Assembly (NCBI GenBank): GCA_013286145.1
Contig: JABDGH010000006.1
Span: forward strand, 1,689 to 65,688
Direction of reading: 5' to 3'
Source of the DNA: Verrucomicrobiota bacterium
GTDB taxonomy: Bacteria; Verrucomicrobiota; Verrucomicrobiia; Methylacidiphilales; UBA1321
DNA length: 64,000 nt
The notes below the pieces were generated by a model. It saw only the letters and a list, made by a program, of their open reading frames with translations, did no database searches and had not been told where the DNA came from. How positions within the stretch are numbered: the first letter of the stretch is position 1; every line of letters begins with the position of its first letter. Positions 1 to 64,000 of this stretch are shown here, piece by piece. Made by a program: the position numbers and the translations under genes.

Positions 1-8
1 AGGTTGGA

Positions 9-791
9 TCATAAATAACTAAGTTCAGGAATTTTTTGGAGATGGCCGATTTCCACCAAGTCAGCGGCAAAGGCCATGATGGCTTTTTTCTGCGGATCGC
101 CGAGATGATAATAAAGATGGTCGGTCAGGTAGCGATATTCAAAAGGTGTGCGCGCAATTTGATCCCTCGCTGCCAGGCCGATCTTTGCTGCGGCACGCAG
201 GTTTTTAGCGAGAAGTTCCGCATTCGGCGTCTCTTTGCGGATAGCCCACACGGCAAAAACAAAGGGCAGCCCCGTGTAGGCATGCCACGATTGAGCCAGG
301 TCCAGACAACGTTCGTCCGGGTGCGACTGGCGATGGACAATGGCCGGATCACCGATAAGGAGTTGTCCCTCCGCCGGTTCGTCGGGTGAAACGTAGATGG
401 GGTTCAGGCGATAATATTTTTGAAGCAGGACGCGAAGCAGTTGGTTCGATGTTTTGGATGCAGGATCGAGAGAAACAGTCTTGATGCGCACGACGGGGAT
501 GGTGTGAATGAGAATCACGCTGTAAACGCTGTTCAGTGAACCGATGGCCACGCCGTTAACGATATGATAGGCAGCGGCGTTTTCGATCACTTCGACCAGC
601 GGCACCAGCCCGGCCTGCAACCGTCCCTCGGCCAATTCGGCGGCGAGTTTATTCGGATCCAGGAAGCTCACCGGTTCCTGGATGCCCCAGTGAAGAGGCC
701 GTGCATTGAGATAAGGCACCGAACCAAGGTTCCAAGTTAATGGAGAGGACTCGGAGGCTGTTGTCGGAGTTGGATAATTTTCGGGAAGCAT
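9..791 (-). CDS. mqnA: Chorismate dehydratase MqnA (futalosine menaquinone pathway)
   Basis: MqnA dehydrates chorismate to 3-enolpyruvylbenzoate, the first step of the futalosine route to menaquinone. The N-terminal LGSVPYLNARPL segment is typical of the MqnA/MqnD periplasmic-binding-like fold, and 260 aa fits the family. I chose the ATG at 791, which lies two bases after the stop of the upstream small gene; a TTG at 812 would add seven residues. It is the last gene of a minus-strand operon with ubiX, mqnP and mqnE. The family call is firm; the start is moderately sure. Confidence 0.9.
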   Translation of the reverse strand: MLPENYPTPTTASESSPLTWNLGSVPYLNARPLHWGIQEPVSFLDPNKLAAELAEGRLQAGLVPLVEVIENAAAYHIVNGVAIGSLNSVYSVILIHTIPVVRIKTVSLDPASKTSNQLLRVLLQKYYRLNPIYVSPDEPAEGQLLIGDPAIVHRQSHPDERCLDLAQSWHAYTGLPFVFAVWAIRKETPNAELLAKNLRAAAKIGLAARDQIARTPFEYRYLTDHLYYHLGDPQKKAIMAFAADLVEIGHLQKIPELSYL

Positions 792-793
792 AG

Positions 794-1036
794 TTATTGT
801 TGTGTCTCCCAAAATTCCTTGTCGAGCGCTGAAGCCCTTCGGGCAGCCGTGGTTTTATCAACCGGGCTCGGCGGCTTTTCCATGGCTTTGTTGTCCGGGA
901 TGCCGGGCGAAGCACCTTTCGGTTCTTGGCCGTCAGTCGATTCCAAATTCCTGAACCAACGGCCGCCGGGAGATTCGGCATCGCTTTCGCCTAATCCGCA
1001 GATGGCGAAAAACAAATCGAGAAGTGCCGAGATCAC
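794..1036 (-). CDS. Small unknown protein between mqnE and mqnA
   Basis: An 80-residue reading frame that I do not recognise. It begins with GTG in a GTGA overlap with the mqnE stop and ends two bases before the mqnA ATG, so it fills the gap between two pathway genes exactly. The N-terminus is short and hydrophobic (ALLDLFFAICGLG), followed by a polar Gly/Pro/Lys/Arg-rich tail. The fit suggests translational coupling and a real gene, possibly a membrane-associated accessory peptide. Chance remains possible because no family is recognisable and the composition is not strongly protein-like. Confidence 0.45.
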   Translation of the reverse strand: MISALLDLFFAICGLGESDAESPGGRWFRNLESTDGQEPKGASPGIPDNKAMEKPPSPVDKTTAARRASALDKEFWETQQ

Positions 1037-2199
1037 ACCAACACCCCCTCCTGCGTTGGTCTATCGGGCATGGGTGTCAAATCAGGTGTCCCGTTGAGCC
1101 GCTGATAAAAGGTATTGCGTTGCATCGGAACGCGCCCCGCCTCGCGAATGGCGCGCTCCAGCGTGATCACGGTTTGGCTCTGAGGGGTCTTGCTCCCGGC
1201 CATATGGAAAATCTTTTCCTGCTGGATGGTTCCGTGCAGATCGTCCACGCCGAAGCTCAGCGCAACTTGCGCCAGGGGCAACCCGAGGCTCACCCAGTAG
1301 GCGGTGATGTGATCGAAATTATCGAGATAAATCCGGGCGATGGCCAGATTCCGCAAATCCTCAAAAGCCGAGGCGCGACCCATGCCCAGATGGGTCAGCT
1401 TGTTGTGCTCCGGTTCGTAGGCGAAGGGAACCAGCGCGGTGAAGCCATGCGTTTCGTCCTGTAACTCGCGAAGCCGCCGCAGGTGATCGACCCGGTGCGC
1501 CGTGGTTTCAACATGGCCATAAAGCATGGTGCAGGTGCTGCGTTCCCCCATCTGGTGCCAGGTGCGATGGACTTCAAGCCATTCCTCGGCGCTTTCCTTG
1601 CCACGACAAATTTTGTCACGCACTTCGGGATCGAAAATTTCCGCGCCACCACCCGTGAGCGAACTAAGTCCCGCCTCGCGCAAAATTTCGAGCGTTTCAC
1701 GAATCGGCTTCTTGGCGATCCGTTCCGCCAGGTGCCGAATTTCAATCGCGGTGAAAGCCTTCACGGTCAGGTTCGGACACGCCGCCTTCAATGCCTTGAT
1801 CATCTCCGTATAGTAGGAAAAGGGGAGCTTGGGGTGAAGACCGCCGACGATGTGAACCTCAGTGGCTCCCTTGTCATAAGCCTCCTTGGTCTGACGCGCC
1901 ATCTCTTCAATATCGTAAGTGAACTGACCCTCTTTTTCATGAGGCCGACGCGCAAAGGCGCAGAACTGGCAACTCAGGATGCAGATGTTCGAATAATTGA
2001 GATAAAGATTAAGGACATAGGTGGCGACATTGCCGTTCTTGCGTTCGCGCACATGATTGGCCAGATAGCCGAGCGCGTTGAGATCCTTGATCTCGTAAAG
2101 CTTGAGCGCATCGGCGTCGGTCAGCCGTTGCGCGGCGAAGACTTTTTCGGCTATGTCGTTCAACCCGGCGCGGGAAAGAATGGCGTCCATGAAGCTCAT
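1033..2199 (-). CDS. mqnE: Aminofutalosine synthase MqnE (radical SAM)
   Basis: Radical SAM enzyme that joins 3-enolpyruvylbenzoate to the adenosyl group of SAM to give 6-amino-6-deoxyfutalosine. The CILSCQFC cluster motif (CxxxCxxC) binds the 4Fe-4S centre and is followed by the HIVGGLHP segment typical of MqnE/MqnC. The start is the ATG at 2199, in an ATGA overlap with the mqnP stop, giving 388 aa; a longer frame reaches 2334 but that extension reads as a shadow of mqnP. MqnC is related, but the pairing with mqnA and the overall length favour MqnE. Confidence 0.9.
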   Translation of the reverse strand: MSFMDAILSRAGLNDIAEKVFAAQRLTDADALKLYEIKDLNALGYLANHVRERKNGNVATYVLNLYLNYSNICILSCQFCAFARRPHEKEGQFTYDIEEMARQTKEAYDKGATEVHIVGGLHPKLPFSYYTEMIKALKAACPNLTVKAFTAIEIRHLAERIAKKPIRETLEILREAGLSSLTGGGAEIFDPEVRDKICRGKESAEEWLEVHRTWHQMGERSTCTMLYGHVETTAHRVDHLRRLRELQDETHGFTALVPFAYEPEHNKLTHLGMGRASAFEDLRNLAIARIYLDNFDHITAYWVSLGLPLAQVALSFGVDDLHGTIQQEKIFHMAGSKTPQSQTVITLERAIREAGRVPMQRNTFYQRLNGTPDLTPMPDRPTQEGVLV

Positions 2200-3125
2200 A
2201 GCGGACCTTTCGCAAAAAGATGCCAGTCGGGCCAGTAGAGACTGGCTGCAATTCCGACCACAAGAAAAAGTCCGACGAAGGCGTTCATTTGAAAAAAAGC
2301 GATATTGATCCGATGGAGATCGCCCGTCAGGCAAAGAATATGTTCAACCAATAACGCGAATAAGATCAAAAGCATCGCGATCCAATATGGCAGTGAGAGC
2401 ATCGCAAGCCAACCAAAAGCCAGAAGTATAAGCCAGGTCATGAAGTGAAGAATGCGAGCCAATCGCAGGGCCGCCTTGACGCCGTGCCTCGCGGGATAGG
2501 AATGGAGCCGCGCCTGGCGATCAAATTCGACATCTTGCGTTGAATAAATCAAATCGAAGCCAAAGACCCAGCACCAGACCCCCGTCGCCAGCAGCCATGG
2601 CAGGGGGGAGTTGAAATTGCCGACCGTGGCAGCCCATGCCCCCATCGGCGCGGCAGCCAGTGCCAGTCCCAAAAAAGCATGGGTGTAGGCGGTAAAACGC
2701 TTGGTAAGCGAGTAACCGAGAATGAGAAGGCAGGCCACCGGGCAGAGCGCCAGGCACAAAAAGTTAAGTTGCGAGCATCCCAGGACAAAAGCCGCGAGCG
2801 CAATTCCGCATAAAAACATGGTCAAGCGACGCGTACCCAGTTGCGCCCGGCGCTTGGTGCGGGGGTTGAAATTATCATAGTCCCAATCGGCCCAGCGATT
2901 GAACGCCATCGCCGCCGTTCGGGCCGAAACGAGACACCAGAGAATCCAGAACAGCACTGGAAACGACGGCACACCCCGCGCCGCAATCAACATCGCTGAC
3001 AGGGCAAATGGCAATGCAAAGACCGAATGCGAAAATTTGATCAGCTCCAGCGTGCCTAAAAAATGACGGAGCAGGCCGGGGCGTGGACCACCCGGCGGCG
3101 AGGTCATGATGACGGAAGAAGGCAT
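2196..3125 (-). CDS. mqnP: UbiA-family prenyltransferase, probable MqnP
   Basis: Integral membrane aromatic prenyltransferase of the UbiA superfamily, 309 aa with about eight hydrophobic segments. Two Asp-rich motifs are visible: NRWADWDYDNFNPRT near residue 76 and YSTQDVEFD in the second half; these bind Mg-prenyl diphosphate. Lying between ubiX and mqnE, it is best read as MqnP, which attaches the polyprenyl tail in the futalosine branch, rather than as UbiA of ubiquinone synthesis. It overlaps mqnE by four bases (ATGA). An alternative ATG start lies at 3107. Confidence 0.85.
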   Translation of the reverse strand: MPSSVIMTSPPGGPRPGLLRHFLGTLELIKFSHSVFALPFALSAMLIAARGVPSFPVLFWILWCLVSARTAAMAFNRWADWDYDNFNPRTKRRAQLGTRRLTMFLCGIALAAFVLGCSQLNFLCLALCPVACLLILGYSLTKRFTAYTHAFLGLALAAAPMGAWAATVGNFNSPLPWLLATGVWCWVFGFDLIYSTQDVEFDRQARLHSYPARHGVKAALRLARILHFMTWLILLAFGWLAMLSLPYWIAMLLILFALLVEHILCLTGDLHRINIAFFQMNAFVGLFLVVGIAASLYWPDWHLFAKGPL

Positions 3126-3161
3126 AAGAGAATAGAATTGATGCAGATCAAAGTAGGATCA

Positions 3162-3734
3162 TCAATCTTTAGTCTCCTCCGGTTCCATCCACCGTTTGAT
3201 CAGCGTGTGCTTCATGCCCAAATGATCCAGCACGCGGGCGATGACCGTATCGACCACATCGAGCACGGTCTCGGGTCGGTGATAAAAGGAGGGTATGGCT
3301 GGGATGACATCCGCACCGGCTTCGAGCAGGGTGACCACGTTCCGGGCCTGGATCAGATTCCAAGGCGTTTCTCGCGGAACGAGGATTAATCGTCGCTTTT
3401 CCTTGAGGAAAACATCGGCGGCACGAGCAATGGCGCTATCCGAATAGCCGTGGGCAATCCGGCCCAACGTACCCATGGAACATGGGATGATCACCATCGC
3501 GTCAAACTTGGCCGAGCCACTCACAAAAGGAACCCGCATCGAGTCATCGCCATGAACTTGAAATCGGTCAGGCAGGGCTAGTTTTCCAACCTCGGTCATG
3601 GCCACTTCCCGAGCATGGGTACTCAGTGCCACATGGACTTCATGGGGGCCTTGGGGGTCTTCATCGAGAAGCTGGAGAAGCCGTTGGGCATAAAGGGAAC
3701 CGCTGGCCCCGGTGATCGCCACGACTAATTTCAT
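3162..3734 (-). CDS. ubiX: Flavin prenyltransferase UbiX
   Basis: UbiX makes prenylated FMN, the cofactor of UbiD-type decarboxylases. Family signatures are the N-terminal VVAITGASGSLYAQRLL nucleotide-binding loop, PCSMGTLGRIAHGYSDSAI, and a C-terminal segment with LVPRETPWN. The ATG at 3734 gives the standard 190 aa; a 12-residue upstream extension lacks family character. It leads the menaquinone operon, so it probably serves an MqnL-type decarboxylase encoded elsewhere (sometimes called MqnM in this pathway). Confidence 0.9.
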   Translation of the reverse strand: MKLVVAITGASGSLYAQRLLQLLDEDPQGPHEVHVALSTHAREVAMTEVGKLALPDRFQVHGDDSMRVPFVSGSAKFDAMVIIPCSMGTLGRIAHGYSDSAIARAADVFLKEKRRLILVPRETPWNLIQARNVVTLLEAGADVIPAIPSFYHRPETVLDVVDTVIARVLDHLGMKHTLIKRWMEPEETKD

Positions 3735-3879
3735 ACCTCGAAAGGATACATGCAACCAATTCAGAAACAAGGTACTAGAAGATAATAATGGACTCGATTC
3801 AGGTTCCAGTCCTTGAAATACTTTACGTCATTAAGGTTCGAGTCGTTGACCTTTTCAGCCCCCGGCATATACTCCATTT

Positions 3880-4395
3880 GTGGAGATTTCGAAAATTTTG
3901 GTGGCACGGAATGCCAATCTCGGGTTCATCAAGGTGGTTGGACGCGGTTCTTTTCAAAATTCGAGTTGTTTGAAGATCTTTTATCAGCAACTGCTGAAAG
4001 AGGGGGTCAATCGCTTTGTCGTTGATCTGGAAGTTTGTAGCTATCTGGACAGCACTTTTTTGGGAATTTTACTGGGTTTGGGACTCGAGCTTAAGGAGGG
4101 TGGCCATAGTCTCCTGCATGTTCTTAACGCCAGCCCCCGCAATCTGGAATTATTGAAGAACCTGGGCCTTGATCGCCTGCTTCAAATCGATAACAAACGT
4201 GTCGATCTCAATGGGGTTGCGGAAAAGCCGTTGGAAGAAATTCCGTGCCCCGTCTCAACCCGCGCCGAAGTCGCACCAACCATTTTGGAAGCCCACGAGA
4301 ACCTGATGGAGTTTGATCCCCGCAATATCCCGAAGTTTAAAGATGTGGTCGAGTTTTTGCGGGAAGATCTCGGTCACGTTGCGGGCAATAATTGA
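3880..4395 (+). CDS. STAS-domain protein (anti-anti-sigma-like)
   Basis: A 171-residue protein whose first 100 residues look like a STAS domain: FVVDLEVCSYLDSTFLGILLGL carries the Asp-Ser pair at the position phosphorylated in SpoIIAA/RsbV proteins. The last 70 residues (PVSTRAEVAPTILEAHENLMEFDP onward) are not recognised and may bind a partner. It starts with GTG and has no obvious Shine-Dalgarno sequence. No serine kinase or PP2C phosphatase is adjacent, so its partner is unknown. It lies between the divergent ubiX operon and grpE. Confidence 0.7.
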   Translation: MEISKILVARNANLGFIKVVGRGSFQNSSCLKIFYQQLLKEGVNRFVVDLEVCSYLDSTFLGILLGLGLELKEGGHSLLHVLNASPRNLELLKNLGLDRLLQIDNKRVDLNGVAEKPLEEIPCPVSTRAEVAPTILEAHENLMEFDPRNIPKFKDVVEFLREDLGHVAGNN

Positions 4396-4407
4396 AAATG
4401 GGCTTGT

Positions 4408-4444
4408 CTGTGACCCATTAAAAGCTCCTTATCGGGAGTCACAG
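4408..4444 (+). promoter_or_regulatory. Imperfect inverted repeat upstream of grpE
   Basis: CTGTGACCC and GGGAGTCACAG can pair (one bulged A) around a 17-base loop, ending 38 bases before the grpE start. It could be a leader hairpin, an operator, or an end structure for the STAS gene; there is no T-run. It does not match the CIRCE operator. Confidence 0.25.
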
Positions 4445-4482
4445 CCGTATAACAGTCCGATGGATAACATGAATTTTTTAAT

Positions 4483-5076
4483 ATGAGTTCCCACAAAGAA
4501 AAAGAAGAGAAGACCACGAAGCACCCGAATACGGAGGAAACTCCTTCTTCGTCAACTGCGGCTGATGGCGTCGTCTCCAGTGAGATGCCGCAAATCACGG
4601 AGCAATTAGCCGCGCAGGCGGCGGAATTCAAGGATCGCCTGCTTCGGGCCCAGGCAGAGTGGGACAACTCACGCAAACGCATTCTCAGGGAAAAGGAAGA
4701 AGCCGTGCGGTACGCCAGCGAAGCTCTGCTGGAACGATTGCTGCCGGTGCTCGATAATTTTGAAATGGGAATGGAGGCTGCGAAAACAGCCACCGATCCC
4801 AAAGCCATCGCACAGGGGTTTGAAATGGCGCTGGCGCAATTCCAACAGGTCTTGCGCGAGGCTGGGGTGGAATCGATCAATGCCGTCGGACATCCCTTTG
4901 ACCCGCATCGTCACGAGGCGCTCGGCCATCACGAATCGGACGAACATCCCGAAGGCCACGTCCTTTCCCAGATGCGCAAGGGTTACAAACTCAAGGATCG
5001 TTTGTTGCGGCCCGCTTCGGTTTTTGTGGCCAAACCATCCGAACCCAAGGCATCCTCCAAGGCGAAATCGAAGTAA
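4483..5076 (+). CDS. grpE: Nucleotide exchange factor GrpE
   Basis: Cytoplasmic co-chaperone that releases ADP from DnaK. The polar N-terminal 35 residues lead into a long helix (EQLAAQAAEFKDRLLRAQAEWDN) and the C-terminal beta domain with the family-typical GVESINAVGHPFDPHRHEA. Length 197 aa is normal. The stop abuts the dnaJ ATG, so the two are translated together; dnaK is not in the window. Confidence 0.93.
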   Translation: MSSHKEKEEKTTKHPNTEETPSSSTAADGVVSSEMPQITEQLAAQAAEFKDRLLRAQAEWDNSRKRILREKEEAVRYASEALLERLLPVLDNFEMGMEAAKTATDPKAIAQGFEMALAQFQQVLREAGVESINAVGHPFDPHRHEALGHHESDEHPEGHVLSQMRKGYKLKDRLLRPASVFVAKPSEPKASSKAKSK

Positions 5077-6240
5077 ATGGCTACGACCAAGCGCGATTAT
5101 TACGTTGTCCTCGGTGTGGAACGGAATACCACTCCCGAAGAGATGAAGAAGGCCTACCGGAAGCTGGCGGTGAAGCATCATCCCGACAAAAATCCGGGTG
5201 ATAAATCGGCTGAGGAAAAGTTCAAGGAATTGGGCGAAGCCTATGAAGTGCTTAGCAATCCCGACAAGCGCAGTGCTTACGACCGCTTTGGCCATCAGGC
5301 ATTCGCGCCCGGCGGAGGCATGGGCGGTGGCGGAATGGGAGGCGTGCACGATCCCTTCGAGGTCTTTCGCGAAGTTTTCGGCGGCGGCGGAAATCGCGGT
5401 GGCGGGATTTTCAGCAACTTTTTTGACGAGGCGTTTCAGCAGGATGGCGGAGAGCGTGGCGGACGCGGTCGCGGCTCCGACCTGCGTTACGACATGCGCA
5501 TCACCTTCCAGGAAGCCGCGCGCGGCGTGGAAAAGGAGATAGAAATTTCCAAGTTGCAGGCGTGTGATACTTGCAGCGGTTCCGGTGCGGAGCCGGGCAG
5601 CAAGATTACCACCTGCCCAACCTGCGGCGGACAGGGACAAGTGGCTGTGACGCGGGGATTTTTCAATATCGCGCAAACATGTCCCCGTTGTCGTGGGGCG
5701 GGACGAAGCATTGAAAAGCCATGTCATACCTGCCGGGGCGAAGGACGCATGGAAAAAACGACCAAGATCAAAATCAAGATTCCCGCCGGGGTTGAGGATG
5801 GAACGCGACTGCGCTCATCCGGCCAGGGCGAGGGTGGAGTGCGGGGAGGTCCGGCAGGTGATCTCTATGTCGTTCTGCATGTCGAAGCGCACGATATTTT
5901 CCAGCGTGAAGGCACCGATCTTTTTTGCAACGTGCCGATCAGCTTTGCGCTGGCGGCGCTCGGCGGTGAAGTCAAGGTGCCGACCCTTGAAGGAAGCGCC
6001 GTGCTCAAGGTTCCGGCTGGAACACCCTCGGGCAAAGTTTTTCGTCTTCGCGGCAAGGGATTACCCGAGGTGCATGGTCGCGGCCTGGGCGATTTGCATG
6101 TGAAACTTTATGTCGAGGTGCCAACCAAATTGAACGTGGAACAACGCTCCAGTTTGCAGGCCTTCGCAGACAGTTGTGATGAACATACCCATCCGGAGGA
6201 AAATTCCTTCTTCCGCAAAGCCAAGGATTTTTTCAAATGA
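5077..6240 (+). CDS. dnaJ: Chaperone protein DnaJ
   Basis: Type I Hsp40 that stimulates DnaK. An N-terminal J domain has the HPD loop at residues 35-37, followed by a Gly/Phe-rich linker ([11 protein letters not shown]), four CxxCxGxG zinc-binding repeats ([32 protein letters not shown]) and the C-terminal substrate-binding region. Length is 387 aa. It directly follows grpE and overlaps rsmE by four bases (ATGA), so heat-shock chaperone and rRNA methylase are co-transcribed. Confidence 0.96.
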
Positions 6241-6977
6241 AACGTTACTACTCTCCCTCACTTGATCGCGGCGTGCTCGACGCGGAACAATCCCACCATT
6301 GCGCGCAGGTCATGCGTCAGGGAGTGGGCGAACTATTTGCCGTTTTTGACGGACAAGGCATCGAAGCCAAGGCGCGCATCACTGAAATTTCCCGCGACGA
6401 GGTAAAATTCCAAATCCTCGCCAAGGCGGCTTCGACCAAGGCGACGCATCCGGTATGGCTGGCACAGGCGTTGACCAAACCGAAGTCGATGGACTTGATC
6501 CTGCAAAAAGCCACTGAACTTGGCGTCTCCGAATTGGCTCCGCTGCAATCGGATCACAGCATTGCGCAGATCGATGAAGAGAAAGCCGAAGCGAAGGTGG
6601 AAAAATGGCAGAAGCTTACCATCGAAGCCGCCAAGCAGTGTGGCCAGAACTGGCTGCCCGTTGTTCATGCGCCACGTTCGCCGAAAGATTTTGTGGCCGC
6701 GATTCCCCGGGGTGCAGTGAAGTTGATCGCGTCGCTCCAACCGGAAGCGCAACCGTTGAAGACTGCGTTGCGTGAACAGTTGAAGAATTTGAAAATAGGA
6801 ACTCCGATCGTGGTGATGATCGGCCCCGAGGGCGATTTCACACCGGCGGAAATCGGCATGGCACGCGCGGCGGGGTTCATTCCGGTCTCGCTCGGTAAAA
6901 TTATTTTGCGTGCGGAGACAGCGGCCTTTTTTGTTCTCAGCGCAATCGCTTACGAATTGATGGATGACACTCTTTAA
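6237..6977 (+). CDS. rsmE: 16S rRNA m3U1498 methyltransferase RsmE
   Basis: SPOUT-class methyltransferase that modifies U1498 of 16S rRNA. The C-terminal knot region shows [10 protein letters not shown] and [11 protein letters not shown], both characteristic of the family, and [23 protein letters not shown] precedes them. Length 246 aa is normal. Translation starts in the dnaJ stop (ATGA) and the end overlaps the next gene by 14 bases. The dnaJ-rsmE neighbourhood is common in bacteria. Confidence 0.92.
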
Positions 6978-7878
6978 GGTGAAACGTTTCTTGTGGTGCG
7001 TCACCCTCGCATTTTTGAGTGCCGGGCTGGCACCGTTGTCGGCGCAAACACCGATTCCCGCACGCCCGGCGGATCCGCACCAGGTTATTCCCGCCAAACC
7101 GGCTTCAACTCCATCCGCACCTGTGCCGCCGACGCCTGTCCCCGCAACAAATGCGCCTGCTGCTGCATCTTCGGGGCCAGTCCTCTCCATCATGGCGGAT
7201 AGCAGCTTGCGCGACGTATTGCAGGAACTGGCGCAAAGTTGGGCGGACAGTCTCGAATCAAATCCGCAAGTGCCTTTGACGCTGACGAATGCCGGCACTA
7301 TGCGAGCTAAGATAGAGGCGGGCGCGGCAAGCGATCTGATTATCGACACCGATATTCAGGACATGAAGGAAATGACCGACAAGAAGTTGCTCTTCGCCGA
7401 CGGACAGCGTTCTGTTGCGCGCAACACGCTGGTAATTTATGGACGCAAGGCACTGGTCAAGGACGATGAACTGGAGTGGTTCGACCTGATCGGATCGGAA
7501 TGGAAAAAAGTGGCGCTGGGCAATCCCGATTTGGTGGCGTCGGGACGGGTCGCCAAGCGCGCCCTGCAAAAGCATGACTTGTTGAACGACCAGAACAAAA
7601 ACATTTTTGTTTATGCGGGCACGGAGGTGTTGGCTTTGCAGATCGTGGAACGCGAGCAGGCAGATGCGGTCTTTGTCTATAAAACTGATCTGGCCAAAGT
7701 CACCCTGCCGGGTTTCGAGATGGTTTCCTTGAAGAACGACGATGCCCCGCCGATTTTCTACACGGCAGCCGTTTCTCGAGCCGCAAAAAACCCTGTGTTG
7801 GCCCATGCTTTCATGGACTACTGCATTGGTGAAGCGGCAAAGGAAATTTGGGCCAAATACGGCTTCGAGACGAATTGA
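6964..7878 (+). CDS. ModA-like extracytoplasmic solute-binding protein (orphan)
   Basis: A 304-residue exported protein: a signal peptide (about residues 1-28, ending SAQT), a Pro/Ala-rich linker to about residue 72, then a periplasmic binding domain resembling molybdate-binding ModA (VLSIMADSSLRDVLQELA, MRAKIEAGAASDLIIDTDIQDM, ALQIVEREQADAVFVYKTD). ModA binds molybdate or tungstate, but no modB or modC follows, so the substrate and transporter are uncertain. It overlaps rsmE and belongs to the chaperone operon. The linker suggests attachment or spacing from the membrane. Confidence 0.75.
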   Translation: MTLFKVKRFLWCVTLAFLSAGLAPLSAQTPIPARPADPHQVIPAKPASTPSAPVPPTPVPATNAPAAASSGPVLSIMADSSLRDVLQELAQSWADSLESNPQVPLTLTNAGTMRAKIEAGAASDLIIDTDIQDMKEMTDKKLLFADGQRSVARNTLVIYGRKALVKDDELEWFDLIGSEWKKVALGNPDLVASGRVAKRALQKHDLLNDQNKNIFVYAGTEVLALQIVEREQADAVFVYKTDLAKVTLPGFEMVSLKNDDAPPIFYTAAVSRAAKNPVLAHAFMDYCIGEAAKEIWAKYGFETN

Positions 7879-7886
7879 GAAGCTCT

Positions 7887-8177
7887 GTCATCCCGAACGA
7901 AGGCGAATCCTAAAGTGTGTGTAATCCGCAAGCTTACTCGAGCCGCAGTTGAGGGATATGGCTCGATAGACCAAATGTGAAGGTGGCGTCACAAGATTTT
8001 TGCACACCAGAAGGGATTCTCGCTTGTCGCTCATGCGAAAAAGAATATCCCTGATGAGCTAATAAGTCTTTTGCTGCCCGTCGGACTCTTCCCAAGTTCG
8101 AGCCATATCCCTCGACTGCGGTTCGGGTTGATGCTGCGCTCAAACGGACTTTCCGGCTCACCTTCACTCGGGATGAC
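7887..8177. repeat. Long GTCATCC-bounded element, copy A (291 bp)
   Basis: This element fills most of the 318-base gap between the ModA-like gene and the anti-sigma gene. It starts GTCATCCCGA and ends TCGGGATGAC, so the ends are inverted. Inside, a 28-base inverted repeat (7939-7966 against 8098-8125, 26 of 28 pairing by eye) makes a second, nested fold. It is clearly related along its length to the element at 53506-53798. A 77-codon frame on the minus strand crosses it, but I do not call a gene. It is probably a non-autonomous mobile or fold-back element. Confidence 0.75.
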
Positions 8178-8196
8178 GGATTCTTTTGCGAAGTTT

Positions 8197-8883
8197 TTAT
8201 TTTTTCTGCAACGATTCCACGGCGCGGCTGATTTGTTCGCGCTGCTCACGATTCGTCGGTGCCAATGGCTCGGTTTGCTCAATGATCTGTCCGTTCTTAT
8301 CACGCCGAACGACATGAAGAAGATCGTTTTCATTATCGATCCAGACCTTCGCATGTTGGTTCCAGCCTAGGGTCTTTTTCCATTGATCGAACGGCGCATC
8401 CTGATTGAAAGTGACAACATGGGCGGCTGGCACATCTGCGGACGAAAAGGGCGTGTCCCCACCTCGAACAGTATCGGTTTGATAAAGCCCGATTTCGACC
8501 ATGCGATCAGAAAAACTCATCAAGACCACCACGATGGCAAGGGCCGTCATCACGCCGCCGCCTAAAAGCCAGCGCAGGGCGGGAGTCAGCAGACCATGGT
8601 TATTCATTGTCGAGGCACGTTGGTTCGCTGGCCCAAAATGTTGACGAACTGCGGTGCGAAGCTCGTTGAGTCGATAGGCGGGAAGTTCCGGTTCCCTGGC
8701 CTGGGTGGCTTCCGTCATGGGCGCAAGGATGCGCAGAACTTCGTGTGCGATTTTGAGTTGCGAAAATTCCTCCCGGTACGCGAGATTGGAGGTCATCGCA
8801 GCGTCAAGAGCGCGGCGTTCCTCATCGGTTGCTTCACGGGCGAGTACACGCAGGGCAAGATTGGTAAAGGATTCAGCGTCCAT
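8197..8883 (-). CDS. Probable membrane anti-sigma factor
   Basis: A 228-residue protein with a cytoplasmic helical N-terminal part (residues 1-90), one transmembrane segment near residues 107-125 (GGGVMTALAIVVVLMSF) and an extracytoplasmic C-terminal domain. It begins six bases after the sigma gene, the usual order for a sigma/anti-sigma pair. No HxxxCxxC zinc motif is present, so it is not a zinc anti-sigma of the RsrA type. Function is inferred from topology and context. Confidence 0.65.
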   Translation of the reverse strand: MDAESFTNLALRVLAREATDEERRALDAAMTSNLAYREEFSQLKIAHEVLRILAPMTEATQAREPELPAYRLNELRTAVRQHFGPANQRASTMNNHGLLTPALRWLLGGGVMTALAIVVVLMSFSDRMVEIGLYQTDTVRGGDTPFSSADVPAAHVVTFNQDAPFDQWKKTLGWNQHAKVWIDNENDLLHVVRRDKNGQIIEQTEPLAPTNREQREQISRAVESLQKK

Positions 8884-8889
8884 AATCTA

Positions 8890-9504
8890 TTATCGCAAAT
8901 AGGCGATCAGTTCTTTCCATAATTTTGGTGAGGTCTTCAAATGGGCGCGAACCTTGTCGAGACTGCGGGCGAGATTCACCCCGATACTGCCTATCGGCAT
9001 CCGATATTTTTCCGCCAGTTCCTTGTAGGAAACATGATAGACCAGAAAATCCCGCAATAATTGGGCATGGCGTGGTTCAAGGTGGGAAAGCGCCGCATCG
9101 AGCAGTTGGGAAAGCTCGCGCAAATCGGTGCCCGTGAGATGGCTGGCTAATTGTTCCGCCGGTTCAAATCGCAGGGTTTCATCGTCCTGCATGGCGTCAA
9201 GACTCGTGACATCCCCGCCACCGCGCTTGTCGGCGAGTTGACGGCGTTTCTCGGAAATGGCTTTGCGCGAAGCGATGGTGACAACAAGCGGGCGCAGTTC
9301 ATCGAGTTCGGTGATCTGATTTACCTTGGGCAAAAGCAGGGTCAGCGCTTCGATGGCGATGTCTTCGGCCTCGGAAGGCGTGAGCGCAGCAAGGGGATGG
9401 CGGGCGGCGGCGAACGCGGAGGGATAGAGCCGCCGGAAGGCCTCCTCCCAAGCATCGTCATCTCCGCGCCGGAGGGCGGTAAGCAGCTCGCGATCAGTCC
9501 ACAT
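8890..9504 (-). CDS. RNA polymerase sigma factor, ECF-like
   Basis: A 204-residue protein with sigma-70 regions 2 and 4: the first half has the region-2 helix pattern (AWEEAFRRLYPSAFAAA, EAEDIAIEALTLLLP) and the second half ends in a helix-turn-helix (YKELAEKYRMPIGSIGVNLARSLDKVRAHL). Region 3 is absent, as in ECF factors. It is followed by a membrane protein that probably sequesters it. The inducing signal is unknown. Confidence 0.8.
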   Translation of the reverse strand: MWTDRELLTALRRGDDDAWEEAFRRLYPSAFAAARHPLAALTPSEAEDIAIEALTLLLPKVNQITELDELRPLVVTIASRKAISEKRRQLADKRGGGDVTSLDAMQDDETLRFEPAEQLASHLTGTDLRELSQLLDAALSHLEPRHAQLLRDFLVYHVSYKELAEKYRMPIGSIGVNLARSLDKVRAHLKTSPKLWKELIAYLR

Positions 9505-9523
9505 GGCGCGAGATGTTTAATCT

Positions 9524-9550
9524 GTCATCCCGAGTTTGTCGAGGGATGAC
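9524..9550. repeat. Collapsed GTCATCCC...GGGATGAC palindrome
   Basis: GTCATCCC and GGGATGAC are perfect eight-base arms around GAGTTTGTCGA. This matches the outer ends of the fold-back family joined without a loop insert, and looks like a minimal or deleted copy. It sits between the divergent sigma-factor and P450 genes. Confidence 0.7.
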
Positions 9551-9585
9551 GGAACCCCTAAAATTGTGGAAGACCGTTCCATCGA

Positions 9586-9601
9586 CTTTGCCTAAGTAGC
9601 G
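9586..9601 (+). promoter_or_regulatory. CTTTGCCTAAGTAGCG motif upstream of P450
   Basis: A 16-base sequence ending 16 bases before the P450 start. It matches 15 of 16 positions of the sequence at 42286-42301, upstream of the sugar-isomerase-like gene. It could be a shared operator or promoter element; only two copies were noticed. Confidence 0.3.
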
Positions 9602-9617
9602 GATACTTTATAAAAAC

Positions 9618-10970
9618 ATGCCCCAGCACGCATATCGTTCCATTCCAAAACCCCGCGAGCTTCCTTTTGTCGGAAGTGTGCATCGGCGTTTTCGTTCGCC
9701 GCTCCATTTTTTTGAGGAGCTAAAACAAAAATGTGGCGATGCTGCCCGGTTCAGTATTTTTAACGAGCGATTCGTTTTGTTCAGTGATCCCGCCCTGGTG
9801 AACGAAGTGCTTGTGACGAAACAGCATTCCTTTCGCAAGGGAAAAGCGCTGGAGGGCGCGCGCGATTTCCTGGGCAACAGCCTGTTGGTCAGTGAAGGGC
9901 AGGAACATGCCCAGCAACGAAAACTTATCCAACCAGCATTTCATCATGGGAGAATCGTCGGTTACGCGCAGATGATGGCGGAAAAATCACGACAATGGAC
10001 GGAGTTACGGCACCCGGGCGAGGAATTGGACATGGCCACGCAAATGAATCGGCTGACGCTCGCCGTGGTGGGTGAAACGCTGTTCGGATCGGAAGTCGAA
10101 TCGGAAGCCCACGACATCGCGGAATCGCTGACGACAATCATCGAGAATTTCAACCGGATGCTCCTGCCGTTCTGGAGATTGCTTCGACGTTTGCCGACAT
10201 CGGGTAATCGCCGATTGAAGGAGGCGCAGGAGCGGCTCGATGCGACTATTTTCCGTCTAATCTCCCAGCGGCGAAAAGACGGGCGAGATCACGGCGACCT
10301 GCTTTCGATGCTGTTGGCGGCGGAAGATGCGGAAAATCCTCAAAAGCGACTTACCGATTCCGAGGTGCGTGATCAGGCGATGACGCTTTTTATCGCCGGG
10401 CATGAGACGACCGCCAATGCGCTGGCCTGGACATGGCACCTGCTGAGCCAGCACGAAGAAGTGCGCGTGAAAATGAAAGCCGAGATCGATGCCGTGCTTG
10501 GGCCAGATCGTTTGCCGAATCTCGAGGATACCCGGCGGTTGCCTTACACCACGGCAGTGCTTTCCGAATCGATGCGCCTTTTCCCTCCGGTCTGGGTGGT
10601 GGGTCGGCGGGCCTTGGAGGATGTCTCGATTGGCGATTATGAGGTTCCGCGCCGGACGATTGTCATCGTGAGCCAGTACATTATTCATCGCGATGAACGC
10701 TACTGGCCCAATGCCACTGAGTTTCGTCCGGAACGCTGGCTCGATAAAGAGGCCGAGGCCAAGCGTCCCAAATTCGCCTATTTTCCATTTGGGGGCGGCG
10801 CACGCATTTGCATTGGCGAAGCTTTCGCCTGGACGGAAGGCGTGATCATGCTGGCCGTGATGGCGCGACGCTGGCGATTTGAAGCGGTGCCGGGACATGT
10901 CGTGGCGATTCGCCCAACGGTGACGCTCCGTCCCAAACATGGGTTGAAAATGATCGTGCGCGAGGCCTAG
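9618..10970 (+). CDS. Cytochrome P450
   Basis: Haem-thiolate monooxygenase of 450 aa. Motifs in order: the I-helix oxygen-binding segment AGHETTANA near residue 258, the K-helix ExxR (ESMRL), PERW, and the haem loop FGGGARICIG with the Cys ligand at residue 398. The N-terminus has no membrane anchor, so it should be soluble. No ferredoxin or reductase gene is adjacent and the substrate is unknown. Family is certain; the physiological role is open. Confidence 0.95.
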   Translation: MPQHAYRSIPKPRELPFVGSVHRRFRSPLHFFEELKQKCGDAARFSIFNERFVLFSDPALVNEVLVTKQHSFRKGKALEGARDFLGNSLLVSEGQEHAQQRKLIQPAFHHGRIVGYAQMMAEKSRQWTELRHPGEELDMATQMNRLTLAVVGETLFGSEVESEAHDIAESLTTIIENFNRMLLPFWRLLRRLPTSGNRRLKEAQERLDATIFRLISQRRKDGRDHGDLLSMLLAAEDAENPQKRLTDSEVRDQAMTLFIAGHETTANALAWTWHLLSQHEEVRVKMKAEIDAVLGPDRLPNLEDTRRLPYTTAVLSESMRLFPPVWVVGRRALEDVSIGDYEVPRRTIVIVSQYIIHRDERYWPNATEFRPERWLDKEAEAKRPKFAYFPFGGGARICIGEAFAWTEGVIMLAVMARRWRFEAVPGHVVAIRPTVTLRPKHGLKMIVREA

Positions 10971-10979
10971 ATACAGCCG

Positions 10980-12491
10980 TCATCGCGGCAGCGCGAAGAA
11001 AAAGAGCATCACCAAAGTCGGCCCAAGCGCGGCGAGGAAAAGGCCGCCCGGCGCAATGCTCCCTTCCGGGAAATATTTTTGGAGAATCGACTGCCCCGCC
11101 GGATTAGGCGCGTTGGCGATAACGGTCAGGCCGCCCCCGCAAATCGCGCCGGACACCACAGCATCCTTGAGCTCATCGCTGAAATTCGGCACGAGCGTGG
11201 CGAGATAGGTAATCGCCGCATTGTCGTTGAAGGCGGTCAGGACAGTCGCCCCAACCAGCAGCGGGTACTGGCTTAAACGACTCAACACTGGTTCGATCCA
11301 CCAGGCTTGCAGTCCGCCGTGAATGACCAAACCGGCGAGAAAAAAACCGACGAGCATCGGCGAGCGCATGTTGATTTCATCCTGATACACCGTGGTCGCC
11401 ATCGTGAACGCGAGGAAAAAAAGAAAGCCGCCGATAAAGAGCGCAGGCTCATGAGCCACGAGAACCGTCCAGCCCAAAAACCCAAGATGCGCGCCCGTGA
11501 TCCAAAACGGGACTGATTCCTGATGCTCAGTTTCGTCCTGGGGAAGATTGAGCGCGTTATCGGTCATGCGGAAAAATTCGCGTCGAAAAATCAGGAAGTA
11601 AGCGAGATTGCTGAGAACAATCCCGGCAAAGGCGCGAATGCCCACCTGCTCGAACATGTAGGCGGAACTCCAGCCCCATTTGGCAGCGACCATCAACACG
11701 GGGGGCGCGGCAAAATTGGTAAGCGCACCACCAACCGAGACGTTGACGAAAAGAAGCCCGAGCGTCGCGTACATGAACGGTTTGCTGGGGCCAAGTCGGT
11801 AAAATTCACGTCCCAGCAACACGGCGCAAATGGTCATGGCCGCCGGTTCCGTGATAAGCGATCCGAAGAGCGGGCCAATCGTGAGAAGCGCCAGCCACCA
11901 GCGGGCGGGTGATTGCCCGGCGATGAGACTTAATACCCGCACCGTGAATTGCACAATGGGACGGCTGGCCGCGATGGCCATGATAACGACGACAAAGAGC
12001 GGCTCAGTATATCTGACCCCGGAATCAAAATAGTGCCGCGCCACATCGGAGCCTTTGCTGAAAAGAAGAGCGAGCGCAAGAGGCAAAGCCCAGATGCCGA
12101 AGACCGCTTCGACTTCGCCAAGAAAATGGAGCATCGCCGCCGGAATGCTTTGACGACGACGGTGCGAAAGCTTGGTTTCCGCGCCATGGATTTTCTTAAG
12201 CTCCTCCTCGTAATCGTGTTGCAGGCGATGCGAAAGATGGAGAATTTTTGGCGCGAGAAAGGTGTGGATGATCGCGAGGAAAAAAATCACCGTGGCGATC
12301 AGGTTGAACGGCTCGGCATGAACCCGATTCACCAGAAGCGTCCAGACATTCGATGTGTTGTTATCCTGGTACGATTCCAAGGACGGCGGGAAAGTCTCCG
12401 TCTCTGGCGATGTCCCCGCCGCAAAGGCCATGACGGGAAAAAATCCCAATGCCCCCAGCACCAAGACAAGAATGAGAATTAGACGACTCAT
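10980..12491 (-). CDS. Putative Na+/H+ antiporter (Na_H_antiport_3-like)
   Basis: A 503-residue membrane protein with a signal-like N-terminus (MSRLILILVLVLGALGFFPV), a loop, and roughly ten hydrophobic segments including GPLFGSLITEPAAMTICAVLL and NFAAPPVLMVAAKWGW. It resembles the putative Na+/H+ antiporters known from Chlamydiae and some Proteobacteria, within the wider NhaD/ion-transporter superfamily. It converges with the P450 gene across a nine-base gap. The specific ion is an inference. Confidence 0.7.
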   Translation of the reverse strand: MSRLILILVLVLGALGFFPVMAFAAGTSPETETFPPSLESYQDNNTSNVWTLLVNRVHAEPFNLIATVIFFLAIIHTFLAPKILHLSHRLQHDYEEELKKIHGAETKLSHRRRQSIPAAMLHFLGEVEAVFGIWALPLALALLFSKGSDVARHYFDSGVRYTEPLFVVVIMAIAASRPIVQFTVRVLSLIAGQSPARWWLALLTIGPLFGSLITEPAAMTICAVLLGREFYRLGPSKPFMYATLGLLFVNVSVGGALTNFAAPPVLMVAAKWGWSSAYMFEQVGIRAFAGIVLSNLAYFLIFRREFFRMTDNALNLPQDETEHQESVPFWITGAHLGFLGWTVLVAHEPALFIGGFLFFLAFTMATTVYQDEINMRSPMLVGFFLAGLVIHGGLQAWWIEPVLSRLSQYPLLVGATVLTAFNDNAAITYLATLVPNFSDELKDAVVSGAICGGGLTVIANAPNPAGQSILQKYFPEGSIAPGGLFLAALGPTLVMLFFFALPR

Positions 12492-12665
12492 GCAACCACG
12501 GCGTAATGACGCGGTTACGCCTAAAGATCAAGCCTCATCGCAGGTAACCATCGACCTTCTGGCGATGGCTATTCAAAAAAACGAGTTTAATTTTACGAAA
12601 GCACGTACAGACTCTAGCCAGACTGGCCAGTTTTAGTTAGGATTCGTTGCTCATCCTTTTTATTC

Positions 12666-13604
12666 ATGACTTCACTCAAACCTCGTGCCCTGATTTTTCC
12701 CGGACAAGGCGCGCAAAAAGTAGGCATGGGCGCTGATTTGTATGAGCACAGCCCCTCTGCGCGCGCTCTCTATGACCTGGCCGACAAGCAACTTGGCTGG
12801 CCACTCAGCAAAATCAGTTTCCAAGGCCCCGAAGAGTCCCTGACCGAGACGCGGGTTTGCCAACCTGCCCTTTACGTGTACGGACTGGCTCTCCTGGCAG
12901 CGTTTCAGGATCACACGGGCCATCCGCTCCGCTTTGAAGCCGCCGCCGGGCTATCCTTGGGCGAATATACGGCCCATGCGGCCGCGGGCAGCCTTACCTT
13001 TCAGACAGGCCTGGAACTCGTGGCGGATCGGGGTCGCCTGATGGAAGAAGCGTGTAATGTTACCGAGGGCACGATGATCACCCTCCTCGGCGCGACACCC
13101 GAACAGGCCCGCGAAATTGCCACTTTGTGCGACGTCGATGTGGCGAACCTGAATTGTCCCGGCCAGATCGTCTTGTCGGGAGAGAAAAAGAAAATGGAAG
13201 GCGTGGCGGCAGCGGCCAAGGCAAGAGGTGTTCCAAGAATCGTTCCCCTGAACGTGGCTGGGGCCTACCATTCCCGTTTGATGGCAAGCGCAGCGAAGGG
13301 ACTGACCCCGCATATCATCAAGGCCGAGATCGCCGCGCCTCGCGTACCCGTTGTGTCCAATTTTACCGCCGATATAACCGATACGCCGGAACAGATTCAT
13401 GCCGCGCTCGAATCGCAGGTCTGCGGATCGGTTCGTTGGGAGGAATCGGTTCAAAAGCTTATTGGACTCGGTTTTACCTATTTCATGGAATGTGGGCCGA
13501 GCCGGGTTCTGGCCGGGCTGGTGCGTCGCATTAATCCCTCCGTGCATTGTTTATCATTGGAAACTTATGACGACATCGTTAAACATCCCCGTGCCCTCAA
13601 CTAA
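12666..13604 (+). CDS. fabD: Malonyl-CoA:ACP transacylase FabD
   Basis: Transfers malonyl from CoA to ACP for fatty acid elongation. The start region FPGQGAQKVGMG and the nucleophile elbow GLSLGE (Ser97) are diagnostic, and AGAYHSRLM carries the catalytic His. Length 312 aa is normal. The end overlaps fabG by 38 bases. It opens the fabD-fabG-acpP-fabF cluster. Confidence 0.95.
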   Translation: MTSLKPRALIFPGQGAQKVGMGADLYEHSPSARALYDLADKQLGWPLSKISFQGPEESLTETRVCQPALYVYGLALLAAFQDHTGHPLRFEAAAGLSLGEYTAHAAAGSLTFQTGLELVADRGRLMEEACNVTEGTMITLLGATPEQAREIATLCDVDVANLNCPGQIVLSGEKKKMEGVAAAAKARGVPRIVPLNVAGAYHSRLMASAAKGLTPHIIKAEIAAPRVPVVSNFTADITDTPEQIHAALESQVCGSVRWEESVQKLIGLGFTYFMECGPSRVLAGLVRRINPSVHCLSLETYDDIVKHPRALN

Positions 13605-14343
13605 GTCCCTAACCAACCAGGTTGCGCTCGTCACCGGCGCCAGCCGTGGCTTGGGCAAGGCCATCGCCCTGGCGTTGGCCCAGGAAGGCGCTTCCATTGC
13701 CGCAGTAGCCCGAAGCGAGGATGCGCTGAAGGAGACCCTGGCAGCGATTCGCGCGGCAGGCGGAGTAGCCGAGCCTTTTGTGGTTGATGTGGCTGACGGA
13801 GCCGCTGTCGAGGCCACCGTCGAAAAAATCATGGCCCGGTTCGAGCACATCGACATTCTGGTCAATAATGCAGGGGTGACCCGGGACGGCCTGCTGGCGC
13901 GCATGACGAGTGAAGCGTGGGATATCGTCATCAACACGAATTTGAAGGGGGCGTTTAATTTCACCAAACCGGTGGGTCGATTAATGGTCAAGCAACGCGC
14001 CGGACGCATCATCAATATTTCCTCGGTCATCGGGCTGATGGGCAATGCAGGCCAGGCCAATTACGCGGCTTCAAAGGCTGGATTGATCGGATTCACCAAA
14101 TCGGTCGCACGCGAGTTTGCGTCGCGCGGGATCACCTGCAATGTGATTTGCCCCGGTTTTATCGAAACGGACATGACAAAAGATTTAAGCGACGATTTGC
14201 GAAAAAAACTGCTGGAACGCATCCCGCTCCAACGCCTCGGCCAGCCGGAGGATGTGGCAGGCGTGGCAGCCTTTCTCTGCTCTGCCGCAGCGAGTTATAT
14301 CACAGGACAAATCTTGACCGTTGACGGGGGCATGGTGATGTAG
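13567..14343 (+). CDS. fabG: 3-oxoacyl-ACP reductase FabG
   Basis: NADPH-dependent short-chain dehydrogenase that reduces 3-ketoacyl-ACP. The Rossmann motif TGASRGLGKA, the NNAGVTRDGLL segment and the catalytic NYAASKAG are all present. I take the ATG at 13567 (258 aa), which places the start inside the fabD 3' end and preserves a normal N-terminus; a longer frame from 13399 reads through fabD out of frame. A GGA lies six bases upstream of this ATG. Confidence 0.95.
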   Translation: MTTSLNIPVPSTKSLTNQVALVTGASRGLGKAIALALAQEGASIAAVARSEDALKETLAAIRAAGGVAEPFVVDVADGAAVEATVEKIMARFEHIDILVNNAGVTRDGLLARMTSEAWDIVINTNLKGAFNFTKPVGRLMVKQRAGRIINISSVIGLMGNAGQANYAASKAGLIGFTKSVAREFASRGITCNVICPGFIETDMTKDLSDDLRKKLLERIPLQRLGQPEDVAGVAAFLCSAAASYITGQILTVDGGMVM

Positions 14344-14474
14344 AAGGATGGTATTGGAGAAACTGTCAAGCCCAAGAAAGTTAAACGCAAAAGCTTGACG
14401 GAAAGAAAAAGTTTGCCAAAGAAGAGTTGCGCCCGTAACAACGGCACGAACACGAAAAGGAGCTAGAATTTTTT

Positions 14475-14720
14475 ATGGCGGAAAAGTCGATCGAAGATAA
14501 AGTCAAAGACATCATTGTTGAACAACTCGGCGTCAACCCTGAACAGGTGACGCCCCAGGCTAAGTTTATCGAAGACCTGGGAGCCGATTCACTCGACACG
14601 GTTGAACTCGTGATGGCCTTTGAAGAAGAATTTAATGTCGAAGTGCCCGATGAAGAGGCCGAAAAATTGCAGACCGTCGGCGATGTCGTCAAATACATCG
14701 AAGACAAGGGTTCTAAATAA
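14475..14720 (+). CDS. acpP: Acyl carrier protein AcpP
   Basis: An acidic 81-residue carrier protein. The [12 protein letters not shown] motif holds Ser39, which receives phosphopantetheine. It lies 131 bases after fabG, with AAGGAGC about ten bases before the ATG as a good ribosome-binding site; the long leader may allow separate expression of this abundant protein. A terminator follows it. Confidence 0.97.
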
Positions 14721-14744
14721 GCCCGCGAAATCGGTTTTACCGTA

Positions 14745-14771
14745 AGGCACCCTGTTTCAGGGTGCCTTTTT
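14745..14771 (+). terminator. Rho-independent terminator after acpP
   Basis: AGGCACCCTG and CAGGGTGCCT form a ten-pair stem with a TTT loop followed by a T-run. It lies 24 bases after the acpP stop and before fabF, so fabF transcription should depend partly on readthrough or its own promoter. Confidence 0.9.
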
Positions 14772-14814
14772 CGTTCGCATCGGCTCTTTCCTCGGTTAGA
14801 GTGTAGCTAGAACT

Positions 14815-16062
14815 ATGAACCAACGCCGTGTCGTCATCACCGGTATGGGTGCGGTCACCCCGCTGGGGCTGGACGTTTCCTCAACCTGGACCAACCTGCT
14901 GGCCGGCAAGAGCGGCGTCAGCACACTTACTTCCTGGGACAACTCCAAGTACGACTGCCGTTTTGCTGCGCAGGTGAAGGACTTTGAACCGCGCAAACAT
15001 TTCTTCAACGAGAAGGACGCCCGCCGGGCTGATCGCTATACGCAACTGGCGATGGCCTCAGCCAAGGAAGCGGTTAAACACGCCGGGATGGATCCCCAGC
15101 AATTGCAATTGGATCGCATCGGTGTGCTGGTCGGTTCCGGCATTGGCGGCATCAAGTCCCTTGGCGATCAGGACGAAATTCTGCTGACCAAGGGGCCGGG
15201 CCGGATTTCCCCGTTCCTGATCCCGATGATGATCAGCAACATGGCCGCGGGATTGATCTCCATGGAATTTGGATTTGCCGGGCCTAATTTTTCGGTCGTA
15301 ACCGCCTGTGCGACTTCCAACAATTGCATCGGTGAAGCCTGGCGTCTCATCCGCGACAACGAAGCCGAGATTATCCTCGCCGGGGGCAGCGAAGCGGCCT
15401 GTACCCCCCTGGGCATGAGCGGCTTTTGCGCCATGAAGGCTCTTAGCACACGCAACGACGAGCCTGAACGGGCCTCGCGTCCCTTTGACCGGGACCGGGA
15501 TGGATTCGTCATGGCTGAAGGTGCCGCCATTGTCATCGTGGAGGAGTTGGAACATGCCAAAAAACGTGGCGCAACCATCCTGGCCGAATTGACCGGTTAT
15601 GGTCTCACGGCTGATGCCTATCACATGACATCGCCTGCTCCGGGTGGCGCTGGTGCGGTCAGGGCCATGCAAAACTCGTTGAAACGCGCCGGTATTTCGG
15701 TGGACAAGGTCGATTACATCAACGCCCACGGCACTTCGACACCTGTTGGCGATGCGGCGGAGACCGAGGCGATCAAGGCCGTTTTTGGCTCCCATGCCAA
15801 AAAAATTCCGGTCAGTTCCACCAAATCAATGACCGGCCATTTGCTCGGCGCCGCAGGAGCTGCCGAACTTATTTTCTGCATCAAGGCGATTGAGAATAAT
15901 ATCCTGCCACCGACCATTAACCTCGATAATCCCGATCCGGCTTGTGATCTCGATTACGTGCCCCATAAAGCGCGCGAAGCCCGTGTCGATACTGCCCTGA
16001 GCAATTCCTTCGGCTTCGGCGGTCACAACGCGACTCTCCTGGTTCAGCGGTTTGCAGGTTGA
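14815..16062 (+). CDS. fabF: 3-oxoacyl-ACP synthase II FabF
   Basis: Condensing enzyme that elongates acyl-ACP with malonyl-ACP. The catalytic Cys165 lies in [10 protein letters not shown], and the two His residues lie in [11 protein letters not shown] and GHLLGAAG. Length 415 aa is standard. It follows the acpP terminator by 43 bases on the same strand and completes the fatty acid cluster. Confidence 0.96.
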
Positions 16063-16092
16063 TCTTCGTCCACAACAAGGCGCGACGCGCCC

Positions 16093-17190
16093 ATGATGAA
16101 TCCCATCACCACTTACGCACCGGGCCGGGCTGAACTTCTGGGCAATCACACCGATTACAATGAAGGGTTTGTTCTGGCCATCGCCGTGGATCGAGGAACG
16201 ACGATTAGGGGTCAAGCTCGCGATGATCGGCAGATTCATCTCCATTCGCGGGAATTCGGTAAAACCCAGGTCATCGCGCTGGATCGACTCACTTCCGAAA
16301 AAGTAGAACCCTGGTCACGTTATACCCTGGGCGTGGTCGATCAGTTTCGCCGCAATGATTTGCCCGTGGAAGGCTTTGACGCGGAAATTTCCGGCAATCT
16401 GCCCCTGGGTGCGGGCTTGAGCAGCAGCGCATCGCTCGAAATTGCGACCGTCCTGTTTTTGATGAAAGCCTTTGGCGCACGCCTCGAACCGATGCAAATG
16501 GCGCACTTCGCCCAAATGGCCGAGCACGATTTTGTCGGTGTGCGTTGCGGTCTGCTCGATCAGATTTCTTCCCTGATGAGCAAGGCGGCCCATGCCACGT
16601 TTATCGATTGTCGCAGTTTCAAGATTCGGCACGTTCCGTTTCCCGATAAAACCAGTTTTATCCTGGCGAATTCGGGCGTGAAACATGCGTTGGTCGCCAG
16701 CGAATACAACGAACGGCGGTCAGACTGTGAAACCGCCGCGCATGCCCTGGGCGTGAAAGCCCTGCGCGATGTCACTTCGGAGATGCTTCAATCGCACAAG
16801 AGTGATCTAGCGGATCGCATTCGTCGGCGCGCGCTTCACATCGTTGGGGAAAACGAGCGCGTGCTGGCAGGATCGGATGCCCTGCAACAGGGAGACATTG
16901 CCCGCTTTGGCAAATTGATGTTCGCTTCACATGAAAGCTCGCGGGTGAATTTTGAGAATTCGTGTCCGGAACTGGATCAACTGGTGGAAACGGCCCGCCA
17001 GACTCCGGGAGTTTATGGCGCGCGTTTGAGCGGTGGCGGATTCGGTGGCGCCACGATCAATCTCGTCGAGGCAGGCCGCGAAGACGAAGTCATCCGAGCG
17101 CTGACAGCGTCTTTACCCGGCGTTGATTGCCTCGTAACAAAAGCCGCCGACGGCGCGCTTGAACACGCGGCAAGTCATCCAACCTTGTAG
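16093..17190 (+). CDS. galK: Galactokinase (GHMP kinase family)
   Basis: GHMP-family sugar kinase of 365 aa. The N-terminal signature reads APGRAELLGNHTDYNEG, close to the galactokinase pattern but with Asn where Glu is common before HTDYN. The ATP loop is PLGAGLSSSASLE and the third motif is RLSGGGFGGATINL. CGLLDQ holds the likely catalytic Asp. No other Leloir gene is nearby. A related sugar kinase activity is possible. Confidence 0.88.
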   Translation: MMNPITTYAPGRAELLGNHTDYNEGFVLAIAVDRGTTIRGQARDDRQIHLHSREFGKTQVIALDRLTSEKVEPWSRYTLGVVDQFRRNDLPVEGFDAEISGNLPLGAGLSSSASLEIATVLFLMKAFGARLEPMQMAHFAQMAEHDFVGVRCGLLDQISSLMSKAAHATFIDCRSFKIRHVPFPDKTSFILANSGVKHALVASEYNERRSDCETAAHALGVKALRDVTSEMLQSHKSDLADRIRRRALHIVGENERVLAGSDALQQGDIARFGKLMFASHESSRVNFENSCPELDQLVETARQTPGVYGARLSGGGFGGATINLVEAGREDEVIRALTASLPGVDCLVTKAADGALEHAASHPTL

Positions 17191-17208
17191 CCCCAATTAC
17201 ACATTCCC

Positions 17209-17310
17209 GTCATCCCGAGCTTGTCGAGGGATCAGCCTCCGTAAAGTGTTCACTTCATGCGAAGATCCATGACTTGCCGGGAGCTGATCCTTCGACAAGC
17301 TCAGGATGAC
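17209..17310. repeat. Short GTCATCC fold-back element
   Basis: The left arm starts GTCATCCCGAGCTTGTCGAG; the right arm ends CTCAGGATGAC and pairs with it over about 27 bases with mismatches. A loop of roughly 45 bases separates the arms. It lies between the convergent galK and ribBA genes, where it might also act as a transcript-end hairpin. Confidence 0.85.
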
Positions 17311-17390
17311 AGAATGTGGGTTATGAGAACGGATTGGCTCGTTACGCTTCGATTTCGACGGTCATAGACCGCCGCTACAAGATGCCTCGG

Positions 17391-18626
17391 CTAAAGCGTA
17401 TGCCCCATCTTCGTCTGCTTGGTGCGCAGATAGGCTTTGTTGTGGGTATTCGCCTCGATGCGGATCGGCATCGTCTCCACGATTTGCAAACCATATCCCG
17501 CAAGGCCAACCACCTTTTTCGGATTGTTGGTCAGCAATCGGATTTGCCGCACACCGAGATCAAAAAGAATCTGCGCGCCGAGACCGTACTCGCGTAAATC
17601 AGAAGGAAACCCAAGCTTGAGATTGGCCTGCACGGTATCGAAACCCTCCTCCTGGAGCTTGTAGGCGTGAATCTTGGCCGCAAGACCGATCCCGCGTCCT
17701 TCCTGCCGCATGTAGAGAAGAATGCCGCGCCCCTCCTGCTCGATCCGGCGCAATGCGGCGTGAAGCTGGCTCCCGCAATCGCAACGGCGCGAAGCAAAGA
17801 CATCCCCCGTGAGACATTCGCTATGCACACGCACAAGCACCGGCTTGCCGTCGGCGATGTCGCCTTTGACCAAGGCCAGATGATGTTCCTGGTTCATCGT
17901 GGCGCGATAGAGAAGCAGGTCGAAGTTGCCGTAGTCAGTCGGCATCTTCACGCGCTGTTCCAGTTCGATAAGTTTTTCGCGGCGACGACGATATTCGATG
18001 AGATCGAGAATCGTGCAGAGCTTGAGCTTGTGCTTCTTTTTGAATTTCAGGAGATCGGGCAGACGCGCCATCGTTCCATCGTCCTTGACGATTTCACAAA
18101 GAACGCCGGAGGAATCGAGCCCGGCCATGCGCGCGAGATCGACCGCCGCCTCGGTGTGTCCGCTCCGCTGAAGGACGCCGCCCGCCTTGGCCCGCAGCGG
18201 AAAAATATGGCCAGGTTGGACGAGATCGCCGGGCTGTGATTTCGGATTGGCCAGGACGCGAATCGACTTGGCGCGATCCTCGGCGCTGATGCCCGTGGTG
18301 ATGCCCTGGGTGGCATCGACCGAAACGGTGAAGTCGGTCTTGAAGCTCTCGCGATTATCCAAGACCATCCGGTTGAGACCCAGCCGTGCGGCCCGTTCGT
18401 TGGTGATGGGCGCGCAGATGAGTCCCCGACCATACCGCATCATGAAATTGACGCTCTGCGCCGTCGCCTTTTCCGCCGCGAGGATGAGATCGCCTTCGTT
18501 CTCGCGCTCAGCGTCATCGACCACGATCACCGGTTTTCCGGCACGAACATCGCGCAAAACATCGTCGATGGAATCGATGCCCTTTTTCCGGGTTTTGCGG
18601 GGCTTGGATTTCGTTGCGGCTTTCAT
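17391..18626 (-). CDS. ribBA: Bifunctional RibBA (DHBP synthase / GTP cyclohydrolase II)
   Basis: The N-terminal half is 3,4-dihydroxy-2-butanone-4-phosphate synthase (DDAERENEGDLI, TDFTVSVDA, RSGHTEAAVDL) and the C-terminal half is GTP cyclohydrolase II with the zinc site SECLTGDVFASRRCDCGSQ and QEGRGIGL. Both make riboflavin precursors. Length 411 aa is normal for the fusion. A Lys/Arg-rich first 15 residues is slightly unusual. No FMN riboswitch was seen upstream. Confidence 0.95.
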   Translation of the reverse strand: MKAATKSKPRKTRKKGIDSIDDVLRDVRAGKPVIVVDDAERENEGDLILAAEKATAQSVNFMMRYGRGLICAPITNERAARLGLNRMVLDNRESFKTDFTVSVDATQGITTGISAEDRAKSIRVLANPKSQPGDLVQPGHIFPLRAKAGGVLQRSGHTEAAVDLARMAGLDSSGVLCEIVKDDGTMARLPDLLKFKKKHKLKLCTILDLIEYRRRREKLIELEQRVKMPTDYGNFDLLLYRATMNQEHHLALVKGDIADGKPVLVRVHSECLTGDVFASRRCDCGSQLHAALRRIEQEGRGILLYMRQEGRGIGLAAKIHAYKLQEEGFDTVQANLKLGFPSDLREYGLGAQILFDLGVRQIRLLTNNPKKVVGLAGYGLQIVETMPIRIEANTHNKAYLRTKQTKMGHTL

Positions 18627-18639
18627 TCCTTAAAGCGTA

Positions 18640-18659
18640 GCACGGGACTACCTCCGTGC
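18640..18659 (-). promoter_or_regulatory. Hairpin in the ribBA leader
   Basis: GCACGG and CCGTGC pair around the loop AGGTAGTC, about 14 bases before the ribBA start. The loop holds an AGG that could be part of a ribosome-binding site. There is no T-run and no riboswitch core, so its role is a guess. Confidence 0.25.
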
Positions 18660-18691
18660 AAAAGATCGCTTATTTTTAAACTTTTAAATCT

Positions 18692-18786
18692 GTCATCCTG
18701 AGCTTGTCGAAGGACCTCTTACTATTCTCTCGGAAAGTACCGCTGGAGCAAAATAATTAGAGGTCCTTCGACAAGCTCAGGATGAC
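18692..18786. repeat. Short GTCATCC fold-back element
   Basis: Arms GTCATCCTGAGCTTGTCGAA... and ...TTCGACAAGCTCAGGATGAC are perfect inverted repeats. Pairing continues inward through GGACCTCT/AGAGGTCC, bases that differ from the other copies. The loop is about 40 bases. It lies between alaS and ribBA. Confidence 0.9.
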
Positions 18787-18804
18787 GGGGCTTTTTTATA
18801 ATTC

Positions 18805-21642
18805 CTAAACGCTTGCCCGCACAAACTCCTCTGCCTTCGCAAGCGCGGCAGCGACGCCTTCGGGATTCGTTCCGCCACCTTGGGCCAGATCGGGACGTCC
18901 ACCGCCCTTGCCGCCAACCAGCGGAGCAATCGCCTGGATAATTTTTCCGGCCTGAATTTTCTTCGTATAAGCCGGGGCGACGGCGGAAAGAAGCGCGACC
19001 TTGCCTTGATCCACCGAGGCAAGCACGGCCACGCCCTGCCAGCGCGTCTTGAGCGCATCGGCCAGGACTGGCAAATAGGCTGCGGAGGCATCATTGACCT
19101 GATGCGCGATGAAAGGAACGTCTGCAATCGCGCGGGCGGCGGCAATCAGTTCGGCGGCATCCGTTGTCGCGCGCTTTTGGAAAGCGGCTTCCTGGCGCTT
19201 GCCCTCGTCCTTTTCATGCTGGGCGACATCAGCGGCGGCCTTGTGCAGGGCGGCTTCGCGGGCTTCCCAATGTTTCCAGTAGGCGGAAGGCGTTTCCTCG
19301 CCGGAAAAGGCCTTCAGCGCGGCAAGATCGGGTTTGCGCTCGCTTAATTGGGCATGGTGCTTGTCCTGTTGAGGCAGGAGATGCTGGATGTGCTCGATCA
19401 GGGCCGGGCCGCTCGCCGCTTCGATGCGGCGGATACCGGCGGCAATCGCTCCCTCGGAAATAATCTTGAAGTAACCGACCTTGCCCGACTGCCGGACATG
19501 GGTTCCCCCGCAAAGCTCCCTGGAGAAATCACCGATGGAAACGACGCGCACTATCTCGCCATATTTATCGCCGAAGAACTGGAGGATCGACGGATCGCCC
19601 TTCACCTCGGCGTAGGGACGTTCCTCCCACTTCACCGATACGTCTTCTTCGATCTTCTCGTTCACGAGCTTTTCGACTTCAGCGAGTTCGGCAGGCGTAA
19701 GCGCCGCGCCATGCGAGAAATCGAATCGCAACCGATCCGGCCCGACGTAGGAACCTTTTTGCGTGATCGTATTGCCAAGGACTTTGCGCAAAGCCCAGTT
19801 CAGCAAGTGCGTACCGGAGTGATGCGCTTCAATCTTTGCGCGACGAGGTTCATCAACGCGGAGGACAACTTCTTGGCGGTCATATAAAGTAGGAGGAGCA
19901 TCCATACCAAGTTGATGGCAAATCAACCCCCCAGATCTAACCGTATTGTATATTTTGAATGAACAACCTTCAACTTCAGCAGTCCCTGTATCGCCTAATT
20001 GACCTCCCATTTCAGCGTAAAAAGGCGATTCGTTAGAAACAAATGATTTTTCGAAGTGAAAAACAACGAGTGACGTCGTTTGGAGTTCATCGTAACCCGT
20101 GAAAATAGTTGGGTGAGAATTTTTGAGCTCAGCGAATCTTTCAACTGAAATAATTTCCTTTTTCTGTGCGGCCCTGCCACGTGCCTTTTGTTCATTCATC
20201 AGTTGATTGAACTCGGCAACATCAATTGTGAAACCGCGCTCACGGGCCATGAGTTCGGTCAAATCGAGCGGAAAGCCATAGGTATCATAAAGCTCAAAGG
20301 CACCCGATCCCATAAAAGGAAGTGGTGACATTCCTACCCTGGATTCGATTTCCAATCTTTCGAATCGTTCGGAAAGAAGAGTTTTATGTTGTGCAAGCAT
20401 GTACTCAAACCTTTCGATTCCTCGTTCAAGCGTACGGAAAAAACTCTCCTCTTCGTTGGTCAGCGTTTTCTTGATGAGGTCGGCTTGCTTGACGACTTCG
20501 GGAAAGATAGAGCCCATCGTCTTGCCGAGGACATCAACGAGCTTGGCGAGAAACGGTTCGCGCAGGCCGAGGTTACGACCGTATTTAACAGCCCGACGGA
20601 GAATGCGGCGAAGGACGTATCCCCTCCCCTCGTTGCTGGGCTGGATGCCATCGGCGATGGAGAAGCTGAGGGTGCGGATATGATCGGCGATGACGCGGAA
20701 GGCGACGTCAATTTTTTCCTGTTCGCTCAGGTTTTGCGCCGAGGAGGGCAACGTGGAACCGTATTTTTTGCCTGTGAGTTTTTCCAATTCGTCGAAAATG
20801 GGACGAAAGACATCGGTTTCGTAATTGGAGATTTTGCCCGTGGTGAAGTCGGTCAGGCCTTTCGTGCCCTGGATCATGGAGCAGACGCGCTCGAAGCCCA
20901 TGCCGGTATCGACGTGCTTCGCGGGAAGCTCGACGAACGTGCCATCGGGGTTCGCGTTGAACTGGATGAATACGAGGTTCCAGATTTCAATGCAACGGGC
21001 GTCGCCCTTGTTCACGAGTTCACGGCCTGATTTCTGGCGCTCAAGATCAAGCTCGCGCGGGCCGATGGTGAGATCGACGTGGAGTTCCGAGCAGGGGCCG
21101 CACGGGCCGGTGTCGCCCATCATCCAGAAGTTGTCCTTCTTGTTGCCGTTGACGATGTGGATCGCGGGATCGAGTCCGGCCTTCTTGAAAATCGCCGCCC
21201 AGGCATCGTAGGCTTCCTGGTCGAAGCTGGCGGGATCGCCCTCGCCCGGTTTATAGACCGTGGCGTAAATTCGCGACGCAGGAAATTTCCAACGTTCGAC
21301 GACAAGTTCCCACGCCCAGGCAATCGCCTCCTTCTTGAAGTAATCGCCGAAGGACCAATTGCCGAGCATCTCGAAAAAGGTGTGGTGATAGGTGTCGAAG
21401 CCGACGTCCTCGAGATCGTTGTGCTTGCCGCCGGCGCGGATGCATTTCTGCGTATCGGCGGCGCGGGCCGGATTGTAGGAGCAGGGCACCTGGCCAAGAA
21501 AGATCGGCACGAACTGGTTCATGCCCGCGTTGGTGAAGAGGAGATTGGGGGAGTCAGGCAGCAGCGAACTGGAGGGCACGATGGTGTGCTTCTTCTCACG
21601 GAAGAAATCGAGGAAGCTGCTGCGAATTTCGGAAGAGGTCAT
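18805..21642 (-). CDS. alaS: Alanine-tRNA ligase AlaS
   Basis: Charges tRNA-Ala and edits mischarged Ser and Gly. The class II catalytic core starts SSEIRSSFLDFFREKKHTIVP and includes FTNAGMNQF; the editing domain has the zinc residues HHSGTHLL and CGGTHV; the C-terminal domain ends GGKGGGRPDLAQGGG. I chose the ATG at 21642 (945 aa); a 13-residue upstream extension lies in an AT-rich leader. The length is somewhat above the usual 870-880. The stretch coding for about residues 415-590 is AT-richer than the rest. Confidence 0.95.
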   Translation of the reverse strand: MTSSEIRSSFLDFFREKKHTIVPSSSLLPDSPNLLFTNAGMNQFVPIFLGQVPCSYNPARAADTQKCIRAGGKHNDLEDVGFDTYHHTFFEMLGNWSFGDYFKKEAIAWAWELVVERWKFPASRIYATVYKPGEGDPASFDQEAYDAWAAIFKKAGLDPAIHIVNGNKKDNFWMMGDTGPCGPCSELHVDLTIGPRELDLERQKSGRELVNKGDARCIEIWNLVFIQFNANPDGTFVELPAKHVDTGMGFERVCSMIQGTKGLTDFTTGKISNYETDVFRPIFDELEKLTGKKYGSTLPSSAQNLSEQEKIDVAFRVIADHIRTLSFSIADGIQPSNEGRGYVLRRILRRAVKYGRNLGLREPFLAKLVDVLGKTMGSIFPEVVKQADLIKKTLTNEEESFFRTLERGIERFEYMLAQHKTLLSERFERLEIESRVGMSPLPFMGSGAFELYDTYGFPLDLTELMARERGFTIDVAEFNQLMNEQKARGRAAQKKEIISVERFAELKNSHPTIFTGYDELQTTSLVVFHFEKSFVSNESPFYAEMGGQLGDTGTAEVEGCSFKIYNTVRSGGLICHQLGMDAPPTLYDRQEVVLRVDEPRRAKIEAHHSGTHLLNWALRKVLGNTITQKGSYVGPDRLRFDFSHGAALTPAELAEVEKLVNEKIEEDVSVKWEERPYAEVKGDPSILQFFGDKYGEIVRVVSIGDFSRELCGGTHVRQSGKVGYFKIISEGAIAAGIRRIEAASGPALIEHIQHLLPQQDKHHAQLSERKPDLAALKAFSGEETPSAYWKHWEAREAALHKAAADVAQHEKDEGKRQEAAFQKRATTDAAELIAAARAIADVPFIAHQVNDASAAYLPVLADALKTRWQGVAVLASVDQGKVALLSAVAPAYTKKIQAGKIIQAIAPLVGGKGGGRPDLAQGGGTNPEGVAAALAKAEEFVRASV

Positions 21643-21788
21643 TTTTTGACGAAGAATTACGGAATTAACGGAATTTACCAAATTAACGGAATTTTTTTAT
21701 GGAAGGAGGTGAAAAATAATTTTAGACAGGATTAATAAGATTTTTGAATGAGCTTGGATTAATTGATTCATTTACTCAAAACCAATCC

Positions 21789-21900
21789 GTCATCCTGAGC
21801 TTGTCGAAGGATCAGCTTCCGAGTCGTTCGTCAGTTACCCATCGCATTGATAATTCCGAAAGCGCATTGAAAGCTGATCCTTCGACAAGCTCAGGATGAC
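21789..21900. repeat. Short GTCATCC fold-back element
   Basis: Perfectly inverted arms begin GTCATCCTGAGCTTGTCGAA and extend inward through GGATCAGCTT/AAGCTGATCC, around a loop of about 50 bases. It occupies the 304-base gap between alaS and ispG; the rest of that gap is the AT-rich alaS leader, which carries the word TTAACGGAATT twice, and a few bases after ispG. Confidence 0.9.
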
Positions 21901-21946
21901 AGGTTGATAAATTGAACACTTGGCGACTCGCTGCGCTCGGGTCAGT

Positions 21947-23734
21947 TTAAGAAGCAACGGCAGGCACCGGCGCGTCGAACCATTTGCCGTTTTCCTTGAT
22001 GAGATCGACCAGGCGGTCAACCGCCTCGGTTTCGGGGATGTTGAATTTCACCGGCGTCTTGCCGATGTAGAGATTCACCTTGCCGGGCGCGCCGCCGACG
22101 TAACCGAAATCGGCATCGGCCATTTCACCCGGGCCGTTGACGATGCAGCCCATGATGGCGATTTTGACGCCCTTGAGATGGTTTGTGGACTCGCGAATCT
22201 TGGCCGTGGTGGTCTGGAGATTAAAGAGCGTACGACCGCAGGAGGGACACGCCACATAATCGGTCTTGAAGATGCGGTTGCCGACCGACTGGAGAATATT
22301 GAACGCCAACCGGACACTCGCGCCGGGGCCAGGTTCACCGCGAACGAGAATGGCATCGCCGATGCCGTCGCAAAGCAACGCGCCGATATTGGTGGCGGCA
22401 CTTAGCATGGTGTCGAGCACATCGGGCTTGGCGCCAGTGGCAGGCGGCAGGAAAGTATCCTTAAGGAGAATCGGGTGCTTCGCAGGAATCTGCGCGGCGA
22501 GATAGCGATAAGCGACGATGGGCGAAAGTGTGCAGCCATCCTTGATCGTCACCAGATGCGCCTCGCGCGCGGAAGCGAGAAATTCGAGGGCCTTGCCGTC
22601 GCGGGGATCGACTTCGATGATCGATTCCTTCTCGATGACAAAATCGGGGAAGATGTCGCCGAGCTGCACGCGCTTGTGCTCGATGGCCTGGTAGGTATCG
22701 AGCGTTGCGCCCACGCGGGTGGAAATCGAGGAACCTCCCGCAGTCCCCTCCCCGAGCGAGATCGAATCCGAAGTACGACGCGCAAAGACAAAGGGATCGA
22801 AACTGAGCGGCGGTTGCTGCGGCGGAAGCTCGTCCTTGGCGTGATGGGCTGCGAGCGCGACCAGGGCGCGGGCCACGGGAATTTCATGCACGCTATCCTC
22901 GGTCAACGAAACGCGAACCGTGTCGCCAATGCCGTCAGCCAGAAGCGCGCCGATGCCAATCGCGCTCTTGATCCGGCCATCTTCGCCGTCACCAGCCTCG
23001 GTGACCCCGAGATGCAGCGGGTAATTCCAATCGTGCCCGAGCTCAAGCAGACGCGCGGTGAGCAGGCGATAGGCGTTAATCATCACCTTCGGATTGCTCG
23101 ACTTCATCGAGAAAACGAAATCGTGATAACCGTACTTGCGGGCGATCCGCGCAAATTCAACGGCGCTTTCGACCATGCCCGCAGGCGTGTCGCCGAAGCG
23201 GTTCATGATGCGGTCGGAAAGCGAGCCGTGGTTGGTGCCGATGCGCATGGCGATGCCGCGCTGCTTGCAAAGCTCAACCAGCGGCTTGAAGGTCTCGTCG
23301 ATGCGGGCGAGTTCCTCCTCGTATTGGTCGTCGGTATATTCGCGGATGGCAAATTTCTTTTTATCGGCGAAGTTGCCGGGATTGACGCGGACTTTCTCGA
23401 TCCATTGCGCGGCTTCCATCGCGGCGTCGGGCTTGAAGTGGATGTCGGCGACAATCGGCACATCGCAATCGGCGGCAATTAACTCAGCCTTGATGTTCTT
23501 GAGATTGGCCGCGTCCTTGACGGTGGGAGCGGTGATGCGGACGATTTCGCAACCGACCTTGACGAGGTCGAGGGTCTGCTTGACGCATTCGCGCGTGTCC
23601 ATCGTGTCGCAGGTGAGCATCGACTGGACACGGATCGGGTTGGCCCCGCCAAGACCGACTTTGCCGACCTTGACCTCACGGGAAAGGCGGCGCTGATAGT
23701 GGTAGGGATTGTGGCAATAGGGAACGGGGGACAT
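21947..23734 (-). CDS. ispG: 4-hydroxy-3-methylbut-2-enyl diphosphate synthase IspG, long form
   Basis: Reductive [4Fe-4S] enzyme of the MEP isoprenoid pathway. The N-terminal TIM barrel (GANPIRVQSMLT, EIVRITAPTVKDA, GTNHGSLSDRI) is followed by a large extra domain, and the C-terminal cluster domain has CPSCGRTL and CIVNGPGEMADADFG. At 595 aa from the ATG at 23734 it is the three-domain type found in plants, Chlamydiae and Bacteroidetes rather than the compact E. coli type. An ATG at 23743 is an equal alternative start. Confidence 0.94.
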   Translation of the reverse strand: MSPVPYCHNPYHYQRRLSREVKVGKVGLGGANPIRVQSMLTCDTMDTRECVKQTLDLVKVGCEIVRITAPTVKDAANLKNIKAELIAADCDVPIVADIHFKPDAAMEAAQWIEKVRVNPGNFADKKKFAIREYTDDQYEEELARIDETFKPLVELCKQRGIAMRIGTNHGSLSDRIMNRFGDTPAGMVESAVEFARIARKYGYHDFVFSMKSSNPKVMINAYRLLTARLLELGHDWNYPLHLGVTEAGDGEDGRIKSAIGIGALLADGIGDTVRVSLTEDSVHEIPVARALVALAAHHAKDELPPQQPPLSFDPFVFARRTSDSISLGEGTAGGSSISTRVGATLDTYQAIEHKRVQLGDIFPDFVIEKESIIEVDPRDGKALEFLASAREAHLVTIKDGCTLSPIVAYRYLAAQIPAKHPILLKDTFLPPATGAKPDVLDTMLSAATNIGALLCDGIGDAILVRGEPGPGASVRLAFNILQSVGNRIFKTDYVACPSCGRTLFNLQTTTAKIRESTNHLKGVKIAIMGCIVNGPGEMADADFGYVGGAPGKVNLYIGKTPVKFNIPETEAVDRLVDLIKENGKWFDAPVPAVAS

Positions 23735-23819
23735 GTGAACCATTACCCTAGAATCTATCGGATGGAAGGGCAAGCCCGTGGTAGTCGTTGCTGAGACCCC
23801 ATAAGTACCGCTCAACAGG

Positions 23820-23844
23820 GTAGCCGCCGACGGCCCGTCGGCGG
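23820..23844 (+). repeat. REP hairpin, left flank of the RAYT gene
   Basis: A GTAG head followed by arms CCGCCGAC and GTCGGCGG around GGCCC. It ends 49 bases before the transposase start. The same sequence occurs inverted at 24354-24378, so the gene sits between mirror-image REPs. Confidence 0.9.
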
Positions 23845-23893
23845 GTTTGCAGATAGGATTGGCAATAGGTGGAGCCCATGATATTTCGATTTC

Positions 23894-24343
23894 GTGTCCA
23901 AGATATATCCCGACAAGAAGTTATTTCATGACTTGCCAAATTGGGTAGGCTCCGAAGCTGTCTATTTTATTACGGTTTGCGGAAAAGTCCGGGGTGAAAA
24001 TCAATTTTGCAATTCTGTTTTGGGACCGATTGTATTGGAATCAATCAGGTGGCGGCATCAAAACGAAGACTGGTTTTGTCCTTTGGGCGTATTAATGCCG
24101 GATCATATCCACCTCTTGCTTCAGTTTCCTCACAATCGGCCTTTTGCCCGCACGATTAGAGATTGGAAAAATTGGCTGGCCCGACTCCACGAAGTTAAGT
24201 GGCAGGATAATTTTTTCGATCATCGCTTGCGAAGTGACGAAAACCTGGAACAGAAAGGTTGGTATATATTACAAAATCCCGTGAGGGCTGGGCTGATTTT
24301 GAAAGCGGAGAATTGGCCGTATGTGTGGAGGCCATCGTCTTAG
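23894..24343 (+). CDS. rayT: REP-associated tyrosine transposase (RAYT, Y1/TnpA_REP family)
   Basis: A 149-residue single-stranded-DNA transposase of the IS200/IS605-like Y1 superfamily. The HUH metal motif is HIH at residues 71-73 in LMPDHIHLLL. The likely catalytic Tyr is residue 124 in KGWYILQNPVRAGL, a RAYT hallmark, and FFDHRLRSDEN is another. Translation starts with GTG. Inverted REPs lie 49 bases upstream and 10 bases downstream, the arrangement expected if the enzyme recognises and disperses REP hairpins. The reading frame is intact. Confidence 0.93.
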   Translation: MSKIYPDKKLFHDLPNWVGSEAVYFITVCGKVRGENQFCNSVLGPIVLESIRWRHQNEDWFCPLGVLMPDHIHLLLQFPHNRPFARTIRDWKNWLARLHEVKWQDNFFDHRLRSDENLEQKGWYILQNPVRAGLILKAENWPYVWRPSS

Positions 24344-24353
24344 CGTCCTTCTT

Positions 24354-24378
24354 CCGCCGACGGGCCGTCGGCGGCTAC
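24354..24378 (-). repeat. REP hairpin, right flank of the RAYT gene
   Basis: Reading on the minus strand it is GTAG plus the same CCGCCGAC/GTCGGCGG hairpin as the left flank, in opposite orientation. It starts ten bases after the transposase stop and ends just before rseP. Confidence 0.9.
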
Positions 24379-24390
24379 CTTTTCGGACAA

Positions 24391-26040
24391 CTACGGAGAG
24401 GTCGGCTTGGGGGCAAATTTGATTTCTCCGCCCCCGGAATTCATCGCGATCTTACCCGAATCCTGGACATCGAAGAAAGTGACATAGACCATGTAACTGA
24501 TGAGAAGGAGCGCGCAGGCGGTCTGGAGAGGTTCGAGAAGGCTCATGCTGAGCGGACGACGACGAATCCATTCGATGATGGAGAGCGTGATGTGACCGCC
24601 ATCGAGAACGGGTAACGGAAAGAGATTGAGCATGGCAAGATTGACGTTGATGACGACAGCAAGCCAGAGCGCCATGCGCCAGCCGTTCTCGCTGCTCAAG
24701 ACGATAAAGAAAATATTCATGATGCCGACAGGGCCGCTCAGTTGCGAGGCACTGACGTTGGAGTGGGGCGTGACCAAGGCCATAAGGGTGCTTCGCACCA
24801 TGTCCACCGATTCCGCCACCTGATTCCACGGGGTAAGATGAACCAGAACCACATCTGTGCTCTCGTCCAGATCGAGGCCGATGGCCGTTTGCGCTTCATC
24901 CTTGGGAATGTCCCTGGGTTCGAGAGGTTTTTCCGGCTGAACAACCAGGGGAAGGGTTTCGCTCCCACGGGCGATGGTTAGGTTCAGCGGAGCATTGGGC
25001 GAATCCTTCATGTGCTGGTAAATGGCCATGTAGGTGAGAAGCGGGGCGCCGTCCAGTGCCACCAATCGGTCGCCCTTTTTGATACCGGCCACAGCAGCAG
25101 GGCTGTTGGGAAGTATCTTGCCGACAATGAGATTTTTCTCCTCAGGAGCGATTTGAATTTTCGGGGGAGAGTTCCGTTCCCACCAGTGATGTTCCCTGGC
25201 CTCGATTTGCGGCATGACCTCGAAGGTTTGAGGCTGACCGTTGCGTTCGACCACAATGGTGAGAGGCAAAACGGTGCTGGTGATAATGCGCCAGGTGACG
25301 CCATCGCCCACGCCCATCCAGCGTGAGACGGTGTGTCCGTTGATGCTTTTGATGACATCTCCCGCGCGAAGTCCCGCCTTGGCGGCTGGTCCATCGGGGA
25401 TGGCATAGCCAATCGTGGTGGTTTTTTCCGTGTAAGTACTCGGCTTGCCGACGGCCCACACGATACAGGCAAAAACGATGGCGAGTCCGAAGCTGAAAAG
25501 CGGCCCTGCAAATGCGACGATGATTTTATGCCAGGGCGATGCCGGGGGCAGCTCTTCCTTGGGCGTATCCGTTTTGCCTTCGATGGCTTCCATGGGAGCC
25601 ATTTGGGGCAATGCGACATAACCACCCCCAGGAATCGAACCGAGGATATACTCCACCCCGTCAATTTTTTTGGACCAAAGGGGCTTGCCGAACCAGATCG
25701 CAAATTTATCGATCTTCAGCCCGCACCAGCGCGCAGCGAGAAAATGGCCAAGCTCGTGGACAATGATGAGGATGTTGAAGAGCGCGATTACTTCCAACAA
25801 CGTGATAGTGGAAAAGACCACTGTCCGGGGGCCATACCGAAATCCTAATAGAATGAGGAGGGCCAGAATAACGGTCAGTACAGCCCAAAAATTAAAACTA
25901 TGGAAAAACGGACGTTTCGGAACCAAGACATCAGCTTTATCTGTAGGCGGAATGGATGATCCCGATTCGCCATCCGGCAAAACCTGGGCGGAGGCCGACA
26001 TCGCGTTTTTTTCTGGAGGCACTGAGGGGCTGCTATTCAT
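24391..26040 (-). CDS. rseP: Site-2 protease RseP
   Basis: Inner-membrane zinc metalloprotease for regulated intramembrane proteolysis. The HELGH zinc motif is at residues 95-99, LPVLDGGH carries the third ligand, and two PDZ-like regions (GLRAGDVIKSINGHTV, GIKKGDRLVALDGAPL) lie between. Length 549 aa includes a polar N-terminal extension of about 45 residues not usual in E. coli RseP. It may act on the membrane anti-sigma encoded at 8.2-8.9 kb, though that link is only inference. Confidence 0.92.
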   Translation of the reverse strand: MNSSPSVPPEKNAMSASAQVLPDGESGSSIPPTDKADVLVPKRPFFHSFNFWAVLTVILALLILLGFRYGPRTVVFSTITLLEVIALFNILIIVHELGHFLAARWCGLKIDKFAIWFGKPLWSKKIDGVEYILGSIPGGGYVALPQMAPMEAIEGKTDTPKEELPPASPWHKIIVAFAGPLFSFGLAIVFACIVWAVGKPSTYTEKTTTIGYAIPDGPAAKAGLRAGDVIKSINGHTVSRWMGVGDGVTWRIITSTVLPLTIVVERNGQPQTFEVMPQIEAREHHWWERNSPPKIQIAPEEKNLIVGKILPNSPAAVAGIKKGDRLVALDGAPLLTYMAIYQHMKDSPNAPLNLTIARGSETLPLVVQPEKPLEPRDIPKDEAQTAIGLDLDESTDVVLVHLTPWNQVAESVDMVRSTLMALVTPHSNVSASQLSGPVGIMNIFFIVLSSENGWRMALWLAVVINVNLAMLNLFPLPVLDGGHITLSIIEWIRRRPLSMSLLEPLQTACALLLISYMVYVTFFDVQDSGKIAMNSGGGEIKFAPKPTSP

Positions 26041-26154
26041 GAGGAGATTTTATAAACGGACGCAGGATCAATTAACGCAATCGATCCAATATATCGCAAA
26101 ACGGGCATCTGCTGTAGTTAAAAGATCGTAACGTATCGGGCTGCGGCTGTTTAA

Positions 26155-26934
26155 CTAGGCGGCCAAAACCGATTCAGGCTTGGGTTGTCCCATTGGCGTT
26201 TCTTCGGGTTTGGCCACTGATTCGGCATAGATGGGGCCGAACCAGGTATCGACCAGGCAAAGTCCAAAGACCGCACCGAACGGGATGGTGTAAAAAAAGG
26301 AAGTGGTGATCGAGTTGACCCCGACGATGAAGGCCGAGGCAATGAGGTAATCTTTCCAGCCCTTGCGAAACAATCGCCAGTTTTCAAAGTAATTAAGCGC
26401 ACAGTTGGGAATGGAATGGCCGTCGAGCCAGCGACAGCAAGCCACGCCACAGAACGGAATCACGAAGAGCATGATCGGCGGAATGAATAACGTGAGCAAA
26501 GTGGCGGGCAGACCCAGAAGGTAAATAAAGAGACCGTAACAGGCACCCATCCAAAGAGCTACCGGGAGTAGCAGGGTCGTTATGGCCAGCATGAGTTTGA
26601 CCGCGCCTTCCTTGGCGAAGACACCCAATCTGTTCCATTGCCAGTCGGGTAGCTGGATGCCGCGTCCCGTGCGGGCCCGGCGCAGAACCTCGAACGTGAA
26701 GCCGAGCGGAAACCAAAAAGAGAGGACATTAAAACCAAGTATCCATGGGAAAACCGCCTGCACCCAATCGGGTCCCTGGCCGGAGAAATAGGAGGGAGCC
26801 AGCGCCACCAAAAATGGATTGATGAGAAGAAAGCCTCCCAAAACGACCTTGGCCAACCAATGCCGATCCGAAAGTATTTGGCGAAAACCATCTTTTTGGT
26901 CACTGAAACGTAAAGCAGAAAGCGATTTCATCAT
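26155..26934 (-). CDS. Multi-pass membrane protein, DUF4013-like
   Basis: A 259-residue protein with about five hydrophobic segments and a short polar N-terminus (KSLSALRFSDQKDGF). Gly-rich turns and the overall pattern resemble DUF4013 proteins, whose function is unknown. The chosen ATG is at 26934; a frame to 26949 adds five residues. It faces away from the Amt gene. Confidence 0.55.
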   Translation of the reverse strand: MMKSLSALRFSDQKDGFRQILSDRHWLAKVVLGGFLLINPFLVALAPSYFSGQGPDWVQAVFPWILGFNVLSFWFPLGFTFEVLRRARTGRGIQLPDWQWNRLGVFAKEGAVKLMLAITTLLLPVALWMGACYGLFIYLLGLPATLLTLFIPPIMLFVIPFCGVACCRWLDGHSIPNCALNYFENWRLFRKGWKDYLIASAFIVGVNSITTSFFYTIPFGAVFGLCLVDTWFGPIYAESVAKPEETPMGQPKPESVLAA

Positions 26935-27121
26935 TTTGTAGCAGAGCAAATTCGCGAAAAAAAGTTGGTTGCGTCAAGGTAAACATTTGCAGCCAAGTTC
27001 TTCACTTTGAAAAGATCGTACAACAAAACTAGAAAATTTCCATGCCTCATCCATATGGCTAATGATTGGAATCTGCTTGCCATTTTAATTCATATTTTGC
27101 TTGTATATTATTAACAGATAT

Positions 27122-28828
27122 ATGCTTAGAACTTTTTTTACGTTTTTAAACGGACAAAATTTGCTGCGCGCTTTAATTTTTGTGCTCTGGCTGGGTTTTA
27201 CCCAAATAGGGATTTTAGTCGCGCAAACTGCCACGAACGGCACAACCGATAATCCTGCCCCCCTTAGCATCAATAACAACACGAACGTTGTTGAGGGAAT
27301 GAGCACTCCAACAAATGCAATAGAGGTCAGTCAGCCAGCAGCGAATGCGCCCATTGCGCCCGCCCCTGTAACCGCACCAGCTTCCACTCCTTCTCTCACG
27401 TCATCCGAAATACGAGCGGAAAGCGACGGCAGCAGCGGATCCTCCAGGCTTTCTGGTTGGCTGGTGCTAGCGCCGTTGCTGACACTGGCTTCGATAGGCG
27501 GTTTTCTCCTTTACCAGTGTGGACAGAGCCGGGCAAAGAATTGCGGACATACCTCGACCTTGTTGCTGGTCGGGCTGGTTTTCGGGCTGATCGGCTATTG
27601 GATGGGTGGTTTTGCGGTGCAGATGGGGGGCGTCGGGGATGCCCATGCTGCGCTGGTTCAATCAGTCCTTCCCTCGGAAAAGAGCACGCTCGACCACGAA
27701 CTTGGTTTCCGATTCCTGGGCCATTATTGGAGCTACATGGGAAGTTCTGGTTTTTTCCTGATCACGGATGAAACCTCACGCAATGCGACTGCCGCTTTAT
27801 TCCTAAGCCAGGCCGTGCTGCTGGCCATCGCGGTGGCTGCGGCGCTTGGAGCAGCCTTGGAACGAGGCCGACTTTTGGCCATGGCCATCACCGCATTTTT
27901 GATCGGTGCCCTGATCTATCCTCTTTTTGCCAACTGGGTTTGGGGTGGCGGCTGGCTCGCCGAGATGGGCCGCGAGTTTGGATTGGGACACGGCTTCGTC
28001 GATCTGGCCGGGGCAGGAGTTGTGCACGAGACAGCGGGCACGCTGGCCCTGGTTATTGCCATGGCGCTTGGGCCTCGTTACGGAAAATTTGGCCGCAATA
28101 AATCGATCAATAGTATCCCCGGTCACAACATGCCGTTTCTGCTTCTGGGCGCGATGATTCTTCTCATTTCATGGACAGCAACCAATGCCTTTGCCTATTC
28201 GAACTCGGGACTGGCTGCGGTCAATGCCTTGCTGGCTGCGGCGGGCGGCGCGTTGATTTCATTTCTGATCGCGGCCGGGCAAAAACAGGCTCCCCAACCG
28301 GCGCTGCTTTGTCGCGGATTGCTGGGTGGCATCATTTCCATTTTTGCCTGTAGCGCCTTGATTGATCCATGGGCTGCTTTCGTGATCGGTATTCTGGCCG
28401 GGTTGATTATCCAGTTTACCATCCACTTTGTGGAAGAACGGGGCATCGACGACCCGATGGGCGCAATCTCGGTTCACGGAGCGGGCGGTGCGTGGGGTGT
28501 ATTGGCGGCGGGACTGTTTGCGAATGGCACAGCGGGCAAGGGTATCAATGGCATCGATGGCCCGGTGCGAGGACTGCTCCTTACGGGCGATTGGCACCAA
28601 CTCGCTGCACAAGCCATCGGCGGCATAACCTGCTTTGTGGTTGTCTTTATTCTTGGCTATGCGTGTCTCAGCCTGATCCAGAAAATCCTGGGTAATCGCG
28701 TCGAATTGGCAGACGAAGTTCACGGTCTCGACTGGACACAGACGGGAGCATTTGGTTATCAGGGAGACATTGATTCCGAGGAAATATCTCGTGGCAAGGG
28801 AGATCGGGAGTCTGAGCCAGTCAAATAA
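27122..28828 (+). CDS. amt: Ammonium transporter Amt
   Basis: Ammonium channel of the Amt/MEP/Rh family. The core carries DLAGAGVVHETAG (family signature with a pore His) and HGAGGAWGVLAAGLF (second conserved His). From the ATG at 27122 (568 aa) there is a signal-like first hydrophobic stretch, then about 70 residues rich in Asn/Thr/Pro/Ala before the channel begins, an unusual extension. A TTG at 27101 would add seven residues. No glnK/glnB gene lies next to it. Confidence 0.93.
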   Translation: MLRTFFTFLNGQNLLRALIFVLWLGFTQIGILVAQTATNGTTDNPAPLSINNNTNVVEGMSTPTNAIEVSQPAANAPIAPAPVTAPASTPSLTSSEIRAESDGSSGSSRLSGWLVLAPLLTLASIGGFLLYQCGQSRAKNCGHTSTLLLVGLVFGLIGYWMGGFAVQMGGVGDAHAALVQSVLPSEKSTLDHELGFRFLGHYWSYMGSSGFFLITDETSRNATAALFLSQAVLLAIAVAAALGAALERGRLLAMAITAFLIGALIYPLFANWVWGGGWLAEMGREFGLGHGFVDLAGAGVVHETAGTLALVIAMALGPRYGKFGRNKSINSIPGHNMPFLLLGAMILLISWTATNAFAYSNSGLAAVNALLAAAGGALISFLIAAGQKQAPQPALLCRGLLGGIISIFACSALIDPWAAFVIGILAGLIIQFTIHFVEERGIDDPMGAISVHGAGGAWGVLAAGLFANGTAGKGINGIDGPVRGLLLTGDWHQLAAQAIGGITCFVVVFILGYACLSLIQKILGNRVELADEVHGLDWTQTGAFGYQGDIDSEEISRGKGDRESEPVK

Positions 28829-28901
28829 CGCGGTAAGCTGATAACATGCCGTTGCATTGACCTCCGGCGGGCTTTTCCTATGCTTTAGCTCATTGGATTC
28901 C

Positions 28902-30881
28902 ATGACACCGTTACCGAATAAAACCATTGAGGTCTCGCTCGAAACCTTTCGCGACCAGGCAGCGGCTCCTCTATTTGAGCGGTCCCAGGAAACGATTCGC
29001 AAAGCCCAGCAAAATCTCCTCGGCATGCAAAAGCCCGAGGGTTACTGGGTGGGCGAATTACTCGTCGATTGCACGCTGGTCTCGGACGTCGTCGCTTTCA
29101 TGCACTGGACGGGTGAGGTCGATTTCGACAAGCAGTCCCGTTGCGTGAAGCATTTGCTGGATCGCCAGCAGAATGACGGAGGCTGGAACTCCTATTACAA
29201 GGGGCCAAGCGAATTGAACGCGACGGTAAAGGCTTACTTCGCGTTAAAGCTGGCTGGATTTTCGCCCGATGAACCGCGGGTATTGAAAGCACATGCGACC
29301 ATCGTGCGCCTGGGCGGCATTCCCAAGGCGAACACCTATACGAAATTGTTTCTCGCCCTTTTCGGACAATATCCCTGGAAGTATCTCCCCATCATTCCAC
29401 CGGAGATCATCCTGCTGCCGAACTGGCTCTATTTTAATATTTACGAGATGTCGTCGTGGAGTCGCGGAATGGTGGTGCCTCTTTCGATCATCAACCATTT
29501 CAAGCCGGTGCGACATCTACCGCCTGAAAAGCAGCTACATGAATTGTTCCCCTATGGCACCGAGCATTCAAATCTGGGCATGCCCTTCGACAAGAAATTT
29601 TTCACCTGGAAGAATTTTTTCCTGAGGTGGGATCGGACTCTCAAATTTCTCGACACGCTACCCTGGAAACCGTTTCGCAGTCGCTCGTTGAAAAAGGCCG
29701 AGGCGTGGATCCTGGAACGCGTTGCCGATGGCACGGAAGGTCTCGGGGCCATTTTCCCGAGCATGATGTACACGATCATGGTCTTGAAAACGTTGGGCTA
29801 CAGCGAGGCCCATCCGGTGTTGCGCAAGGCGGTCAAGGATTTCAAGGGTCTCGAAGTTCACGATCCTGTGACCGACGAGTTTCGGATGCAGCCCTGTCTC
29901 TCGCCCATTTGGGATTCGGCGATCACGGCGTTCGCACTCGCGGAATCGGGCATTCCGGCTGACCATCCTCAATTGCAAAAAGCGGGGGAGTGGCTCATCT
30001 CCAAGGAGGTGCGGGATATTCGAGGTGACTGGAGACACAAGAACCCGACGCCGATCAAGAGCGGCTGGGCTTTTGAATTCGCCAATCAATATTACCCGGA
30101 TGTCGATGATACTTTCAAAGTGTTGATGGCCCTCAGCGTGATCAAGATGCCCGACGAGGCGGCCAAAAAAGAAGTGGTTGATCGCGCATTGCAATGGGCG
30201 ATCAGTTTCCAGTGCAAGAACGGCGGGTTCGCCGCGTTCGACAAGGATGTGACCAAGCAGTGGCTGCAGGATGTTCCCTTTGCGGATCACAACGCCATTC
30301 TCGATCCGCCCTGCAGCGACATCACGTCGCGCGCACTGGAAGTTTTTGGGCGGTTGGGCGTCAGCGTGAAGGAGCCATTCGTCAAACGCGCCCTTCGTTT
30401 TGTCCGCGAGACGCAGCTTCCCGATGGTTCATGGGAAGGCCGCTGGGGCGTGAATTATATTTATGGGACGTGGCTGGTTTTGCGTGGCCTGCGCGTCATC
30501 GGCGAGGACATGTACCAGGATTGGGTTTTGCGCGGATTGAACTGGCTCGAATCGTGTCAAAATGCGGACGGCGGTTGGGGTGAGACCCCGGCAAGCTACG
30601 ACAACCCCAAGCTCAAGGGCCGGGGCGAAAGCACACCTTCCCAGACCGCGTGGGCACTGATGGGAATCATCGCCGCGACCGATCATATGAGGCCGAGCAT
30701 CCAGCGCGGCGTGGAGCATCTTTATCACACGCAAAATGCTGATGGTTCCTGGACGGAAGATCACATCACCGGCACCGGTTTCCCCAAGGTTTTTTATCTC
30801 AAATACGATATGTACCGGAATAACTGGCCCCTGTTGGCGCTGGCGGATTTCCAAAAGCTGGCGGCACGGGAGCGGCGATGA
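28902..30881 (+). CDS. shc: Squalene-hopene cyclase
   Basis: Membrane-associated class II triterpene cyclase converting squalene to hopene. The acid motif DVDD is at residues 400-403, and several QW repeats are visible (QNDGGW, CKNGGFAAF, QLPDGSWEG, QNADGGWGE, QNADGSWTE). The ATG at 28902 gives 659 aa, a usual length; a 15-residue upstream extension looks noncoding. The stop overlaps the next gene (ATGA), which fits hopanoid operons. Confidence 0.96.
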   Translation: MTPLPNKTIEVSLETFRDQAAAPLFERSQETIRKAQQNLLGMQKPEGYWVGELLVDCTLVSDVVAFMHWTGEVDFDKQSRCVKHLLDRQQNDGGWNSYYKGPSELNATVKAYFALKLAGFSPDEPRVLKAHATIVRLGGIPKANTYTKLFLALFGQYPWKYLPIIPPEIILLPNWLYFNIYEMSSWSRGMVVPLSIINHFKPVRHLPPEKQLHELFPYGTEHSNLGMPFDKKFFTWKNFFLRWDRTLKFLDTLPWKPFRSRSLKKAEAWILERVADGTEGLGAIFPSMMYTIMVLKTLGYSEAHPVLRKAVKDFKGLEVHDPVTDEFRMQPCLSPIWDSAITAFALAESGIPADHPQLQKAGEWLISKEVRDIRGDWRHKNPTPIKSGWAFEFANQYYPDVDDTFKVLMALSVIKMPDEAAKKEVVDRALQWAISFQCKNGGFAAFDKDVTKQWLQDVPFADHNAILDPPCSDITSRALEVFGRLGVSVKEPFVKRALRFVRETQLPDGSWEGRWGVNYIYGTWLVLRGLRVIGEDMYQDWVLRGLNWLESCQNADGGWGETPASYDNPKLKGRGESTPSQTAWALMGIIAATDHMRPSIQRGVEHLYHTQNADGSWTEDHITGTGFPKVFYLKYDMYRNNWPLLALADFQKLAARERR

Positions 30882-31585
30882 TTTGCTACGCTTTCCCCCT
30901 CGCCCACGAAGCACAGGAATTGCTGAAAGGCTGTACCCAAAAAGAATCTTTTTCCATTGGCAAGCTGCATTGCACGATGGCGAATCTCGGGGATCGCCCC
31001 GTGCTTGTCGCGCAGATTGGAATGGGGCAGAAAATGGCCGGGGAAAATACCCAGGCTATTTTTCAATATTTCCGGCCCAAGGGTTTTATCCTGGCCGGGT
31101 ATGGCGGTGCCCTGGTGTCTCAAATGAAAGTTGGGCAGGTGGTGATCTCGAACAACTTCACCTCCGAGGCAGTCGTGTCGTTCCTGCGACTGCTTTCGGG
31201 TTTTGATTTTGCGGGATTCTGCACGTGTGATGAGTTGGTTGCCACGACTGAAAAACGTGACTGGTATGCCCGTAGCTCGAAGAATCAGGTGGTCGAGATG
31301 GAAACTGCAGCAGTGGCGGCTGTGGTGCGCACCCGCTCGATTCCCTTCGTGGCGCTACGCGTGATCAGCGATGATTACCATCAGGTGCTTCCGCCCGCGG
31401 CACTCGCCGCCGGATTCAATGCCGAGGAGGGACGGGCCACGCCTGTACGTTTGCTGAGCCACCTGGCGACACATCCGGATGAGATCATGCCGTTTAAAAA
31501 ATTCGTTTCAGGTCTTTCGCTTGCCCGTCACAATCTCACGAATTTTCTCAAGCAACTCAACGATGAGTTGCCAAGAAGTTGGTAG
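30878..31585 (+). CDS. hpnG: Hopanoid-associated nucleoside phosphorylase (HpnG-like)
   Basis: A 235-residue member of the nucleoside phosphorylase / MTA-SAH nucleosidase superfamily (GFILAGYGGAL, VVEMETAAVAAVV). Directly after shc with an ATGA overlap, it most likely removes adenine from adenosylhopane to give ribosylhopane (the HpnG step). The family is sure; the HpnG role rests on context. hpnH, which makes adenosylhopane, is not in the window. Confidence 0.82.
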   Translation: MICYAFPLAHEAQELLKGCTQKESFSIGKLHCTMANLGDRPVLVAQIGMGQKMAGENTQAIFQYFRPKGFILAGYGGALVSQMKVGQVVISNNFTSEAVVSFLRLLSGFDFAGFCTCDELVATTEKRDWYARSSKNQVVEMETAAVAAVVRTRSIPFVALRVISDDYHQVLPPAALAAGFNAEEGRATPVRLLSHLATHPDEIMPFKKFVSGLSLARHNLTNFLKQLNDELPRSW

Positions 31586-31594
31586 CATTTTTTC

Positions 31595-32629
31595 CTATAA
31601 CAAAGCGCGACAAAGAATATCCGAACCAACAGGCACATAGCGGACATCTCTCAAACGAAGAGGCACGTTGAGTTTTTCCAAGGCGCGCGGAAGGGTACCC
31701 ATGATGGCGGGCGCAATGAAGAAAGCGACTTCGTTGACGAGGCCAGCGCAAAAGGCCTCGGTCAAAATTTTGCCGCCGCCTTCGATGAGCAGATGCGAGA
31801 TTTCCAATTCGCCCAATGCTCCCAAAATTTCAGGCAGAGATTGCTTTTGAAAAACGAGGGTGCGATCCCGATAACGATCCGAAAAGAGATGCAGATTTTT
31901 GGAAAGATTACCTGAACGGGTGACTACAATACGCCACGGCTGAACTTTACCGTGTTTACCCGGCAGGCGGATCGTGAGGCGGGGATTATCACGTCGGGCC
32001 GTTTCCGCTCCGATCAGGATGGCATCTGACTGCCAGCGTAATTCATGCGCCATGTTTCGTGCAGGCACCGAACTCAGCCAACGATTACCACCCGGCGGTG
32101 CGATGATTTTTCCATCCAGTGACAGCGCAATTTTGGCCACGACCCAGGGGCGGCGGTGAACGATCCACCAATTGAAGTCGCGATTCAGGGCGGATGCCTT
32201 TTCCTCCAGCAGGCCGGAGGAAACTTCGATACCAGCAGCGCGAAGAAGTCGTGCAGCCGCACCCGCGTGGGCAGGATTCGGATCCGTGGCGGAAAAAACC
32301 ACGCGCTTGATTTTTTCACGCAAAATCAAATCGGTGCAGGGTGGCGTACGACCATGGGTCGAGCATGGTTCCATGGTCACGTAGAGCGTGGCACCCGCCA
32401 CAGAATGACCCCGCTTTTTCGCATCGGCCATGGCGTGAACTTCGGCATGGGGAGTGCCTACTTTTTGGTGATACCCCTCCCCGATGATTTTTCCGCCGCG
32501 CACGAGCACCGCGCCAACCCGGGGATTGGGCAGGGTGAGTCCCTCGCCGCGTTGCGCGAGTTCCAGGGCGCGTTGCAAATAGCGCCGGTCAGTCGCCAAA
32601 GAAGTTTTCAACAAAGTCCTTTGCTTCAA
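31595..32629 (-). CDS. ribD: Riboflavin biosynthesis protein RibD (deaminase/reductase)
   Basis: Bifunctional enzyme for steps two and three of riboflavin synthesis. The N-terminal zinc deaminase shows HAEVHAM and MEPCSTHGRTPPC; the C-terminal half is the NADPH reductase (DGKIIAPPGGNRWLSS, LLIEGGGKI). Length is up to 344 aa. The start is uncertain: TTG at 32629 or a later TTG at 32599, both inside the end of ftsY, and no ATG is near. It lies 14 kb from ribBA. Confidence 0.92.
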   Translation of the reverse strand: MKQRTLLKTSLATDRRYLQRALELAQRGEGLTLPNPRVGAVLVRGGKIIGEGYHQKVGTPHAEVHAMADAKKRGHSVAGATLYVTMEPCSTHGRTPPCTDLILREKIKRVVFSATDPNPAHAGAAARLLRAAGIEVSSGLLEEKASALNRDFNWWIVHRRPWVVAKIALSLDGKIIAPPGGNRWLSSVPARNMAHELRWQSDAILIGAETARRDNPRLTIRLPGKHGKVQPWRIVVTRSGNLSKNLHLFSDRYRDRTLVFQKQSLPEILGALGELEISHLLIEGGGKILTEAFCAGLVNEVAFFIAPAIMGTLPRALEKLNVPLRLRDVRYVPVGSDILCRALL

Positions 32630-33431
32630 ATCGTTTCAAATCCTCGGGCCGTTCGCCGCGACCCAGGTAATAAGTGGGCAAACCCAATTCGGCACGAACA
32701 GCGGCCACCATCCCGCCCTTGGCCGATCCGTCGAGCTTCGTGACAATGAGGCCGGTCAGTCCCACCGCCTCGTGAAATTCGCGCGCCTGCGAAAGAACAC
32801 CACTGCCCGTCATGCCATCGGCAACAAGCCAACTGTGATGCGGAACCACTTCAACTTTTTTCTGGAGACTGCGCTTGATCTTGCCGAGTTCGAGAAGAAG
32901 GTTGCGTTTGTTGGCCTGGCGTCCGGCGGTGTCGATGATAAGAAGATCTGTTCCTGTTTCCTGCGCGGCCAGAAGCGACCTCACGGCGACACTGGCGGGA
33001 TCGGTTCCAGGCGCGGCGCTGGTGACAGGTATGCCGAGACGTTCGCCCCACGCTTCGAGTTGTTCCGCAGCAGCAGCGCGAAAGGTATCGGCAGCGCCAA
33101 GATGGACAGTGCGCCCTTCCTGTTTGGCGCGAGCGCCGAGCTTTGCGGCTGTGGTCGTCTTCCCGCTGCCATTGACACCGATAAGAAGAATGACTTCCGG
33201 TTTTTTTCCGATGGGTAAAGGCGGTGGGATACGAACAAGTTTCACCATTTTATCGCGCAGAAAGAGTTCCGCCTTTTCGGGCGAGCGGGTCAGGCCATTT
33301 TCCTTGAGCTCTTCAACCCATTCGGTCGCGAGCCTGACACCGAGATCGGCTTCAATGAGAAGCGCCTCCCAATTGATTTCTTCCCCTGCATCGCCACGAA
33401 AGCGATCAACCAACTGATTCCAGAAACTCAT
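32589..33431 (-). CDS. ftsY: Signal recognition particle receptor FtsY
   Basis: SRP-family GTPase at the membrane. The NG domain is complete: GVNGSGKTTTAAKLG (G1), DTFRAAAAEQL, DTAGR (G3) and TKLDGSAKGG (G4). At 280 aa it lacks the long acidic A domain of E. coli FtsY, as in many non-proteobacteria. It overlaps ribD by 41 bases at its 3' end. Confidence 0.94.
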   Translation of the reverse strand: MSFWNQLVDRFRGDAGEEINWEALLIEADLGVRLATEWVEELKENGLTRSPEKAELFLRDKMVKLVRIPPPLPIGKKPEVILLIGVNGSGKTTTAAKLGARAKQEGRTVHLGAADTFRAAAAEQLEAWGERLGIPVTSAAPGTDPASVAVRSLLAAQETGTDLLIIDTAGRQANKRNLLLELGKIKRSLQKKVEVVPHHSWLVADGMTGSGVLSQAREFHEAVGLTGLIVTKLDGSAKGGMVAAVRAELGLPTYYLGRGERPEDLKRFEAKDFVENFFGD

Positions 33432-33440
33432 GATGATAAA

Positions 33441-33857
33441 CTAGCCGGTCTGTTCCGTTGGCTGGGGCAGAACCACGCGAAGCGGAAAACGGAGTTTCAA
33501 TTCGCCATCGAGATGAATCTCGACATGGTGCGCACCGACCTCAGTAAATTGGACTCCACCAAAAATATTGACGTTGGTTGTATGGCTTTCCTCATTTCCC
33601 AACCGGAACTGTGTCCTGGCCTCGGCGATAACCGTTTCCTCATCCGGCCCAACCAGTCGCGTCAGTTGATCGAACTGGCCAACCCCGGACGACCAGCGCG
33701 TCCAGACACAAAGCTTGATGATCTGGATGGGCAGCGTCGGGGCGCCGATGAAATTGACGATGCCGACAATGGTGTGCGCGCCGCTGGCTTCAACGCGAAC
33801 ATCCTCACAGGCAAAGGAAGCCTGCAGGTCGGGAATCATACGATCAAAGTTGGCCAT
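33441..33857 (-). CDS. Small uncharacterised protein, DUF6941-like
   Basis: A 138-residue protein, mostly beta-strand by pattern, with no signal peptide. The opening (FACEDVRVEASGAHTIVGIVNFIGAP) resembles DUF6941 proteins, which have no known function. It lies between ftsY and the oligopeptide permease genes on the same strand with gaps under ten bases, so it is probably co-transcribed. Confidence 0.5.
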   Translation of the reverse strand: MANFDRMIPDLQASFACEDVRVEASGAHTIVGIVNFIGAPTLPIQIIKLCVWTRWSSGVGQFDQLTRLVGPDEETVIAEARTQFRLGNEESHTTNVNIFGGVQFTEVGAHHVEIHLDGELKLRFPLRVVLPQPTEQTG

Positions 33858-33862
33858 ATCAT

Positions 33863-34756
33863 TTACTTTCTAACACGAGGATCGAGTGCGTCACGCAACC
33901 CGTCACCGAGGAAATTCAAGGCGAGCAGAGTCAGGGTCATTAGTCCACCCGGAAAAATAAGCATCCACCAGTAAAGCTTGATCGGATTGATCGAAAAAAC
34001 CGCATCCGAGACCAAGGTTCCCCAGCTTGCGAGAGGCGCCTGCACTCCCACACCGAGAAAACTGAGGAATGATTCGTCGAGCATGATGGAAGGAATGGTC
34101 AGGGTAAGATAGACGATGATGATGCCGCTCAGGTTGGGAAGCAGGTGTTGCCAGAGAATTCGGGCGTGGGATTGACCGAGGGCAAGCGAGGCCTGGACGA
34201 AGGGTTGTTGCTTCAACACGAGCACCTGTCCCCGGATGATTCGCGCCATGGTGAGCCATTGGGTAAGCCCAAGAAATAGGAAAAGGAGAACCATGCGGGA
34301 GTAATTGCCCGGCAATCCCACATTTTTAAGCAAACCTGCGACATGATCCTCAAGGCTGGTGACCATGACGATGACCAGTACCAGCGTCGGCAAGGAATAG
34401 ATGATTTCGACCACGCGCATCATAATGTTATCGACCCGACCACCCACGTAACCGCTGATCATGCCATAAGTGACGCCGATGGTCAGGCTCACCAACGTTC
34501 CCACGGCAGCGACCAGTAGTGAGATGCGCGCACCGAAAAGAGTGCGGGTGAGCAGATCGCGTCCATTGACATCAGTGCCAAACCAATGGGCATGAGAAGG
34601 CTCCAGCAGGGAAGCGTCCGAAATCTCATTGTAGCTGTAACCAGTGTAATGAATGCCCACTATCGCCAGCGAGGCGACGAGCAACAGGAATAGGGCGCAC
34701 GCCACGAGGAAAGTATCGCGCTTCACTACGAGATAAAATTGATGCAACGGCTTCAT
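33863..34756 (-). CDS. oppC: Peptide ABC transporter permease (OppC/DppC type)
   Basis: Inner-membrane permease of an oligopeptide/dipeptide importer, 297 aa. It has six hydrophobic segments, the periplasmic motif HWFGTDVNGRDLLTR typical of OppC/DppC, and the cytoplasmic EAA-like loop (VQASLALGQSHARILWQHLLPN). It follows oppB with an ATGA overlap. No OppD/OppF ATPase is in the window. Confidence 0.9.
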   Translation of the reverse strand: MKPLHQFYLVVKRDTFLVACALFLLLVASLAIVGIHYTGYSYNEISDASLLEPSHAHWFGTDVNGRDLLTRTLFGARISLLVAAVGTLVSLTIGVTYGMISGYVGGRVDNIMMRVVEIIYSLPTLVLVIVMVTSLEDHVAGLLKNVGLPGNYSRMVLLFLFLGLTQWLTMARIIRGQVLVLKQQPFVQASLALGQSHARILWQHLLPNLSGIIIVYLTLTIPSIMLDESFLSFLGVGVQAPLASWGTLVSDAVFSINPIKLYWWMLIFPGGLMTLTLLALNFLGDGLRDALDPRVRK

Positions 34757-35670
34757 TCCATTTTGACGCGACGGTCGACGACAAAATAGAGAATGTCGGC
34801 GAGCAGGTTGAAGAGGATGAGAAATGAACTGAAAACGAGAACGACTCCGGAGGTCATGAACGGATCGCGATTGAGTGCGCTGTTAACGAAAAAAGGGCCG
34901 ATGCCGGGAATGCCGAAGAGCGTTTCGATGACGATGGAGCCGGTGAGGATGCCAGCGGCGGCAGGCCCGCTATAACCGATGATGGGGAGAATGGCGACCT
35001 TGAGGGCGTGACGAAAAAGAACGGTGTTTTCCGACAGACCCTTGGCGCGCGCGGTGCGGATAAAATCGAGCTTGAGAACTTCGAGAAGGCTGCCGCGTGT
35101 AAGCCGCGCGATGGCGGCGGTGAATGGAATGGAGAGGCAAATCGCGGGAAGAATAATCTGATCCGGCGAACCCCACCCCGCGACCGGCAGCAGATGGAGC
35201 TTGATGGCGAAAAGCATGACCATTATCGGCGCAAGAACGAAACTCGGTACTGAAATACCAAGCAACGCGAGAAGCATGATAAAACGATCCCCGAGCTGGT
35301 TGTGCCGGATGGCCGCAAGCCCGCCGAGTGTAATGCCGAAAAACAGGGCCAGGACATAAGCAAGCGATCCCAAAACCATTGAGACGGGCAGCGTCTGCAT
35401 GATGATCTCGTTGACGCTACGGTTGAGGTATCGTATTGAAGGACCCAAGTCACCATGCGCGACTTTCCCCATGTATTGACGGTATTGGTGCAATATCGTG
35501 CCGTTGAGATCGTATTGTTTCTCAAGTTCAGCAATGATTTCAGGCGGTATTTTTTTCTCGGTGGAAAAAGGACTGCCCGGTGCGCTGCGAACGAGGAGAA
35601 ATGTGAGTGAAACGACGATGAAGAGAACGGGGATCGCCTGAATTAATCGCCGGATGATGATCGCGTTCAT
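34753..35670 (-). CDS. oppB: Peptide ABC transporter permease (OppB/DppB type)
   Basis: Partner permease, 305 aa, six hydrophobic segments. IRRLIQAIPVLFIVVSLTF at the N-terminus, GDLGPSIRYLNRSVNEII and the EAA loop region (FIRTARAKGLSENTVLFRHAL) are family features. Together with oppC and the binding protein it forms the pore for peptide uptake. Confidence 0.92.
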   Translation of the reverse strand: MNAIIIRRLIQAIPVLFIVVSLTFLLVRSAPGSPFSTEKKIPPEIIAELEKQYDLNGTILHQYRQYMGKVAHGDLGPSIRYLNRSVNEIIMQTLPVSMVLGSLAYVLALFFGITLGGLAAIRHNQLGDRFIMLLALLGISVPSFVLAPIMVMLFAIKLHLLPVAGWGSPDQIILPAICLSIPFTAAIARLTRGSLLEVLKLDFIRTARAKGLSENTVLFRHALKVAILPIIGYSGPAAAGILTGSIVIETLFGIPGIGPFFVNSALNRDPFMTSGVVLVFSSFLILFNLLADILYFVVDRRVKME

Positions 35671-35696
35671 GAAGGAAGATTCGTTTCAACTATTCC

Positions 35697-35783
35697 GTCA
35701 TCCTGAGCTTGTCGAAGGATCAGTTCGGTTGCTTGTGGAAAAAACAAAAGACTGAACTGATCCTTCGACAAGCTCAGGATGAC
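35697..35783. repeat. Short GTCATCC fold-back element
   Basis: Arms GTCATCCTGAGCTTGTCGAA and its complement, continuing inward through GGATCAGTTC/GAACTGATCC, around a loop under 20 bases. It lies between oppA and oppB, inside what should be one transcript, so the RNA would carry a very stable stem there. Confidence 0.9.
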
Positions 35784-35821
35784 GGACTGATGATGTGGAA
35801 GTTTTTTCAAGAATGTAAAAA

Positions 35822-37453
35822 TTAAGGTTTCTTTCCGGGAATATAAAATTCGCCCCAGCGATGATCGTCGACGAAATTCGGCTCAAAACCACCGAGTTTT
35901 TCCGGGTAGTAGAGCGACATGCCGACATAAAAATAAACCGGAGCAATCGGCACCTCGTCCTCAACGAGAATTTTTTCCATGTCATGGAGGATATTCATGC
36001 GCCTGGCCGGATCCGGGATCGATTCGGAAGTCTTGAGCATCTCATCGTACTGCCGATTGCCCCAGCCAGTCAGGTTGTTTCCGCCATCGGTGATGAACAT
36101 ATCAAGGAAGGTTTGAGGATCGTTGTAGTCACCAACCCAGGCCGAAATGCAAAGATCGAAATCGATGAGTTGCTGGGTGTTGAGATAGACCTTCCATTCC
36201 TGGCCGCGCAACTCGATGGAAGTGATTCCCAATTCACGCCGCCAAAGAGCCTGCATTTCGGTGGCGACCTGCGGCCCGCTGCCACGCCCTGCATAAAGCA
36301 ATTTTACGTCGGGGAAACCTTTGCCGCCCGGATAACCAGCCTCGGCCAAAAGGCGACGCGCTTCATCAGGATTATAACTCAACCCCTGGGGCGGCGTGTA
36401 ACCGACACTACCCGGTGGCACGAGATTATTGGCGACAGGTTCCCCGGCGCGGGTGATTTTTTCGACGATGTCCTTTTTATCGAGAGCCAGAGCGAGCGCC
36501 TTGCGCACACGCACATCATCGAAGGGCTTGCGCTTCACATTGAAACGGATGAAGGATGTGGCGCCGAACGGATTGGCGTGGAAGTAAGGCTTGTCCCGGA
36601 GATCGGGAACAAGCGAAGGCGGGATGCTTGTCTTGTCGATAATGAGATCAGTTTTTTTCGAGTAAAAGAGATTGAAGCAAGCCGTGGGATTATTCGTGGG
36701 AAGAATCTTGATGCGATGGATGGGAACCGGTCTCCAGTAGTTGGGATTAGCCTCGACCAGGATGTAATCGTTGAGTCGCCATTCCTTGAGAACGTAAGGA
36801 CCGTTGCTGATCATCTTGCCCGGCTTGATCCAGTTCGAGCCGTACTTTTTCACGCTCGCCAAATGAACCGGGCAAAGCGTTTGAAAGGAGGTAAGCTCCA
36901 GAAAATAGGCCGTCGGATGGGTCAGCGTGACAACGAGCGTATGTTCATCGGGAGCCTTCACGCCGACCTTGGAAAAATCCTTCAACTTGCCCGTGCCGTA
37001 GGCTTCGCCATTAACGAGATAGTAGAGTTGGTAGGAGTAATCCGATGCGGTGGTGGGATTGAGCGTCCGTTCCCACGAATTAAGAAAATCGTACGCGGTG
37101 AGTTTCTCGCCGTTGCTCCATTTGGCTTCGGGACGAATGGTAAAAGTGTAAGTGAGTCCATCGGGTGATATGATCCAACTTTCCGCCATGCCGGGAATGA
37201 TGTCGCCTTTTGCATTGCGGGTGGTCAGGCCTTCGAAAAGTGCGAGGCAGATGCGCCCTTCAAGTTGCCCCGTGACGATGGCGGGATCGAGGCTTTGCGG
37301 TTCGTCACCGTTGCAGATGATAAAATCCGCAGGCGCGCTCAGTGTCCAGCCACCGAAGAGATAGAAAAAAGCTATGAAGAGAAACGCTGCACCTGCGATT
37401 GATACTGGGAGGACAAGCGACCTTCGACGCCGTGATGAAAGCGAAGTGTTCAT
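35822..37453 (-). CDS. oppA: Peptide-binding protein (SBP_bac_5, OppA type)
   Basis: Extracytoplasmic binding protein for the adjacent permease. An N-terminal hydrophobic anchor (residues 13-35) follows an Arg-rich start; there is no lipobox Cys, so it is probably membrane-tethered. Family features include NGDEPQSLDPAIVTG and GDIIPGMAESWIISPDGLTYTF. The ATG at 37453 gives 543 aa; the frame upstream to 37696 is low-complexity shadow of the secG tail. Confidence 0.92.
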   Translation of the reverse strand: MNTSLSSRRRRSLVLPVSIAGAAFLFIAFFYLFGGWTLSAPADFIICNGDEPQSLDPAIVTGQLEGRICLALFEGLTTRNAKGDIIPGMAESWIISPDGLTYTFTIRPEAKWSNGEKLTAYDFLNSWERTLNPTTASDYSYQLYYLVNGEAYGTGKLKDFSKVGVKAPDEHTLVVTLTHPTAYFLELTSFQTLCPVHLASVKKYGSNWIKPGKMISNGPYVLKEWRLNDYILVEANPNYWRPVPIHRIKILPTNNPTACFNLFYSKKTDLIIDKTSIPPSLVPDLRDKPYFHANPFGATSFIRFNVKRKPFDDVRVRKALALALDKKDIVEKITRAGEPVANNLVPPGSVGYTPPQGLSYNPDEARRLLAEAGYPGGKGFPDVKLLYAGRGSGPQVATEMQALWRRELGITSIELRGQEWKVYLNTQQLIDFDLCISAWVGDYNDPQTFLDMFITDGGNNLTGWGNRQYDEMLKTSESIPDPARRMNILHDMEKILVEDEVPIAPVYFYVGMSLYYPEKLGGFEPNFVDDHRWGEFYIPGKKP

Positions 37454-37508
37454 GCCAGCGGAGGTTTCACCACCGAGAAAGGCTCGGGATGACCGATCAT
37501 GAAGACAT

Positions 37509-37994
37509 CTACTTGGCAGGTTTGACAGGCGCAGCCGAAGCGGGGGCGTTATTGGTAACGGTGGAGGAAGAAGCCGTTGGAGTAGGAACAGCGCTCGGAA
37601 CAATCGGAAGAGGAGCCGGAGCGATATTCGTAGCTGAAGTCGCGCCCGGAACAGTCGGCGTGGTGACCGGAGCCGCATTGGTGGCGGCAGGAGCAACCGG
37701 TTGCATCAATTCTTCCTGAATGGTGGAACTCTTTTGCGTCAAAGCTTCACGATGAGCGTAGAGCCGGGCGAGTGAGATGCTGAAAATGAAAAAAAGAGCC
37801 GCGAGCCAGACGGTCGTCTTGACGAGCACCTGGGAGGTTTGCGCGCCCCAGACCGAGTCCGTGAAGCCACCACCGAAGGCTGCGCCGAGGCCTTCCTGCT
37901 TGCTGCGCTGCATGAGAACGACAAGACACATCAACACGCAGTCGATCACGAAAAAGACAAGAAGCACATTGATGGCGATATTCGTCCAAAACAT
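37509..37994 (-). CDS. secG: Preprotein translocase subunit SecG with long C-terminal tail
   Basis: Small membrane subunit of SecYEG. Two transmembrane segments flank the loop QRSKQEGLGAAFGGG, a clear SecG signature. The protein then continues about 75 residues in a Pro/Ala/Thr/Val-rich tail (from about residue 85), making 161 aa instead of the usual 75-110. It is last in the gap-pgk-tpiA-secG operon. Confidence 0.9.
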   Translation of the reverse strand: MFWTNIAINVLLVFFVIDCVLMCLVVLMQRSKQEGLGAAFGGGFTDSVWGAQTSQVLVKTTVWLAALFFIFSISLARLYAHREALTQKSSTIQEELMQPVAPAATNAAPVTTPTVPGATSATNIAPAPLPIVPSAVPTPTASSSTVTNNAPASAAPVKPAK

Positions 37995-38018
37995 AAGAGG
38001 TAAGAATTGCGCGTTCGC

Positions 38019-38789
38019 CTAGTCGAGGCAAGCGTTTTTGATGATGGCGGTGAATCCGCGCGCGTCGAGACTGGCTCCGCCGACCAGCGCGCCGTCGATA
38101 TCGGGCTTGGAAAGGAGTTCCTTCGCGTTCTCCGGTTTTACGCTGCCGCCGTACTGGATGCGGATGCGTTCTGCTGCCGCAGGACTGAAATGAGTGCCCA
38201 AAACCTTGCGAATCCATTGATGAGCTTCCTCGGCCTGGGCAGGCGAGGCGGTCCTGCCGGTGCCAATGGCCCAAACAGGTTCGTAGGCGAGGATGATGTC
38301 GGCGAGTTCCTTGTCACCGAAACCGGCAAGTCCATCGCGTAATTGAGTTTCGAGAATGTCCTTCCATTTATCCGCTTCGCGTTCCGGCAAGGTTTCGCCC
38401 ACGCAAACGATGGGGCGAAGTTCAGCCTGAAGCGCGGCCTTGGTCTTGCGATTGACGGTGGCGTTGTCTTCGTGGAAATACTGACGGCGCTCGGAATGAC
38501 CGATGATGACGTAGCGGACGTAAAGATCGCGGAGCATCCCGGCAGAAATCTCACCCGTGAAGGCGCCGGAGGGAGCTTCATGCAAATTCTGCGCGCCAAG
38601 ACGGACATTGGAAACGGAACTGAGCAGTTCGCTGACGGCGGACAGGGCGGTGAAAGGGGGGCAGAGCACGATTTCCACGTCATCAAATTTGCCGATTTCT
38701 CGGAGCAAATCTTCCACGAGTACGCGCGCCTCGGCCTGCGTCTTGTTCATTTTCCAGTTACCGGCGATGATTTTTTTGCGATAGATCAT
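38019..38789 (-). CDS. tpiA: Triose-phosphate isomerase
   Basis: Interconverts dihydroxyacetone phosphate and glyceraldehyde 3-phosphate. GNWKMNKT at the start (catalytic Lys), GHSERR (catalytic His) and AYEPVWAIGTG (catalytic Glu) are all intact. Length 256 aa is standard. It is the third gene of a minus-strand glycolytic operon, between pgk and secG. Confidence 0.97.
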   Translation of the reverse strand: MIYRKKIIAGNWKMNKTQAEARVLVEDLLREIGKFDDVEIVLCPPFTALSAVSELLSSVSNVRLGAQNLHEAPSGAFTGEISAGMLRDLYVRYVIIGHSERRQYFHEDNATVNRKTKAALQAELRPIVCVGETLPEREADKWKDILETQLRDGLAGFGDKELADIILAYEPVWAIGTGRTASPAQAEEAHQWIRKVLGTHFSPAAAERIRIQYGGSVKPENAKELLSKPDIDGALVGGASLDARGFTAIIKNACLD

Positions 38790-38889
38790 AAAAATTATTT
38801 TAAAGAATTGTCACTCGGATGCTGCCCAAGACTTCATTGGAATAATTAAGCGTAAACGTGTCTAATCCCCAGACAAGTCCCGGATGATT

Positions 38890-40107
38890 TCATTTTTTAT
38901 CCGGGATGCTGGCCACGCCGGGCAATTCGCGACCTTCGAGGAACTCAAGCGAAGCGCCGCCGCCGGTCGAGATGAAGGAGACTTTGTCCGCCACGCCAGC
39001 TTTCTTGACCGCTGAAACGGAATCGCCCCCGCCGATGATGCTGAGCGCACCGGAATTTTTGGCGATGGCATCCGCGATGGCAAAAGTACCTTTTGCGCAT
39101 TCAGCGACTTCAAAAACACCCATCGGACCGTTCCAGAGAATGGTTTTGGCTGCGGCAACTTCAGCGGAAAAAAGCTTTACGGTTTCCGGCCCGATATCGA
39201 CGCCTTCCCAACCATCGGGGATATCCTCACCCGGCTTGAGATAGTGGCCCGGCGAGACCGTCTTGGCCTTGAAGTCGAAGTTTTCGACGACATACGTATC
39301 GACGGGCAGAAGAAATTTGACGCCTTTGGCCTTGGCTTTATCGAGGGCTTCCCGGGCAATATGCACCTTGTCCGGCTCGGAAAGCGATTTGCCGATTTTT
39401 TTGCCGAGCGCGAGGGCAAACGTATAGGCCATGGCGCCACCGATAAGAATGGTATCGGCACGGTCGAGGAGACGGTCGATGACCTTGATCTTGTCGGAGA
39501 CCTTGGCACCGCCGAGGATGACGATGAAGGGACGCTTGGGATTTTCGAGTTCATCGCCGAGGAAGCGAAGTTCCTTTTCCATCAGGAAACCGATGGCGCG
39601 AACGGAAACATACTTGGCCACGCCCGCAGTCGAGGCATGAGCGCGATGGGCTGCGCCAAAAGCGTCGTTGACGTAAACATCGGCAAGCCTGGCGAGTTTC
39701 GCACTGAAAGCATCGTCATTGGCTTCTTCTTCATTATAGAAACGAAGATTTTCGAGAAGCGCGACTTCGCCGTCCTTGAGTTCCGCAGCGGCTTTCTCGG
39801 CCTTTTCGCCAATGCAATCATCGACAAATTTCACCGGGGCACCGAGCAGTTCGGAAAGCTTTTGTGCCGGAAGCGCGAGGCTTTGTTGCGGATCGCGTTT
39901 GCCCTTGGGTCGCCCGAGGTGCGCACAGAGAATCACCCGCGCTCCCTGTTCCATCAAATACTTGATTGTCGGTAAAGTCTCGCGGATGCGAGTGTCGTTG
40001 GTGATGACCTGTTTCCCCTCTTTTTCCTGCAAGGGAACATTGTAATCGACGCGGACAAGAACACGTTTGCCCTTCAGGGGGACGTCTCGAATTGTAAGTT
40101 TGGCCAT
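38890..40107 (-). CDS. pgk: Phosphoglycerate kinase
   Basis: Glycolytic kinase of 405 aa. The N-terminal RVDYNVPLQ, the substrate-binding HLGRPKG, the GGAKVSDKI segment and the C-terminal nucleotide site [13 protein letters not shown] with [13 protein letters not shown] are present. It lies 96 bases after gap, with a degenerate repeat element in that space. Confidence 0.97.
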
Positions 40108-40135
40108 AAGGATGGAATTTTTAATTAAAAAGCCT

Positions 40136-40196
40136 GTCGTACCGAGCTAGTCGAAGGATCTCTTCCTATTCCCTTTTCGGACAAGCCCGGGATGAC
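40136..40196. repeat. Degenerate short fold-back element
   Basis: The left end GTCGTACCGAGCTAGTCGAAGG and the right end TTCGGACAAGCCCGGGATGAC are recognisable but mutated versions of the GTCATCC family, and pairing is imperfect. It lies between gap and pgk and looks like a decayed copy. Confidence 0.65.
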
Positions 40197-40203
40197 TTGG
40201 GTG

Positions 40204-41274
<1,071 letters not shown>

Positions 41275-41281
41275 TTATAAA

Positions 41282-41437
41282 ATGCCAGATAGCGAAACTA
41301 GAGCCTACGGCGTCAGCGTCAACGGGAAAACAAAAACCGAAGGCTCTTGGCCTGAATGGAGCAACGGCAGCGATAACCCCGATAATGACAAACTGTTAAG
41401 TTGGTTTATGCCAAAATTAGAGATAAATTTAAGATGA
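41282..41437 (+). CDS. Possible 51-residue small protein
   Basis: A short frame starting ATG and ending TGA in the 242-base gap between gap and the Bax-inhibitor-like gene. The product would be polar and Asn/Ser/Gly-rich, with no recognised domain. GAGCCT/AGGCTC near its start could pair, so this may equally be a structured leader for the next gene. No ribosome-binding site is clear. Confidence 0.2.
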   Translation: MPDSETRAYGVSVNGKTKTEGSWPEWSNGSDNPDNDKLLSWFMPKLEINLR

Positions 41438-41486
41438 ATTTAACTGAAGACCCCGTAAGATTGATCCAATATAACAAGAAATAACT

Positions 41487-42230
41487 ATGACCACCTCCAA
41501 CCCAACTCTCAGCGCCTTTGGAAACGTAGGAACCATGGGGGTCAGCTACGGGACTTCCGAGACAATGACGGTTGACGGTACGATCCACAAGACAGGCATC
41601 CTGGGAACAATTTTGCTGATATTTTTTATCTTCACTTGGGTCGGGTTATCGCAGTCGCACATGCAGCCGACATTGCCGATCATCCTGGGGGCAATCGGGG
41701 GTCTTGTTCTGGCGCTCATCATCAGTTTTAAACCAACAACCGCGCCTTACCTGAGTCCGGCCTACGCGGGAGTGGAGGGATTCGTCCTGGCGGCGATCAG
41801 TTTCCCGCTGGAACTTGCCTATCCCCATATCGTGCTTCAGGCGGCTTCCATGACCATCGCAACGCTTTTCGGACTGTTACTGGCCTATCGAACCGGGCTG
41901 ATTATGGTGAACAGCACGTTCCGTGCGGTGATTGTCGGGGCGACGGTGACAATCGCGCTCTACTATCTGATCGGAATGGGTGCCATGCTTTTCCATGTGA
42001 CGCTGCCGGGAATCGGTTTCCAGGGCGGATGGCTTTCCATCGGCATCAGCGCGGTGATCGTGGTGGTAGCGGCGCTAAACCTCGTGCTCGATTTCGACAT
42101 GATCGCAAAAAACGCGGGATCCGCGCCGAAGTATATGGAATGGTACGGAGCGTTCAGCCTGATGGTGACGCTGGTCTGGCTCTACCTGGAAATTCTGCGC
42201 ATGCTGGCAAAATTGCGGGGCAGGAATTAA
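41487..42230 (+). CDS. Bax inhibitor-1/YccA family membrane protein
   Basis: A 247-residue protein with about seven transmembrane segments after a 35-residue polar N-terminus. Family traits include YLSPAYAGVEGFVLAAIS and a late acidic segment NLVLDFDMIAKNAGSAPKYMEWYGAF. Members of this branch (Bax1-I/YccA) are linked to FtsH or to ion leakage in other bacteria; the role here is not known. Confidence 0.88.
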   Translation: MTTSNPTLSAFGNVGTMGVSYGTSETMTVDGTIHKTGILGTILLIFFIFTWVGLSQSHMQPTLPIILGAIGGLVLALIISFKPTTAPYLSPAYAGVEGFVLAAISFPLELAYPHIVLQAASMTIATLFGLLLAYRTGLIMVNSTFRAVIVGATVTIALYYLIGMGAMLFHVTLPGIGFQGGWLSIGISAVIVVVAALNLVLDFDMIAKNAGSAPKYMEWYGAFSLMVTLVWLYLEILRMLAKLRGRN

Positions 42231-42285
42231 TTAGCAGGCATGTAAGCAGTCTTTCGTGTTCCTGTAAGCTGAAAGCATTTCCCAG

Positions 42286-42301
42286 CTTTGCCTAAGTGGC
42301 G
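42286..42301 (+). promoter_or_regulatory. CTTTGCCTAAGTGGCG motif
   Basis: Second copy of the 16-base sequence seen at 9586-9601 (one difference, A to G), here 59 bases before the sugar-isomerase-like gene. Same orientation relative to its downstream gene. Confidence 0.3.
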
Positions 42302-42360
42302 CTGTGGCGCTCTTTCAACCCAATCTTGACACCCTGTTACGCCCGGCACATTTTCACGAG

Positions 42361-43125
42361 ATGATCCCAATCGCGTTCCAGCCCTTTTCCGTTCATGAAG
42401 CCTTCCGAAAAGATTTTGCCGGGACGGTGAAGGAAGTCGCCAAAATCGGCTATGACGGCATCGAACTGGCCTGCACGCCCTTCGACTGGAAGGGAGATAC
42501 CCTCTCCGTCAAGGAGAGGCAAAAAATTGTGAGCGACCTGGGCATGAAGGTTTCGTGCATGCATGCCAAGTGGGAGGAGTTGGACAGGACTTTTGATCGG
42601 GTCGTCGAGGATGCGGCCACTTTTCAAACCGTCGATGTCGTCATTCCCTGGAGACCGCCGGAAATATTCACCTCGGCGGAAAAAATCATCGAGCTCGGTG
42701 AATTGCTCGGGGCCATGGGCGCGAAGCTTCACAAGGCAGGTCTCCATTTTAGTTATCACAATCACAACTACGATTATAAAGTCTGGGACGGGCTTCCCGG
42801 CGTGGAATGGATGATGCAGGTCACCGCGCCCCAGAATCTTTCCGTCGAGGTCGATACCTATTGGGTTTACCACTCTGGAAACGATCCCGTGAAGGCCATC
42901 AGCCGCCTGGGCACCCGCGCGCGATTTTTGCACCTGAAGGACGGGAGCATGACCAAGCAAACCGAACTGGGCAGCGGCGACATCGATTTCCGCGGCATTT
43001 TTGATGTGTGTGAAAAAGTTGGATCGGTGAAATGGTACATCGTGGAACAGGAGCAGTTCAATTTTGCCCCCATGGAAAGCATGCGCCTCAACCTCGAATA
43101 CATCAAAAGGCTGACCGGGGCTTAA
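42361..43125 (+). CDS. Sugar phosphate isomerase/epimerase family TIM-barrel protein
   Basis: A 254-residue AP-endonuclease-2/xylose-isomerase-like TIM barrel. Typical features are IGYDGIELACTPFDW, the metal-ligand region FSYHNHNYDYK, the late LHLKDGSM and WYIVEQEQF. Such proteins isomerise or epimerise sugars or inositols; the substrate cannot be told. The ATG at 42361 is preferred; an upstream start at 42304 adds 19 residues without family character. Confidence 0.85.
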   Translation: MIPIAFQPFSVHEAFRKDFAGTVKEVAKIGYDGIELACTPFDWKGDTLSVKERQKIVSDLGMKVSCMHAKWEELDRTFDRVVEDAATFQTVDVVIPWRPPEIFTSAEKIIELGELLGAMGAKLHKAGLHFSYHNHNYDYKVWDGLPGVEWMMQVTAPQNLSVEVDTYWVYHSGNDPVKAISRLGTRARFLHLKDGSMTKQTELGSGDIDFRGIFDVCEKVGSVKWYIVEQEQFNFAPMESMRLNLEYIKRLTGA

Positions 43126-43178
43126 CAGCTTGCTGAAAATGATCTTTTAAAAAAATCTGTCATCCCTAATTTTTTCCC

Positions 43179-43805
43179 ATGCAAATTACCAACAACGACC
43201 GCATTCTCTTCACTGGCGATAGCATCACGGATTGCAATCGCGTCCGCAGCAACACCAACCATCTTGGCTTTGGCTACGTGGCTTTTATCGCAGCACGTCT
43301 CCAGGCGCGGATGGCTTCCCCCGATTTGCAAATTTTAAACCGCGGCATCTCCGGGAATCGCATAGGCGATTTGCTGCTGCGCGTGGAACCCGATCTTCTC
43401 GACCTGCAACCGACGGTGATCTCGATCCTGCTCGGGATCAACGACACTTGGAGGCGCTATGACCACAATCTCCCGACCTCGACCGAGACTTTCGAAGATG
43501 GCTATCGCACGTTGCTCAAAAAAATCCGCCAACGACTCACGGCCAAGGTTATCCTGCTCGAACCGTTCCTCCTTCACGTGCCCGAGGACAGGTATGCGTG
43601 GCGGGAGGACTTGAATCCCAAGATCGACGTGGTGCGAAAGCTCGCAGCGGAATTTGATACGGACTTGCTGCCTCTCGATGGCCTCTTTGCGCAGGCGGCC
43701 ACGCGCGCGCCAGCAGCTTTCTGGGCGGAGGACGGCGTCCACCCAACCGAAGCCGGGCATGCGCTCATCGCCAATGCATGGCTCGATCATGTGGGCATGG
43801 CGTAA
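43179..43805 (+). CDS. SGNH/GDSL hydrolase
   Basis: A 208-residue esterase/lipase-fold protein. Block I is FTGDSITDC (nucleophile Ser), block II Gly in NRGISGNR, block III GINDT, block V DGVHPTEAGH with the Asp-His pair. There is no signal peptide, so it is probably cytoplasmic. Substrate could be an acyl ester or a sugar acetyl group. Confidence 0.9.
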   Translation: MQITNNDRILFTGDSITDCNRVRSNTNHLGFGYVAFIAARLQARMASPDLQILNRGISGNRIGDLLLRVEPDLLDLQPTVISILLGINDTWRRYDHNLPTSTETFEDGYRTLLKKIRQRLTAKVILLEPFLLHVPEDRYAWREDLNPKIDVVRKLAAEFDTDLLPLDGLFAQAATRAPAAFWAEDGVHPTEAGHALIANAWLDHVGMA

Positions 43806-43810
43806 AAGAA

Positions 43811-43946
43811 GGTAGCCGCCTTTTCCGCTCGAACGACCTCCGAGGTAGCCGCCGCTGTCCCTAGCGGCGGTGCCTCCCTCTGAGGTAGCCGTCGACCGCC
43901 GGGCGACGGTTCGGAAAATTCCCGCGCTCGGAGATCGCGGGCTACC
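43811..43946. repeat. REP cluster of three hairpins
   Basis: Three GTAG-headed hairpins in the gap between the SGNH hydrolase and ogt: 43845-43870 (CCGCCGCT/AGCGGCGG), 43885-43909 (CCGTCG/CGACGG) and, inverted, 43921-43945 (CCCGCG/CGCGGG). A decayed GGTAGCCGCC head lies at 43811. Stem sequences differ but pairing is kept. They match the hairpins flanking the RAYT gene. Confidence 0.85.
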
Positions 43947-44038
43947 AATAAGCCGAGGCAAGCTTCGGGGAATTACACCCGGAAAAAATGAAACGTATCG
44001 GTGGCATTACCCGTTAAGCCGATTACATTGGAAAGATT

Positions 44039-44584
44039 ATGACGACGATTTACACGCAAATTGAAAGCATCCTCGGGCCACTGTTGCTCGTGAGCCGCGA
44101 GAACAAACTCGCTGGCCTCTACTTTCTGGATCAACGCCACGCGCCACGAATTGGCAGCGATTGGATTCGGCAGGACGACGCCGCTATTTTCCTCCAGACC
44201 GAGGATCAACTCCGCGAATATGCCTCGGGAGAAAGAGAGCGTTTCGATCTCAAGATAGATTTGCACGGAACTCCTTTCCAACTGCAGGTCTGGCACGAGA
44301 TCAACGCCATCCCGTTCGGCCAGACAATCACCTATGGCGACCTGGCGAAGCGGGTCGGCGCGCCGCAAAGCGTCCGGGCGGGCGGAACGGCCACGGGCGC
44401 AAATCGCCTCTCCTGGATCGTACCGTGCCATCGCGTCGTCGGGAAAAATGGTTCGCTCACCGGTTATGCCGGCGGCCTCTCGCGCAAAAGCGCGCTCCTC
44501 GATTTCGAAGCCGCCAGATTAAGCGGCCAGGACGTCGCGCTCGCGTGGGATAACAATTGCGCCGCCCTTCCCGTCATGTCATAA
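44039..44584 (+). CDS. ogt: Methylated-DNA-[protein]-cysteine S-methyltransferase
   Basis: Suicide repair protein for O6-methylguanine. The acceptor Cys lies in WIVPCHRVVG, preceded by the helix-turn-helix FGQTITYGDLAKRVGAPQSVRAGG. Length 181 aa is normal. It precedes tRNA-Ser by 22 bases. Confidence 0.95.
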   Translation: MTTIYTQIESILGPLLLVSRENKLAGLYFLDQRHAPRIGSDWIRQDDAAIFLQTEDQLREYASGERERFDLKIDLHGTPFQLQVWHEINAIPFGQTITYGDLAKRVGAPQSVRAGGTATGANRLSWIVPCHRVVGKNGSLTGYAGGLSRKSALLDFEAARLSGQDVALAWDNNCAALPVMS

Positions 44585-44606
44585 AGGCAGGAAGCTCTTG
44601 ATACTT

Positions 44607-44696
44607 GGACGAGTGGCTGAGTGGTTTAAGGCATCCGACTTGAAATCGGACGAACTCTAAAAGGTTCCGTGGGTTCAAATCCTACCTCGTCCGCCA
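44607..44696 (+). tRNA. tRNA-Ser (anticodon TGA), CCA encoded
   Basis: Acceptor arms GGACGAG and CTCGTCC, D arm, anticodon loop CTTGAAA, a long variable arm as expected for Ser, and GGTTCAAATCC in the T arm. The 3' CCA is in the DNA. Its 3' side borders the KAP NTPase gene. Confidence 0.95.
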
Positions 44697-44839
44697 TCTC
44701 ACACTTGTTGAGAGAAAAAAGGATCGCAGACCATAAACGAAATTTAAGGCTGCTACGTGCCTGTCCTTTTTCCATAATTTGTACAGGAACTTAAATAGAT
44801 TCGGCTGGGTTTTCGAGTCGCGGCATCTTATTAAAGACC

Positions 44840-47113
44840 ATGAAAACCGACAAAGATGCAAGTAAGCACCATGAGTTTTCGACGGATGCCCCGAAAGAAT
44901 TCCCCAGCGAAGATCAATTGGATCGGTCGGGATTCTCTGAGGAAATTGCGCGTGCGTTAATTAATTGGCGCAACAAAGAAACCTTAGTTGTCAGTCTGTG
45001 CGGAGAGTGGGGAAGTGGAAAATCAACTCTTGCCAACTTCATCAAGCATCACTTGAGAAAATCAGATCCCGACGCACTCATTGTTGATTATAACCCTTGG
45101 GAATGGTCTGGGCAGGAGAAAGTATTTGAAGGCTTTTTTCGACAGATCGGCACGCTGTTCGGAAAGACGGATCGAAAGAAATGGACCCGGCGCCTCCTCA
45201 ATCGATGGCTTGGACTAGGCCTTACGCTCAAGTCAGCAAATATAGTAAGTACGACACTGCCTGGATGGATTCCCGCGATTATCGGACTTGTTGCTCTTTT
45301 CGGTATAGGAGCAAGAAATCAGCTTCAAAAGGACTGGCTTACAGTCAGTGCCTATGTACTTGTAACGCTCGCGGTAGTCTCTCCTCTTTTAAAAATTCCA
45401 GAGGCAATCGCCAAACTCCTTAAGGAATACCAACCAGATGAAACGTTGGATGATCTCCGCGATGAAATTGCCATTGAACTAAAAAAACTAGACCGACCAA
45501 TCATCATTTTTATCGACGATATTGATCGACTGACTGACACGGAAATTGCGCTGCTTTTCCAGCTCATCAAAGCAAACATTAAACTTCCAAACATCGTGTT
45601 TTTTCTCATGTTTCAGAAATCAGTCGTCACAACAGCCATTGGAAAATTGGTATCGGAAGATGGCTCCAAGTATTTGCGAAAAATCGTTCAGGTGGAGTGG
45701 GAAACGCCGATTCCGTTCGACGATCAAATTCGCCCCATCCTTCTCAACGGCCTTAACACCATTTTGAGCGAGGGAAACCCCAAAATTGAATGGGACAAAA
45801 GCCGATGGAACATTTTATTTTCAGACGGTCTGTGGCCCTACTTTGAAAATCTTAGGGACATAAATCGCTTCTTGAGCAGCTTCAAATTCTATTTCCGACT
45901 CCAATTGAAGGAAAACGTACTGGAGGTGAATCCACTCGATCTCATGGCAATTGAGGTTCTGCGGATGTTCGACAACCCTGCGTATACGGCTCTTGCCAAA
46001 AGCTCAGACTGGAATGAGCAGAGTGCAATGGCGCGTGTGTGGAGAGGAAAAAAAGTCCTGGAAGAAACCAAGATTCACTTGGATACCATTATCGAAGAGG
46101 ACGTTAGAAGCACCGTAAAGAAAGCTGCTCTCACAGCCATTTTGAAAAATCTTTTCCCCGAAGTTTATGGCTATCCAGGAACCCAAGATGATTTTCTAAA
46201 GGAACTTCGACTTTGCCATTCCGACCACTTTTATAAATATTTTCGAGGGAGCCTCGACTTGAAAAATGCCATTGCTTCCAGATGGCGTGATTTCTTGGCT
46301 GTGGCTGGAGACCGGGAGAAAGCCTGTATTGCTCTTCGTTCGGCGATCAATGAAGGGAGACTGGAAGAACTTCTCACTCATCTTTTTGCGGCCCGTAACA
46401 GCGTATCCTCTGTGGCTCTACTGCCGATTGTCACCGCCTTATTCGATGTTGCCGATGAATTTCCCAAAGTAAGCTTCGGCCCAGGCCTTTTCGATGCCCA
46501 AGTCACAGCATTTCGATTTATCCACTTTAGGCTTCTCAACGAATCGGTTGCCATTCGGACGCAATTGATAAAAACAGCAATCGCAGAAACGACCGGTTTT
46601 TCGCTTGTTTTATTTTTCATTTCCCATGAAGACACCGTCGCGCAGACGAGGCATCCAGAGCGTAACCATGTTGTTCTGGCCAGCGACGCGAAAGTGTTGG
46701 AAGACATGGGACTGAGTTTAATCAGGAAGCGAGCGCAAGATGGAATTCTGCTGAAAGGCAAACATGGAGTAGCTGCCATTTTCTTATGGCAAAACTGGGC
46801 ATCCCGAGAAGAGGTGGCGAAATGGGCAGTGGCCTTCGCATCAATCCCTGCTAATGCCCTGATTCTTTTAAACACTTTGATGACAGAGAGTAGTACCAAT
46901 GATGCGGCTCCAGAACCTCTTTTTATCGCAAGCACCTTCGAGCCTTTTATCGACTTAGTTTCACTCAAGACTTATGTCGATCAAGTCCCTACGTCAGACT
47001 TAAACGACTTGGAAAAGAAGCACGTGTTGCTTTTGAAGACTGCGGTTGATCGAAAAAATGCTGGGCTAGCTTACGAACAAATTCACTTTCGTGATTGCCC
47101 CGTAAATGGATAA
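44840..47113 (+). CDS. KAP family P-loop NTPase (possible phage-defence protein)
   Basis: A 757-residue protein. Walker A is GEWGSGKST at residues 55-63 and Walker B IIIFIDDIDR at 221-230; two hydrophobic segments between them (about 142-158 and 167-183) are the membrane insertion typical of KAP NTPases. A long helical C-terminal part is not recognised. KAP proteins anchor to the inner membrane, and some (such as PifA) exclude phages. The gene looks AT-richer than its neighbours, stands alone next to tRNA-Ser, and may be acquired. Confidence 0.85.
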   Translation: MKTDKDASKHHEFSTDAPKEFPSEDQLDRSGFSEEIARALINWRNKETLVVSLCGEWGSGKSTLANFIKHHLRKSDPDALIVDYNPWEWSGQEKVFEGFFRQIGTLFGKTDRKKWTRRLLNRWLGLGLTLKSANIVSTTLPGWIPAIIGLVALFGIGARNQLQKDWLTVSAYVLVTLAVVSPLLKIPEAIAKLLKEYQPDETLDDLRDEIAIELKKLDRPIIIFIDDIDRLTDTEIALLFQLIKANIKLPNIVFFLMFQKSVVTTAIGKLVSEDGSKYLRKIVQVEWETPIPFDDQIRPILLNGLNTILSEGNPKIEWDKSRWNILFSDGLWPYFENLRDINRFLSSFKFYFRLQLKENVLEVNPLDLMAIEVLRMFDNPAYTALAKSSDWNEQSAMARVWRGKKVLEETKIHLDTIIEEDVRSTVKKAALTAILKNLFPEVYGYPGTQDDFLKELRLCHSDHFYKYFRGSLDLKNAIASRWRDFLAVAGDREKACIALRSAINEGRLEELLTHLFAARNSVSSVALLPIVTALFDVADEFPKVSFGPGLFDAQVTAFRFIHFRLLNESVAIRTQLIKTAIAETTGFSLVLFFISHEDTVAQTRHPERNHVVLASDAKVLEDMGLSLIRKRAQDGILLKGKHGVAAIFLWQNWASREEVAKWAVAFASIPANALILLNTLMTESSTNDAAPEPLFIASTFEPFIDLVSLKTYVDQVPTSDLNDLEKKHVLLLKTAVDRKNAGLAYEQIHFRDCPVNG

Positions 47114-47138
47114 CACCGGAAAAATGGGACAGGCATCT

Positions 47139-47250
47139 TTAGGATAAGATGATGAACGGGGAGGGATTGCACCGCCTGCGGCGATGCTGTCGCGAGTCAG
47201 GCTTCTCGCTTTCCCGGCTGAATTCCTCCCCATTTTCTTATCTGGCCTAA
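47139..47250. other. Strongly folding noncoding stretch (possible small RNA)
   Basis: Within the 533-base gap between the KAP gene and tRNA-Asn. TTAGG-ATAAGA and GGGGAGGGATT pair with AATTCCTCCCC and TCTTATCTGGCCTAA to form a long rod with internal loops; GCCTG/CAGGC makes an inner stem. A second hairpin follows (GCCTAAAA/TTTTAGGC, 47245-47269). The outline recalls 6S-type rods, but I see no conserved motif that names a family. The strand is undetermined. Confidence 0.4.
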
Positions 47251-47336
47251 AAGGCTTATAATTTTAGGCGGGATAAGCCATTTAAGAGGTCTAAGACTAC
47301 CGCGTTTCATTCGGGCTGATGTAAAATCGTGGCTTC

Positions 47337-47519
47337 ATGACTTCGCTCCATTCTCATTCTTCTTCCAAAACCAACGAAACCCAACCGGCCACAACTCCGC
47401 CGGGTGTTCCGCGACTCACCTCGCTCCATCACCGCCTGCAGCACGCCAAGGGTGCCGACGGCCAGCCTATCCCCCTCCTCGCCGAACTCCTCTCCATACC
47501 ACCTCATACCACCCTGTAA
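47337..47519 (+). CDS. Doubtful 60-residue reading frame
   Basis: A short ATG frame rich in Ser, Thr, His and Pro in the gap before tRNA-Asn. No domain is recognised. Open frames on the other strand overlap it. I list it only because the gap otherwise holds no gene; it may be the decayed end of a former gene. Confidence 0.15.
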   Translation: MTSLHSHSSSKTNETQPATTPPGVPRLTSLHHRLQHAKGADGQPIPLLAELLSIPPHTTL

Positions 47520-47646
47520 CGGAACATCCCCATGCCCCCCTCCCCCCGTAGTTTCAGCACGTCGCGTGGTTGGAACCAGATTTCACCACAGATTATCTGC
47601 ATCGCGCTGCCGAAGGAGAAAGGAAAAAACAGCCGCTTCCAAGAGG

Positions 47647-47718
47647 CTCCGGAGGTAGGGCTCGAACCTACGACCAATCGGTTAACAGCCGACCGCTCTA
47701 CCACTGAGCTACTCCGGA
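47647..47718 (-). tRNA. tRNA-Asn (anticodon GTT)
   Basis: On the minus strand the acceptor arms are TCCGGAG and CTCCGGA, the D arm has AGCTCAGTGGTAGAGC, the anticodon loop is CTGTTAA, and the T arm holds GGTTCGAGCC. The full CCA end is not encoded (GCCT follows). Confidence 0.95.
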
Positions 47719-47789
47719 AAAACAGGGGAGCGAAAGTAAATCACACGCCCAAGGAGGAATCAATCCTTTTGGCAACCGCGCGGGTTGGC

Positions 47790-48656
47790 TTATTGCAGGG
47801 AAGCATCCGGCGTCGCAGGTTTCTTGACGCCTTGCGCGTCAGAAAGTCTTTCACGAGCCGTACTGGGATCCTGCACCATTCCGCCGGAAACCGTGACATT
47901 GCCATCTTCCATTTTGGCAAGGCGGGGCCGGACTTCATGGAAGGTTTTGAAGACGCGTTGATCGAGGACCTTTCCGCCCTCATCGGCCCGGGTGTAGAGG
48001 TAGGTGGACATGGCGATGGGCTGGATGATATGGATGTTTCCCTTCGGGTCGAAAAGGACGTCGGGCTCGACGGACGCGATTATTTCCCCGAGCGAGATAT
48101 TGGCGTAAACGATATTTTCATCGGGCGCTTCCACGCGTAAATAGAGCGCCGTGGTATCGGGCTTGGGCGAGAACGACAGGAGCGTATAGGTGCGCTGGGA
48201 GCCATCGACGGGGCGCACCTGGGTCCAGATTTTCCGGCCCTTGAGGACGGTGAAGGGTACCGGGGGCGAGATGATTTCGCCCTGGCCGGGCAGGTCGATG
48301 ACCGCAGATGCCTTGTACTCGCCTTCTTCGCGGAAGGAGAAAAGCGGCGTGAGGTTGATCCGAAGCGTCTTGGTCTCGCCCACTTTCAACTTGAGCGCAT
48401 TAAAATCGCCATGATGTTCCGGGGATACGGGCAAGCGGTTGTGCTTGGTGACCATGAAAGAGAGCCAGGGATGGCCTTCATCATTGTTGAGGATAAGATC
48501 GGTGTCGCCAATATTCACCACCGTGACGAGCAAATCGACCCGCTCGTAGAGAAGATAGTTGGTCCGTTCTGCCTGGGCCGAAACTTGAATCTGGGCCATG
48601 GCGATGGAACCCGCAGCCCATAAACCAAGCGCACCCATGAGGGCAAGGCATCTCAT
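47790..48656 (-). CDS. Exported protein of unknown function
   Basis: A 288-residue protein with a signal peptide (residues 1-22, ending AMA-Q). The body is beta-rich and suggests an Ig-like fold (ERTNYLLYERVDLLVTVVNIG at the start). Not recognised as a named family. It is divergent from the metallo-hydrolase gene and stands alone. Confidence 0.65.
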   Translation of the reverse strand: MRCLALMGALGLWAAGSIAMAQIQVSAQAERTNYLLYERVDLLVTVVNIGDTDLILNNDEGHPWLSFMVTKHNRLPVSPEHHGDFNALKLKVGETKTLRINLTPLFSFREEGEYKASAVIDLPGQGEIISPPVPFTVLKGRKIWTQVRPVDGSQRTYTLLSFSPKPDTTALYLRVEAPDENIVYANISLGEIIASVEPDVLFDPKGNIHIIQPIAMSTYLYTRADEGGKVLDQRVFKTFHEVRPRLAKMEDGNVTVSGGMVQDPSTARERLSDAQGVKKPATPDASLQ

Positions 48657-48749
48657 ATTTGAATTGAAGCTAAAGCAGCCAAGAGGGAAAACAAGACGAA
48701 TTTACGCTTTAGGCGTGAAATCTAACCAACTCCGGGCAATCTCAAGACC

Positions 48750-49559
48750 ATGTCATCCGAGAGCACTGCGTCCAAATTAATCGTCACCGTCCTGGGCTCG
48801 GGTACGTCCCAGGGTGTGCCGATGATTGGTTGCCGCTGCCCCGTTTGTCTATCGACCGATCCGCGGGACAGCCGGACGCGTTCTTCGATTCACCTGGCAA
48901 CACCGCATGCGAAAATTTTGGTCGATACGACTCCCGATCTGCGGAATCAAGCCTTGCGCGAGGGTCTGGATCATCTCGACGCCGTGCTCTTCACCCATCC
49001 CCATTCCGATCACATCATGGGCTTCGACGATCTGCGCCGTTTTTGTGAAATGAGGGGAGGCCCGTTGCCCATCTACGGCTCGGAACATACGCTGACGCAG
49101 TTGGAGCGCATTTTCTTTTACGCCTTCAACCCGAAGAAAATGATTCCCGGTTACGTGCATACCGTGTCTCATATTATCACTGGAACATTTGCCCTGGGTG
49201 GATTGGAGATCACCCCGCTTCCCGTGCCGCACGGCTCGGTGACGACCCTGGGGTTTCTCTTTTCAAATGGGGGACGAAAATTGCTTGCGTATATCAGCGA
49301 TTGCGCCGCCCTCCCGGATCCAATTCGCGAAATCGTAACCGGCGTGGAAATTCTCATCATTGATGGATTGCGGGAAAGACCTCATCCCACGCATCTGAAC
49401 GTGGCAGGCGCGGTGGAGGCAGCCCTGGCCATCGGCGCGCGGCAATCCTTCCTCACGCATCAGACCCATGAGAAAAGCCATGTCGATCGCACGGCGGGTC
49501 TCCCGGAGGGCATCGGTGTAACTTATGATGGGATGAAATTCGAATTTGAGTTAGAATAA
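48750..49559 (+). CDS. MBL-fold metallo-hydrolase, PhnP-like
   Basis: A 269-residue metallo-beta-lactamase-fold enzyme. The metal motif is FTHPHSDHIMGFDDLRRF, with further ligands in PHGSVTTLGF, YISDCAAL and LTHQTHEKSH. The opening VLGSGTSQGVPMIGCRCPVC resembles PhnP-type cyclic phosphodiesterases and includes their Cys-rich zinc loop. It lies seven bases before the next gene and is probably co-transcribed. Confidence 0.88.
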   Translation: MSSESTASKLIVTVLGSGTSQGVPMIGCRCPVCLSTDPRDSRTRSSIHLATPHAKILVDTTPDLRNQALREGLDHLDAVLFTHPHSDHIMGFDDLRRFCEMRGGPLPIYGSEHTLTQLERIFFYAFNPKKMIPGYVHTVSHIITGTFALGGLEITPLPVPHGSVTTLGFLFSNGGRKLLAYISDCAALPDPIREIVTGVEILIIDGLRERPHPTHLNVAGAVEAALAIGARQSFLTHQTHEKSHVDRTAGLPEGIGVTYDGMKFEFELE

Positions 49560-49566
49560 GTGCAAC

Positions 49567-51546
49567 GTGATCCTGTTTACGCGATCTGTCTGCTGTGCGG
49601 CGGCTTTCATCTGGCTGATCGGCATGGAATCGTTGATTCACGCAGAGGGTACCAATGCGCCGGACAGCAATCCGCAGCCAACGCATACACCGCTCGCATT
49701 ACCCTGGCTGAGCAAGCCCATGGCTCCCACCAATTCGGTTTCATCCTCTTTTCTCGATAGTCACCCCGAATTGACGCAGCCCATTCCATCGGAGCAGGGC
49801 CTTTCCTTGCATCAAGATACAACTCCCCTCGATAACACCGGGATTGTATCCGATCTTTCCGCTCATCTCACCAACCAGCCGGGCCAGCCCGAAAATCTCA
49901 CCGCTCATTTGTTGGTGGTTTACAATCAGGACGATCCCGACAGCAAAGAGCTTGCGACGTATTACGCCACCAAACGTGGTATCGCTGCGGATCATATTCT
50001 TTCCATTGCCTGCCCGACGAACGAGGAAATCACGCGCACGCAATACGAGGAGACGATCCGCGAGCCGATTATGACCTACATGAGCCAGAAAAACTGGATC
50101 GAACGCCAAAGCACGCGCGTTCGTGTGGGCAACCGGATACTGGATCTGCTCGTCGCCAACTACAATCATATCTGGGCCATTGTCCTGATACGCGGTGTAC
50201 CTCTGAAAATTGCTCCTGAATCGAGCCATGAGGCTGGCTTGGAGTCCGCGCCGGAATGGGCCACCAATGCCGCCGCTGTCGATAGCGAGCTGGCTCTTTT
50301 ACCGATCTTTGGTTTGCCTACCGGCGGCTTCATGCCCAATTCGTTTTTTGATGAGAAGATGACTGGGCTGCATCGCGCAGGACCCGATTTAGCCAAAAGA
50401 ATGATCATGGTGACGCGTCTCGACGGCCCAAAGCCGGAGGATGTCCGTCGGATGATCGACGACAGTCTTTACGCCGAGAAGAATCGGTTGGCGGGACTGG
50501 CGGTGGTCGATAGCCGGGGTCTCACGGATGTGAAAGATCCCTACCTCGTGGGGGACAACTGGCTGCGTCGGGCGCATGACCTGCTGACTGGTGATGGCTG
50601 GTGCGTGAAATTCGACGACAAACTCGATACCATTCCCGCCACCGACCCTTGCGACCAGGTGGCGCTTTATCTCGGTTGGTACAAGGGCGATGCCCTGGGT
50701 CCCTGGATTACCCCACCGAATCGTTTCGTCCCCGGTGCCATCGCCTACCATCTCCACTCCTTTAGCGCGAGCACGGTTCGCAGCGAAACCGTTGGCTGGG
50801 TGGGCCCGCTTATTTCTCACGGCGCAGCGGCCACCATGGGAATGGTCTATGAGCCTTACCTCGATATGACGCCGCACACGGATATTTTTACCAAGCGCCT
50901 TCTGGATGGAAATTCCTTTGCCGAAGCCGTCTACGCCTCAATAAAAGGTCTTTCCTGGATGGTGACCGTCGTCGGCGATCCGCTCTATCAACCCTTTCGG
51001 CGATCCCTGCCCGATGCGTTGGCCGATACCAGCATGGCCCATTCGGATCATCACGACTGGCTTCTCCTGCAAAAAACCCAACGCGCGTTCGCAACAGGAA
51101 AAATGCCCCCCTCAACCGATGCCCTGCAACATTCCTTGGATACTCCCGAAACCGGTCCCGTGGCACTTGAAGGCCTGGGCGATCTTTTAGAAAAATCGAA
51201 GGATCCTTCGGCAGGCCTGGCAGCGGAGAAAGCTTACAAAAAAGCGATGACCCTCGGCGCCGCCCCCATGGATCAGATTCGCATTGGGTTGAAGCTCGCT
51301 CAGCACTACGCCGATCACAAACGGGATGACCAGGCCCAGGCTGAGTTAAGATTATTGGCGCAAATCTATCCCCAGGACGCGCCACGTTTCGGTGTGACCG
51401 ACCGACCTGCGCCTGTAGCCATTCCTATTCCTCCCACAGATTCCGCTATCCATAACCAGTTTTGGACTCCGCAGGCAACCCAACAGGCTTCTTCTCCAAA
51501 TATGCCGCCAGGTCCGCCTCGTCCTCCCGGTCCGTCCAAACCCTAG
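49567..51546 (+). CDS. TIGR03790-like exported protein
   Basis: A 659-residue protein starting with GTG and a signal peptide (to about residue 27, HAEG). The segment LLVVYNQDDPDSKELATYYATKRGI and later GAAATMGMVYEPYLDMTPHTDIF match my memory of TIGR03790 proteins, whose function is unknown. The last 170 residues hold helical, TPR-like stretches and a Pro-rich end. It follows the metallo-hydrolase directly. Confidence 0.75.
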   Translation: MILFTRSVCCAAAFIWLIGMESLIHAEGTNAPDSNPQPTHTPLALPWLSKPMAPTNSVSSSFLDSHPELTQPIPSEQGLSLHQDTTPLDNTGIVSDLSAHLTNQPGQPENLTAHLLVVYNQDDPDSKELATYYATKRGIAADHILSIACPTNEEITRTQYEETIREPIMTYMSQKNWIERQSTRVRVGNRILDLLVANYNHIWAIVLIRGVPLKIAPESSHEAGLESAPEWATNAAAVDSELALLPIFGLPTGGFMPNSFFDEKMTGLHRAGPDLAKRMIMVTRLDGPKPEDVRRMIDDSLYAEKNRLAGLAVVDSRGLTDVKDPYLVGDNWLRRAHDLLTGDGWCVKFDDKLDTIPATDPCDQVALYLGWYKGDALGPWITPPNRFVPGAIAYHLHSFSASTVRSETVGWVGPLISHGAAATMGMVYEPYLDMTPHTDIFTKRLLDGNSFAEAVYASIKGLSWMVTVVGDPLYQPFRRSLPDALADTSMAHSDHHDWLLLQKTQRAFATGKMPPSTDALQHSLDTPETGPVALEGLGDLLEKSKDPSAGLAAEKAYKKAMTLGAAPMDQIRIGLKLAQHYADHKRDDQAQAELRLLAQIYPQDAPRFGVTDRPAPVAIPIPPTDSAIHNQFWTPQATQQASSPNMPPGPPRPPGPSKP

Positions 51547-51583
51547 CCTATTGGGAATTAATCGGTTCTGTCCAAGACAGTGG

Positions 51584-52393
51584 CTACTGCGCCGCAGAGG
51601 CATCGACAGCCTGCGAGTAAATGGGCTTGGGCGTGTTGGCCATGATGATCAGCATCGCACTTCGAAATTTCTTGTAATCGGGCAGCGCAAAAATTTGCAG
51701 GTAAGCGTCGATTTCCATGACCTGTTGATCCTTGATCACGTGCTCAAACCAGGTAAAGACTTCGGTGTTGGCATATTTGGGATCCTTGTCCCGCATCGCC
51801 TTGGTTGCATCCGGGTCGTAATTAAGCAGCAAGCGTCGTTTCAATTGTCTATTGGCATCCATGACCTCGGCCATCCACACCGTGTTGGGATTCTTGGTAT
51901 AATCAAAAAACTGGCTGATGATTATTTCCTGTTGATCGTGGTGAATGCGTTCCCGCACAAAGCAGAGCGATTTGCTGAATTCCGGAATCTTTCCACCATC
52001 GTGCAAGGCCCGGAACTCCTTTATCAACCGTTCGACTTTCACGTCGCGTCCCAACGATTGGTTGATCTGGATCAGCGATTCGATGGCCGCAGGATAATCG
52101 GGAACCAGCGCGTGGAGTTTCTCGAAATAATCGCTGGCCTTGGGCAATTCGTTCAACCGGACACTGATCAATCCCGCCTCGCGGAGGGAACCCTTTGCGC
52201 TCGGTTCCTGGGCCAGGATGCCATCGAAAATAGCGCGTGCTTCGGCCAGTTTTCCCTGCTGCTCAAGGTCGATGCCCTGCGCAAACCGCTTTTCGAAATT
52301 GGCGATTTTTACGGGATCCGTTGTCTCTGCCGACGCCCACCCGAAAGTGAGCGCCAGCAGAGGCAGAAGGAGCACGAAAAGAATCCTTATCAT
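51584..52393 (-). CDS. Exported TPR-containing protein
   Basis: A 269-residue protein with a signal peptide (MIRILFVLLLPLLALTFGWA, cleavage near SAE). Residues 30-110 form about three tetratricopeptide repeats (AQGIDLEQQGKLAEARAIFD). The remainder is unrecognised. The ATG at 52393 is preferred over 52414 because the signal peptide follows it. It probably mediates protein contacts outside the cytoplasm. Confidence 0.7.
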   Translation of the reverse strand: MIRILFVLLLPLLALTFGWASAETTDPVKIANFEKRFAQGIDLEQQGKLAEARAIFDGILAQEPSAKGSLREAGLISVRLNELPKASDYFEKLHALVPDYPAAIESLIQINQSLGRDVKVERLIKEFRALHDGGKIPEFSKSLCFVRERIHHDQQEIIISQFFDYTKNPNTVWMAEVMDANRQLKRRLLLNYDPDATKAMRDKDPKYANTEVFTWFEHVIKDQQVMEIDAYLQIFALPDYKKFRSAMLIIMANTPKPIYSQAVDASAAQ

Positions 52394-52417
52394 GTCCTTC
52401 CTCGCTTTAGACAACTT

Positions 52418-53443
52418 TTAGTAGGAAGCCTGCGCGCCACCGAGATTGCGTTTGCCGATCCACGGCATAAGGCCGCGCAAACGCGCCCCGACCTTTTCGA
52501 TGGGGTGCTTGGTGCCGTCGGCAAGGAGCTTGCGGTATTTTTTCTTGCCCGTTTTTGCTTCACGAATCCAGCCCCGCGCGAATGTGCCGTCCTGGATTTC
52601 CTTGAGCACTTTTTTCATTTCGGCGCGGACTTGTTTGTTAATGATGCGCGGCCCAATGAGGACATCGCCGAACTTCGCCGTCTCGGAAATGGAGAAGCGC
52701 ATGCCCGAAATTCCCGCCTCGTACATCAAATCGACGATCAGTTTCAATTCGTGGAGACATTCGAAATAGGCCATCTCGGGTTGATACCCGGCCTGGATCA
52801 GCGTGTCGTAACCGGCCTGCACCAAGGCGCTCGTGCCGCCGCAAAGAACGGCTTGCTCGCCGAAAAGATCGGTCTCGGTCTCTTCCTTAAAGGTGGTTTC
52901 GATGACCCCGGCGCGGGTGGAACCGATGCCCCGAGCCCAGGCGAGCGCGACTTTCTTCGCCTGCTTGCTCGGATTCTGGAACACGGCGATCAGCGCAGGA
53001 ACGCCACGGCCTTCCAGGTACTGACGGCGCACCAAATGGCCCGGGCCCTTGGGAGCGACCATGATGACATCGACGTTTTTCGGCGGCTTCACCGTCTTGA
53101 AGTGAATCGCGAAACCGTGGGAGAAAAGAAGCGTCTTGCCCTTCGTGAGATTCGGCTTGATGTCCTTCTCATAAACACCGGCGATGGCGAGGTCGGGCGT
53201 GGCCATGAAAATGACGTCGGCCTGCTTCACCGCATCGGCGCTGTTGAGAACCTTGAAGCCGTGCTTTTTAGCGGCCTCAATCGATTTGCTTCCCGGGTAA
53301 AGGCCGATGATGACCTTGACTCCGCTCTCCTTGAGATTGAGGGCGTGGGCATGGCCCTGGGAACCGAAGCCGATCACGGCCACGGTCTTGTTTTTGAGCA
53401 CTTTTAAATCGGCGTCTTTGTCGGAATAAATTTTAGCGGGCAT
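52418..53443 (-). CDS. ilvC: Ketol-acid reductoisomerase IlvC
   Basis: Second common step of branched-chain amino acid synthesis. The NADPH motif [13 protein letters not shown] and the metal-binding helices ([27 protein letters not shown]) are present. Length 341 aa is the class I form. It is transcribed toward the TPR gene; no ilvB, ilvN or leu genes are nearby. Confidence 0.96.
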
Positions 53444-53505
53444 AGAGGGTTAAGTATTGAACAAGTCACCCCTCGTTGAACAGGGAAAAAAACTTCAAAC
53501 CATCT

Positions 53506-53798
53506 GTCATCCTGAACGAAGCCGAGCCACAGAGTGTTGGTTAAGCTCAAGGCTTGCCCGAGGCGAAGTCGAAGGATCTGGCCGGGTTAAGTGAGATGTG
53601 GAAATGGCGCCATAAGATTTTGAAACATAGAAAGAAAATCCCGCTTGTTGCTCATGCGGAAAATGAGATCCCTCGTGAATTAATAAATCTTCCGGCTCAT
53701 TTCGAATCTTAGCCAAGTTCAAGCTATATCCCTCGACTTCGGTTCGGGTTGATCATGTGACCATAGATACGTAGAGGCTCACCTCCGCTCGGGATGAC
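53506..53798. repeat. Long GTCATCC-bounded element, copy B (293 bp)
   Basis: This occupies most of the 431-base gap between ilvC and aroD. Ends are GTCATCCTGA and TCGGGATGAC. An internal inverted repeat pairs about 53556-53581 with 53721-53748. It is related along its full length to the element at 7887-8177, including the box TTGCTCATGCG and ATCCCTCGACTTCGGTTCG. A minus-strand frame of 71 codons is shared in part, but coding is doubtful. The remaining 76 bases before aroD show nothing recognisable. Confidence 0.75.
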
Positions 53799-53874
53799 GG
53801 CTCGGAAAAACGTGTGCCCTGATGTCGCAATAGAAAGTCTCAGTTACAACTGTTCCGTTTTGCACTTCCATTGC

Positions 53875-54567
53875 TCAACCGATCAACCTCAATACTGCCA
53901 CCATCTTCCGCACTTCAACCGCCGAGGGCTGGCCGGGGGCGGCGGGCTGGTCGAGGTACCCATAGACGAGACAGGAACCGAGCGCGGTGAGAACCGAGCG
54001 CGACTGTGCGGCGTGAGTCCCGAGCCCCATGACGGCCAGCGACAGGTCGGCATGATCGACCAACAGTGCAGCGAGTTGCTGCAAGTCGCGCCACGATTTG
54101 ATCAGCGCGGCAATCTTGAGAATCGTTCGCGGCTTGGGGTCGAACTGCCTGACCCAGCGCGAAATTTGCCCCCGTGGCGCGGGCCGCTTGATGGCGTGCG
54201 CGGAAAGAACAATCGTTTTTTTCAGTCGTCGCGCTTCCTCGATAACCAGCTGCATCGCGCGGGCCGTGGCCAGTTCCACATCGATGGCTTCGACATAAGG
54301 CAGCAGTTGCAAAAACAGTTCCCGGCGTTCCTTCACTTTCCAGGAGCGCTGACCGCCCTCAGCCGGAATGCGCAGTGTGAGCAGCACCGGGCGTTTACGT
54401 TTCTTCAATGCTTCCTCGATTTTTTTCACGCTCGTTTTTTGCGTGAGAAGCGCGTCCACCCGCACTTCCATGACATCGGCTGGCGAAGTGGCGCGCGTCA
54501 GGCAACGCAAACCCGCTTGAGTCGTCACCGTTCCTACCACGAGGGGATAAGTTTCAGGAAATTTCAT
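53875..54567 (-). CDS. aroD: 3-dehydroquinate dehydratase, type I
   Basis: Third step of the shikimate pathway, Schiff-base mechanism. EVRVDAL near the start, the catalytic His in LSAHAI and the Lys in LKIAAL fit type I enzymes. Length 230 aa is normal. It overlaps the following CorC-type gene by four bases (ATGA). Confidence 0.9.
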   Translation of the reverse strand: MKFPETYPLVVGTVTTQAGLRCLTRATSPADVMEVRVDALLTQKTSVKKIEEALKKRKRPVLLTLRIPAEGGQRSWKVKERRELFLQLLPYVEAIDVELATARAMQLVIEEARRLKKTIVLSAHAIKRPAPRGQISRWVRQFDPKPRTILKIAALIKSWRDLQQLAALLVDHADLSLAVMGLGTHAAQSRSVLTALGSCLVYGYLDQPAAPGQPSAVEVRKMVAVLRLIG

Positions 54568-55970
54568 GAGAGATGTTCTTGTTCCACGGCAGTTTCCGCA
54601 TCCGCATCGGGGGGTTGTGGTACAAGTCGGCGAACAATCCTCAGGCGTCGAATGCGTCGCACGGTCACTTCCGTGGCGGTGAGTTGAAAACCTTCAATGT
54701 CGATCTGCGCTCCCGTGGCTGGAAGATGACCCCAATGCCGCATCGCCCATTTCTCAACGGTCTCGGTCGTTTGAGTTGCCAATGGCCAACCCGTTTCCAC
54801 CGCCAGGTCGCGCAGAGGCAAATCGGCATCGACCAGAACGGCCTCTTTGCTTCGCTCGAAAAACGGGCCTTTTTCGATGTCGAATTCATCGCGAATGTCG
54901 CCCACGAGTTCCTCGAGAACATCCTCAAAACTCACCAATCCGAGCAATTTTTCATCGCTATCGAGCACAAGGGCAAGATGATTGCGCGAGCGGCGAAAGA
55001 GTTCGAGCATGGCGGGCAGCCGCGTCTTGGCCATGAACGTAAGGATCGGACGCACGATGGCCGAGAGATTCGTATGCTCTCCCAGCACCTGGTGTTGCCA
55101 GAGCATTTCCTTCACATGAATCACGCCCAGCACCTGATCCAGCGTATCGCCGCAAAATGGCAACCGGCTGTAACCCGATTTTTGCGCCACCACCATATTT
55201 TCCGTCAACGAGCGATCCCGCCATAGCACGACGATCTGGTCGCGTGGCAGCATGACCTGCTCGGCGGTCGTCTCCTTCAGCCGGATTGCCTTGAGCATGA
55301 TCTTGTTCACCAGTTCGTCCGAGGGATGGACATGGCGCGAATTCATCAGCACGTATTGCAGTTCTTCCTGGTTGAAACCGTGGTCGAATTCCTTCGTCGG
55401 CGGAATACCCATCCACATCAGGAGCCGGTTCGCGGTGCGGTTAAGCAGCCAGATGAACGGGTAGCAGATGTGATAAAAAAGGACGAGCGGCGCGGCGACC
55501 CACATGATCACAGTGCGCGGACGTTGAATGGCGAAGTATTTCGGGACCAATTCCCCGAGCACAATGTGAATAAAGGTGATGCCCGCAAATGCCACCGCGT
55601 AACTGATGGAGGCGACCGCCGTGTCGCGCGAGATGTGCAGGACGGCCAGGATGCCAAAGGCCGCATCCAGGTGCGTGATCGGCTTGAGCAGCCATTTCGC
55701 CACCACCGGCTCGCCGACCCATCCCAAGGCGAGGCTGGTCAGCGTGATGCCGAGCTGGGTGGCCGACAGGTAGCGATCCAAATGCGTCGTCACCCGAATC
55801 GCGAGGCCCAGCCGCCAGTCCTTCTTTCCCTTCACCCGCATCGACTTGAGCTGCGATCCACGGATTTTGACAAAGGCGAACTCGGTCGCGACGAAAAAAG
55901 CATTCGCCGCCACCAACAAAATAATAATCCCGGATTGCCCCAGGTGTTGCCATGTATCCCCCAACATCAC
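54564..55970 (-). CDS. CNNM/CBS/CorC-domain membrane protein (hemolysin C family)
   Basis: A 468-residue protein. An N-terminal CNNM (DUF21) domain with four hydrophobic segments (GIIILLVAANAFFVATEFAFVKIRG opening) is followed by two CBS repeats (about residues 215-345) and a C-terminal CorC_HlyC domain (VEKWAMRHWGHLPATG). Such proteins are linked to Mg/Co efflux. It heads a two-gene unit with aroD. Confidence 0.9.
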   Translation of the reverse strand: MMLGDTWQHLGQSGIIILLVAANAFFVATEFAFVKIRGSQLKSMRVKGKKDWRLGLAIRVTTHLDRYLSATQLGITLTSLALGWVGEPVVAKWLLKPITHLDAAFGILAVLHISRDTAVASISYAVAFAGITFIHIVLGELVPKYFAIQRPRTVIMWVAAPLVLFYHICYPFIWLLNRTANRLLMWMGIPPTKEFDHGFNQEELQYVLMNSRHVHPSDELVNKIMLKAIRLKETTAEQVMLPRDQIVVLWRDRSLTENMVVAQKSGYSRLPFCGDTLDQVLGVIHVKEMLWQHQVLGEHTNLSAIVRPILTFMAKTRLPAMLELFRRSRNHLALVLDSDEKLLGLVSFEDVLEELVGDIRDEFDIEKGPFFERSKEAVLVDADLPLRDLAVETGWPLATQTTETVEKWAMRHWGHLPATGAQIDIEGFQLTATEVTVRRIRRLRIVRRLVPQPPDADAETAVEQEHLS

Positions 55971-56021
55971 CCCAGATTAGCGGAAGTAGTTGGCAATGAC
56001 TATTCGGAAAGAGCCTTATAA

Positions 56022-57161
56022 CTACAATGAACGCCGTTTCCACACGCTGACGCATTCGATCTGGGCGGTGCGGGGAAAGAGGTCGATCGGTTGCACGGAA
56101 ATGAGTTCGTACTGCCGGGAAAGCATCCGCGTATCGCGAGCCAGGGTGGCGGGATCGCAGGAAACATAGGTGAGATGTGGCACCGGATCGAGGCAGAGCG
56201 CTTCCGTCAGCCGCACGGGAAGTCCCTCGCGCGGCGGATCGAGCAACACGGCGGTGTCCTTGCCCGCAAGTGATCTCAGTTCATCCGGCAGGACAATGGC
56301 AACATCGGCGTGACGCCATTCGACATTATTTAATCCAAGCCGGTGCGCATCGCGCAAGGTACGTGAATCGTCATCAACCGCGACGACCCGTTGAAACCGG
56401 CCCGCCACGATCTCGGTGAAAAATCCGCCGCCGCAATAACCCTCGAGCAGGGTTTCGCCACGTTCAGGAAGCGCAGAGGCAATCAACTCGCGCAAGGTTT
56501 CGCGCAATTCGTGATTGGCCTGAAAAAAGCCGCTCGGCGGCACGGTCGAATCGCGCAGTGAATAATGGCCATCAGCCGGTTGGCCCTGACGCAGGCGCGT
56601 GAGTTCGTCATTCACTGCGGGACGTGCGAGAGCGCAGGCACGGATGTCGATCAGGTCGCGCCCATTCACGCCGCGAAAACCGATCCGACCCGCCTCGGCA
56701 TGGACGGTGATCCGATTGCGATAGCCGTAGGGATTTGGCCCGGCGATAATCGGCAGGACATGGGCATCCGGCATTTTGCCCACGCGCGAGAATGCCTCGC
56801 GAACCTGATTTTCCTTTAACCGGCGCTCTTCCGCATAAGTAAGATGCTGATACTGGCACCCGCCGCATCGCGCGTAATAAGGACACGGCGGCGTTTCCCG
56901 CATCGGACCTTGATTGAGAATTTCCACCACTTCCGCACGGGCATGATGCGCTTTGCGTTCCGTGATTCGAACCCGCACGCGATCTCCCTCGGCGGTAAAC
57001 GGCACAAAGACAACAAACCGATCCTGAATGCGGGCCAGGCCGTCCCCGCCAAAAATTACTTTTTCGATGGTGGCGTCGATTTGTTCTCCGCGCGACGGCA
57101 CGGGAATGGCATCTTCGTTCAAGTTAATGGACGGTGCTGCGCACGGCGGTAAAGAAATCAA
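56022..57161 (-). CDS. TrmA/RlmD-family RNA uridine methyltransferase
   Basis: SAM-dependent 5-methyluridine methyltransferase of 379 aa. An N-terminal TRAM domain (ATIEKVIFGGDGLARIQDRFVVFVP), a 4Fe-4S motif (CPYYARCGGC), the SAM loop EGYCGGGFFTEIV, and catalytic motifs DPPREGLP and YVSCDPATLARD. Which RNA position it modifies (23S U747 or U1939, or tRNA) cannot be told from sequence alone. Confidence 0.88.
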   Translation of the reverse strand: MISLPPCAAPSINLNEDAIPVPSRGEQIDATIEKVIFGGDGLARIQDRFVVFVPFTAEGDRVRVRITERKAHHARAEVVEILNQGPMRETPPCPYYARCGGCQYQHLTYAEERRLKENQVREAFSRVGKMPDAHVLPIIAGPNPYGYRNRITVHAEAGRIGFRGVNGRDLIDIRACALARPAVNDELTRLRQGQPADGHYSLRDSTVPPSGFFQANHELRETLRELIASALPERGETLLEGYCGGGFFTEIVAGRFQRVVAVDDDSRTLRDAHRLGLNNVEWRHADVAIVLPDELRSLAGKDTAVLLDPPREGLPVRLTEALCLDPVPHLTYVSCDPATLARDTRMLSRQYELISVQPIDLFPRTAQIECVSVWKRRSL

Positions 57162-57195
57162 GCCGCCGCTAGATTCGCGGCTGCTTTGCGAAATC

Positions 57196-57576
57196 CTAGT
57201 ACCAATTCTTCAAATCGGCCGGGGGATAATCGTTGACCACCATGGAATCGTAGGGCGGCAATTTCATGCTGCGATACGAATAGTAGTCCTGGGTCGGGAA
57301 AGGAGAGGTGACGATATCAAATACGCCATGGCCCATATCCATGATCATCCGGGAGGTGCCCTGGACGAGGAAGCCCTTGAAGAAAGCGACCGTGGCGCCG
57401 TCGGTTTCAATCATGCCGTATTGGGAATCGAGCAGTTCGGAGGGTGCGGTGGTGAGATTCGCCAAGCCGCGACCGAGCTTGTCATAAAAGGAATCCCGCA
57501 CGGGCATGGAAATATCGGCGTGAGCCATGAACTGGGGTACCGCCAAAAGAAAGGCGAGAGCGAGAATTCGTTTCAT
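57196..57576 (-). CDS. Small exported protein, TIGR04073-like (exosortase-associated)
   Basis: A 126-residue protein with a signal peptide (residues 1-20, ending AHA-D). The core GRGLANLTTAPSELLDSQYG and a later Gly/Met-rich hydrophobic hairpin resemble the TIGR04073 family, found in genomes with exosortase/PEP-CTERM sorting. No exosortase is in the window. Confidence 0.6.
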   Translation of the reverse strand: MKRILALAFLLAVPQFMAHADISMPVRDSFYDKLGRGLANLTTAPSELLDSQYGMIETDGATVAFFKGFLVQGTSRMIMDMGHGVFDIVTSPFPTQDYYSYRSMKLPPYDSMVVNDYPPADLKNWY

Positions 57577-57652
57577 GGGTTAAAATTAACGCTAAAAGTG
57601 TAAAAAGAGCAAGCGCGAAAATATCCCGTTCTAAAAAGTCCGAATGATTCAT

Positions 57653-57879
57653 GGGACGCGAAGGGACTCGCGTCCCTACCCAAGGTAGCCGCCTCGGGCC
57701 CCGAGGCGGTGCCTTTTCGGGTGGCCCGGACAACTTGCTTGTCCGGGCGCGCGTAGCGCGCAGGAGGCAGCCGCTTTTTTCGGCGGTCAACGACCGCCGG
57801 GGTAGCCGTCGCTGTCCCAGCGACGGTGGATGGCGGAGACGTCTTCTCTTCCGACCGCCATGGGCCATCGGCGGCTACC
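57653..57879. repeat. REP cluster of at least five hairpins
   Basis: This cluster fills most of the 312-base gap before the restriction-modification gene. Hairpins: 57654-57679 (inverted), 57685-57709 (CCGCCTCGGG arms), 57721-57747 (GTGG head, CCCGGACAA arms), 57802-57826 (CCGTCGCTG arms) and 57855-57878 (inverted, one bulge). An extra headless hairpin is at 57781-57799. Orientation alternates. The first 75 bases of the gap hold nothing else recognisable. Confidence 0.85.
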
Positions 57880-57888
57880 TGAATCAGG

Positions 57889-60717
57889 CTACGCCTTGGA
57901 ACGCCTTGTCCGCTTGGGAGCCATCGCTGCGACAAGAGGCGCGGTGAGCTTTTGGTAAAGGGCAAAAAGGAATTCGACGCGCTGGCGGTCATTTTCAAAA
58001 ACTTCCTTGCGGTAGCAACGATCCACGGCGCGGTCGAGGGCTTGGTGCGCTTTCAGCAGCACACCGGGCATGGTGAGCGGGTCGTAAAGGTCGGCCAGGG
58101 TCTGGCCTGCATCGAGGAAAGGCTGGCGAGCGTCGAGCACGGCTTGCGCACATTGCTCAACTTTGACCTTTTGGGTATCGGTCGCTTCCTCTGGCCAAGG
58201 GTAGTTGTTGTATACAAGGGAATTTGAATAGCGGTAGCGCGATTCAAGTCGTCCACAAACCTGCTTCATCCACGCCATGTGCATGACGCTGGAAAGGACA
58301 CCAAAGTGATAAGGCGTGGCGTTAGGTAAAGCTGTGCAGCTATTGTGTAAAATATAACGTGGACTGAAATAACCAAAGGGAATATAAAGCCTTGTTTCTC
58401 CAGTGTGCTGAGGGATAACAATAAATTCTTTTGTTGGTTGACGAATTTCAGCAAAAAGGGTCGATTCGGCAGCCTTCCGGCGCGTCGGTTCTTTTTTGCT
58501 GGCGAGACGGAAGTCACGTACTGCTTCGACGCGCTGTTTTATTCCCGGTGAGTTACGAATGTCCTGGGGTGCTGCGTTGACTAGCCAAAGACACCAACGC
58601 GGAATACCATGCAGATATTCTTCCGCACAAAGAAGCGGTCTGATGTATTTCCGGGCTTCCGGATTTTTAGCCAAAAATTCTTTGCGATCCTCTTCTTCAA
58701 TGATGAGATGGCCACCATCAGTCGGTTTATTACCGTACTGGCATTCAGGCACATCGGAAATAGGCGTTGAACGGGATAAAAGAGCCAAATCCGGCCCTTG
58801 GACGAGGTACGGACTAATATTCACCACATTGGAAATTAGAGGATGGTCTGAGTCAACGGCATAGTCATAAAGCCGTTTATCAGGCCAATCAAAAAGCCCA
58901 AAGCCAATGATAACCACATGGACGTGTGCCTTGCCACGGGCCTCGCTGATCCATGAAAAAGTCCGATGACCAAAGTGGATTTTCAAGCCATAACGCTGGA
59001 AGAGAAAATTCCAAAGTGGTCCTGCCTGTTCTCCCTGGGTAATTGAATTGGTGGAAACAAAAGCACAACGGATTTTTGTACCCCGAATGTATTCTGCAGC
59101 TTTAAAATACCAGGCTGTAACATAGTCAAGAACTCCTCCTCCCTCTACATTACCGCAAACTAACTCCATATCTGCGGCTTGATCCGCATTCATCAAGTGT
59201 TTCCCCACAAACGGCGGGTTACCGAGAATGAGAACGTTGTCAGTCGGTGGGAGAATTGTTTTCCAATCAAGAGGTATGGCGTTGGAGGTGACGATGGTGG
59301 CTGATTTGAGGAGCGGAAAACGCTGATAAAGTTGTCCGAAGGCGGTGGAAAGTTTTTGGTTCATCAGATGATCCATCAGCCAAACCGCGACTTCCGCAAT
59401 GCGGGAAGGCCAATCGAGGATTTCGATTCCGTAAAGCTGATCCACATCAACCTTGGAGAGGCGGTTGACGTCTTCCAGTGTCATTACCTGCTGGCCACCC
59501 GGATGTAGTTCCATCAGAACTTTAATTTCAAGATCACGTAATTCCCGGTAGGCGAGGATGAGGAAGTTGCCGCAGCCGCAAGCGGGATCGAGCAGGCGTA
59601 GGCTCGCAAGTTTTTTTTGAAATTCTTCTAACCTTGCTTCGCGCCCATGCGCTTTACTCTTGTGAATCTTTTCAAATTCGGCCTGAAGGTCGTCCAGAAA
59701 GAGAGAACGGATGACCTTCAGGATGTCGCGTTCGCTGGTGTAATGTGCACCAATTTGCCGTCTTTCCCGTTTCTCCATGATTCCTTGGAAAAGCGAACCA
59801 AAAATGGCGGGGGAGATGCGGGACCACTTGAACGCGGTGCAAATGAGTAACTGGTTGCGCATGTCACTGTTGAAGTCGGCAAAGGCAAGGTGCTCATGGA
59901 AGAGCCGACCATTGACGTAAGGCAAATCAGCCAGGTCTTCCGGTAGATTCTTCTGACGCTTGTCTTCCGGTGTGTCGAGAACACTAAAGAGCCTTTCCAG
60001 TTCCGGGCCGAGGTTTGCACCATCCTCTGTGGTGTGATTTTTGAGAAAGCCTTGGAACGCATCAGGCGGGAAGATGTCGGTATCCTCCGCGAAAAGACAG
60101 AAAAGAATACGGACAAGAAAGCGGTCAATGTCTGCCTTGGGATAACCGCCATCTTCCAGGACATCGTGCAGCTTGGCGAGCAATTCAGTCGCCTCGATGT
60201 TAGCCGGGTCCTCCTCCTTCACTCGGTAGGTACGGTATCCGGCGATAAACCCGAAGGCATGGATGACCTTGGGAAAATCGGCCAGAGTGAACTCAATGGA
60301 TGGTGGCAGACGCTTGAGCAACGGCAAATCGGGGTCTTGTTCCGGTTCGAGGTCGTGAAGGGCGATGCGGGCGAAATCGCTGACGATCAGGTAACGTGGA
60401 ACTTCATTTTCGCGACCACTATCGATCAGTCCCCGTATGTAGGCCATGCCCTGCGCGTGGGCTTTGCTGAGATCCTGACCAGCGGACTTGTGTTCGACGA
60501 GCAGCGTTCCGGGCCAGAAAAGATCGATGAAACCCCAGTCGCCTGAGAGTTTCTTGACGGGCTCCTCAAAGCTGGCGACCTGACGGCGTTTGCGGCCGAA
60601 GACTTCAAAAAATTCGTTCCAGAAAGTCTGGCGATCAGCCGATTCGCTTTTGGCAGAAGACCAATCGCGAGAGAAAGCTATGGCGCGTGAACGAATTTCA
60701 TTTCTGGAAAGCACCAT
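57889..60717 (-). CDS. MmeI-like single-chain restriction-modification enzyme (type IIL/IIG)
   Basis: A 942-residue fusion. The N-terminal nuclease has D65-x9-E75-x-K77 (IDLFWPGTLLVEHKS), the same spacing as the MmeI PD-ExK site. A helical connector leads to the N6-adenine methyltransferase: motif X HYTSE (325-329), motif I DPACGCGNF (377-385) and motif IV NPPF (500-503). The C-terminal part should be the target-recognition domain. Both activities look intact. The recognition half is visibly AT-richer. Calling it a plain methyltransferase would miss the nuclease. Confidence 0.88.
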   Translation of the reverse strand: MVLSRNEIRSRAIAFSRDWSSAKSESADRQTFWNEFFEVFGRKRRQVASFEEPVKKLSGDWGFIDLFWPGTLLVEHKSAGQDLSKAHAQGMAYIRGLIDSGRENEVPRYLIVSDFARIALHDLEPEQDPDLPLLKRLPPSIEFTLADFPKVIHAFGFIAGYRTYRVKEEDPANIEATELLAKLHDVLEDGGYPKADIDRFLVRILFCLFAEDTDIFPPDAFQGFLKNHTTEDGANLGPELERLFSVLDTPEDKRQKNLPEDLADLPYVNGRLFHEHLAFADFNSDMRNQLLICTAFKWSRISPAIFGSLFQGIMEKRERRQIGAHYTSERDILKVIRSLFLDDLQAEFEKIHKSKAHGREARLEEFQKKLASLRLLDPACGCGNFLILAYRELRDLEIKVLMELHPGGQQVMTLEDVNRLSKVDVDQLYGIEILDWPSRIAEVAVWLMDHLMNQKLSTAFGQLYQRFPLLKSATIVTSNAIPLDWKTILPPTDNVLILGNPPFVGKHLMNADQAADMELVCGNVEGGGVLDYVTAWYFKAAEYIRGTKIRCAFVSTNSITQGEQAGPLWNFLFQRYGLKIHFGHRTFSWISEARGKAHVHVVIIGFGLFDWPDKRLYDYAVDSDHPLISNVVNISPYLVQGPDLALLSRSTPISDVPECQYGNKPTDGGHLIIEEEDRKEFLAKNPEARKYIRPLLCAEEYLHGIPRWCLWLVNAAPQDIRNSPGIKQRVEAVRDFRLASKKEPTRRKAAESTLFAEIRQPTKEFIVIPQHTGETRLYIPFGYFSPRYILHNSCTALPNATPYHFGVLSSVMHMAWMKQVCGRLESRYRYSNSLVYNNYPWPEEATDTQKVKVEQCAQAVLDARQPFLDAGQTLADLYDPLTMPGVLLKAHQALDRAVDRCYRKEVFENDRQRVEFLFALYQKLTAPLVAAMAPKRTRRSKA

Positions 60718-60780
60718 TGCAGAGCCAATGTAACGAGAGTGTCGGTTCCGTCGAGTGTGTTCTGCTGAACCGATTCTTCT

Positions 60781-63333
60781 TTATGGCCCTCCACTGCTAT
60801 CCCCGCCGCGCCCAAAAAGATCGAGTTCGCGGAGGACTTCGCGGGCTTTTTCTTTCTTCTGGCGTGCCCGGGCGAGTTTCGGCTGGCCCGTGTCGTCAAG
60901 GTGTCCCTCCTCGAGTTGGCGCAGGATTTCCTTGGCGCGCTTGAGCACGGGAGCCGGAAGGCCCGCGAGACGCGCGACCTGGATGCCGTAACTTTTGTCC
61001 GTGCCGCCCGGCACGATCTTGCGCAGAAAAACGATGTGGTCGCCCCATTCGCGCACGGCAACATTGTAATTCTTGGTCGCGGGCAAGAGCCGGGCCAGTT
61101 CGGTCAGTTCGTGGTAATGGGTCGCGAAAAGCGTGCGGGCGCGGAGCGTGGTGTTGAGGTATTCGGCCACCGACCAGGCGATGCTCAACCCGTCGAACGT
61201 GCTCGTGCCGCGTCCGATCTCATCGAGAATCACAAGGCTGCGGCTGGTGGCGTGATTGAGGATGTTCGCCGTTTCGTTCATCTCCACCATGAACGTGCTC
61301 TGGCCACGCCCGAGATCGTCGCTGGCGCCGACACGGGTGAAAATGCGGTCGAGCAATCCGACCACCGCGCGTCGAGCCGGAACAAAGCAGCCGCAATGAG
61401 CAAGCAACGCGAGCACGGCGACCTGCCGGATGTAGGTGCTTTTGCCAGCCATGTTCGGCCCGGTGAGAATAACCAAACGCTCGGTTTCGACCTCGAGCCG
61501 GACATCATTGGGCACAAATTTTTCATTGGCGGGAAGTTGTTCCAAAACCGGATGCCGCGCTTCTTCCAATACGAGCAACCCGCCATCGTTCATCTCGGGC
61601 TGGACATAATCGCGTTCCTGCGCAAGCGCGCCCCAACCGAGCAGCACGTCGATCTCGTGAAGCGCGCGCGAGGTCTCCTGGATCGTGCGCAAATGGGGAA
61701 CCGCCGCCGCGCGCAGATCAATAAAAAGTTCGTATTCGAGTTGGCGCGACCGCTCCTGTGCGCCGAGAATTTTCGACTCCATCTCCTTGAGTTCGGGCGT
61801 CACGAAACGTTCCGCGTTGGCGAGGGTCTGCTTGCGCGTGTAGTCGGCGGGAACCGCTCCAAGGTTGGCCGTGCTGATTTCGATGTAATAACCGAAAACC
61901 TGATTGTAGCGCACCTTAAGGGAGCGGATACCAGTTCGCTCCTGCTCGCGGCGCTGGAGATCGGCCAGCCATTCCTGCCCCTCCACCGACGCCGCGCGTA
62001 ACTCATCCAGCGCGGCGTTATATCCGGAACGAATCAGGCCACCCTCTTTCAACACAATCGGCGGATCGTCCGCGAGGGCGCGGCTGTAGAGTTCCGATAA
62101 TTCCGGCAGCGGCATGATTTTTTCACCCAGTCCACGCAAAGCGGGAACAGTGTGAGAAGCTAGGGATTCGCGCAGGCCGGGTAGTTGCTCAAGCGAGACG
62201 CGCAGGGCGATCAAATCGCGCGCATTGCCGCTGCCTTGAACCAGCCGCGCGATCAATCTTTCCACATCGCGCACCTGCCGCAATCGTTCCTGCAAGGCAT
62301 CGCGTTCCTGTTGATGGGTCTTGGCCCAGGCAACGATGCCTTGGCGACGTTCGATCCCAGCCAAATCCCGCAAAGGAGCCAGCAACCACTGCCGCAAAAG
62401 CCGGCCACCGCCCGCCGTCACCGTCCGATCCACCGCCGCCAGGAGCGTCGTCTGGCTTCCACCCGCGCGCAACGGGTCAATGATCTCGAGGTTACGACGT
62501 GTGGCTGCATCGAGAATGAGAATATCTTCGCGCTGCCACAGACGCAGGCTGTGGACGTGACTTAAAGAACGACGCAATTCATGGCTGAGATAATGGAGCA
62601 ACCCGCCCGCCGCACTTAGCGCTCCCGTAACCGTCGGAGCACCTTTCGCACCGCCAGCGGCCAGGCCAAACCCATCAAGCGACGCGGTCTTGAAGTGATC
62701 CCGCAAGGTATGTTCCGCCGCTTCGGGAGCAAAACTCCAGGCATCGTGCTCGACAAGAAGATAGGTGAGCCGCGAACCGTTGGAGAGAGCCGATGTCTCC
62801 AGATCAATGCGATGGCCCTGGGCCACCACGACTTCGGCAGGGCTGAGTCGCCCGATGGCATCGCGCAGGGCCTCGGCGGTCGGAAAATCACCCGCGAAAA
62901 ATTCTCCCGTGGTCAAATCGAGCGCAGCCACGCCGAAACCGTCCGGAACTGGTGCGATGGCGGTGATGAAATTATTCTGCTTGGGTTCGAGTTGCCCCGC
63001 ATCGAGGATGCTGCCCGGCGTGAGGATTTGCGTGATCTCACGCCGCACCACCTGACCAGGTCGTGGAGCCTCCATCTGGTCGCAAATAGCCACGCGACGT
63101 CCTGCCTTAAGAATCTGCGCGATGTAACCTTCTGCCGCATGGTAGGGCATGCCGCACATCGGCGTTCCCTGTCGTTGAGTCAGGGTCAAGTCGAGCAAGC
63201 GCGAACCTTCCTCGGCATCACCGAAGAACATTTCATAGAAATCGCCCAACCTGAAAAGAAGCATGGCATCAGGCGGAATTTCGCGCTTAAGCCGATGATA
63301 CTGCTGCATCATGGGCGTGAGGGCGTCGGACAT
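60781..63333 (-). CDS. mutS: DNA mismatch repair protein MutS
   Basis: Mismatch-recognition ATPase, 850 aa. The mismatch-binding Phe-x-Glu is in RLGDFYEMFFGDA near residue 30; Walker A is GPNMAGKSTYIRQ; DEIGRGTSTFDG and the ABC-like signature region (ASDDLGRGQSTFMVE) follow. It lies 63 bases upstream of the restriction-modification gene on the same strand. Confidence 0.97.
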   Translation of the reverse strand: MSDALTPMMQQYHRLKREIPPDAMLLFRLGDFYEMFFGDAEEGSRLLDLTLTQRQGTPMCGMPYHAAEGYIAQILKAGRRVAICDQMEAPRPGQVVRREITQILTPGSILDAGQLEPKQNNFITAIAPVPDGFGVAALDLTTGEFFAGDFPTAEALRDAIGRLSPAEVVVAQGHRIDLETSALSNGSRLTYLLVEHDAWSFAPEAAEHTLRDHFKTASLDGFGLAAGGAKGAPTVTGALSAAGGLLHYLSHELRRSLSHVHSLRLWQREDILILDAATRRNLEIIDPLRAGGSQTTLLAAVDRTVTAGGGRLLRQWLLAPLRDLAGIERRQGIVAWAKTHQQERDALQERLRQVRDVERLIARLVQGSGNARDLIALRVSLEQLPGLRESLASHTVPALRGLGEKIMPLPELSELYSRALADDPPIVLKEGGLIRSGYNAALDELRAASVEGQEWLADLQRREQERTGIRSLKVRYNQVFGYYIEISTANLGAVPADYTRKQTLANAERFVTPELKEMESKILGAQERSRQLEYELFIDLRAAAVPHLRTIQETSRALHEIDVLLGWGALAQERDYVQPEMNDGGLLVLEEARHPVLEQLPANEKFVPNDVRLEVETERLVILTGPNMAGKSTYIRQVAVLALLAHCGCFVPARRAVVGLLDRIFTRVGASDDLGRGQSTFMVEMNETANILNHATSRSLVILDEIGRGTSTFDGLSIAWSVAEYLNTTLRARTLFATHYHELTELARLLPATKNYNVAVREWGDHIVFLRKIVPGGTDKSYGIQVARLAGLPAPVLKRAKEILRQLEEGHLDDTGQPKLARARQKKEKAREVLRELDLFGRGGDSSGGP

Positions 63334-63340
63334 AAAAAGT

Positions 63341-63365
63341 AATCCTAGCTGTCTTGTTTAGGATT
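63341..63365. promoter_or_regulatory. Inverted repeat upstream of mutS
   Basis: AATCCTA and TAGGATT are perfect seven-base arms separated by 11 bases, eight bases before the mutS start. The spacing suits a dimeric regulator or a leader hairpin. The 207-base gap it lies in separates mutS from a divergent TPR gene. Confidence 0.3.
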
Positions 63366-63540
63366 GAGCAGATATTTTTACTGGAAAAACAAGGTCTTTT
63401 GCATTTCCAATTTTCAGGGGCGCTCAATATATTACCATGTGATATTTGCATTAACCTGAGACACTATTTTCAAGAATTAATTGTCCGGTCTTGCAGCCGA
63501 TCTTATATTCGCACAACGTAAGATACATGTCGGTGTTTTC

Positions 63541-64000
63541 ATGAATTCTACCACGCAAGCCGCCCAGGATATTTTGGGCAAGATTGAGCATGACCCGGTG
63601 GAACTGCGGCATTGGCGTCAGCTTCTCATTCTTTGTTTCGATCAAAAATCGGTCGATACGCTGCAAACGCTGCAGGTAATCGTCGCCGCCATCGAACAGA
63701 TTTGGAACCGGCGACGCGAGCAGGCCAAGGAAGCTTACGAAGAAGCCAGGCTCAAGCAACGTGCCACCGGCAGCAAGGAACCCCTACCCTCGCTCTCGGT
63801 GGTTTCCATCCCCCTCATGGTGCGGCAAAAAGAGACGATCTCCCGTCTCGCGCGGGATCCTCAATCGTCCGCCCTGCTCTATCGCTTCGGGCTTCATCTC
63901 GAGGAAGATTTTGAATTGTACAAGGCGGCCCATGCCGTTTATGAACGCGCGCTGTCGCTCGGTTCTGAAGATGAACAGATTGAAAAAAAGCTCGTGGAGG
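63541..64000 (+). CDS. TPR-like protein, 3' end outside the window
   Basis: An open frame from ATG at 63541 to the last base, 153 residues so far, no stop. The end region (LHLEEDFELYKAAHAVYERALSLGSED) looks like a tetratricopeptide repeat, and the start (ILGKIEHDPVELRHWRQLLILCF) is helical. There is no signal peptide. It is divergent from mutS. Function unknown. Confidence 0.75.
   Translation, partial: MNSTTQAAQDILGKIEHDPVELRHWRQLLILCFDQKSVDTLQTLQVIVAAIEQIWNRRREQAKEAYEEARLKQRATGSKEPLPSLSVVSIPLMVRQKETISRLARDPQSSALLYRFGLHLEEDFELYKAAHAVYERALSLGSEDEQIEKKLVE

What the first reader, a model, noticed from the sequence alone, without database searches (positions are those of the whole stretch)
44607..47113. 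Solitary KAP NTPase beside tRNA-Ser: candidate defence gene
The gene looks AT-rich, stands alone, and begins 143 bases after the 3' end of tRNA-Ser, a common integration target. KAP NTPases include phage-exclusion proteins such as PifA and appear in several defence systems. The large C-terminal half has no domain I can name.
Basis: partly seen in the sequence, partly recalled or inferred. Interest (0 to 1): 0.5.

Follow-up and report, generated by a model that had tools for sequence, protein, structure and literature searches.

The report
Horizontally acquired PifA-like defence gene
A single foreign-looking gene sits between two tRNA genes of a Verrucomicrobiota bacterium and encodes a distant, probably membrane-anchored cousin of PifA, the F-plasmid protein that aborts phage T7 infection; it is most likely an acquired anti-phage gene of a known kind.

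Summary
ORF 44840-47113 (757 aa) starts 143 bases after tRNA-Ser(tga), stands alone, and has the lowest GC and GC3 of 42 mechanically chosen window ORFs of 200 aa or more. It is a KAP NTPase and matches PADLOC's PifA model almost end to end, C-terminal half included (residues 10-716, E 5.3e-57). That half models as an all-helical domain. Two hydrophobic segments interrupt the NTPase domain, as in only 4 of 82 aligned family members.
None of 7 same-genus genomes shows a full-length homologue. The gene lies between converging tRNA-Ser and tRNA-Asn; integrase-like ORFs follow these tRNAs in some relatives. Two relatives carry PifA-like genes in 6-kb elements with integrase, G2P-type initiator and att repeats.
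No integrase or att repeat was found at the window locus. A tRNA-Ser bias in 5 of 14 first loci was absent in 12 later ones. Best reading: an acquired single-gene defence of the PifA kind; function untested.

The parts
44607..44696 (+). tRNA-Ser(tga); left border of the variable interval; a tRNA-Ser(tga) carries an integrated element in a same-family genome (G009)
   Evidence: ARAGORN; att repeat and integrase in L079
44720..44773 (+). decayed MITE/REPIN-like repeat (right half with core GTGCCTGTCC.TTTTTCC kept, left core lost)
   Evidence: similar stretches elsewhere in the same genome; fold
44840..47113 (+). PifA-family KAP P-loop NTPase, 757 aa, solitary gene
   Evidence: ORF; Pfam; PADLOC PifA; profile match to F-plasmid PifA
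45002..45025 (+). Walker A, residues 55-62 GEWGSGKS
   Evidence: G60-K61 kept in 81 of 82 aligned family members
45257..45391 (+). two hydrophobic, TM-like segments (residues 140-158 and 166-184) inserted between Walker A and Walker B
   Evidence: hydropathy; low-confidence region of the model (pLDDT under 50 for 139-197)
45503..45529 (+). Walker B, residues 222-230 IIFIDDIDR
   Evidence: D227, D229, R230 in 82 of 82
45905..47110 (+). C-terminal all-helical, solenoid-like domain (residues 356-757)
   Evidence: AlphaFold2 pLDDT 88.4; only weak fold matches; 379-459 residues in 82 aligned members
47119..47137 (-). second TGCCTGTCC repeat (single core), starts 5 bases after the stop codon
47204..47567 (+). 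dispersed repeat of about 360 bp; other full or partial copies in the same genome mostly at 83-95% identity; not part of the gene
47645..47718 (-). tRNA-Asn(gtt), 3' end facing the gene; right border of the variable interval; followed by integrase-like ORFs in 3 of 6 same-genus genomes examined

Best explanation
The gene is a horizontally acquired single-gene anti-phage defence of the PifA kind, stranded as cargo in a tRNA-bounded variable interval (tRNA-Ser to tRNA-Asn). Inferred mechanism: the helical C-terminal domain senses a phage product, ATP binding or hydrolysis by the KAP domain switches the protein (perhaps as a ring), and the inserted hydrophobic hairpin carries the response to the cell membrane, so the infected cell leaks and the phage fails (abortive infection), as reported for F-plasmid PifA. 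Shown: family, intact ATPase motifs, domain layout, two hydrophobic inserts, AT-rich composition, no homologue found in same-genus genomes, and integrase-like genes at both kinds of flanking tRNA in some relatives. Inferred: trigger, oligomer, membrane lesion, and that an integrase element brought the gene here.
For: PADLOC PifA model, residues 10-716 against 2-699 of 720, E 5.3e-57; F-plasmid PifA itself scores 963 bits on that model and aligns over 655 columns to the three-sequence profile at 99.9%. Walker A and B intact. Lowest GC and GC3 of 42 ORFs. 0 of 7 same-genus genomes with a full-length homologue. At tRNA-Ser(tga), G009 holds an integrase, a G2P-type Rep and a PifA-like gene inside a repeat of the tRNA 3' end; in the same genus G007, 1 of 4 tRNA-Ser(tga) loci read, has a 102-aa DUF6538 ORF (recalled as an integrase N-terminal domain) directly after a 98% identical tRNA-Ser. 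Integrase-like ORFs follow tRNA-Asn in 3 of 6 same-genus genomes read (G004, G006, G001); the G006 fragment has no Pfam hit but is 61% identical over 125 residues to the G009 integrase. PifA-like genes also sit beside ResIII, type III methylase and AAA genes (L078) and near an annotated anti-phage dCTP deaminase (Vibrio plasmid); 9 IMG/VR loci encode relatives. PifA is described as membrane-associated, triggered by T7 gp10 and gp1.2, with ATP loss (PMC9311878, passages).
Against: No relative of the four tested integrases in window 40001-52000 and no repeat of either tRNA end downstream. Three of the four same-genus tRNA-Ser(tga) loci read (G002, G005, G006) have no obvious integrase after the tRNA (by eye). 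Identity to F PifA only 19.8% over 677 aligned columns, and F PifA is a long, unsure branch outside the window's supported clade. F PifA shows no such hairpin by the same hydropathy test, so membrane action by this route is not a shared family trait. No pifC-like neighbour. Codon distance only rank 8 of 42. No sigma-70-like promoter site upstream. No match in 50,697 phage records at E 1e-5.
Confidence: 0.6

Rival explanations
1. The gene is a PifA-family NTPase acquired by transfer, but it acts through a soluble, RdrA-like ring or some other output rather than by a membrane lesion.
For: Best solved-structure match is RdrA of the RADAR defence system, Z 16.7, rmsd 5.0, 352 residues, above ORC/Cdc6 at about Z 12; it also ranks first in Foldseek (E 1.1e-3). 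65 of 82 aligned family members have no TM-like segment in the insert, 13 have one, 4 have two.
Against: Foldseek gives no PDB match at E 0.001 or better; no ORF of RdrB size adjoins (RdrB size recalled). This protein is one of the four with two hydrophobic segments.
Confidence: 0.2
2. The gene is cargo of a transposon whose ends are the two inward-facing TGCCTGTCC repeats that bracket it, moved by a Y1 transposase.
For: At up to 3 mismatches the two repeats are the only copies in 64 kb (0.07 expected) and lie directly before and after the gene; 32 exact copies of the core in the genome against 0 for the reversed control; 12 inward-facing pairs around one or two ORFs or none were seen elsewhere in the genome, 7 of them with GC 0.47 or less.
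Against: Orientation is the reverse of the one clear element: in G006 a Y1 transposase is enclosed as GGGGACAGGCATC ... gene ... GATGCCTGTCCCC (L244), so genes such as this one lie between neighbouring MITE copies, not inside one. The upstream copy is a decayed dimer of its own. The tie to Y1 is itself thin: 16 of 21 Y1-like loci in the genus carry no copy, and the own genome's only Y1 gene found has another repeat. With a looser pattern the window holds 4 hits against 7 for the control.
Confidence: 0.06
3. It is not a defence gene but a KAP NTPase with a cellular role (for example membrane-bound signalling) that happens to lie in a plastic region.
For: KAP NTPases also occur outside defence (recalled; the eukaryotic Kidins220 is a known member). 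I know of no phage assay for this clade.
Against: Patchy presence: 10 of 387 genomes of the phylum sample and 20 of 384 of the class sample at E 1e-20, own genome included; found on plasmids (27 records), in viral contigs (9 loci) and in integrative elements; phyla are mixed in the tree.
Confidence: 0.14

Closest known systems
PifA of plasmid F (phage T7 exclusion)
   Same: KAP NTPase of similar length (741 aa) with the same two-part layout; profile match over most of its length
   Different: about 20% identity; F PifA lies on a long branch and lacks the two-segment hydrophobic hairpin; F gene is next to pifC, this one stands alone
PifA-like genes in Verrucomicrobiota integrative elements (G009 at tRNA-Ser, G598 at tRNA-Lys, G185 at tRNA-Ser)
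   Same: same gene family, in an element at a tRNA 3' end
   Different: those keep an integrase and, in two of three, a G2P-type replication initiator and att repeats; none was found at the window locus
Tmn, a KAP NTPase defence gene with two transmembrane domains
   Same: KAP domain with two membrane segments (description in PMC11846954, passages)
   Different: sequence not compared; I did not obtain a Tmn sequence
RdrA of RADAR
   Same: best structural neighbour of the NTPase half (Z 16.7)
   Different: not among the 4 PDB sequence hits up to E 1; no RdrB-sized neighbour
Verrucomicrobia bacterium AV71 homologue (L155)
   Same: nearest relative found: 37% identity in its best segment, 34% over 601 columns, sister in the tree with full SH-aLRT support
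   Different: its reading frame seems broken near the start (the ORF begins inside the match); it lies near a CopG/PIN toxin-antitoxin-like pair and no tRNA was found in its 13.9 kb

Membership tests
KAP P-loop NTPases (PF07693) | KAP domain above the curated cut-off with Walker A and B | tested here: met
   140.5 bits against cut-off 20; motifs at residues 55-62 and 222-230
KAP P-loop NTPases (PF07693) | transmembrane segments inserted in the NTPase domain (feature named in the title of Aravind et al. 2004, seen only as a reference entry) | tested here: met
   two 19-residue windows at 1.90 and 1.94 Kyte-Doolittle between the Walker motifs; a hydropathy test only
PifA protein family | match over nearly the whole PifA profile, C-terminal part included | tested here: met
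   profile positions 2-699 of 720, E 5.3e-57; next best model E 1.7e-14
PifA protein family | groups with F-plasmid PifA in a tree | tested here: inconclusive
   F PifA is the longest end branch (2.94) and its place is unsure
PifA protein family | phage exclusion triggered by phage products | not testable with these tools
   needs a plating assay
F-plasmid pif operon | pifC repressor gene directly upstream | tested here: not met
   upstream neighbour is tRNA-Ser, then an ogt-like ORF; in F pifC adjoins the pifA gene
RADAR (RdrA-RdrB) | adjacent rdrB gene | tested here: not met
   flanking long ORFs are 181 and 288 aa; RdrB size is recalled
Tmn | sequence relationship to a validated Tmn | not tested
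   no Tmn sequence obtained; no PADLOC hit by that name, which is no proof of absence
tRNA-integrated element | insertion at the 3' end of a tRNA gene, variable among relatives | tested here: met
   143 bases after tRNA-Ser; no full-length homologue in 7 same-genus genomes, and tRNA-Ser followed by other genes where read
tRNA-integrated element | integrase gene | tested here: not met
   no integrase-like ORF between the tRNAs; none of the integrases of L079, L261, L147 and L121 matches window 40001-52000
tRNA-integrated element | direct repeat of the tRNA 3' end at the far border | tested here: not met
   no exact match of 12 or more bases downstream for either tRNA in window 40001-52000; best 24-base match has 8 mismatches for tRNA-Ser

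The most novel reading that the evidence does not exclude
PifA-family genes in Verrucomicrobiota are recurrent cargo of very small, self-replicating tRNA-targeted elements (tyrosine integrase, G2P-type rolling-circle initiator, one PifA-like gene; about 6 kb), assembled at least twice from unrelated integrases and initiators, and the window gene is such cargo left behind, in a membrane-hairpin variant of the family.
Probability: 0.2. Interest if true: 0.6.

Novelty: new member of a known kind. Interest (0 to 1): 0.4.

Why it matters
PifA is a long-known phage-exclusion protein, yet its trigger-to-lesion mechanism is thinly described in the passages seen here. This survey shows a broad family with a constant layout (KAP domain plus a helical domain of about 400 residues), conserved residues to mutate, and a small subset with a clear membrane hairpin, which makes the mechanism testable. 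It also shows two 6-kb elements that carry a PifA-like gene with little else, a simple vehicle for moving a single-gene defence.

Tried and rejected
Tried and set aside. (1) tRNA-Ser as a preferred home of PifA-like genes: 5 of the first 14 Verrucomicrobiota loci scanned (window, L079, L082, L146, L147) had a tRNA-Ser in the fetched stretch (in L082 the gene is only a C-terminal fragment, in L146 the tRNA is 6.7 kb away), but 0 of 12 loci from the later class sample did (several of these 12 are weak KAP matches, L257 is the same contig sequence as L168, and four contigs are about 11 kb or less). Of 80 loci from all prokaryotes 15 had any tRNA, about what tRNA density alone would give by my rough estimate. 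Rejected as a rule. The two weakest matches (L006, L007) were not scanned. (2) The flanking TGCCTGTCC repeats as transposon ends of the gene: disfavoured on orientation; the repeat fits the GGGGWSAS motif reported for Y1-transposase TIRs in PMC3733652 (passages; the fit is my reading). (3) REP-bounded single-gene cassettes: such units exist (12 pairs), but 6 of 10 encoded proteins scanned have no Pfam hit and none of 5 scanned has a PADLOC hit; left as an observation. (4) att repeats elsewhere: in L146 a 14-base exact repeat lies inside an N6 methylase ORF and may be chance; in L082 a 12-base repeat lies just past the PifA fragment, also weak; none was found in L147, whose contig ends soon after the gene. 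(5) A known fold for the C-terminal domain: best Z 8.9 at rmsd 10.7, Foldseek none at E 0.001; I claim only an all-helical, solenoid-like shape. Absence of a family from those lists excludes nothing. Of 94 loci searched for an ORF of 550 aa or more, 86 gave one; for the tree I dropped three duplicates (L195, L179, L194) and two short ORFs (L190, L178) and added the window, 82 rows. The tree is the quick method and many rows have skewed composition. (7) Literature searches for PifA with KAP, NTPase and phage (0 papers), PifA with Verrucomicrobia (2 unrelated papers by their listing) and Verrucomicrobiota with defense systems, integrative, tRNA and satellite (0 papers) found no earlier report; the library holds only open-licence papers. 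A Pseudomonas island study already lists PifA among systems in one hotspot (PMC12629846, passage); the P2/P4 hotspot paper PMC9122126 does not hold the word PifA.

Full report
What is there. The window belongs to genome G000, a 2.33-Mb assembly in 103 contigs at 66% completeness. That it is Verrucomicrobiota is inferred: G009, placed in the same family, and G388 and G185, in the same class, have contigs of the same length as named records of that phylum. tRNA-Ser(tga) lies at 44607-44696 (+) and tRNA-Asn(gtt) at 47645-47718 (-), so their 3' ends face each other. Between them the only long ORF is 44840-47113 (+), 757 aa. Its GC (0.458) and GC3 (0.470) are the lowest of 42 non-overlapping ORFs of at least 200 aa; its codon distance is only eighth.

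What the protein is. Pfam finds KAP_NTPase at 9.1e-41. PADLOC's PifA model matches residues 10-716 with E 5.3e-57, far above the next model at 1.7e-14. F-plasmid PifA (741 aa) matches it by BLASTP only in the NTPase half, 26% over 286 columns, but the profile of the window protein and its G008 and G009 relatives aligns with it over 655 columns at 99.9% probability. In an 82-sequence alignment the C-terminal part measures 379-459 residues in every row, the Walker A G-K pair is kept in 81 of 82, and D227, D229, R230 and R339 in 82 of 82. The tree places the window protein with L155 (37% identity in its best segment) at full support, inside a supported 14-row clade with nine rows from the phylum (window, L155, L168, L079, L078, L144-L147) beside Citrobacter, a Shewanella and a Vibrio plasmid, Chloroflexota and Acidobacteriota; F PifA is a long branch of unsure place. 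So it is a member of the wide PifA family, not shown to be an orthologue of F PifA.

Domain layout. Between Walker A and B lie two hydrophobic stretches, residues 140-158 and 166-184. By the same hydropathy test 4 of 82 aligned members have two such stretches, 13 have one and 65 none; F PifA has none. The nearest relative L155 could not be judged because its ORF starts late, although its first residues look hydrophobic. The full-length AlphaFold2 model is fair (mean pLDDT 78.5, pTM 0.67, residues 139-197 unreliable); the NTPase half resembles RdrA best (Z 16.7, rmsd 5.0, 352 residues), then ORC/Cdc6 at about 12, while Foldseek finds nothing at E 0.001. The C-terminal domain alone, with 56 sequences, models well (pLDDT 88.4, pTM 0.75) as an all-helical array; matches are to helical-repeat proteins in general and weak (best Z 8.9). 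A sensor role for it is inference by analogy with other NTPase-plus-solenoid proteins.

How it came here. Seven same-genus genomes (66-94% complete) show no full-length homologue; the best is a 60-residue match at 2.7e-4 in G002. The neighbours are conserved as separate blocks: the ORF pair 47790-48656 and 48750-49559 occurs together in all seven same-genus genomes, and the pair 43179-43805 with 44039-44584 in two of the five ogt-like regions read, but none of these regions holds a tRNA. A 98% identical tRNA-Ser in G007 is followed by a DUF6538 ORF of 102 aa, a GYF_2 ORF and a DUF4238 ORF; the tRNA-Ser(tga) of G002, G005 and G006 is not followed by an obvious integrase. In the same-family genome G009 tRNA-Ser(tga) is followed by a phage integrase, a G2P-type initiator and a PifA-like gene, closed by a 27-base repeat (93% identical, 21 bases exact) of the tRNA 3' end 6.5 kb away. 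Integrase-like ORFs follow tRNA-Asn in 3 of 6 same-genus genomes read: G004 (Phage_integrase), G006 (a fragment without Pfam hit, 61% identical over 125 residues to the G009 integrase) and G001 (integrase SAM-like domain). Both kinds of tRNA that border the window gene are therefore integration sites in some relatives. At the window locus no integrase and no tRNA-end repeat was found, so delivery by such an element is plausible but not shown.

A recurring small element. In G598 a tRNA-Lys is followed by a phage integrase, two small ORFs, a PifA-like gene and a G2P-type initiator, closed by an exact 27-base repeat of the tRNA 3' end, 5.9 kb in all (PifA model E 1.7e-66). In G185 a tRNA-Ser(gga) is followed by an integrase, a Mob_Pre relaxase and, further on, a PifA-like gene near the contig end. 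The integrases of G009 and G598 are only 23% identical over 166 residues and their initiators show no significant similarity to each other, so the same module set seems to have been put together from different parts. That is 3 of 26 Verrucomicrobiota loci scanned for tRNAs (14), some of them weak KAP matches and many on short contigs. An apparent link with tRNA-Ser in the first 14 loci (5 of 14) was absent in the 12 later ones and is not claimed. Relatives also occur in 27 of 72,556 plasmid records and 9 IMG/VR loci, but in none of 50,697 phage records.

The flanking repeats. GTGCCTGTCC.TTTTTCC lies at 44757 and, inverted, at 47119-47137. The core TGCCTGTCCNNTTTT occurs 32 times in the genome against 0 for the reversed pattern, often as inverted dimers with about 60 bases between starts; the two dimers folded form stable hairpins. 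In G006 one Y1 transposase is enclosed by the same repeat with GGGGACAGG pointing inwards (L244), and another has three copies within 1 kb (L249), but 16 of 21 Y1-like loci in the genus have none, the own genome's included, so the link to Y1 is probable rather than firm. The repeat fits the TIR type described in PMC3733652 (passages). The dimers have the orientation of the G006 element without its gene, that is, they look like MITEs; the window gene lies between two copies, so they are more likely neighbours than its transposon ends. The repeats mark the interval as a landing zone, as does the 360-bp dispersed repeat at 47204-47567.

How it probably works. PifA is described as membrane-associated, activated by T7 gp10 and gp1.2, and causing ATP loss (PMC9311878, passages). 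By homology and layout I propose sensing by the C-terminal domain, an ATP-driven switch in the KAP domain and, in this variant, membrane action through the inserted hairpin. I put about 0.7 on a defence function of some kind and about 0.5 on a membrane lesion given that function; both are inference. The overall confidence of 0.6 is for an acquired PifA-kind defence gene.

Verdict. It is a new member of a known kind, with modest extra interest in the membrane-hairpin variant and in the two minimal integrase-Rep-PifA elements found along the way.

Noticed in passing
L079 9499-16100 (G009:C11): 6.5-kb element at tRNA-Ser(tga): integrase, unknown ORFs, G2P-type replication initiator, PifA-like KAP gene, bounded by a repeat of the tRNA 3' end.
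   Followed up: partly
L261 6685-12659 (G598:C1): 5.9-kb element at tRNA-Lys with the same module set (integrase, PifA-like gene, G2P-type initiator) and an exact 27-base att repeat.
   Followed up: partly
L027, L032, L025, L040, L038, L039 (own genome): Runs of single, often low-GC orphan genes separated by TGCCTGTCC MITE-like repeats; one encodes a DUF4304 protein, one HEAT repeats; 6 of 10 such proteins scanned have no Pfam hit.
   Followed up: partly
window 47204-47567; G000 C23, C11, C12, C47, C1, C17, C83: A dispersed repeat of about 360 bp, mostly 83-95% identical between copies, several of them next to a TGCCTGTCC repeat; nature unknown.
   Followed up: no
L082 6617-9325 (G018): tRNA-Ser(cga), then a gene matching PADLOC PDC-S54 (E 1.4e-146) and a PifA C-terminal fragment: looks like a decayed defence island.
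   Followed up: partly
L217 5200-12598 (Microbacterium sp.): tRNA-Ala with a 30-base repeat starting at its last bases, recurring just past a PifA-like gene; integrase not looked for with a profile.
   Followed up: no
L227 12181-13260 (Planctomycetota): An ORF that reads like a phage integrase directly after the PifA-like gene (by eye only).
   Followed up: no
L136 and L137 (IMG/VR contigs): PifA-like genes on contigs whose neighbouring ORFs read like phage structural genes (by eye only).
   Followed up: no
L080 632-1174 (G000:C2): The genome's only Y1 transposase found is flanked by a different inverted repeat (CCCGGACAACTTGTTGTCCGGG on one side and its like on the other), not by the TGCCTGTCC repeat.
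   Followed up: partly
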